IMG/VR virus record: IMGVR_UViG_3300028031_000014
Coordinates: 1-23,483 of that record
DNA length: 23,483 nt
Strand: one strand, 5' to 3'
Source: a virus
Shown: positions 1 to 23,483 of the stretch, in pieces
Layout: every line of letters begins with the position of its first letter
Numbering within the stretch: position 1 is the first letter of the stretch
Translations under genes and position numbers: made by a program
The notes under the pieces: model-generated
What the model was told of the DNA's origin: nothing
Database searches by the model: none
The model's input: only the letters and a program-made list of their open reading frames with translations

Positions 1-43
1 ATCTTTTTTCGTTCGGTTCCGTACACATTCGGGGTGCTCGAGT

Positions 44-301
44 ATGGCCGACAAGGTTTACAACACGCCTACGTGGCGCAAGGTCCGGTTGGTGGTTCTT
101 GAGCGTGATAGTGGCATGTGTCAGATCAGGGGTTGTGGCAAGAAGGCTGACGCCGTTGATCACATCATCGCGGTGAGTGATGGCGGTGCGTGGTATGACC
201 CTGAGAATCTTCGGGCGATCTGCACCTTTCACAACAGCTCGAGAGTGAAGCGGCCGAACAGGGTTGGTGGGTCTACCCGCCGGCCGTCTAGGGACTGGTG
301 A
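44..301 (+). CDS. HNH endonuclease, terminase-associated
   Basis: Small HNH nuclease of 85 residues. A Cys pair (CQIRGC) is followed by the core VDHIIAVSDGG, then PENL and CTFHN, which gives the beta-beta-alpha metal fold with D-H, N and H residues in order plus structural zinc cysteines. HNH proteins encoded directly before the terminase genes of HK97-type cos phages are known to act with the large terminase in cos cleavage. That role is inferred here from position. The ATG start follows a GGGG tract about 10 bases upstream. The stop overlaps the region where the next gene begins. A free-standing homing nuclease is possible, but the location argues for packaging. Confidence 0.85.
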   Translation: MADKVYNTPTWRKVRLVVLERDSGMCQIRGCGKKADAVDHIIAVSDGGAWYDPENLRAICTFHNSSRVKRPNRVGGSTRRPSRDW

Positions 302-303
302 CC

Positions 304-558
304 ATGGGCCCCAATCGCGAAGCCGTCGAGGCTGTTATCGCTGAGTTGTCTGATGCTCCGGTCGTTGGGTGTGCGTTGGCTCGCACGTTGGCCAGTGAGA
401 TCGACCTACAGGCCGCCGACCCGGATGTGGAAATGAACGCGGCTCTCGTGGGTAGGTACATCGAAGTGATCGGGGGCCTGGCATCAGATGACATCGATGA
501 CCCCGCTGATCCAATCGGCGACGTGCTCTCCAAGATTCTCGACGAGGCCAAGGCCTGA
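304..558 (+). CDS. putative terminase small subunit
   Basis: Acidic, mostly helical protein of 84 residues. A helix containing ALARTLASEID is followed by an ALVGRYIEVIGGL helix and a DD/DP-rich tail. This resembles the very short small terminase subunits of actinophages, which bind packaging sites and regulate the large subunit. The assignment rests mainly on position between the HNH gene and the large terminase and on this helical pattern, because no motif is decisive. ATG 304 is preferred because AGGG lies about 10 bases upstream. A GTG at 298 in the same frame is the alternative. The 3' end overlaps the predicted large-terminase start at 488. Confidence 0.6.
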   Translation: MGPNREAVEAVIAELSDAPVVGCALARTLASEIDLQAADPDVEMNAALVGRYIEVIGGLASDDIDDPADPIGDVLSKILDEAKA

Positions 559-1915
559 GAGACCAAACCACGCTGACCGCGTAGAGCGGTTGGCGCTGCT
601 GCTTGGCCTCGAGTTGATGCCGTGGCAACGGCTGGTGGCTGAGGTGGCCACCGAGTACGACCCGGCCACCGGGGTGCCGTGCTACCGAGAGGTGTTCGTC
701 ACAACACCCCGCCAATCAGGCAAGACCACACTCATCCTCCTACTCCTACTAGATCGGTGCTTGTCGTGGTCCACGCCGCAGGCGTGTGTGTGGACCGGTC
801 AGACCGGCGCCGACATCCGCCGCAAGTGGATGCAGGAGATCGTGCCGCAGCTGGAGCGCTCCGAGTTGGCGCCACTCATCAAGAACGTTCGTAGAGCTAT
901 GGGCGCCGAGCAGTTGCTTTGGCAGACCGACTCGAGGATAGAGCTCCTCAGTAACAGCGAGTCGACCGGTCACGGCATGGTAATTGATTTCGCTGTGCTG
1001 GACGAGGTCTTTAGCGACACCGATAATCGGCGTGAGGCCGCTTTGGTGCCGGCGATGGCTACTAGGCGCCACGCTCAGATGTTGACGTGTTCAACGGCGG
1101 GCACTGGTGCCAGCACGGTTTACAACCGGAAGGTGCGTGCTGGCCGCAACATGGTGGCTGAGGATGCCGACAGCGGCATGGCTTACTTTGAGTGGTCGGC
1201 GCCTGAGGACTGGGACGAATCAGACGAAGCCTCGTGGTGGGCGTTCATGCCTGCGCTGGGGCATACGATCACGGTCGACGTGGTCCGTCAGGCAATGGTC
1301 ACGTTCGCTGATGAGCCTGGCGAGTTTGCTAGGGCGTACGGGAACCGTCCGATGCTTGACGGCGGCGACGTGTTCCCTGATGTGGTGTGGCAGCGGGTTG
1401 TTGACCCGGCGGCCGAACCCGATATTGGGGCGCTGATAGTCGCAGCCGATATCACGCCTCAGCGTGACGCTGGCGCGGTGGCGGTGTGCGATTCGTCTGG
1501 TGTGGCCGAGTTGATCAAGTACGACGGCAACGTCCACTGGATAGTGGGTCAGTGCCAAGAGTTGTCCGACAAGTATAGGGCGCCGGTGGTGTTTGACGGC
1601 CGTGGCCCTGTGGGGTCGCTGGCCGGGATGACTGATCTGCGTCGGGCGGCACCGATGAAGTCTGGTGACGTGATCGACGCGTGCGCCGGGTTCTACGACG
1701 CCGTAGCTGATGGCAGTGTGACCGTCCGCCAAGATGATGCAATCGATCGTGCTGTGCGGGGTGTGGTCAAGAAGACGATTGGCGACGCATACGTGTGGTC
1801 ACGTAGGGCGTCTTCTAAGGACGTGACGCCACTGTATGCGGTGACGTTGGCGTATGCCGGGGCGAAGGGGTCGACAGTGAAACCGTACTCCGGTCCGATG
1901 GTGGCTGTCCGATGA
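488..1915 (+). CDS. terL: terminase large subunit
   Basis: ATPase-nuclease motor that pumps DNA into proheads, 475 residues from ATG 488. The adenine-binding region LGLELMPWQ is near residue 40. The Walker A variant TTPRQSGKTT is at about 72-81. Walker B with catalytic acidic residues (FAVLDEVF) is near 168-175. The coupling motif TCSTAGTG is near 200. The RNase H-like nuclease domain starts with IVAADITPQRDAG near 320. The length is normal for HK97-like TerL. A start at 488 places the LGLEL motif about 40 residues in, as expected, but overlaps the small subunit by 71 bases. A TTG near 590 would avoid the overlap but would leave almost no N-terminal segment. Confidence 0.95.
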   Translation: MTSMTPLIQSATCSPRFSTRPRPERPNHADRVERLALLLGLELMPWQRLVAEVATEYDPATGVPCYREVFVTTPRQSGKTTLILLLLLDRCLSWSTPQACVWTGQTGADIRRKWMQEIVPQLERSELAPLIKNVRRAMGAEQLLWQTDSRIELLSNSESTGHGMVIDFAVLDEVFSDTDNRREAALVPAMATRRHAQMLTCSTAGTGASTVYNRKVRAGRNMVAEDADSGMAYFEWSAPEDWDESDEASWWAFMPALGHTITVDVVRQAMVTFADEPGEFARAYGNRPMLDGGDVFPDVVWQRVVDPAAEPDIGALIVAADITPQRDAGAVAVCDSSGVAELIKYDGNVHWIVGQCQELSDKYRAPVVFDGRGPVGSLAGMTDLRRAAPMKSGDVIDACAGFYDAVADGSVTVRQDDAIDRAVRGVVKKTIGDAYVWSRRASSKDVTPLYAVTLAYAGAKGSTVKPYSGPMVAVR

Positions 1916-2085
1916 AAGTCGACCTGTTTCTTGTGATGTGCGGCTTGGCCTGTCTGGTTGTGGCTGTCGTGTGGATGTTCGGTATGTGGGGTTTAGCTGG
2001 CGCCGGCCTGGGCCTGATCGTGGCCGGCCTGGTGCCTGAATGGGAGCGTGTGCATGCCGTCAATCCTGACTCGCCTAAGAGGTAA
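1912..2085 (+). CDS. 57-residue membrane protein between TerL and portal
   Basis: The ATG overlaps the terminase stop as ATGA. The last 32 bases overlap the portal gene in another frame. The product begins MKVDLFLVMCG, has one long or two short hydrophobic segments (about residues 5-26 and 28-41, rich in Gly, Ala, Val and Leu) and ends in a polar tail PEWERVHAVNPDSPKR. There is no lipobox or cleavage site. No family is recognised. Translational coupling on both sides supports it as a real gene. Possible roles are a membrane-associated packaging accessory or a superinfection factor, but nothing in the sequence decides this. Confidence 0.65.
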   Translation: MKVDLFLVMCGLACLVVAVVWMFGMWGLAGAGLGLIVAGLVPEWERVHAVNPDSPKR

Positions 2086-3388
2086 GCCGACCCGTAACCG
2101 GGACGCGATCTCTGACCATTTCTTGTTCAACGGGCAGGCACACCCACTGTTCTCGCCTAACGAACCGCCTCAGACTTTGCCTGGTTCGCCGCAGGAGTCG
2201 CCGCCTAATTCGTTTGAGCAGACCATCCGTGTGATGCATCGCCGTAATGGTGTGGTGGCCGCTTCGGTTACTGCTCGTGCGTTGTTGATGTCTGAGCTTC
2301 GGTTTGTTTGGCGTAGTGAGATCGATGGCGCCCTGTTTGGTAACGCTTCGTTGGCGCCGTTGGAACGGCCGCATCCTGGTTTGACTCGCGCGCAGCTGTT
2401 GTGGCGTCTCGAGCAGGATGTCTCGTATCTAGGCAACGCCTACGTTTACCGTCTCAATGACGGAACTTTGCGGCGTCTGCGCCCTGACTGGGTCAGCATT
2501 GTGCTGGGCTCTGACGAGTCTCCCGATGACGTGGCCAGGGGCGCGGACGCCGCACCTATCGCATACCTGTACGCCCCGCCGGGCCGGCATGCCGCTAAAC
2601 CTCAGGTGTTGTCGTTGGGTGAGGTCGCACACATAGCGCCGGAGCCTGACCCCACCGCGCACTTCCGTGGCGAGTCTTGGGTGTCTGGTGTGGTGCGCGA
2701 GATCCTGATCGACCTTCAGGCTACGGACCATCTTGGTAAGTACTTCGAGAATGCTGCGACGGCGAACATGATTGTCACGGCCCCTGAGAACATCGCTACG
2801 GGCGAGGATTTCAACGACTGGGTGGACACGTTCGACGCTCAGGTGTCGAACTCTGGTAACGCCTGGCGCAACATCTATTTGGGTGGCGGCGCTGACGCCA
2901 AAGTGGTAGGCGCGTCACTAGCCGACCTCGATTTGAAGAGCCTACAGGGTGGGCTTGAAACGAGGGTGGCTGCACGTTCAAGGGTGCCTGCGTCGATTCT
3001 GGGGATCCGCGAGGGTCTGCAGGGGTCGGCGCTCACTACGGGCAACTACAGCGCTACACGGCGCCTGTGGGCTGACGCATGGTTCGCCCCGTACGGGCAG
3101 TCTGTGTGCTCGAGCTTTGAACGGATCATCGCTCGCCCGACCGCCGCCGAACTCACTTTCGACCGTGACCGCATCCTGTTTCTACAGGAAGACCAGAAGG
3201 ACGCCGCCGACATCTTCAATACCACTGCCGCGGGTATGCGGCAGCTGGTGGACGGCGGGTTCGATCCGTTGTCTGTGATCGAAGCCGCATCCAAGGGGGA
3301 TCTAGCTGCGCTGACTCATTCCGGCAACCTGTCGGTCCAGTTGCAGCCCGAAGGACTCGCCCCACAAGGAGCCATAACCGATGACTGA
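2054..3388 (+). CDS. portal protein, HK97 family
   Basis: Dodecameric ring protein at the head vertex through which DNA enters and leaves, 444 residues. Family features are visible: the early helix ending in AASVTARALLMSELRFVWR, the segment LLWRLEQDVSYLGNAYVYR, the stem region around VVREILIDLQATDHLGKYFENAA, and the C-terminal crown containing RVPASILGIREGL and TTGNYSATRRLWADAWFAPY. ATG 2054 is chosen because GGGAG lies 7 bases upstream. The in-frame GTG at 2048 is too close to that site. The gene is followed by the protease with an 8-base overlap. Confidence 0.95.
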   Translation: MPSILTRLRGKPTRNRDAISDHFLFNGQAHPLFSPNEPPQTLPGSPQESPPNSFEQTIRVMHRRNGVVAASVTARALLMSELRFVWRSEIDGALFGNASLAPLERPHPGLTRAQLLWRLEQDVSYLGNAYVYRLNDGTLRRLRPDWVSIVLGSDESPDDVARGADAAPIAYLYAPPGRHAAKPQVLSLGEVAHIAPEPDPTAHFRGESWVSGVVREILIDLQATDHLGKYFENAATANMIVTAPENIATGEDFNDWVDTFDAQVSNSGNAWRNIYLGGGADAKVVGASLADLDLKSLQGGLETRVAARSRVPASILGIREGLQGSALTTGNYSATRRLWADAWFAPYGQSVCSSFERIIARPTAAELTFDRDRILFLQEDQKDAADIFNTTAAGMRQLVDGGFDPLSVIEAASKGDLAALTHSGNLSVQLQPEGLAPQGAITDD

Positions 3389-4031
3389 GTTGCAGATCGT
3401 AGAACGCTCATGGGCGCCGCTGATCGATATAGAGATCCGACGCCATGGCGACGGCCGCACCGTGTATGGCCTGGCCGTACCGTTCGATTCACCCACTCCG
3501 ATACGCGACGGCCAGGGTGACTATACGGAAATCTTTCGGCACGGTTCGTTCACAAAGACAATCAATGACGGTGTGGGTCGGATCAAGTTTCTGGTCAATC
3601 ATGACCGCACCGGTCGACTGCCTCTTGGTCGCGCCGTGTCACTCGTGGAAGACCCATCCGGGTTGGTTGGCGAGTTTCGCGTATCGAACACCCGCCAGGG
3701 TGACGAGGTGCTCGAGCTGATTCGTGACGGTGCTTTAGACGCATTTTCTATTGGGTTTCGTCCGATCCGTGACGCATGGAATAGCGACCGCTCCTTGGTT
3801 GAACGTACCGAGGTCGCTCTTTCCGAAGTCTCCACTGTCGCTTTCCCAGCGTACGACGGAGCAAAGATCGCTGGCCTACGGGCCGACGTGGACATACAGC
3901 AACACCTAGACGACGACGCCGCTACAGACGCCGCCCATGCGGGCACCTCTGAGCACCTCGATGACAAGGCCGTTGATTCGACGTTCGCCGCCCGGCGACG
4001 TCTACGCCTACATCTTGGAGTAAAGCTATGA
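3381..4031 (+). CDS. prohead protease, HK97 family
   Basis: Serine protease that matures the capsid by removing the scaffold-like delta domain from the coat protein, 216 residues. The fold begins with GRTVYGLAVPFDSP. The catalytic His lies in NHD (His74), the nucleophilic Ser in DAFSIGF (Ser123) and the third residue in LSEVSTVAFPAY (Glu149), matching the herpes-type Ser-His-acid arrangement of the family. The C-terminus (after about 168) is acidic and low in complexity and is probably self-cleaved. AAGGAG sits 9 bases before the ATG. The stop overlaps the major capsid start (ATGA). Confidence 0.93.
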   Translation: MTELQIVERSWAPLIDIEIRRHGDGRTVYGLAVPFDSPTPIRDGQGDYTEIFRHGSFTKTINDGVGRIKFLVNHDRTGRLPLGRAVSLVEDPSGLVGEFRVSNTRQGDEVLELIRDGALDAFSIGFRPIRDAWNSDRSLVERTEVALSEVSTVAFPAYDGAKIAGLRADVDIQQHLDDDAATDAAHAGTSEHLDDKAVDSTFAARRRLRLHLGVKL

Positions 4032-5440
4032 CCCCCGAACAGAGGGAAGAACTAGAGACCCTGGTCACACGTGACGAGGCCCTCAACGAAGACGACCAGG
4101 CCCGCTTCCGCGAGCTCGAGTCTGTCTACGCAGAACATGACCGCACCGTCAAACTCGACGAAGAACGCCAGCGCATCGCTGCCGCTCTCAAGCTTGACGC
4201 CCCGATCATCGTCGAATCATCCGATCGCAGCTACGACGAAGAAGAGGCCGAAGCCAAGGACGTCAAGTCCTCGGTTTGGGATCTTGACGTCATCGGCCGG
4301 ATCGACACCAGCCCAGACGAGCTGCTCGCACGTGCCATCGGCGCCGCGAGTGAAACTCCTGGCCCAACCGACCGGCGCCGCGAAGCGTTGGTCAGCATCC
4401 TCGAAACTCACGGTGATGAGAAGATGGCACGCATCGCGTTGGCCACCACGTCACCTGAGTACAAGTCGGCGTTCTCGAAGACCATCCGGTCTATGGGACA
4501 GACGGGCACAGGCCCAACCGACTTGACTGAGGGTGAAGCCAAAGCTATGGCGTTCGCTACCAGCCTGGCTCGCGCCATGTCTGTTGGCACCGATGCCGGC
4601 GGCGGCTACTTGGTGCCGACCGACATCGAATCAGCTGTGACGCTTACCGCTGACGGGTCGTCCAACCCGATCTACAACCTGGCCCGTAGGGTTCAGACCA
4701 CAGGCGACACTTACCGTGTCGTCGGGTCTCCTAACGCCGCCTGGTCGTGGGACGGAGAGAACACCGAGGTCAGTGACGACACACCGACGTTCACTAACAC
4801 CGACATCACTCTGTATGTCGGTCAGGGCTTCGTGCCTGTGTCGTTCCGTTCACAGCAAGCAACCAACGGCCTGGGTATCGCCCAGCAAGTATTGGATGCC
4901 GGCTGGAATGACCTTGTTGGTGCTGCGTTGGCTACGGGCTCCGGCTCAAGTCAGCCGTTCGGTATCGTCACAGCGATCGCTGGCACCGGTAACGCTGTAG
5001 CGTCTGCCGGTACTGACGTGTTCGCTGTAGCGGACGTGTACACGTTGCAGAACGCTATCAATGAGCGTTACCGCAACAACGCCACGTGGATCATGAACAA
5101 CGGGATCACTAACCTGGTCCGTCAGTTCGCCACCGATGACGGCCACGCACTGTTGGCCCGTCTTGGTGACGGCGATGTCGGCACCCTGTTGGGTCGACCT
5201 GTTGTTGAGGTGTCCGAGATGGACGGTGTGATCAACGCCACAGCGACCAACAACGTCGCAGTGTTCGGCGACTTCTCCCACTACGTAGTGGCTGAAGCCA
5301 TCGGCACAATGGTGCGGATCATCCCAGATGTCTTCGGTTCCACCGGCCGCCCAATCGGCGCGACCGGCGTGTACATGCAGACATCGTTCGGAGCTGACAG
5401 CGTCAACGACGCTGCGTTCGGTCTCCTGGATGTGACCTGA
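4028..5440 (+). CDS. major capsid protein, HK97 fold
   Basis: Coat protein of 470 residues. The first 120-170 residues are charged and coiled-coil-like (EQREELETLVTRDEALNEDD onward), which fits a scaffolding delta domain removed by the upstream protease. The mature fold follows, with GTDAGGGYLVPTDIESAV, the N-arm and E-loop region around WSWDGENTEVSDDTPTF, GQGFVPVSFRSQQ, and the C-terminal P-domain strand with VAVFGDFSHYVV. GGAG lies 7 bases before the ATG. The stop codon is inside a short inverted repeat, and a stronger hairpin follows. The HK97 crosslinking chemistry cannot be judged from the sequence alone. Confidence 0.95.
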   Translation: MTPEQREELETLVTRDEALNEDDQARFRELESVYAEHDRTVKLDEERQRIAAALKLDAPIIVESSDRSYDEEEAEAKDVKSSVWDLDVIGRIDTSPDELLARAIGAASETPGPTDRRREALVSILETHGDEKMARIALATTSPEYKSAFSKTIRSMGQTGTGPTDLTEGEAKAMAFATSLARAMSVGTDAGGGYLVPTDIESAVTLTADGSSNPIYNLARRVQTTGDTYRVVGSPNAAWSWDGENTEVSDDTPTFTNTDITLYVGQGFVPVSFRSQQATNGLGIAQQVLDAGWNDLVGAALATGSGSSQPFGIVTAIAGTGNAVASAGTDVFAVADVYTLQNAINERYRNNATWIMNNGITNLVRQFATDDGHALLARLGDGDVGTLLGRPVVEVSEMDGVINATATNNVAVFGDFSHYVVAEAIGTMVRIIPDVFGSTGRPIGATGVYMQTSFGADSVNDAAFGLLDVT

Positions 5441-5452
5441 TCCTGATCAGGT
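5435..5452 (+). terminator. inverted repeat over the capsid stop codon
   Basis: ACCTGATC and GATCAGGT form a perfect 8-base inverted repeat separated by two bases. As RNA this would be a 6-bp stem with a six-base loop containing the end of the capsid stop. There is no T tract. It may protect the 3' end of capsid mRNA or act with the hairpin at 5469-5508. Confidence 0.4.
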
Positions 5453-5468
5453 AATACCCATCCCGACT

Positions 5469-5508
5469 AGTGCAGGCGCCCGACCCTCAGGGGTTTGGTG
5501 CCTGCACT
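5469..5508 (+). terminator. strong hairpin downstream of the capsid gene
   Basis: AGTGCAGGCGCC pairs with GGTGCCTGCACT over 12 bp with one G-U pair. Inside the loop ACCC and GGGT form a second 4-bp stem closed by TCAG. No T run follows, so it looks like an attenuator or an mRNA-stabilising structure rather than a classical intrinsic terminator. It lies between the capsid gene and the connector genes, where transcript levels often need to drop. Confidence 0.6.
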
Positions 5509-5550
5509 GGCGGGTGGTTCAAACGATCTCTAATGAAGGGGGCCAGACCG

Positions 5551-5718
5551 ATGGCCAAGCGTGCAGTAGAAACATTCCATATCGCTCTCGAGGACGGCAC
5601 CCGTACCTACGAGAAGGACGCCGTAGTGCCATCAGCGGTCGCCCGCAAGTGCGCCGATCTCGTGTATGACGATGACGCCAAGTCGGCCAAAAAGGTTGCA
5701 GCGCAGGTAGATGGCTGA
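5551..5718 (+). CDS. small hypothetical head-region protein
   Basis: Fifty-five residues beginning MAKRAVETFHIALEDGTRTY and ending in a Lys/Ala-rich helix (KSAKKVAAQVDG). A GAAGGGGG ribosome site sits 8 bases before ATG 5551. An in-frame GTG at 5470 is rejected because it falls in the hairpin stem. The stop overlaps the connector start. Similar short proteins between capsid and connector genes are common in actinophages. Its function is not known, and a head decoration or completion role is only inferred from position. Confidence 0.7.
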   Translation: MAKRAVETFHIALEDGTRTYEKDAVVPSAVARKCADLVYDDDAKSAKKVAAQVDG

Positions 5719-6316
5719 TTACGCCACGGTCGACGAACTCGCCTCGTTTATACGGATCGACGACCAGCAAGAACACGTCCATTTAGGGGCGCTTCTGACT
5801 ACGGCGTCGCGCGCCGTGGACGCCCATTGCGGGTCGACGTTTGAGACGGCCGCGGCCGCGGCTACGGCACGGGTGTTCGCGGTGGCGTTCTCTGACCTGG
5901 CGTTCGTTCACCCCATCTCATCTGACACCAGCCTGGTCGTCAAGACCGACACCGGCGGCGACGGCACATACGACCAAACATGGACATCCAGCGACTACCA
6001 GTTGGAACCGCTCAACCAGCACAAGTCCGGTATCACCGATCATCCGTATACGAAGATCAGGGCAATCGAGTCGCTCCGGTTCCCCACAGGCAAGCGTGCC
6101 CATCTCGAGGTGACCGCCCTGTGGGGTTGGACCTCAGGCACCCCCGACGCTGTACGTGACGCCACCATCATGCACGCTGTCCGGTTACACGAACGCCGCA
6201 ACATGCCGGCAGGGATCGTGGCCGGCGACGGTTTCGTAGCGCGCTCAAGCCTTGGTATCGACCCTGACGTGAAGATGCTGCTGGCGCCCTACGTGCGGGC
6301 AGACAAGTGGACCTGA
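5711..6316 (+). CDS. head-tail connector protein (gp6-like)
   Basis: 201 residues. The N-terminus ADYATVDELASFIRIDD followed by LLTTASRAVDAHCGSTFE is the helical pattern of HK97 gp6-like adaptors, which form a ring under the portal. The middle contains a beta-rich insertion with the YQLEPLNQ segment, followed by IRAIESLRFPTGKRAHLEVTA and a final helical part DAVRDATIMHAVRLHERRN. The start overlaps the previous gene and the end overlaps the next by 10 bases, indicating coupled translation. Confidence 0.8.
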   Translation: MADYATVDELASFIRIDDQQEHVHLGALLTTASRAVDAHCGSTFETAAAAATARVFAVAFSDLAFVHPISSDTSLVVKTDTGGDGTYDQTWTSSDYQLEPLNQHKSGITDHPYTKIRAIESLRFPTGKRAHLEVTALWGWTSGTPDAVRDATIMHAVRLHERRNMPAGIVAGDGFVARSSLGIDPDVKMLLAPYVRADKWT

Positions 6317-6687
6317 CCGGCATACGTCAAGCGATCGCCAACAACGCGTTGTCGGCTGATGGTCTTGACGACGCCAAGCATTACGAACCTGAGATGGTTG
6401 CGGGATCACCCACGTTCTGGGTGGTTGTGACCGGCTACGAAGCCTCAGCTATGGGCCGCAACCGGTGGAAGGTCGAACTCGAAGGCAAGCTTCAACTGCT
6501 CGGCACCTGGGATCGTTCTAAGTCTGACGCCGCCGACCGGCTGGTCGGTTTGGTGTGGACCGCGATTGAGATCGACGGCGACCTTGGCGGGTTGGCGTGT
6601 GATGTGCAGGTGGAGCGGGTCAGGTTCGATTCCGTTGATGAGACTGGGGCCATGTTGGTCACCTACGAGATAGCCGTGGAGGCGTAA
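6307..6687 (+). CDS. putative tail terminator / head-tail joining protein
   Basis: 126 residues from GTG 6307, overlapping the connector stop. The pattern is an N-terminal helix (TGIRQAIANNAL), a central beta strand set (TFWVVVTGYE, WKVELEGKLQLLG), a helix (KSDAADRLVGLVWTAI) and a closing strand MLVTYEIAVEA. This alpha/beta order and the closing strand are typical of tail terminator proteins that cap the tail tube and join it to the head. The position just before the tail tube gene agrees. Sequence identity is too low to name a specific family. Confidence 0.6.
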   Translation: MDLTGIRQAIANNALSADGLDDAKHYEPEMVAGSPTFWVVVTGYEASAMGRNRWKVELEGKLQLLGTWDRSKSDAADRLVGLVWTAIEIDGDLGGLACDVQVERVRFDSVDETGAMLVTYEIAVEA

Positions 6688-6858
6688 ATGCCAACCAAGT
6701 ATGTGGTCTGTGGGCCGCACAAACTCAAAGATGTTGATGGTAAGGACCGGTCGCCCGGTGACGCCATCGACCCGCACCCGGATTATGTGGACATGCTGAT
6801 CGCAGCAGGCCACATCGAGGCCGGGACCGTATCGCAAACAGAGAAAGGTGACGGCTGA
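6688..6858 (+). CDS. small hypothetical protein, 56 residues
   Basis: Begins MPTKYVVCGPHKLKD and contains DRSPGDAIDPHPDYVDMLIAAGHIE. This suggests a small fold in which a loop and helix read like a minimal adaptor. The ATG is one base after the previous stop, and the TGA overlaps the major tail ATG (TGATG). Codon use matches the neighbours. The function is not known. Placement between tail terminator and tail tube genes suggests a minor head-tail or tail role. Confidence 0.65.
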   Translation: MPTKYVVCGPHKLKDVDGKDRSPGDAIDPHPDYVDMLIAAGHIEAGTVSQTEKGDG

Positions 6859-7265
6859 TGGCTGTTCAACATGACTACAACGCGGTCTTGACGCTGGCAA
6901 CCGTCGACCTCTCCGACCATTGCATGTCCGTGGAGGTGATTGAAACGGCCGACGACCTCGAGACTTCAGCGTTCGGTGCCGCAGCACGTACACGTGTAGG
7001 TGGCATGACCGACTTTGTGTTGCGGGTCACGCTCCAACAGGACCAGGCCGCGTCCGAGATATCTGCCACATTGCAAGACCTTGTGGGAACGTCGGTGGCG
7101 TTCACTGCCAAACAGGATTCTGCTGCCACGTCGGCCACGAACCGGCAATGGTCTGGCAATGTGATCCTTACTGAGTTCCCGCACCTCACAGCGAATCTTG
7201 GCACGATCGGCACGTTTAGTGTGTCGTGGCCAGGAACAGGCACTCTCACTAAGGCCACCGCCTGA
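6858..7265 (+). CDS. major tail protein (tail tube)
   Basis: 135 residues. The pattern is almost all beta strand, with NAVLTLATVDLSDHCMSVEV at the start, a helix-loop with RTRVGGMTDFVLRVTLQQD, and a C-terminal beta section ending SWPGTGTLTKATA. This matches short tail tube proteins of actinophage siphoviruses, which stack as hexameric rings around the tape measure. It lies just before the two-frame tail chaperone gene, the expected place. The Gly/Thr/Ala-rich end also fits. Confidence 0.8.
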   Translation: MAVQHDYNAVLTLATVDLSDHCMSVEVIETADDLETSAFGAAARTRVGGMTDFVLRVTLQQDQAASEISATLQDLVGTSVAFTAKQDSAATSATNRQWSGNVILTEFPHLTANLGTIGTFSVSWPGTGTLTKATA

Positions 7266-7267
7266 TT

Positions 7268-7558
7268 ATGAGGCAGACAGTAGAGGTGACCTACGCCGAT
7301 GGCAGGGTCGCCGTGGGGGTCGCTGGAGTCAAGGACTTTGTCGCTTTCGAGCGCAAGTTTGACCAGCCCACCGCGGCGCTAGCTGACGGCCGGCTTGAGT
7401 GGTACTACTACGTGGCCTATCTGGCCATGAAGAACCTGGCTCAGGCAGGCGAACATGAAGGTCCGCTGAAGCCGAGTTTCGATGCGTGGATGCTTGATGT
7501 TGAAGACGTGCGGATGCTTGAGGATGATGCGGTCCCTTTGGACGTGACGCCCTCCTGA
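7268..7558 (+). CDS. tail assembly chaperone, short (G) form
   Basis: 96 residues beginning MRQTVEVTYADGRVAVGV, with the helix LEWYYYVAYLAMKNLAQAG and a C-terminal acidic part. Proteins of this kind, encoded between tail tube and tape measure, coat the tape measure during tail assembly. The zero-frame product ends at TGA 7556. A slippery heptamer just before the end permits a longer -1 product, described separately. Only two bases separate the gene from the tail tube stop. Confidence 0.8.
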   Translation: MRQTVEVTYADGRVAVGVAGVKDFVAFERKFDQPTAALADGRLEWYYYVAYLAMKNLAQAGEHEGPLKPSFDAWMLDVEDVRMLEDDAVPLDVTPS

Positions 7559-7710
7559 TCCGCGTGATGTCTGTCGCTTCGGAGACGGGTGTCCCGTTGT
7601 CGGACCTGCTTGAGATAGACGGCGCGTACGAGGCTGCTCAGGTGTTGTTGCAGTTGAGGAAAGAGCAGCGGCAGCATGAGGTGGCCGTAGCACAATCTCA
7701 GGGTCGGTGA
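7268..7710 (+). CDS. tail assembly chaperone, frameshifted (G-T) form
   Basis: A -1 slip at 7534-7540 would fuse the short chaperone to an open -1 frame that runs to TGA 7708. After the slip the product continues as GRDALLIRVMSVASETGVP, then LSDLLEIDGAYEAAQVLLQL and a charged helix. The T extension in lambda-type phages links the chaperone to tail tube subunits. The -1 frame has no convincing ribosome site of its own (ATG 7567 lacks one), and the extension fills the gap before the next gene. The total is about 147 residues. The frameshift itself is inferred. Confidence 0.75.
7534..7540 (+). promoter_or_regulatory. programmed -1 ribosomal frameshift site
   Basis: The heptamer CCCTTTG lies in the zero frame as C CCT TTG, which is the X XXY YYZ arrangement needed for simultaneous -1 slippage. 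It is 15 bases before the zero-frame stop, as in other phage tail chaperone genes. No strong downstream hairpin was recognised. Confidence 0.75.
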
Positions 7711-7714
7711 CATC

Positions 7715-8119
7715 GTGGCGCAGGGAACCGTGCGTGTCACTGGCGCCAAAGAGCTCCGCAAGAAGCTGCGTCAGATGGGCGACGACCTCTCCGACTTGAA
7801 AGCGATCCACCGCGAAGCTGCCGGCATCGTGGCGTCTGAGGCTGAGCGCCGCGCCCCGATCGGCCCTACCGGGAAACTGGTGATGGGTATCAAGGTGGGC
7901 GCCACGAAGACGAAGGCCACTGTCAAGTCTGGGTCTGTGGGTCCGTCTAAGAACTATGCGGCACGGCAGCACTGGGTACAGCAAAAAGGCAGGCCCGGTT
8001 TCCAGTATGTGTATAAGGCGATGGGTGCCAAGGGCCGCAAAGTCGTGGACCTGTATCACGACGAGATCGACCACCTGATCGACCGGATGAACCGGTCAGG
8101 CACGAGAGGGAGATTCTGA
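7715..8119 (+). CDS. HK97 gp10-like minor tail / head-closure protein
   Basis: 134 residues from GTG 7715. The features are an N-terminal TVRVTGAKELRKKLRQMGDD, the helix IHREAAGIVASEAERRAPIG (a common signature of the gp10-like family), a beta pair, and YAARQHWVQQKGRPGFQYVY near the end. The family acts at the head-tail joint or the tail end. The gene is unusual in lying between the tail chaperone and the tape measure instead of before the tail tube. GGGTCGG upstream may be a weak ribosome site. Confidence 0.75.
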   Translation: MAQGTVRVTGAKELRKKLRQMGDDLSDLKAIHREAAGIVASEAERRAPIGPTGKLVMGIKVGATKTKATVKSGSVGPSKNYAARQHWVQQKGRPGFQYVYKAMGAKGRKVVDLYHDEIDHLIDRMNRSGTRGRF

Positions 8120-8120
8120 C

Positions 8121-9308
8121 ATGCCCTCAAAAGTACAGATAGATGTCGTAGCCGACGTACGCAAAGCCAAAGACAACCTGGGGTCACTTGACGCCAAGGT
8201 CGGCAAACTCGGCGACCAGTTCACCACGCTGAGAGGCCGTGCCGGTCTGGCGATGAAAGACCTGGCTATCGGTTCAGGTATCCAACTGGCAGGCAAATTT
8301 GGTGGCGACGTCCTCGGCGCCATCGGCGACATCGATCGCTTGGAGTTCACGGTCACCGAGGCGTTCGGCGCGTCGGGCCCCATGCGCTCCAAGCTGGGCG
8401 AATGGTCCGATGACTGGTCAGCCAAGTTCGGTCTATCGAAGCTGCGCACCGAAGAACTCGCGGCGTCGTTGGCGTTGCAGTTCGACCAGGCCGGGTTCTC
8501 CGGCGACAAGATGCTCGAGATGGCCAAGAAGACCGCCGAAGCCGGTCTCGCCATGTCGCTGTTCCGTAAGCAAATCAGCACACCACAACAGGGTGCCGAA
8601 CTGATCACGGCGGCGCTACGCGGCGAGAAAGACGCACTGTTTAACCTGATCGGCGACCTGGAATTGACCGGCGAAGCCGGCGCCGACCTGGACATCATCA
8701 TCGGGGCGCTGTCAGAGGACTTCGGGTTCATGACCTCCGAAGCCGCCAAGAACCAGTTGAAGATCAACGAGGTCAAGGCACGGTACGGCGAACTGGTTGA
8801 CGAGGTCGCCGCCAAACTGATACCGGCGCTCGAGCTGGTCATCCCTGCTATGGACGGCATCGCGTTAGCGATCCGAGGGCTGGTGAAAGCCGAACAGGTG
8901 TTTCTGTTCCCTCTGATCAAGACGATCCAGTTCATCAAGAGCAGCTGGGACGATGTGGCCGGCGCGGTCGAGAATGTCACGAACAAGATCAAGTCGATAC
9001 CTAATCCTGCGGGGTTCATTGGTGGCCTGGCCGGCGGTATCGGCAACGCAGGCAAAGGCCTGTTGGGCAAGATCGGTATTGGTGCTACAGGTGGCATCGT
9101 CACCCAACCCACACTCGCTGTGATCGGTGAGGCCGGCCCTGAGGCCGTAGTGCCGCTGTCGTCGATGCCAGGCGCCTCGCCGCTATCCGGTGGCGGTCAG
9201 GCCCAACCGATACAGCTGTTCCTTGATTCACGCATGGTGTGGGAAGCGCTGATCGATAGCGCCAACAACTCCGGTGGTGTGGCTCTGAAGATCAGGAACG
9301 CCCGCTGA
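8121..9308 (+). CDS. tape measure protein
   Basis: 395 residues, short for this family. The N-terminal part is helical and charged (VRKAKDNLGSLDAKVGKLGD). It is followed by helices with repeated Ala and Glu, a hydrophobic region around LIPALELVIPAMDGIALAI (about 234-252), and a Gly-rich part. The C-terminal GGIVTQPTLAVIGEAGPEAV is the common signature of actinophage tape measures. At about 0.15 nm per residue the tail would be near 60 nm long. The gene follows the chaperone and gp10-like genes directly. Confidence 0.9.
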   Translation: MPSKVQIDVVADVRKAKDNLGSLDAKVGKLGDQFTTLRGRAGLAMKDLAIGSGIQLAGKFGGDVLGAIGDIDRLEFTVTEAFGASGPMRSKLGEWSDDWSAKFGLSKLRTEELAASLALQFDQAGFSGDKMLEMAKKTAEAGLAMSLFRKQISTPQQGAELITAALRGEKDALFNLIGDLELTGEAGADLDIIIGALSEDFGFMTSEAAKNQLKINEVKARYGELVDEVAAKLIPALELVIPAMDGIALAIRGLVKAEQVFLFPLIKTIQFIKSSWDDVAGAVENVTNKIKSIPNPAGFIGGLAGGIGNAGKGLLGKIGIGATGGIVTQPTLAVIGEAGPEAVVPLSSMPGASPLSGGGQAQPIQLFLDSRMVWEALIDSANNSGGVALKIRNAR

Positions 9309-9309
9309 C

Positions 9310-10566
9310 ATGGCGCTAACCGGCGACAAGGTACGCGTCGAGATCGGGTTCACTACCGAACCTTGGGCCGCCACAACCACATGGACGGCGGTCAGTAACA
9401 TCTCTGCTACCGAGATGGAGAAGCGTGGCGTCGTCTCGGTGACTGTCGATTCGGGCCGTAACGGCGAGGGCGGCGGAACGTTCGACGCTGCACGCATGGT
9501 TACTGTCGCTAGGGACCGTGACGCCGACTGGGACCAGGCCAACTCCGGGTCCGTGTTCGGGGTCGCGAATCTGAAACGTAACAAGAAGATCCGTTGCCTG
9601 GTGTCTGACGACAGTTTCGTTACGTCGCGCGGGATCTTCAACGGCTACATCGATGACATCGTGCCGTCTGGTACGTCGCTTGATGGTGTGGCCACGGTGA
9701 CGGCGTCGGACATTATGCGCCTCATCTCCGAGTACGACGTCGACGATCTTGTACGGCCGCTCGAGTACACCGGTGACCGGGTCACAGCGATCCTTGATGC
9801 GATCGGTGTCCCCGCAGCGGAACGTGGAACTATCGAGAACGGCACAGTGTTTATGCCGGCGGCGACGTTGGCGTCGGACGCTCTGTCGCTGTTGCAGCAG
9901 TGCGCTAAGGCCGAGTACGGGTTTCTGTATGTCACCCCGGACGACGGCAAGATCAATTTCAGGGAACGCTACGCGCTGTTGTCGGTGACGGCGTGGTCTG
10001 TCCGTCAGCACAGTTTCACCGCGGACGGTAACGGTACTAGTTCGGCGGTGTTGCACGCACCGTTGGCGCGGACGTTGGGGTCGATTCACAATGTGACGAG
10101 GGTGACTTCGTCGGGTGATAGCGGCGTCACGTTCGCTTATGACACGACTGCGGCTAGTAACCCGAAGGTCACACCGAATGAGGGCCCGCACGGTTTGTCT
10201 GTGGAGTATGACGCCGACGTGGAGGTCGCAGCTGAGGCGTGGCATAAGGGCTGGGATTTCACCGGTCAGCGTGCCCGCGGTTTCGACGTGCAGGTGTACC
10301 CCGGTAACGACAACGCTGTGACCGCCATAAGCAACGGCCACTACGAGTCGTTGACAAGGGTGGAGCTCCAAACCAAACCTGTCGGCTATAGCACTGACTG
10401 GAACTTCGAGGCCCGTATCGAACGGGTTTCGCATCAGATCAGCATCGATCTGTGGTCGGCTCATGTGACGGTGTCTCCGCATGCGACGCAGTGGGTCGAT
10501 GACGGCGACAACGTCTGGTACAGCTACGGCGCCACCCACAACTCGCAGGACCTGGGGGCACTCTAA
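9310..10566 (+). CDS. minor tail / baseplate hub-like protein
   Basis: 418 residues. The N-terminus KVRVEIGFTTEPWA, then TWTAVSNISATEMEKRG and DSGRNGEGGGTFDAARM, resemble the distal tail and hub proteins encoded after the tape measure. A middle part (SDDSFVTSRGIFNGYIDDIV, then VTASDIMRLI) fits a hub beta-barrel. The region around SDALSLLQQCAKAEYGFLYV is the typical hub helix and strand. Its likely role is to link the tail tube to the receptor-binding proteins. The stop overlaps the next start (TAATG). Confidence 0.75.
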   Translation: MALTGDKVRVEIGFTTEPWAATTTWTAVSNISATEMEKRGVVSVTVDSGRNGEGGGTFDAARMVTVARDRDADWDQANSGSVFGVANLKRNKKIRCLVSDDSFVTSRGIFNGYIDDIVPSGTSLDGVATVTASDIMRLISEYDVDDLVRPLEYTGDRVTAILDAIGVPAAERGTIENGTVFMPAATLASDALSLLQQCAKAEYGFLYVTPDDGKINFRERYALLSVTAWSVRQHSFTADGNGTSSAVLHAPLARTLGSIHNVTRVTSSGDSGVTFAYDTTAASNPKVTPNEGPHGLSVEYDADVEVAAEAWHKGWDFTGQRARGFDVQVYPGNDNAVTAISNGHYESLTRVELQTKPVGYSTDWNFEARIERVSHQISIDLWSAHVTVSPHATQWVDDGDNVWYSYGATHNSQDLGAL

Positions 10567-12203
10567 TGGCGTTCACTACACCGCCCCTGATCGTCGACGG
10601 CGTAGGCAACACCACCGCCGCCGAGATGAACACCTACATCCGTGACAACCTGACTTTTCTGCGTCAACGCATATCGGTGCGGATGGACACCCATGACCGG
10701 GCGCCGGCTACGGCCACAGCCCAAGACATGCTGGGGCCTGAGGCCACGTTCGGTGCGTTGACTCCTGAGTGGGAGTCCGAGTCAACGCTTTGGGATGGCC
10801 TGGTCGGTACGTTGGACCTGAGCGGCACCGGCAAGAACGGTGTGTGGCTGATCGGCGGGACGGTCTGGTACGACGAGAACACCACCGGTGACCGCCGCCT
10901 CGAGATCGACGAGGTAGGCGGGTCCACCACGTTGGCGCGTTGGCGCACGATCACTAACGAGGCGAAACGGGTACGTCTGTCGGCCAACACGTTGACCGAG
11001 GCCAGCGGAACCGACAAGTTCGATCTCACGGCGTTGCAAACATCGGGTGGCACGCTCGGCATGGAGGGCCAAATCTGGGCGTACTGGATGGGCGACACCG
11101 CGACGTCGTCCGACATAGTCGAGAACACTGCGCTAACCGATTCTGAGGGCATGGTTTCTTGGTGGAACCAGTGGCGCAAAAACGTCCTGAGGTTGCATCG
11201 GCGCCCGTCGGCGCGGGTGATCCTCAACACCAACCTCACGACGCTGGCCGATAGCACGTGGACAAAGGTGCCGTTCGATCTCGAGACCTACGACAACGCG
11301 GCGATGGTCTCAACCGATGAGACAAGGATCACAGCCAAATACGGCGGTTACTACCACGTCACTTCCGGCGTTAATGTCGACGCGTTCAACGGGACAAGCG
11401 ACCGGGTCACTGTCCAGTACCGGGTTAACGGTTCCGGGTTCGGGTTGAACCCAATCGTCTATGAGGTGTCGGGGTCGGCCGACACGGCCGTGGTCCATTC
11501 CGACATTGTGCGCCTCGAGACCAATGACTACATCGAGTTATGGGTGTTCAAATCCGCGACCGGCGGCAACTCTACGGTCGTGGCCGGCAACAGTACTTAC
11601 ATGGCTGCGACGTTGCTGTCCGGCGATGTGACCGCAACAAACCGGCAGTTCTTCAAGACGGGCCTACCCGCGGTGATCGACTACACCGCCCCCGACTCGG
11701 TGAAGATGCCTCGCGGCCTGGCCAACATTTCGACACGTGACCTGTTCTGCCATCTATGGAACCCGCCCGTCATATCGCTGCAAGCCACCACCGACGGTAA
11801 CTCGTTGACCTCTGGCGGCTGGTCCGACATCACATTAGATGTCGCACGCTACGACAACTGGGGCATCCTCGATGAACTTTCGCTGCGGTCTAACGGCGGG
11901 CTGAAACTTCCGTTTGACGGCATGTGGCTGTGTGTGGCCGGCGTCAAAATCTTTGGCGCTGATGACGACAACTCTGATGGTGACCGCGGGTTCCGTATCA
12001 GACACAACTCGAAGTCGTTGTCACCGATGCGGTCGGCGTCGGCTACAGGGTCGTCGCTTGAGTGGGGTCAGTCGAGTGTCGCTTTGATCAACGGTTCTAA
12101 GGACGATGTGATCACGGTTCAGGGGCTGTCGTCGGCTGTCGACGAGGTCACTGTCAGATCGTGTCTGATGCACCTGGTTTGGCTCGGAGACAAGGAGACC
12201 TGA
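10566..12203 (+). CDS. minor tail protein with three C1q-like beta-sandwich domains
   Basis: 545 residues. A short N-terminal helix region (NTTAAEMNTYIRDNLTFLRQ), typical of tail-attached fibre proteins, is followed by three similar beta-sandwich units at about 50-185, 215-355 and 400-540. Each has a strand ending in W plus a YDN or similar segment, a G-[YVM]-[YW] strand (GVWLIGG, GGYYHVTSG, GMWLCVAG), a D-R-R or S-D-R strand and a closing VWLGD- or YWMGD-type end. This resembles C1q/TNF-like carbohydrate- or receptor-binding domains. The protein is probably displayed at the tail tip. Domain identity is an inference from strand patterns. Confidence 0.7.
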   Translation: MAFTTPPLIVDGVGNTTAAEMNTYIRDNLTFLRQRISVRMDTHDRAPATATAQDMLGPEATFGALTPEWESESTLWDGLVGTLDLSGTGKNGVWLIGGTVWYDENTTGDRRLEIDEVGGSTTLARWRTITNEAKRVRLSANTLTEASGTDKFDLTALQTSGGTLGMEGQIWAYWMGDTATSSDIVENTALTDSEGMVSWWNQWRKNVLRLHRRPSARVILNTNLTTLADSTWTKVPFDLETYDNAAMVSTDETRITAKYGGYYHVTSGVNVDAFNGTSDRVTVQYRVNGSGFGLNPIVYEVSGSADTAVVHSDIVRLETNDYIELWVFKSATGGNSTVVAGNSTYMAATLLSGDVTATNRQFFKTGLPAVIDYTAPDSVKMPRGLANISTRDLFCHLWNPPVISLQATTDGNSLTSGGWSDITLDVARYDNWGILDELSLRSNGGLKLPFDGMWLCVAGVKIFGADDDNSDGDRGFRIRHNSKSLSPMRSASATGSSLEWGQSSVALINGSKDDVITVQGLSSAVDEVTVRSCLMHLVWLGDKET

Positions 12204-12514
12204 TGTCTGCACGTAGGTACACGATTCAGTCAGGCGCGACCGTGGTGGTGCCGATCGATGTGCGTACTATCGGTGACCCTACTGGGGCGGTGCCGTCGTT
12301 CTCTGCTACGACCACCACGGCTACCGACCCCGGTGCGTTCACTGACGGCACGTGGTCCGGGGCCTGGTCGTCTACTACGAGGCTGGTGACGGCTTTGACA
12401 CCTACGCTGCCTGGGTCGCTGTCGCTTGCTGAGGGCGACTTCAAACTGTGGCTGAAGTATGTGGTCGGGTCTGAGACCGTGATTCTCCCGGTCGGGATTC
12501 TGGGGGTCGGCTGA
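12203..12514 (+). CDS. small tail-region protein with beta-sandwich pattern
   Basis: 103 residues from ATG 12203, preceded by AAGGAG at 12192-12197. The stop codon of the previous gene overlaps this ATG. The sequence is beta-rich: GATVVVPIDVRTIG, GTWSGAWSSTTRLVTAL, and the closing GDFKLWLKYVVGSETVILPV. This layout resembles the small N-terminal domains of BppU-like baseplate proteins. An accessory baseplate role is suggested by context. An earlier start at 12161 would overlap the fibre gene and has no better ribosome site. Confidence 0.7.
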   Translation: MSARRYTIQSGATVVVPIDVRTIGDPTGAVPSFSATTTTATDPGAFTDGTWSGAWSSTTRLVTALTPTLPGSLSLAEGDFKLWLKYVVGSETVILPVGILGVG

Positions 12515-12672
12515 TGGCCCGTAACCAACGGCATGAGGCCAACTTTGCTGCACCGCGGCACACCGCGCGTTTCGGGTCTGGCGGCGCGACGTTCACGGTC
12601 ACAGCTAGCAACTCGATGGAATCGGCTTCTATCACGATGGAAGACGCCACTGCAATCATGGAGGCTGCCTGA
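12514..12672 (+). CDS. small hypothetical tail-region protein, 52 residues
   Basis: The ATG overlaps the stop of the preceding gene (TGATG), and its own TGA overlaps the next ATG in the same way. The product begins MARNQRHEANFAAPRHTARF, has GGATFTVTASNSM in the middle and an acidic helix (SITMEDATAIMEAA) at the end. The coupled starts and shared composition support translation. No family is recognised. It may be a small adaptor between the baseplate and the tail fibre encoded just after it. Confidence 0.55.
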   Translation: MARNQRHEANFAAPRHTARFGSGGATFTVTASNSMESASITMEDATAIMEAA

Positions 12673-14309
12673 TGGCAACGAACTACCCGACAGGGCTTGA
12701 CAGCTACACGCCGGCGAACACGTCAGATACGTTGGATGTGGCTAACCACACCGCACGTCACACCGATAAAGAGGATGCGATTGAGGCGATCGAGGCCGAG
12801 CTTGGTTTGGATCCTGCCGGGGCGTCAGCGACGGTGGTGGCACGTCTTGATGTGAATGACACTGCGGTGGCGTTGAACACGGCGAAGGTGACTTACCCGT
12901 CTGCCGACTCCGCGAAGCTGGCAACTATCGCTGACGGCGCGACGGACGACTCTACGGTCGACGCCCATATAGCTGACACTGTCGACGCGCATGACGCATC
13001 AGCGGTTTCGGTGTCTGCGATTTCTGGTTTGTCGGCTACCGAGGTTCAGGCTGCGTTGGCTGAACACCAAGGTGACATCGACGCTCTCGCCAATGGTCTG
13101 GATTTCCAGGGCACGTGGAACGCCTCGACGAACACACCTACCCTAGTCTCGAGCACTGGCACTGTCGGCCACTTCTATAAGGTGTCGGTCGCAGGTTCGA
13201 CCACCCTTGATGGTGTGTCTGAGTGGGCTGTCGGCGATGCCCTGTACTTCGGTGACTCGGTATGGAACAAGGTCGACAACACCGAGGCTGTCACTTCGGT
13301 GGCCGGCAAGGTCGGGGCGGTCACCCTCGTCGAGGCCGACATCACAGACCTGCAGTCGTACCACGTCCAGGGCGGCACCGATGTCCCGGTGGCCGACGGC
13401 GGCACGGGCGCAAGCTCAGCATCTGGGGCCAGAACGAACCTGGGTGTCGATCCTGCGGGGACCGATAACGCCCCGGCCGCGTCGGCGACGGTTGCCGGCA
13501 AGGTCGAGCTGTCTACGGACGCTGAGACTGCGACCGGGACCGACACGGCCAGGGCTACGACCCCAGCGAATGTGGCCAGCGCCTATGCGAAGAAATCGGT
13601 GCTCACTGCTAAGGGCGACATTTGGGCGGCTTCCGCTGCCAGCACACCCGCACGTGTCGCCGTAGGAACAAACGACCAGGTACTGACCGCTGACTCGGCT
13701 CAGGCTTCAGGTGTGAAGTGGGCGACCGCAGCCGCAGGCGGTAGCGGTCTGAGCACCCCGGTCGTTTCGGCGGCAGTAACCAACACCGACCTATGGGTCC
13801 CCGGTTTCTCACCAACCTCTTTCAACAGCTCAAGCACGCTGACCGCCAACAGGCGCGACTACCACGTGTTCTACATCGGTGCCGATCTGCGGATAACGGA
13901 ACTGCACCTCCAGGTGGGCACCGCTGCAGGCACCGTCCTGCGGGTCATGGTCGTCAAGCTTGACAACGACTGGCAGCCCAACGCTACGGGGCTGATCGGG
14001 CAAGGAACTGTAGACCCGTCGACCACCGGAACCAAGTCCATCACCGGTCTCACTCTTGACTGCGCCGCAGGTTTCTATGCGACCACGGTTGTCAGCGACG
14101 GCGCCACGGTCCTCAAAGCCCTCGTCGGCGCAGTAATGACCGGTGTCCCTACGACCACGTCGTCAACGGCGTGGGGTTTCCAGAGAGCACGACTGGACGC
14201 TGCGGGTACGGCGGCGGCGTCTGACCCGGTAGCCGACTGGACATCGGTACAGATGTCCACAAAAGCCATGTCTCACCCGGTCCTACTCAAGACGGAGGCG
14301 CAACCATAA
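12672..14309 (+). CDS. tail fibre protein
   Basis: 545 residues. The N-terminal 60 residues contain NHTARHTDKEDAIEAIEAEL, a tail-anchoring helical motif frequent in actinophage fibres. The shaft region holds common fibre repeats: FQGTWNASTNTPTLVSSTGT, VADGGTGASSASGARTNLG, GKVELSTDAETATGTDTARA and AKGDIWAASAASTPARVAVG. The C-terminal part, after the GGSGLSTP linker near 357, is a beta-rich globular domain that probably contacts the receptor. Trimeric assembly is the usual state of the family. The end overlaps the next gene (TAATG). Confidence 0.85.
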   Translation: MATNYPTGLDSYTPANTSDTLDVANHTARHTDKEDAIEAIEAELGLDPAGASATVVARLDVNDTAVALNTAKVTYPSADSAKLATIADGATDDSTVDAHIADTVDAHDASAVSVSAISGLSATEVQAALAEHQGDIDALANGLDFQGTWNASTNTPTLVSSTGTVGHFYKVSVAGSTTLDGVSEWAVGDALYFGDSVWNKVDNTEAVTSVAGKVGAVTLVEADITDLQSYHVQGGTDVPVADGGTGASSASGARTNLGVDPAGTDNAPAASATVAGKVELSTDAETATGTDTARATTPANVASAYAKKSVLTAKGDIWAASAASTPARVAVGTNDQVLTADSAQASGVKWATAAAGGSGLSTPVVSAAVTNTDLWVPGFSPTSFNSSSTLTANRRDYHVFYIGADLRITELHLQVGTAAGTVLRVMVVKLDNDWQPNATGLIGQGTVDPSTTGTKSITGLTLDCAAGFYATTVVSDGATVLKALVGAVMTGVPTTTSSTAWGFQRARLDAAGTAAASDPVADWTSVQMSTKAMSHPVLLKTEAQP

Positions 14310-14599
14310 TGCGCAAAGATCAAGTGTTCGACAGCGACGGCAACGAAGTCTCGTTCAAGCTTTGGCCAGACGACCCCGACGGAATGGTCGACGACCACGA
14401 CGGCACAATCCGTGCTCTGACAAACGACGAGAAGAACGACATTGTTCGGGAGGCCGCGGAGACGGCCAAGGCTCAGCGGCTACGGTCGCTGCCTGACATC
14501 AGAGCCAAAGTCGGGCGCGCTCAAGGTGTGCGCGCTCTCCAGGCGGAACTGCTGCGTCTGGTCGAGATCGTTGAAGACCAGTACGGGGACGATGTTTGA
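14309..14599 (+). CDS. hypothetical tail-region protein, 96 residues
   Basis: Starts MRKDQVFDSDGNEVSFKLWP, has an acidic middle and two helices, NDEKNDIVREAAETAKAQRL and QALQAELLRLVE-like (actual ALQAELLRLVEIVEDQYGDD). The helical C-terminal half could pack as a coiled coil. It lies between the fibre and the tailspike and shares coupled starts with the fibre. A small fibre chaperone or fibre-spike adaptor would fit the place, but no family is recognised. Confidence 0.7.
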   Translation: MRKDQVFDSDGNEVSFKLWPDDPDGMVDDHDGTIRALTNDEKNDIVREAAETAKAQRLRSLPDIRAKVGRAQGVRALQAELLRLVEIVEDQYGDDV

Positions 14600-16237
14600 A
14601 TGTTTGACCCTACCGCAGTCACTTGGTTGGCTTCTACGTGGGCCGGGGACCCGACATGGGCGCCGCCCGCTTCCGGCACGCAGGCCGTCGATATGCCCGG
14701 AGACGGCGCCCTGATCCCAGGGGTCGGCGGCCCGGTGTGGTGGCAGTCAGGTGCAGAGATGGGTGGTGTGCCCATCTTCTCCACCGGTGTGAGCAAAGCT
14801 GCCAAGGTCAATATCGGTGTCCCGGCGACATCGGGGATCACGTCAATCGTTTTTGTGGGGCGGCTCGCCAGCTTGGATTCTTCACGTAACCTGTGGGGCA
14901 AGGGCATAGCGTCTCTGTCGTACTTCAGGTTCGGGTCCGATACGTGGCGGCTCAAGGCGGGTAAGACGTTGGCGACGGCTGTGCTGGCCGATGACCTGCC
15001 GCACGTGTTCACCGCGGTGATCGACAGCGCCGGAACGGATTCGTTGGCGATAGATGGCATGGAGGTGGCGTCAGGTAACGCCGGGTCAAACGTGCCTGTA
15101 GGCGACATCCACATAGGGGCCTCCGGCAATCTCAACGATTGGACGAGCGAAGATTTCAATTTCTTTGGGGCGTACGACGGCGACATTCGCAACGACGCAT
15201 CGTATCCGCAGATGCTCGCAGACGCGGTGGCCGACATCGGCGGGCAAGGCGCGTCGACACCCGAACATCCGCTTCAGCAATCTGTGGACGATCTGCCTGA
15301 TGGTACGGTCGACCCGGACGGGCACATCAACTGGTCGACGTTGGATCTTTCCGACACGCCGTTTCCGTACGACTCCGATGTGACGCTGTTTGTTGAGGAT
15401 AAGCAGTATGTGCGTATTGTGGGTCGGGGCGGCGGCGTGAAGGCCACCGACCGCGGGCTCAGGCTCCGCACTATTTCTGACGGTGCAGGGACCCAGCCCG
15501 GGGACCGTGACGGCACGTCTTTGAACTGGCCGCGTACACGCGCCCACATGATCGTCCGGAACAGCCACAATGTGTGGATTGACGGGATCACTATCGAGGG
15601 CACCTGGAAGACGTTGGGTGCCACCGTATGGGATTTGGAGGCGCAGGCCGCTATACGTATCGGCGGCGGGTCAACGCATGTGCTGGTGGAGAACTGCTGG
15701 CTTCAGGGCTGTTACGGCGATGGCGTCGAGTTGCAGAACTGTTCGGATTGCGTCATCCGTTGGAACTACATAACTCAGACCGGGCGGCACGGCATCGGTA
15801 ACGTCAACTCGAAGCGTTGCGAAGCGTACGGTAACCGGTTCTCGGTGATCGGCCGTTTCCCTCTTGACATTGAGTCGACGGGTTCCGGCACCGCGGTTTA
15901 CGACTTCAAGTTCGAGCACAACGACCTGGAGATTCACGCTAACGGTCTGCTGTTGGCACAGAACCAGGCGCACCATTCGTGGCTCCGATATAACCGGTCG
16001 AAGCTGCACGCTATCCGGGTGCAGGGCAACGCCGCAGGCCCCATCTACTTTGAGCACAACGTGTCTGAGGGTATCGGCCAGGATGTGGGTGCCGGTAGGA
16101 CGGGTGTGGCGTTCTCGATTAAGGGCAACATGGTTCGTACTCGCCGTGATGGTGAGGCGTGGCAGCGTTACGCCAACGGGGCGCTCGCCGATGTGGCCAG
16201 CAACTCGTCTAACTCATTCGTAGAAGAAAACCCGTAA
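14600..16237 (+). CDS. tailspike-like protein: LamG-like domain plus right-handed beta-helix
   Basis: 545 residues. Residues about 40-205 look like a concanavalin/LamG sandwich (VWWQSGAEMGGVPIF, then TSIVFVGRLASLDSS, HVFTAVIDSAGTDSLAIDG and NFFGAYDGDIRN). From about 225 to 520 the sequence has the periodic short strands of a parallel beta-helix: THVLVENCWLQGCYGDG, CSDCVIRWNYITQTG, SKRCEAYGNRFSVIG, DFKFEHNDLEIHANG and YFEHNVSEGIG. Such proteins cleave or bind surface polysaccharide. No catalytic residues can be named. GGGGAC lies about 10 bases before the ATG. Confidence 0.8.
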   Translation: MFDPTAVTWLASTWAGDPTWAPPASGTQAVDMPGDGALIPGVGGPVWWQSGAEMGGVPIFSTGVSKAAKVNIGVPATSGITSIVFVGRLASLDSSRNLWGKGIASLSYFRFGSDTWRLKAGKTLATAVLADDLPHVFTAVIDSAGTDSLAIDGMEVASGNAGSNVPVGDIHIGASGNLNDWTSEDFNFFGAYDGDIRNDASYPQMLADAVADIGGQGASTPEHPLQQSVDDLPDGTVDPDGHINWSTLDLSDTPFPYDSDVTLFVEDKQYVRIVGRGGGVKATDRGLRLRTISDGAGTQPGDRDGTSLNWPRTRAHMIVRNSHNVWIDGITIEGTWKTLGATVWDLEAQAAIRIGGGSTHVLVENCWLQGCYGDGVELQNCSDCVIRWNYITQTGRHGIGNVNSKRCEAYGNRFSVIGRFPLDIESTGSGTAVYDFKFEHNDLEIHANGLLLAQNQAHHSWLRYNRSKLHAIRVQGNAAGPIYFEHNVSEGIGQDVGAGRTGVAFSIKGNMVRTRRDGEAWQRYANGALADVASNSSNSFVEENP

Positions 16238-16248
16238 AGGACCCACCA

Positions 16249-16413
16249 ATGAAGACCCGTTACGCTCTCGCGCCCGCAGCCATCTCAGCGACGGTCGGCG
16301 CTCTCAACATCTTCGACGTGCTCGCATGGTCAGCAGACCAGGTCAGCGCGTTCAACGTCGCAGCGATGGCTGTGATGGCTGTCATATTCGGCAAACCTGC
16401 GAGCAGCACCTGA
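16249..16413 (+). CDS. holin candidate, small two-TM protein
   Basis: 54 residues with AAAGG 8 bases before the ATG. Segment 1 (ALAPAAISATVGALNIFDVLAW, about 6-27) and segment 2 (FNVAAMAVMAVIFG, about 35-48) are hydrophobic and are separated by a short polar turn SADQVSA. The turn plus second segment resembles the small hydrophobic proteins of actinophage lysis cassettes, which form membrane lesions for the endolysin. It is the first gene after the tailspike and leads the lysis cluster. Confidence 0.65.
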   Translation: MKTRYALAPAAISATVGALNIFDVLAWSADQVSAFNVAAMAVMAVIFGKPASST

Positions 16414-16436
16414 CCTGGCACCGTCGGTGGCGGCTA

Positions 16437-16619
16437 TTGAAGGCCGCTGTTGTGGCTTTGTTCGTCGCCGACCAGCCGTACATCAACGAGCAGTTGTTGC
16501 CGTGCGAGCCTGACTATCACGTGTTTATCGCCGGCCGGTGCCGGCATTGCCGTTACCACGAGGGGGAAATCGATGAGACACCGCATACACACCCGCGGAG
16601 CCAGGGAAGCTATCAGTGA
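16437..16619 (+). CDS. small Cys/His protein in the lysis cluster
   Basis: Open frame with TTG 16437 as the nearest start, about 60 residues. It begins with a hydrophobic stretch (KAAVVALFVADQ) and contains a C-x4-H-x6-C-x2-C-x2-H arrangement (CEPDYH then GRCRHCRYHE), which could bind zinc. The last 47 bases overlap the metallopeptidase gene. The start is uncertain because the ribosome site is weak, and GTG 16452 is the alternative. No family is recognised. The gene is supported by its composition and by filling an otherwise empty gap. Confidence 0.45.
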   Translation: MKAAVVALFVADQPYINEQLLPCEPDYHVFIAGRCRHCRYHEGEIDETPHTHPRSQGSYQ

Positions 16620-17064
16620 AGCGTTTCGGATTGTCGACCGTTTCAGTAACGCGATCGGCCCTGTCGAATTCGTTGTAGGCGTCGATCCGGTATTCGCCGG
16701 GCTCCACTCCTTCGACGACACGGCAGACGATTTGGCCGATGACCGCTCATTCCGGAACGTGAGTCATTGTTGCTATCCGTGGAACATTGATGGTCCAGCG
16801 GATCGCAGATGCACAACGATCGTGTTAGCACCGGGCGAGTACAACATGAGTGTGCCGACGATCGTTCACGAGTTGGGACACGCTCTCCACTGCCAAATGG
16901 GCTTCAGTCATGCCCCGGAGCCCGTCACTGACTACGCCGAAACAAATCGTTACGAAGCATTCGCTGAAGCCTTCACCACGTACCTGTTCTACGGCTACGG
17001 AGATGAGGACGTGCTGAACGGTGACCACTCGACACTCCGACTATTCGAAGGGTTGGCCGCATGA
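16573..17064 (+). CDS. zinc metallopeptidase, lethal-factor-like (ATLF type)
   Basis: 163 residues from ATG 16573, with GAGGGGG 6 bases upstream. It carries the zinc motif HELGH (His99, Glu100, His103) and, 24 residues later, the segment YAETNRYEAFAEAF. Spacing and wording match the C-terminal catalytic domain of anthrax lethal factor (HEFGH, then Y-x2-TN-x2-E-x-FAEAF), where the second Glu of the FAEAF part is the third zinc ligand. There is no signal peptide. It lies between the holin candidate and the amidase, and its stop overlaps the amidase ATG. Peptidoglycan or host-protein cleavage are both possible. The C-terminus is -GLAA. Confidence 0.75.
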   Translation: MRHRIHTRGAREAISEAFRIVDRFSNAIGPVEFVVGVDPVFAGLHSFDDTADDLADDRSFRNVSHCCYPWNIDGPADRRCTTIVLAPGEYNMSVPTIVHELGHALHCQMGFSHAPEPVTDYAETNRYEAFAEAFTTYLFYGYGDEDVLNGDHSTLRLFEGLAA

Positions 17065-18002
17065 GTCTGCCTGATCGTTGCCCGTTCGCCATCTGGACGC
17101 ACTACAACCAGTGGCCCACCGGCGACTACACCGACGACGTCAACCTCAAAGCCGTATGGCATAAGACCCAGGGCTACGACAACGTCATCACCGCCGTATA
17201 CCCCAAGACCGGCGGCATCCCCAAGTTAACGATCCTGTCAACAGGCGTGCTCCACCAGCACTACTCCATGAACAACCACGACCGCGGGCTGCGTAACCTG
17301 CCCGGCGGTGTGCAAACCAACCTTGACGGTGCGATCAGTATCGAGATCGTCGGGTTCACCGGCAAGGACGTCACCACCGCTCAGCGATTCATGATCACCC
17401 GCCTCACCACATGGCTATCCGGGCTGGGCATACCTGGTGTGTGGCTCAACGGTGCCCCGATCGCAGGGCGTAGGCCTACCAGGCTCACCCCGACGGCATG
17501 GGACAACGGCAACGGCCACTGCGGCCACATCGACGTACCAGAGAACAACCACACCGACCCAGGCTTCACACCATCAACCCTCGCTGCCGTAGAGGCAGGC
17601 TTCACAGGAGAACCCGACTTGATACCCCATGCCGAATGGCGCCAGGCATACAACGACGCAGACCCCGACGTGGCCAACCCCATCGTCACCGAAGTACAAA
17701 TGTTCCTCGCCGGCCGCCACCTCTACACAGGCAACATCGACGGGCTCAAGGCCACCGGCACCGACCTGGCATGGACAGGGTGGGAAACCGTGGTGGGTGT
17801 ACCCAACCCGAACCCGAAGGCCGGCGGCACCACATGGGCCGCCTATGAGCGCGCCAAGTTTCTGCCACCGGACACCACCGAACTCGACACCTGCAACGCC
17901 GCAGTTGCCGAAACCCTGGACTTGCTTGCTGCAAGCAAAACGACTGTACGGACACAAGAACAGCAACTGGCCGACATCGCCCAGATCGCTACGGGCGCAT
18001 GA
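17061..18002 (+). CDS. endolysin, N-acetylmuramoyl-L-alanine amidase
   Basis: 313 residues. Residues 1-170 form an AmpD/PGRP-type amidase: first zinc ligand in VWHKTQG (His34), HQHYSM near 65-70, LDGAISIEIVGFTG near 88-101, and the second and third ligands in GHIDVPENNHTDPG (His156 and Asp166, the same ten-residue spacing as in AmpD). It cleaves the amide between muramic acid and the stem peptide. Residues 185-260 may bind cell wall (MFLAGRHLYTGNIDGLKATG). A C-terminal helix or coiled coil follows. No signal peptide is present, so export needs the holin. Confidence 0.93.
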   Translation: MSLPDRCPFAIWTHYNQWPTGDYTDDVNLKAVWHKTQGYDNVITAVYPKTGGIPKLTILSTGVLHQHYSMNNHDRGLRNLPGGVQTNLDGAISIEIVGFTGKDVTTAQRFMITRLTTWLSGLGIPGVWLNGAPIAGRRPTRLTPTAWDNGNGHCGHIDVPENNHTDPGFTPSTLAAVEAGFTGEPDLIPHAEWRQAYNDADPDVANPIVTEVQMFLAGRHLYTGNIDGLKATGTDLAWTGWETVVGVPNPNPKAGGTTWAAYERAKFLPPDTTELDTCNAAVAETLDLLAASKTTVRTQEQQLADIAQIATGA

Positions 18003-18343
18003 CTCCGTTGACGCCGCTGGTGGTAGGCACCGGGGCGCCGCTCTCAGCGATCGTCGCCCAAACTGTGGCGCCTACATCTGCCATCGTCGACCAGGGTGCT
18101 GTAGCCGTGCTTGGTGTCGCGTTCCTCACCATCATGTACGCCGTAGCTAAGGGCCGGATTGTGTCGCGCGACACCGCCGAACATGAGCGCCGCCTGGTCG
18201 AGCTCACTGAAGAGTTGAAGGCGCTCACTGTCGAGTCGCATGAGCGTGGCCGGCAGCTACAGATCATCGCTGAGCGGAACATGTCGTGGCTTGAGGGCAA
18301 AGCCGGACGTTCTGACCGCACCGACCGCCGCTCAACAGACTAA
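17999..18343 (+). CDS. membrane protein with coiled coil, second holin candidate
   Basis: 114 residues. The ATG overlaps the amidase stop. A hydrophobic segment, about 32-50 (QGAVAVLGVAFLTIMYAVAK), is followed by a charged coiled coil (AEHERRLVELTEELKALTVE and onward) and a basic end. One transmembrane helix plus a cytoplasmic coiled coil is common for the gene directly after actinophage endolysins, called holin or holin-like. It may pair with the two-TM protein at 16249. After it, 18344-18419 is a short non-coding gap with no visible promoter or hairpin. Confidence 0.7.
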   Translation: MTPLTPLVVGTGAPLSAIVAQTVAPTSAIVDQGAVAVLGVAFLTIMYAVAKGRIVSRDTAEHERRLVELTEELKALTVESHERGRQLQIIAERNMSWLEGKAGRSDRTDRRSTD

Positions 18344-18419
18344 AGCAACACCCCACCCGCGCCTGGGACAGAAGTAGCAAGACTGCCACCGCTTCCAACA
18401 GACAGGGCACACACAAATC

Positions 18420-18716
18420 ATGGGGAACCTCTCGAGGGACGCCGCAGAAAGTCAACGCAACAAATACCGGCGATCGAACTTGGAGAAGATCATCGCCGGC
18501 GACCTGCCCGCATCAGACGGGCACCGCTTCGACGGCACCGATCTAGAGATCCTCACCGAACTGGTGAACGACGAGACGGTGACGATGCAGGCGATCGCTA
18601 CGACGATGTGCGACGCAGGGTTTCAGGTGTCGCACAGTGCGGTATCGTCGTTCCTGCGTGGCGTCATCCGCGGCGCAGGGCCGCTATGGGGAGCACGTAA
18701 GAAAGCGTCGGAGTAG
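18420..18716 (+). CDS. putative HTH-like DNA-binding protein
   Basis: 98 residues. The N-terminus is basic and helical (AAESQRNKYRRSNLEKII). The C-terminal half contains a helix pair around VTMQAIATTMCDAGFQVSHS and AVSSFLRGVIRG, which looks like a helix-turn-helix of the kind that pairs a Q-A-I-A-x3-C turn with a recognition helix. No specific family is recognised. There is no ribosome site closer than 13 bases, so translation may be weak. It precedes the exonuclease by five bases and probably shares its transcript. Confidence 0.55.
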   Translation: MGNLSRDAAESQRNKYRRSNLEKIIAGDLPASDGHRFDGTDLEILTELVNDETVTMQAIATTMCDAGFQVSHSAVSSFLRGVIRGAGPLWGARKKASE

Positions 18717-18721
18717 GTCCG

Positions 18722-19519
18722 ATGCCTAACCTTCAACGGCTCAAGCCGCGCGTACCCAAAGTCCTGTTCTTCGACATCGAAACGTCACCCATCATCGGGA
18801 CGACCTGGAAGAAGTGGGACACCAACGTCGTCGACATTGTTGAGGACTGGAAGATGCTGTGCTTCGCCTACCGGTGGGGTCACCAACAAACAGTCAAAGT
18901 CGTAGCCCAGTGCGACATGGACGGCTACGACCCGACACGCCGACCGTGGACCCACTCCGACGACCTCGCCGTATGTCAGGCGCTATGGGCCCTGTTCGAT
19001 GAGGCCGACATAGTGGTGGGCCACAACGGCGACCAGTTCGACGTGAAGAAAGCCAACGCACGGTTCCTCGAGCACCGTCTAGGCCCGCCGTCACCGTTCA
19101 AAACTGTGGACACGTTGAAGGTGGCGAGGCGGGGTTTCAAACTCACAACCAACCGTCTCGACGACATCGGCCAACAGCTGGGGCTCGGCGAGAAAGCGCC
19201 GTCGTCTTACGACCTGTGGCGAGGCTGCATGGCTGGTGAGGCCAAAGCCTGGCGGCTCATGAAGTCCTACAACCGCCAAGACGTCCACCTGCTGATCGCC
19301 GTGTACCTCGAGTTGTTGCCGTGGATGGACCGTCACCCTCACATGGGGCTGCTGTCCGGCGAGCTCGACGGCTGCCGCAACTGCGGGTCACTCAACCTGA
19401 CACCCGACGGCTTCGACTACACCGCCACCAGGGTCCGGCAACGGGTCCGGTGCGACGATTGCGGGGCGTGGGGCAAGTCGACCACGTCGCTACCGAAGAT
19501 CGCTGCTGCCTACACGTAG
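18722..19519 (+). CDS. DEDDy 3'-5' exonuclease with C-terminal zinc ribbon
   Basis: 265 residues. Exo I is FFDIET (Asp18, Glu20). Exo II is VGHNGDQFDVKKANARF (Asp107). Exo III is YNRQD (Tyr183, Asp187), the Y-x3-D form of the DnaQ/RNase H-like fold. All catalytic residues are present. Residues 218-248 hold CRNCG and CDDCG, a four-cysteine zinc ribbon absent from simple proofreading domains. It may act on DNA ends in replication, recombination or degradation of host DNA. No polymerase gene is seen in the window, so proofreading for a phage polymerase is not supported here. Confidence 0.88.
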   Translation: MPNLQRLKPRVPKVLFFDIETSPIIGTTWKKWDTNVVDIVEDWKMLCFAYRWGHQQTVKVVAQCDMDGYDPTRRPWTHSDDLAVCQALWALFDEADIVVGHNGDQFDVKKANARFLEHRLGPPSPFKTVDTLKVARRGFKLTTNRLDDIGQQLGLGEKAPSSYDLWRGCMAGEAKAWRLMKSYNRQDVHLLIAVYLELLPWMDRHPHMGLLSGELDGCRNCGSLNLTPDGFDYTATRVRQRVRCDDCGAWGKSTTSLPKIAAAYT

Positions 19520-19576
19520 ATCTCAAACCAACAGTGCAGGCGATAACGCCGCTCTGAATCTTGAGAGGAGACAACC

Positions 19577-19798
19577 ATGGGCAAGAGCCCTTACACAAAG
19601 CTGTCCGTCTGGGAGTACTGCGTTCTGTACCACCCACAGCCCGAGGACGACAAAGAACGTCACACCGAACTGCTTGTACCGGTCACATCATGCATGGCCA
19701 GAGATGAGGATCACGCCAAGATGTTGGCGGCGCGCGACATCCCCGATGAATACGTCGACAAGTTAGATCGGTGCGAGGTGGGGGTACGCCCTTTCTAA
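19577..19798 (+). CDS. small conserved phage protein of unknown function
   Basis: 73 residues with GAGAGGAG about 6 bases before the ATG. It contains VWEYCVLYHPQPEDDKERH, ARDEDHAKMLAARDIPDEYV, and ends with DKLDRCEVGVRPF. The arrangement of a beta strand, acidic loop, helix, and terminal VRPF is one I recognise as recurring in small proteins of tailed phages without known function. The sequence looks intact. It is the last plus-strand gene before the convergent lysogeny genes and is followed by a hairpin. Confidence 0.75.
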   Translation: MGKSPYTKLSVWEYCVLYHPQPEDDKERHTELLVPVTSCMARDEDHAKMLAARDIPDEYVDKLDRCEVGVRPF

Positions 19799-19822
19799 CG
19801 AGGCCACCTGAGAGTGGCCCCG
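19799..19822. terminator. putative bidirectional terminator hairpin
   Basis: GGCCAC and GTGGCC form a perfect 6-bp stem around the loop CTGAGA. Extending outward with CGA and CCG gives nine positions with one mismatch. It begins one base after the stop of the last plus-strand late gene, and the minus-strand genes converge on it. Only short T runs follow, so efficiency is uncertain. Confidence 0.5.
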
Positions 19823-19859
19823 AGGTGTTTCAGCGTACGGCGTTCTCGTTGCCCCAGAA

Positions 19860-20036
19860 CTACACGTACACAAACGGCGGGATCGTGGGTACGTACGTAC
19901 CTACGCCAAACACATCAACACCGACCATCGACACGACTGTGTGGTGTTCGGCGACCAGCGCCAATGCACTCACATAAGCGCGTAACCGTTTCATTTCTGC
20001 CACCGTTTCACCCGCGATGAAACAGCACAGATGCAT
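19860..20036 (-). CDS. possible small protein at the end of the lysogeny genes
   Basis: 58 residues read from the complement of ATG 20036, with GGGGGAAGG just upstream. It begins MHLCCFIAGETVAEMKRLRA, has the helix AYVSALALVAEH and ends GVGTYVPTIPPFVYV. Composition looks protein-like, but a TTG at 20069 could extend it and no family is recognised. A 14-base palindrome lies inside the 3' part. The ribosome site falls in a large hairpin (20041-20089). It is the only candidate gene in the 300-base stretch between the last late gene and the lipoprotein. Confidence 0.4.
   Translation of the reverse strand: MHLCCFIAGETVAEMKRLRAYVSALALVAEHHTVVSMVGVDVFGVGTYVPTIPPFVYV
19888..19901. repeat. perfect 14-base palindrome
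   Basis: GGTACGTACGTACC reads the same on both strands, with ACGT iterated. It could be a protein-binding site, but it also encodes part of the small minus-strand frame (TYVPT), so it may be incidental. Confidence 0.5.
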
Positions 20037-20040
20037 GTCC

Positions 20041-20089
20041 TTCCCCCACACCTCCGGTGGTCCCCCCAACCCCGGCCGGTGTGGGGGAA
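20041..20089. terminator. large hairpin at the end of the lipoprotein gene
   Basis: TTCCCCCACACC and GGTGTGGGGGAA form a perfect 12-bp stem with a 25-base loop that can fold further (CCGG pairs). On the plus strand it is followed by TTT. It sits 17 bases beyond the lipoprotein stop, so it may terminate the repressor-integrase-lipoprotein transcript or plus-strand readthrough. Confidence 0.5.
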
Positions 20090-20105
20090 TTTACGCGTCT
20101 AGGGT

Positions 20106-20348
20106 TCAGCTGTCGCGGTCGGCCAGGAAATCGGCGGCTGTCTGGCCGCTCTGATTCACCAACACGCCTGCACTATTGTGCAAACCCTTCAAGTCGTTGA
20201 GCTCCAACGACGTCATCTCACCCATGCGCTCGAGAGGCACGTGCGTGCCGTCGCCGGTGTAGCAGCAAGACTCGGCATCGGTGGCGCCGCTGGCGCATCC
20301 CACAACGGTCAACGCCACCACCAACCCGAGCCACATCCGTTTCGCCAT
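20106..20348 (-). CDS. putative lipoprotein, 80 residues
   Basis: Begins MAKRMWLGLVVALTVVGC: a basic start, a hydrophobic core and a lipobox VVGC with Cys18 as the lipid-modified residue. The mature part, about 62 residues, starts with ASGATDAESCC, is acidic, and contains a helix (LELNDLKGLHNSAGVLVNQ). It should be anchored on the outer face of the cytoplasmic membrane. The gene is 18 bases after the integrase and probably in the same transcript, so it may be made by lysogens. Phage lipoproteins in such places often block superinfection or change the host surface. That role is inferred. Confidence 0.75.
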   Translation of the reverse strand: MAKRMWLGLVVALTVVGCASGATDAESCCYTGDGTHVPLERMGEMTSLELNDLKGLHNSAGVLVNQSGQTAADFLADRDS

Positions 20349-20366
20349 GGCACCAACGGTAGCGCA

Positions 20367-21155
20367 TCAGGCCGCCAACCGGCTCACAGCCGCTGCTGCG
20401 GCACCGTCAGCGATACCCACGTACAACGCTGTCAAATCCGTGGACGAGTGCCCCAGCATGTCGCGCACCAAAAACAGGTCTTTGCCTGACTCCCGGTACA
20501 AAGACGTCGCATACCACGCCCGCAGACTATGCATCGGCCGCGGATGATCCCAACCCAGACCATGCAGAAACCTCGAGCCGCGCACCGATACCCATGCCCC
20601 GGTGATGCCACCCAACACCAGCTCGCCAGGTGTGGCGATGGCTGCGAGCGCCGTTTTGGTGTCGTCGTGTAGCGGCACGGATCGCTGCTTGCGGCCCTTA
20701 CCCCACACCGTCAACGTGGTGTCTGTCACGTCATCTACCCGCAGCGCCGCCATCTCCGCTGTCCTCAAACCCTGGTAGCAGCCGAGGCACAGTGTGGCCC
20801 GCACCTTAGGCGTCGCCGCGGTCAACGCTTCACGTAGCAGCGCGGTCGGTATCGGCCTCGGCCGGTGGTGCGGCACCTGCGGCACAGGCACCGCGTCAGT
20901 CGGGTCCACTGTCACCAGGCCTTCACGTAGCGCCCATTGGTAGTAGGCACGTAGGCCTTTGCGGTATGACATGCGGGTGGCCGGCGCCACATGCGGCTGC
21001 TCAACCCAGAGCCACGCTTCGATGTCCACGTGGGTGGCGTTGAGCGGGTCGCCGTGCCAGCCGGCGAAGCGCCGGTTTACGTTGCCCCATAGTTTGATTG
21101 TCGGTTGGGTGAGGTTGCGTCTCCGCATCCATTGTTCGAACCCGTCGTCGTTCAT
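20367..21155 (-). CDS. int: tyrosine integrase
   Basis: 262 residues, compact for a phage integrase. Residues 1-85 form the helical core-binding domain (TIKLWGNVNRRFAGWHGDP, RKGLRAYYQWALREGL). The catalytic domain has Arg131 (CYQGLRTAEMAAL), the beta-hairpin Lys153 (WGKGRKQR), His209 and Arg212 (HSLRAWYA), His236 (LGHSS) and the nucleophile Tyr245 (LTALYVG), so all catalytic residues are present. No separate N-terminal arm-binding domain is evident. It follows the repressor in the same orientation. The last residues are SRLAA, an ssrA-like end that may mark the protein for ClpXP. Confidence 0.95.
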   Translation of the reverse strand: MNDDGFEQWMRRRNLTQPTIKLWGNVNRRFAGWHGDPLNATHVDIEAWLWVEQPHVAPATRMSYRKGLRAYYQWALREGLVTVDPTDAVPVPQVPHHRPRPIPTALLREALTAATPKVRATLCLGCYQGLRTAEMAALRVDDVTDTTLTVWGKGRKQRSVPLHDDTKTALAAIATPGELVLGGITGAWVSVRGSRFLHGLGWDHPRPMHSLRAWYATSLYRESGKDLFLVRDMLGHSSTDLTALYVGIADGAAAAAVSRLAA

Positions 21156-21192
21156 TCCGCCGCCATTCCCTGTGTAGGTTCCCAGGAGAAGT

Positions 21193-21219
21193 AGTGGCTA
21201 TCACGCTGTCAGTGGCTAT
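21193..21219. repeat. direct repeat upstream of the integrase
   Basis: AGTGGCTAT occurs twice, 18 bases apart start to start, between the repressor and the integrase. This could be an integrase or accessory-protein site near attP. Confidence 0.4.
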
Positions 21220-21254
21220 GGTGCAGCGCGTAGCAACCCGATACCCCCATGTCA

Positions 21255-21270
21255 TGATCCGTTAGGATCA
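21255..21270. repeat. short inverted repeat after the repressor gene
   Basis: TGATCC and GGATCA flank the loop GTTA just beyond the repressor stop. There is no T run. It may be a weak terminator or a recombination-related site. Confidence 0.4.
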
Positions 21271-21278
21271 GATGCCGG

Positions 21279-21641
21279 TCACGCAGCGAGAGCGGTCGGC
21301 ACGTAATGTGGGAATGGCAGCACCGTAGGCACCTGACTGTCAGGCACCGGTAACGGCCGCAGACCGGCCAGCGGGTAGGCGGCAAGCTCAAGCCAGTGCA
21401 GTGACCGTGCGGTTTCCTCACCAATAGCCGCAGCGAAATACTCGAGCGGCACCCCCGTCACCTGCGCCCAACGGCATGCCAGGTCAAGGCTGATCTTGCG
21501 GTTGTCGTGCTCGTAGTTGGTCACTGACCGTGGATGGATGTCTAGTTGTGCTGCTAACGCTTCGCGGCTGATGCCGAGGTGGTTGCGTGCACGTGTCAGC
21601 CGTTCGCCCAGGCCTAGCACTTCTGTGAATGATGTTGCCAT
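21279..21641 (-). CDS. immunity repressor, XRE-family HTH
   Basis: 120 residues from the complementary ATG 21641, with GAGAGG 7 bases upstream. An ATG 33 bases earlier lacks a ribosome site and would overlap the promoter. Residues 11-66 form a lambda-repressor-like HTH domain: LGERLTRARNHLGISREALA, then AAQLDIHPRSVTNYEHDNRK, and the trailing helix DLACRWAQVTGVPLEYF. The C-terminal part is Pro-rich and not a peptidase domain, so there is no RecA-type self-cleavage. It ends VPTALAA, matching the end of an ssrA tag. It is divergent from the RHH gene, and both promoters share operator-like sequences. Confidence 0.85.
   Translation of the reverse strand: MATSFTEVLGLGERLTRARNHLGISREALAAQLDIHPRSVTNYEHDNRKISLDLACRWAQVTGVPLEYFAAAIGEETARSLHWLELAAYPLAGLRPLPVPDSQVPTVLPFPHYVPTALAA
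21327..21348. other. candidate attP core inside the repressor gene
   Basis: CCTGAC-T-GTCAGG, a 13-base near-perfect dyad at 21332-21344, is flanked by two direct copies of AGGCACC (21327 and 21342). It lies in the part of the repressor gene that encodes residues near 98-105, before the -ALAA end. Crossover sites of tyrosine recombinases are short dyads like this. The assignment is a hypothesis. The repeat also encodes VP-DSQ-VP and could be chance. Confidence 0.3.
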
Positions 21642-21680
21642 GTGTGTGCCTCTCTGTACGCCCACCGTATCCATAGGTCA

Positions 21681-21709
21681 TTTGTACCACATTGTCCCAC
21701 ATGGCGCAA
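21681..21709 (-). promoter_or_regulatory. putative repressor promoter
   Basis: Read on the minus strand: TTGCGC (-35), 17 bases, TACAAA (-10). Transcription would start near 21674, giving a 33-base leader with the GAGAGG ribosome site before ATG 21641. The -10 lies in an operator copy. Confidence 0.5.
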
Positions 21710-21726
21710 TAGGGGCACATTTGTGC

Positions 21727-21754
21727 TTGACAAACGTAGGCGATCGGGTACAAA
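21727..21754 (+). promoter_or_regulatory. putative early promoter with leaderless start
   Basis: A perfect -35 TTGACA at 21727-21732 is followed after 16 bases by TACAAA at 21749-21754. The expected transcript start is within about two bases of ATG 21763, so the first gene would be leaderless, as is common in actinobacteria. Confidence 0.7.
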
Positions 21755-21762
21755 TGTAGTCC

Positions 21763-21915
21763 ATGAGCACACAAACCAAGTCGGCCGACCTACGGATCAG
21801 GCTCCTACCCGATGACCTGAAGCGACTCTCAAGCCTCGCCGCCGAAGACGACCGCACCATCTCCGACTACGCCCGACGCATCCTCACCACCCACATCGAA
21901 GAAGCCACCGCATGA
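21763..21915 (+). CDS. ribbon-helix-helix DNA-binding protein (Cro-like)
   Basis: 50 residues. SADLRIRLLPDDLKRLSSLA gives the N-terminal beta strand (alternating L-R-I-R-L) and first helix, and RTISDYARRILTTHIEE is the second helix, the Arc/MetJ-type RHH pattern. Dimers of this fold place the strand in the DNA major groove. It is the first gene of the early transcript and lies divergent from the repressor, the place of Cro. No ribosome site is present, in keeping with a leaderless mRNA. An excision or antitoxin role is possible, but no toxin gene is adjacent. The stop overlaps the next ATG. Confidence 0.75.
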   Translation: MSTQTKSADLRIRLLPDDLKRLSSLAAEDDRTISDYARRILTTHIEEATA

Positions 21916-22295
21916 GCCCTAAGAAGGTCAGGGCCATCCCTCACGGCACCAACACTGGTTACAGCAGCAACTACGGGTGCAGGTGTGCCGATTGCACCGA
22001 AGCACACAGGGTCGCACATAAGGCATGGAGAGCTAAAGCCACCCTGCCGGCCGACTTCATCCACGGTGAGACCACCAACGGCTACAACAACTACGGGTGC
22101 AGGTGTGCCGATTGCACCGAAGCACACAGGGTCAGACATAAAGCATGGATGGATAAAGCATCCATGCCTCCCGGCTTCGTTCACGGTGAGACCACCAACG
22201 GCTACTGCAACTACGGGTGCAGGTGTGCCGATTGCACCGAGGCCGCCCGCCTGCAGAGTAGACGCACATATGCCGCACGGAAGGCCTCAGCATGA
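21912..22295 (+). CDS. protein with three tandem zinc-binding-like motifs
   Basis: 127 residues made of three 40-residue units starting at residues 11, 51 and 91. Each has H-G-x4-GY-x2-NYGCRCADCTEA followed by a basic helix (HRVAHKAWR, HRVRHKAWM, ARLQSRRTY). One His plus Cys23, Cys25 and Cys28 (and the same places in units 2 and 3) could hold a zinc ion. I recall similar HGT-x2-GY-x2-YGCRC-x2-C motifs from small actinophage proteins of unknown function, usually in one copy. A nucleic-acid or protein contact role is suggested by the basic helices. It is coupled to the genes on both sides. Confidence 0.8.
   Translation: MSPKKVRAIPHGTNTGYSSNYGCRCADCTEAHRVAHKAWRAKATLPADFIHGETTNGYNNYGCRCADCTEAHRVRHKAWMDKASMPPGFVHGETTNGYCNYGCRCADCTEAARLQSRRTYAARKASA
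21968..22240 (+). repeat. three near-identical direct repeats, 120-base period
   Basis: A 33-base block, beginning CAACTACGGGTGCAGG, is repeated without change at 21968, 22088 and 22208. Copies 1 and 2 remain identical for 46 bases. Copies 2 and 3 match over nearly 60 bases upstream as well. The period is a whole number of codons, so it reflects recent in-frame duplication in the zinc-motif gene. Confidence 0.95.
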
Positions 22296-22393
22296 GCGCC
22301 CCGTTGATGGTGGCCATCGCCCTGGCGTTCGACGGCTTGATAGTAGTCGCCGCAGCAGCCTACCTGGCCGACATAAAGGACGGCCGGCGATGA
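22292..22393 (+). CDS. single-TM micropeptide, 33 residues
   Basis: Starts MSAPLMVAIALAFDGLIVVA and continues AAAYLADIKDGRR: one transmembrane helix of about 22 residues with a charged C-terminal end. The ATG overlaps the previous stop, and its TGA overlaps the next ATG (ATGA), so it is fully coupled. Very small membrane proteins in early phage regions can affect host membrane enzymes or block superinfection, but nothing specific is visible. Confidence 0.6.
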   Translation: MSAPLMVAIALAFDGLIVVAAAAYLADIKDGRR

Positions 22394-22692
22394 TCACTAT
22401 CACGGCAGATCATTATGACAGGGCCGCTGACCGTATCGAGTCGGGCGGCTGGTGCCGTCACTCGTACGGAGCGTACGGCGAGGAGACGGGCGGGGTGTGT
22501 CTGATCGGCGCGATGCATTACGCGGCCGGCGGCGACAACGTCGTGCTGTTGAAGAGATCGGCGCCCGACCTCTACGCCGAAATACCTGACAACTGTGGCC
22601 CTGAGGAATGGAACGACGCCCAGACCGACAAACGCAAAGTGATACGGCTCCTACGCCGGGTAGCCCGCAACATGCGAAAGGCCACCACATGA
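22390..22692 (+). CDS. DUF6197-like protein
   Basis: 100 residues from ATG 22390. It has HYDRAADRIESGGWCRHSYG, then GGVCLIGAMHYAAGG, and at the end EEWNDAQTDKRKVIRLLRRV. The order GGWC, CL-x-GA, WND and a terminal helix fits my memory of the DUF6197 family found in actinobacteria and their phages, whose function is unknown. The two conserved cysteines (GGWC, GVC) might bind a metal or a cofactor. A longer frame begins upstream in the shadow of the repeat gene but is not real before this ATG. Confidence 0.7.
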   Translation: MITITADHYDRAADRIESGGWCRHSYGAYGEETGGVCLIGAMHYAAGGDNVVLLKRSAPDLYAEIPDNCGPEEWNDAQTDKRKVIRLLRRVARNMRKATT

Positions 22693-22877
22693 GTCCTCTC
22701 ATTGATGCCGCTGACTATCTCGAGAACGACCCGAACGCGTCGCCGCTACTCGTCGCGGTGCTGCTGCGCCGGTACGACAACGAATCCAAATATTCGGCGG
22801 GCGCCTCTAGGGGCCGCCGTACCGGGTCAGGGCACAGGCCAACCACAGCACCGCCCGTTGTGCTGGCTGTGTCCTGA
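22689..22877 (+). CDS. small hypothetical protein, 62 residues
   Basis: The ATG overlaps the previous stop. The product starts MSPLIDAADYLENDPNASPL and LVAVLLRRYDNESKYSAG, a likely helix pair, and ends in a basic, Pro-rich tail (GRRTGSGHRPTTAPPVVLAV). No family is recognised. Coupling and codon use support it. Confidence 0.6.
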   Translation: MSPLIDAADYLENDPNASPLLVAVLLRRYDNESKYSAGASRGRRTGSGHRPTTAPPVVLAVS

Positions 22878-22914
22878 CCCACCTTCCTACACCTATCTGA
22901 TTGGGGGACCCGCC

Positions 22915-23483
22915 ATGGGTCAACACACAAACGACCGCCGACGCGGCTGGAAGATCACGCACGTAGACGGCACCACCCACGGCGGCTACCGCTGGCCGCT
23001 ACCCATGCCAGGTGAAACAGCCCCCGTCGAAGCCACAGACATTTACCACGACAACACCGGTGCATGCCCGGCATATGAAGGCGACGGCCTATGTGTGGTA
23101 CGTGAAGGCATAGGCCGCCACGTCACCTCCGGCGGCATCAAACTAGGTAACAGCATCGGCCTCGACCTCCGATGGGATACCGCCGACGAACTAGGCCGCT
23201 GCGCCGACGACGAAAAGATTCGGGTAGCCAAGGTCGAAGTAGTCGCACTGTTCAAGCCGCTTGACCTGATCGCCTTGGCCAACCTCAGCTCCGCCGACCT
23301 CAGCTCCGCCGACCTCAGCTCCGCCAACCTCAGGTGCGCCAACCTCAGGTGCGCCGACCTCAGGTACGCCAACCTCAGGTACGCCAACCTCCGCTCCGCC
23401 GACCTCAGCTTCACCAACCTCCGCTCCGCCGACCTCAGGTGCACCGACCTCAGGTGCGCCAACCTCAGGTACGCCAAATACGA
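22915..23483 (+). CDS. pentapeptide-repeat protein, 3' truncated by window end
   Basis: At least 189 residues, with GGGGG 6-8 bases before the ATG. The first 115 residues form a beta-rich domain with GWKITHVDGTTHGGYRWPLP, ACPAYEGDGLCVV and EKIRVAKVEVVALFK. From residue 122 onward come 13 complete five-residue units of the A-(N/D)-L-x-x type (ANLSS, ADLSS, ANLRC, ADLRY and so on), which build a square right-handed helix. Some members mimic DNA and inhibit gyrase, others are of unknown function. The frame is open at the last base. Confidence 0.9.
   Translation, partial: MGQHTNDRRRGWKITHVDGTTHGGYRWPLPMPGETAPVEATDIYHDNTGACPAYEGDGLCVVREGIGRHVTSGGIKLGNSIGLDLRWDTADELGRCADDEKIRVAKVEVVALFKPLDLIALANLSSADLSSADLSSANLRCANLRCADLRYANLRYANLRSADLSFTNLRSADLRCTDLRCANLRYAKY
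23278..23472 (+). repeat. 13 tandem 15-base repeats encoding pentapeptides
   Basis: Units of the form GCC-(A/G)AC-CTC-AGN-NNC repeat with 15-base period and only a few changes per unit. Close similarity at DNA level suggests expansion by slippage or unequal recombination. Confidence 0.9.

Follow-up and report, generated by a model that had tools for sequence, protein, structure and literature searches.

Gene content of the lysogeny region

The window analyzed here, meaning the whole stretch of DNA, is a 23,483-base linear IMG/VR virus record with a G+C content of 60.7%. Its terminase shares 30-32% identity with the terminases of small-genome Arthrobacter, Gordonia, and Rhodococcus phages and up to 43% with uncultivated contigs, and the source is a small phage of the actinobacterial type. 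The genome is probably incomplete on its right side, because a pentapeptide-repeat gene (PF00805; 22702-23481, plus strand) is interrupted by the contig end. The following features were identified:

Left part of the window: HNH gene, terminase, portal, prohead protease, capsid, and tail genes (profile matches)
Right part of the window: lysogeny region
20106..20348, minus strand: small lipoprotein-like open reading frame (ORF), downstream of the integrase
20367..21155, minus strand: tyrosine integrase, 262 aa (PF00589, E=1.7e-11; terminus VSRLAA)
21156..21278: 123-bp gap between the repressor stop and the integrase start, an alternative place for attP
21279..21641, minus strand: helix-turn-helix (HTH, XRE-type) repressor, 120 aa (HTH_3, PF01381, E=4.7e-11, residues 17-69)
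21279..21413, minus strand: coding region of the repressor tail (residues 76-120)
21642..21762: 121-bp control region between the repressor and the RHH gene, with putative operators
21763..21915, plus strand: divergent RHH-like gene, 50 aa (Arc-like, phrog_3431, E=7e-5)

Open reading frames and profile matches agreed with the gene coordinates and frames given by the first-pass annotation. They also agreed with the gene order that it had likened to mycobacteriophage BPs, a repressor-integrase tandem on the minus strand with a divergent regulator, which matches the BPs-type arrangement. This order can be read directly from the window, as can the domain layout of the integrase. The integrase frame is intact and carries the complete catalytic R-K-H-R-H/W-Y set of a tyrosine recombinase (R131, K153, H209, R212, H236, and Y245, invariant in alignments A1 and A2). 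The protein is short: profile matches span only the core-binding and catalytic parts, and no arm-binding domain was seen in profile searches of its 262 residues. In published integration-dependent systems, integration needs only the core, without arm-type sites (PMC9262239). The repressor places its HTH inside residues 12-74, followed by a 45-residue tail (residues 76-120) that is an uninterrupted reading frame and terminates in VPTALAA; an alternative in-frame upstream ATG at 21674 would give a protein of 131 aa. The tandem genes, presumably cotranscribed, are separated by a gap whose length lies inside the spread of related loci and which contains a 9-bp direct repeat, AGTGGCTAT, at 21193 and 21211. 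The 50-aa divergent protein also matched the RelB-like model NF048017 (E=7.6e-6), yet below the model's own cut-off, and from its position a Cro role is plausible.

The control region contains a perfect 10-bp inverted repeat, CATTTGTACC (21679-21688) and GGTACAAATG (21747-21756), with a third related copy, ACATTTGT, at 21717-21724. We regard these three copies as putative operators. Visual inspection shows each outer copy overlapping a possible -10 element near the start of a divergent gene; since an automatic promoter and terminator scan returned nothing, these elements are offered as a mere suggestion. The possible -10 elements (TACAAA) lie approximately 7-9 nt 5' of the ATG at 21674, which starts the 131-aa repressor form, and of the ATG at 21763, which starts the RHH gene, and both divergent genes could be leaderless. 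Elsewhere in the window, the operator-like sequence ATTTGTACC occurred only as single-mismatch copies, in a number near chance.

C-terminal ssrA-like ends

Three of the 27 window proteins end in -LAA: the repressor (-ALAA), the integrase (-RLAA), and the ORF at 16450-17064 (-GLAA). The background consisted of 803 coding-like ORFs, each 60 aa or longer, taken from related viral contigs; none of them had this end. The composition expectation is 0.14-0.16%, which predicts about one such ORF in the set, so the zero count is not a signal by itself. Chance is nevertheless an unlikely source of -LAA on both the repressor and the integrase, given a rate of about 0.16% by composition and its absence from the background. 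The ssrA-like ends reported by the first-pass annotation (VPTALAA and SRLAA) are present and above chance. In published systems, tags described as "--LAA, or similar" are found on both the repressor and the integrase (PMC9262239), and the window shows this same pair, an ssrA-like tag on the viral repressor and another on the integrase. As features of the sequence the tags are well founded, and they would be expected to promote degradation.

The third -LAA protein had been raised as a caveat and called a metallopeptidase. Its -GLAA end is real; profile searches gave the family assignment no support, with no Pfam or NCBIfam match for 16450-17064. This plus-strand ORF contains a metallopeptidase-like HELGHAL motif and lies just before the gene at 17061. 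An overlap between its stop and the start codon of the following gene constrains its last codon, and its -GLAA end may be coincidental.

The repressor tail, TVLPFPHYVPTALAA, resembles the tails that follow the core in three control repressors (PLLTFPPRAA, EVLAFPGRAA, and PILTLPVRAA); the shared motif was picked after inspection of the data and occurs in 0.7% of background C-termini.

Search for an attachment site

According to a review, all integration-dependent immunity phages use tRNA attB sites (PMC9262239). We compared 20 loci in which an HTH repressor lies upstream of a related integrase. In 17 of them (16 if L125, a duplicate of phage GRU3, is discounted), the repressor frame carried a perfect tRNA T-arm, located 55-232 nt ahead of the stop; an -AA end was present on 13 of these 17 repressors. 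Because twelve of the approximately 20 seed sequences behind the HTH model also belong to the set, the 17 of 20 count describes related loci rather than an unbiased survey.

The BPs-type phage Angel and GRU3 served as positive controls for the T-arm scan, which recovered the core in the former and two copies of it in the latter. No perfect T-arm was found anywhere in the window by the same scan, and ARAGORN detected no tRNA there. In the lysogeny region there was no Rfam tRNA match at E<=10, and the longest match in a word comparison, for which only 14 tRNAs were available, was 11 nt. The absence of a T-arm is not unique to this phage: among viral and phage loci of related integrases with at least 500 bp upstream, whether or not a repressor was present, 31 had a T-arm within 1 kb and 25 did not. 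Two kinds of candidate were rejected. The sequence GTTCGAAC at the integrase start is T-loop-like, but its stem does not pair, and two single-mismatch matches to one short Xer dif-like pattern were chance-like.

To search for attB, we compared the region 19790-21760 with 790 actinobacterial genomes from two classes. Only weak, chance-level matches were obtained (E of 2.5e-5 to 0.005), scattered along the query. Those in the repressor tail that were inspected fell in unrelated genes and reflected a GC-rich codon run. One 28-bp match coincided with the best core-like dyad (21356-21383), which was no better than shuffled sequence; the match was not counted for this reason. A control with the GRU3 repressor region matched 42 of 60 genomes, with the strong matches, as low as E=1e-13, at the two copies of the core. 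Only a few core matches came from a second control whose core is less conserved; such a search would thus overlook an attB that is lineage-specific or lies outside tRNAs. The result argues strongly against a conserved tRNA-type core and is compatible with an attP of another kind in the repressor.

The first-pass annotation had placed attP inside the repressor gene. We found no recognizable tRNA core in the whole window and no attB among the 790 genomes, though the positive control worked; by ARAGORN, Rfam, the T-arm scan, and the genome search, the last two of which detected positive controls, the window lacks an attP core corresponding to a host tRNA 3' end. The annotation had also suggested comparison with integrated prophage copies. 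These were sought through relatives of the integrase and none was found, nor was a host: across viral contigs, bacterial genomes, and phage and plasmid records, no integrase relative exceeded about 39% identity. Viral contigs yielded no close relative of either the integrase or the repressor, and phage and plasmid records yielded none of the repressor.

Comparison with known systems

The closest annotated integrase, at 37% identity, is that of Gordonia phage GRU3. Integration-dependent immunity has been published for this phage, together with an attP of 37 bp (PMC5559632), which falls inside its repressor. Like the window, the Gordonia cluster CW phages (GRU3, GMA5, McGonagall, and Jeanie) combine a small genome and a short integrase with an integrase-repressor tandem opposite the other genes, and their repressors end in -TAA or -VAA. 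Unlike the window, their repressors contain the 37-bp tRNA-Lys core, translated as an RDSNPEP peptide. In GRU3 (about 3464-3613 of locus L002), this core occurs twice, in the repressor and in the repressor-integrase gap. A perfect 26-bp palindrome, GCCCCGTCACCGGATGGTGACGGGGC, is common to GRU3 and McGonagall (L085) and lies 35 bp before the core, in repressors that are otherwise diverged.

Mycobacteriophage BPs and its relatives (Angel, cluster G) share with the window the integrase-repressor tandem, the divergent regulator, and the degradation-tagged viral repressor, although similarity between the repressors is limited to a weak HTH match (36% over 64 residues, E about 6). Angel differs in its T-arm core within the repressor, its 398-aa integrase, its repressor end (-DKAS), and the HTH/RDF-like gp34 found where the window has the RHH protein. 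The known pattern also appears in phages with distant terminases: L324 carries a remnant, RPEGFEPPTFCLG...RRLPRAA, upstream of its integrase. In L326, whose terminase is distantly related, the HTH repressor (2965-3291) stops right after the T-arm peptide RRDSNPQPF, whereas its relatives have long tagged tails.

Several other phages resemble the window in being tagged. Nyceirae has a tagged repressor (-VTAA) and integrase (-LLAA) with no T-arm in the region examined, and its degradation tags were published with no attP or attB identified (PMC5559632); it differs in a larger genome and in an additional ORF on the opposite strand, which separates the repressor from the integrase. Bowser and Schwabeltier, compared here by published description only, have tags like those of the window in larger genomes; no attB was found for their tagged repressor and integrase in any sequenced Gordonia, and the formation of integrated prophages is considered uncertain (PMC4982277). 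The phage-like contig G796:C20 (L288/L296) places an HTH repressor ending in -AELAAA beside an integrase 36-39% identical to that of the window, without a T-arm, and its region had no convincing match elsewhere in its genome bin. In contrast to the window, its repressor and integrase overlap by 4 nt, and the integrase is larger by its called start. The window fits this unexplained set better than the canonical one.

A possible variant of integration-dependent immunity

Part of the BPs-type switch proposed by the first-pass annotation was upheld in its anatomy, namely the gene order, the tags, the short integrase, the 45-residue tail, and a closest integrase from GRU3, while the tRNA-type attP in the repressor was not recovered. 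Because the family-defining feature, attP in the repressor, was not found and its usual tRNA-core signature is absent, we did not file the window as a canonical member; it is probably a variant of integration-dependent immunity instead. The switch is plausible and, with attP in the tail, would operate as in BPs. The reading that we tentatively favor, at somewhat less than even confidence, is a tagged tandem of repressor and integrase in which integration into the repressor tail removes the tag. Both proteins would be short-lived through their -LAA ends, presumably read by ClpXP. During infection the tagged repressor would be destroyed, and the tagged integrase would occasionally persist until it had recombined the chromosome with a site in the repressor tail. 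Integration would then strip the tag, and a stable truncated repressor could silence the lytic promoter. As the core is not a recognizable tRNA 3' end, recombination would have to take place at a non-tRNA attB or at one in unsampled sequence. Either the tail holds an attP that matches such a site, or attP lies elsewhere, possibly in the 123-bp gap or in sequence missing from the fragment, and the tag only destabilizes the repressor.

This second arrangement is possible, if less likely than tag removal. With attP in the gap, downstream of the integrase, or in the unsequenced part of the genome, the tags would only keep the repressor and integrase low during infection, host protease activity would set lysogeny, and the prophage would retain a full-length repressor. 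The lack of a core in the repressor and the 9-bp direct repeat in the gap favor it, and for published systems host proteases are believed to govern how often lysogeny occurs (PMC9262239). However, a prophage whose sole repressor is permanently tagged would struggle to maintain lysogeny, and the tagged repressors described in publications are linked to loss of the tag (PMC9262239).

Two further explanations appear less likely. The integrase may no longer serve chromosomal integration, or may act only in a host beyond the usual range, the repressor tag being left over from an ancestral integration-dependent system that has lost its attP core. A missing T-arm core in an otherwise matching cassette would fit, as would Bowser and Schwabeltier, tagged phages with no attB in sequenced Gordonia and uncertain prophage formation (PMC4982277), but the intact integrase frame and catalytic residues and the uninterrupted repressor tail speak against such decay. 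More improbable still is an ordinary repressor-integrase-Cro-like region in which the -LAA ends have no degradative role. Ala-rich ends are frequent in the family of the window integrase and a third window protein ends in -GLAA, yet -LAA is rare by composition and absent from the 803 background ORFs.

Under the favored reading of tag removal, the window might further belong to an unrecognized branch in which a tagged repressor and integrase use a repressor-tail attP directed to a non-tRNA chromosomal site. Nyceirae, Bowser, and G796:C20 would be possible members, and the RHH protein would act as Cro in the window; we consider this grouping speculative and rather doubtful. In the published switches, use of a tRNA attB makes the tRNA end, the recombination core, and repressor coding sequence coincide in one DNA segment. 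A tagged module lacking a tRNA core would show the switch to be independent of tRNA integration and could explain the tagged phages for which no attP has been located. Should attP lie elsewhere, repressor tagging would exist without tag removal, and the tag would be a weaker marker of the mechanism.

Genes flanking the module

Downstream of the integrase, the lipoprotein-like ORF has a positional counterpart in Microbacterium phage PensacolaC28, where a lipoprotein gene likewise lies 3' of the integrase. The PensacolaC28 integrase (L302, 2865-3741) is annotated as two genes in different frames, and a frameshift is possible. On the other side of the module, a plus-strand gene at 21912-22295, whose start overlaps the RHH stop, encodes a small protein with three tandem copies of the cysteine motif NYGCRCADCTEAHRV.HKAW and weak PHROG matches to families labelled HNH, HTH, and integrase.
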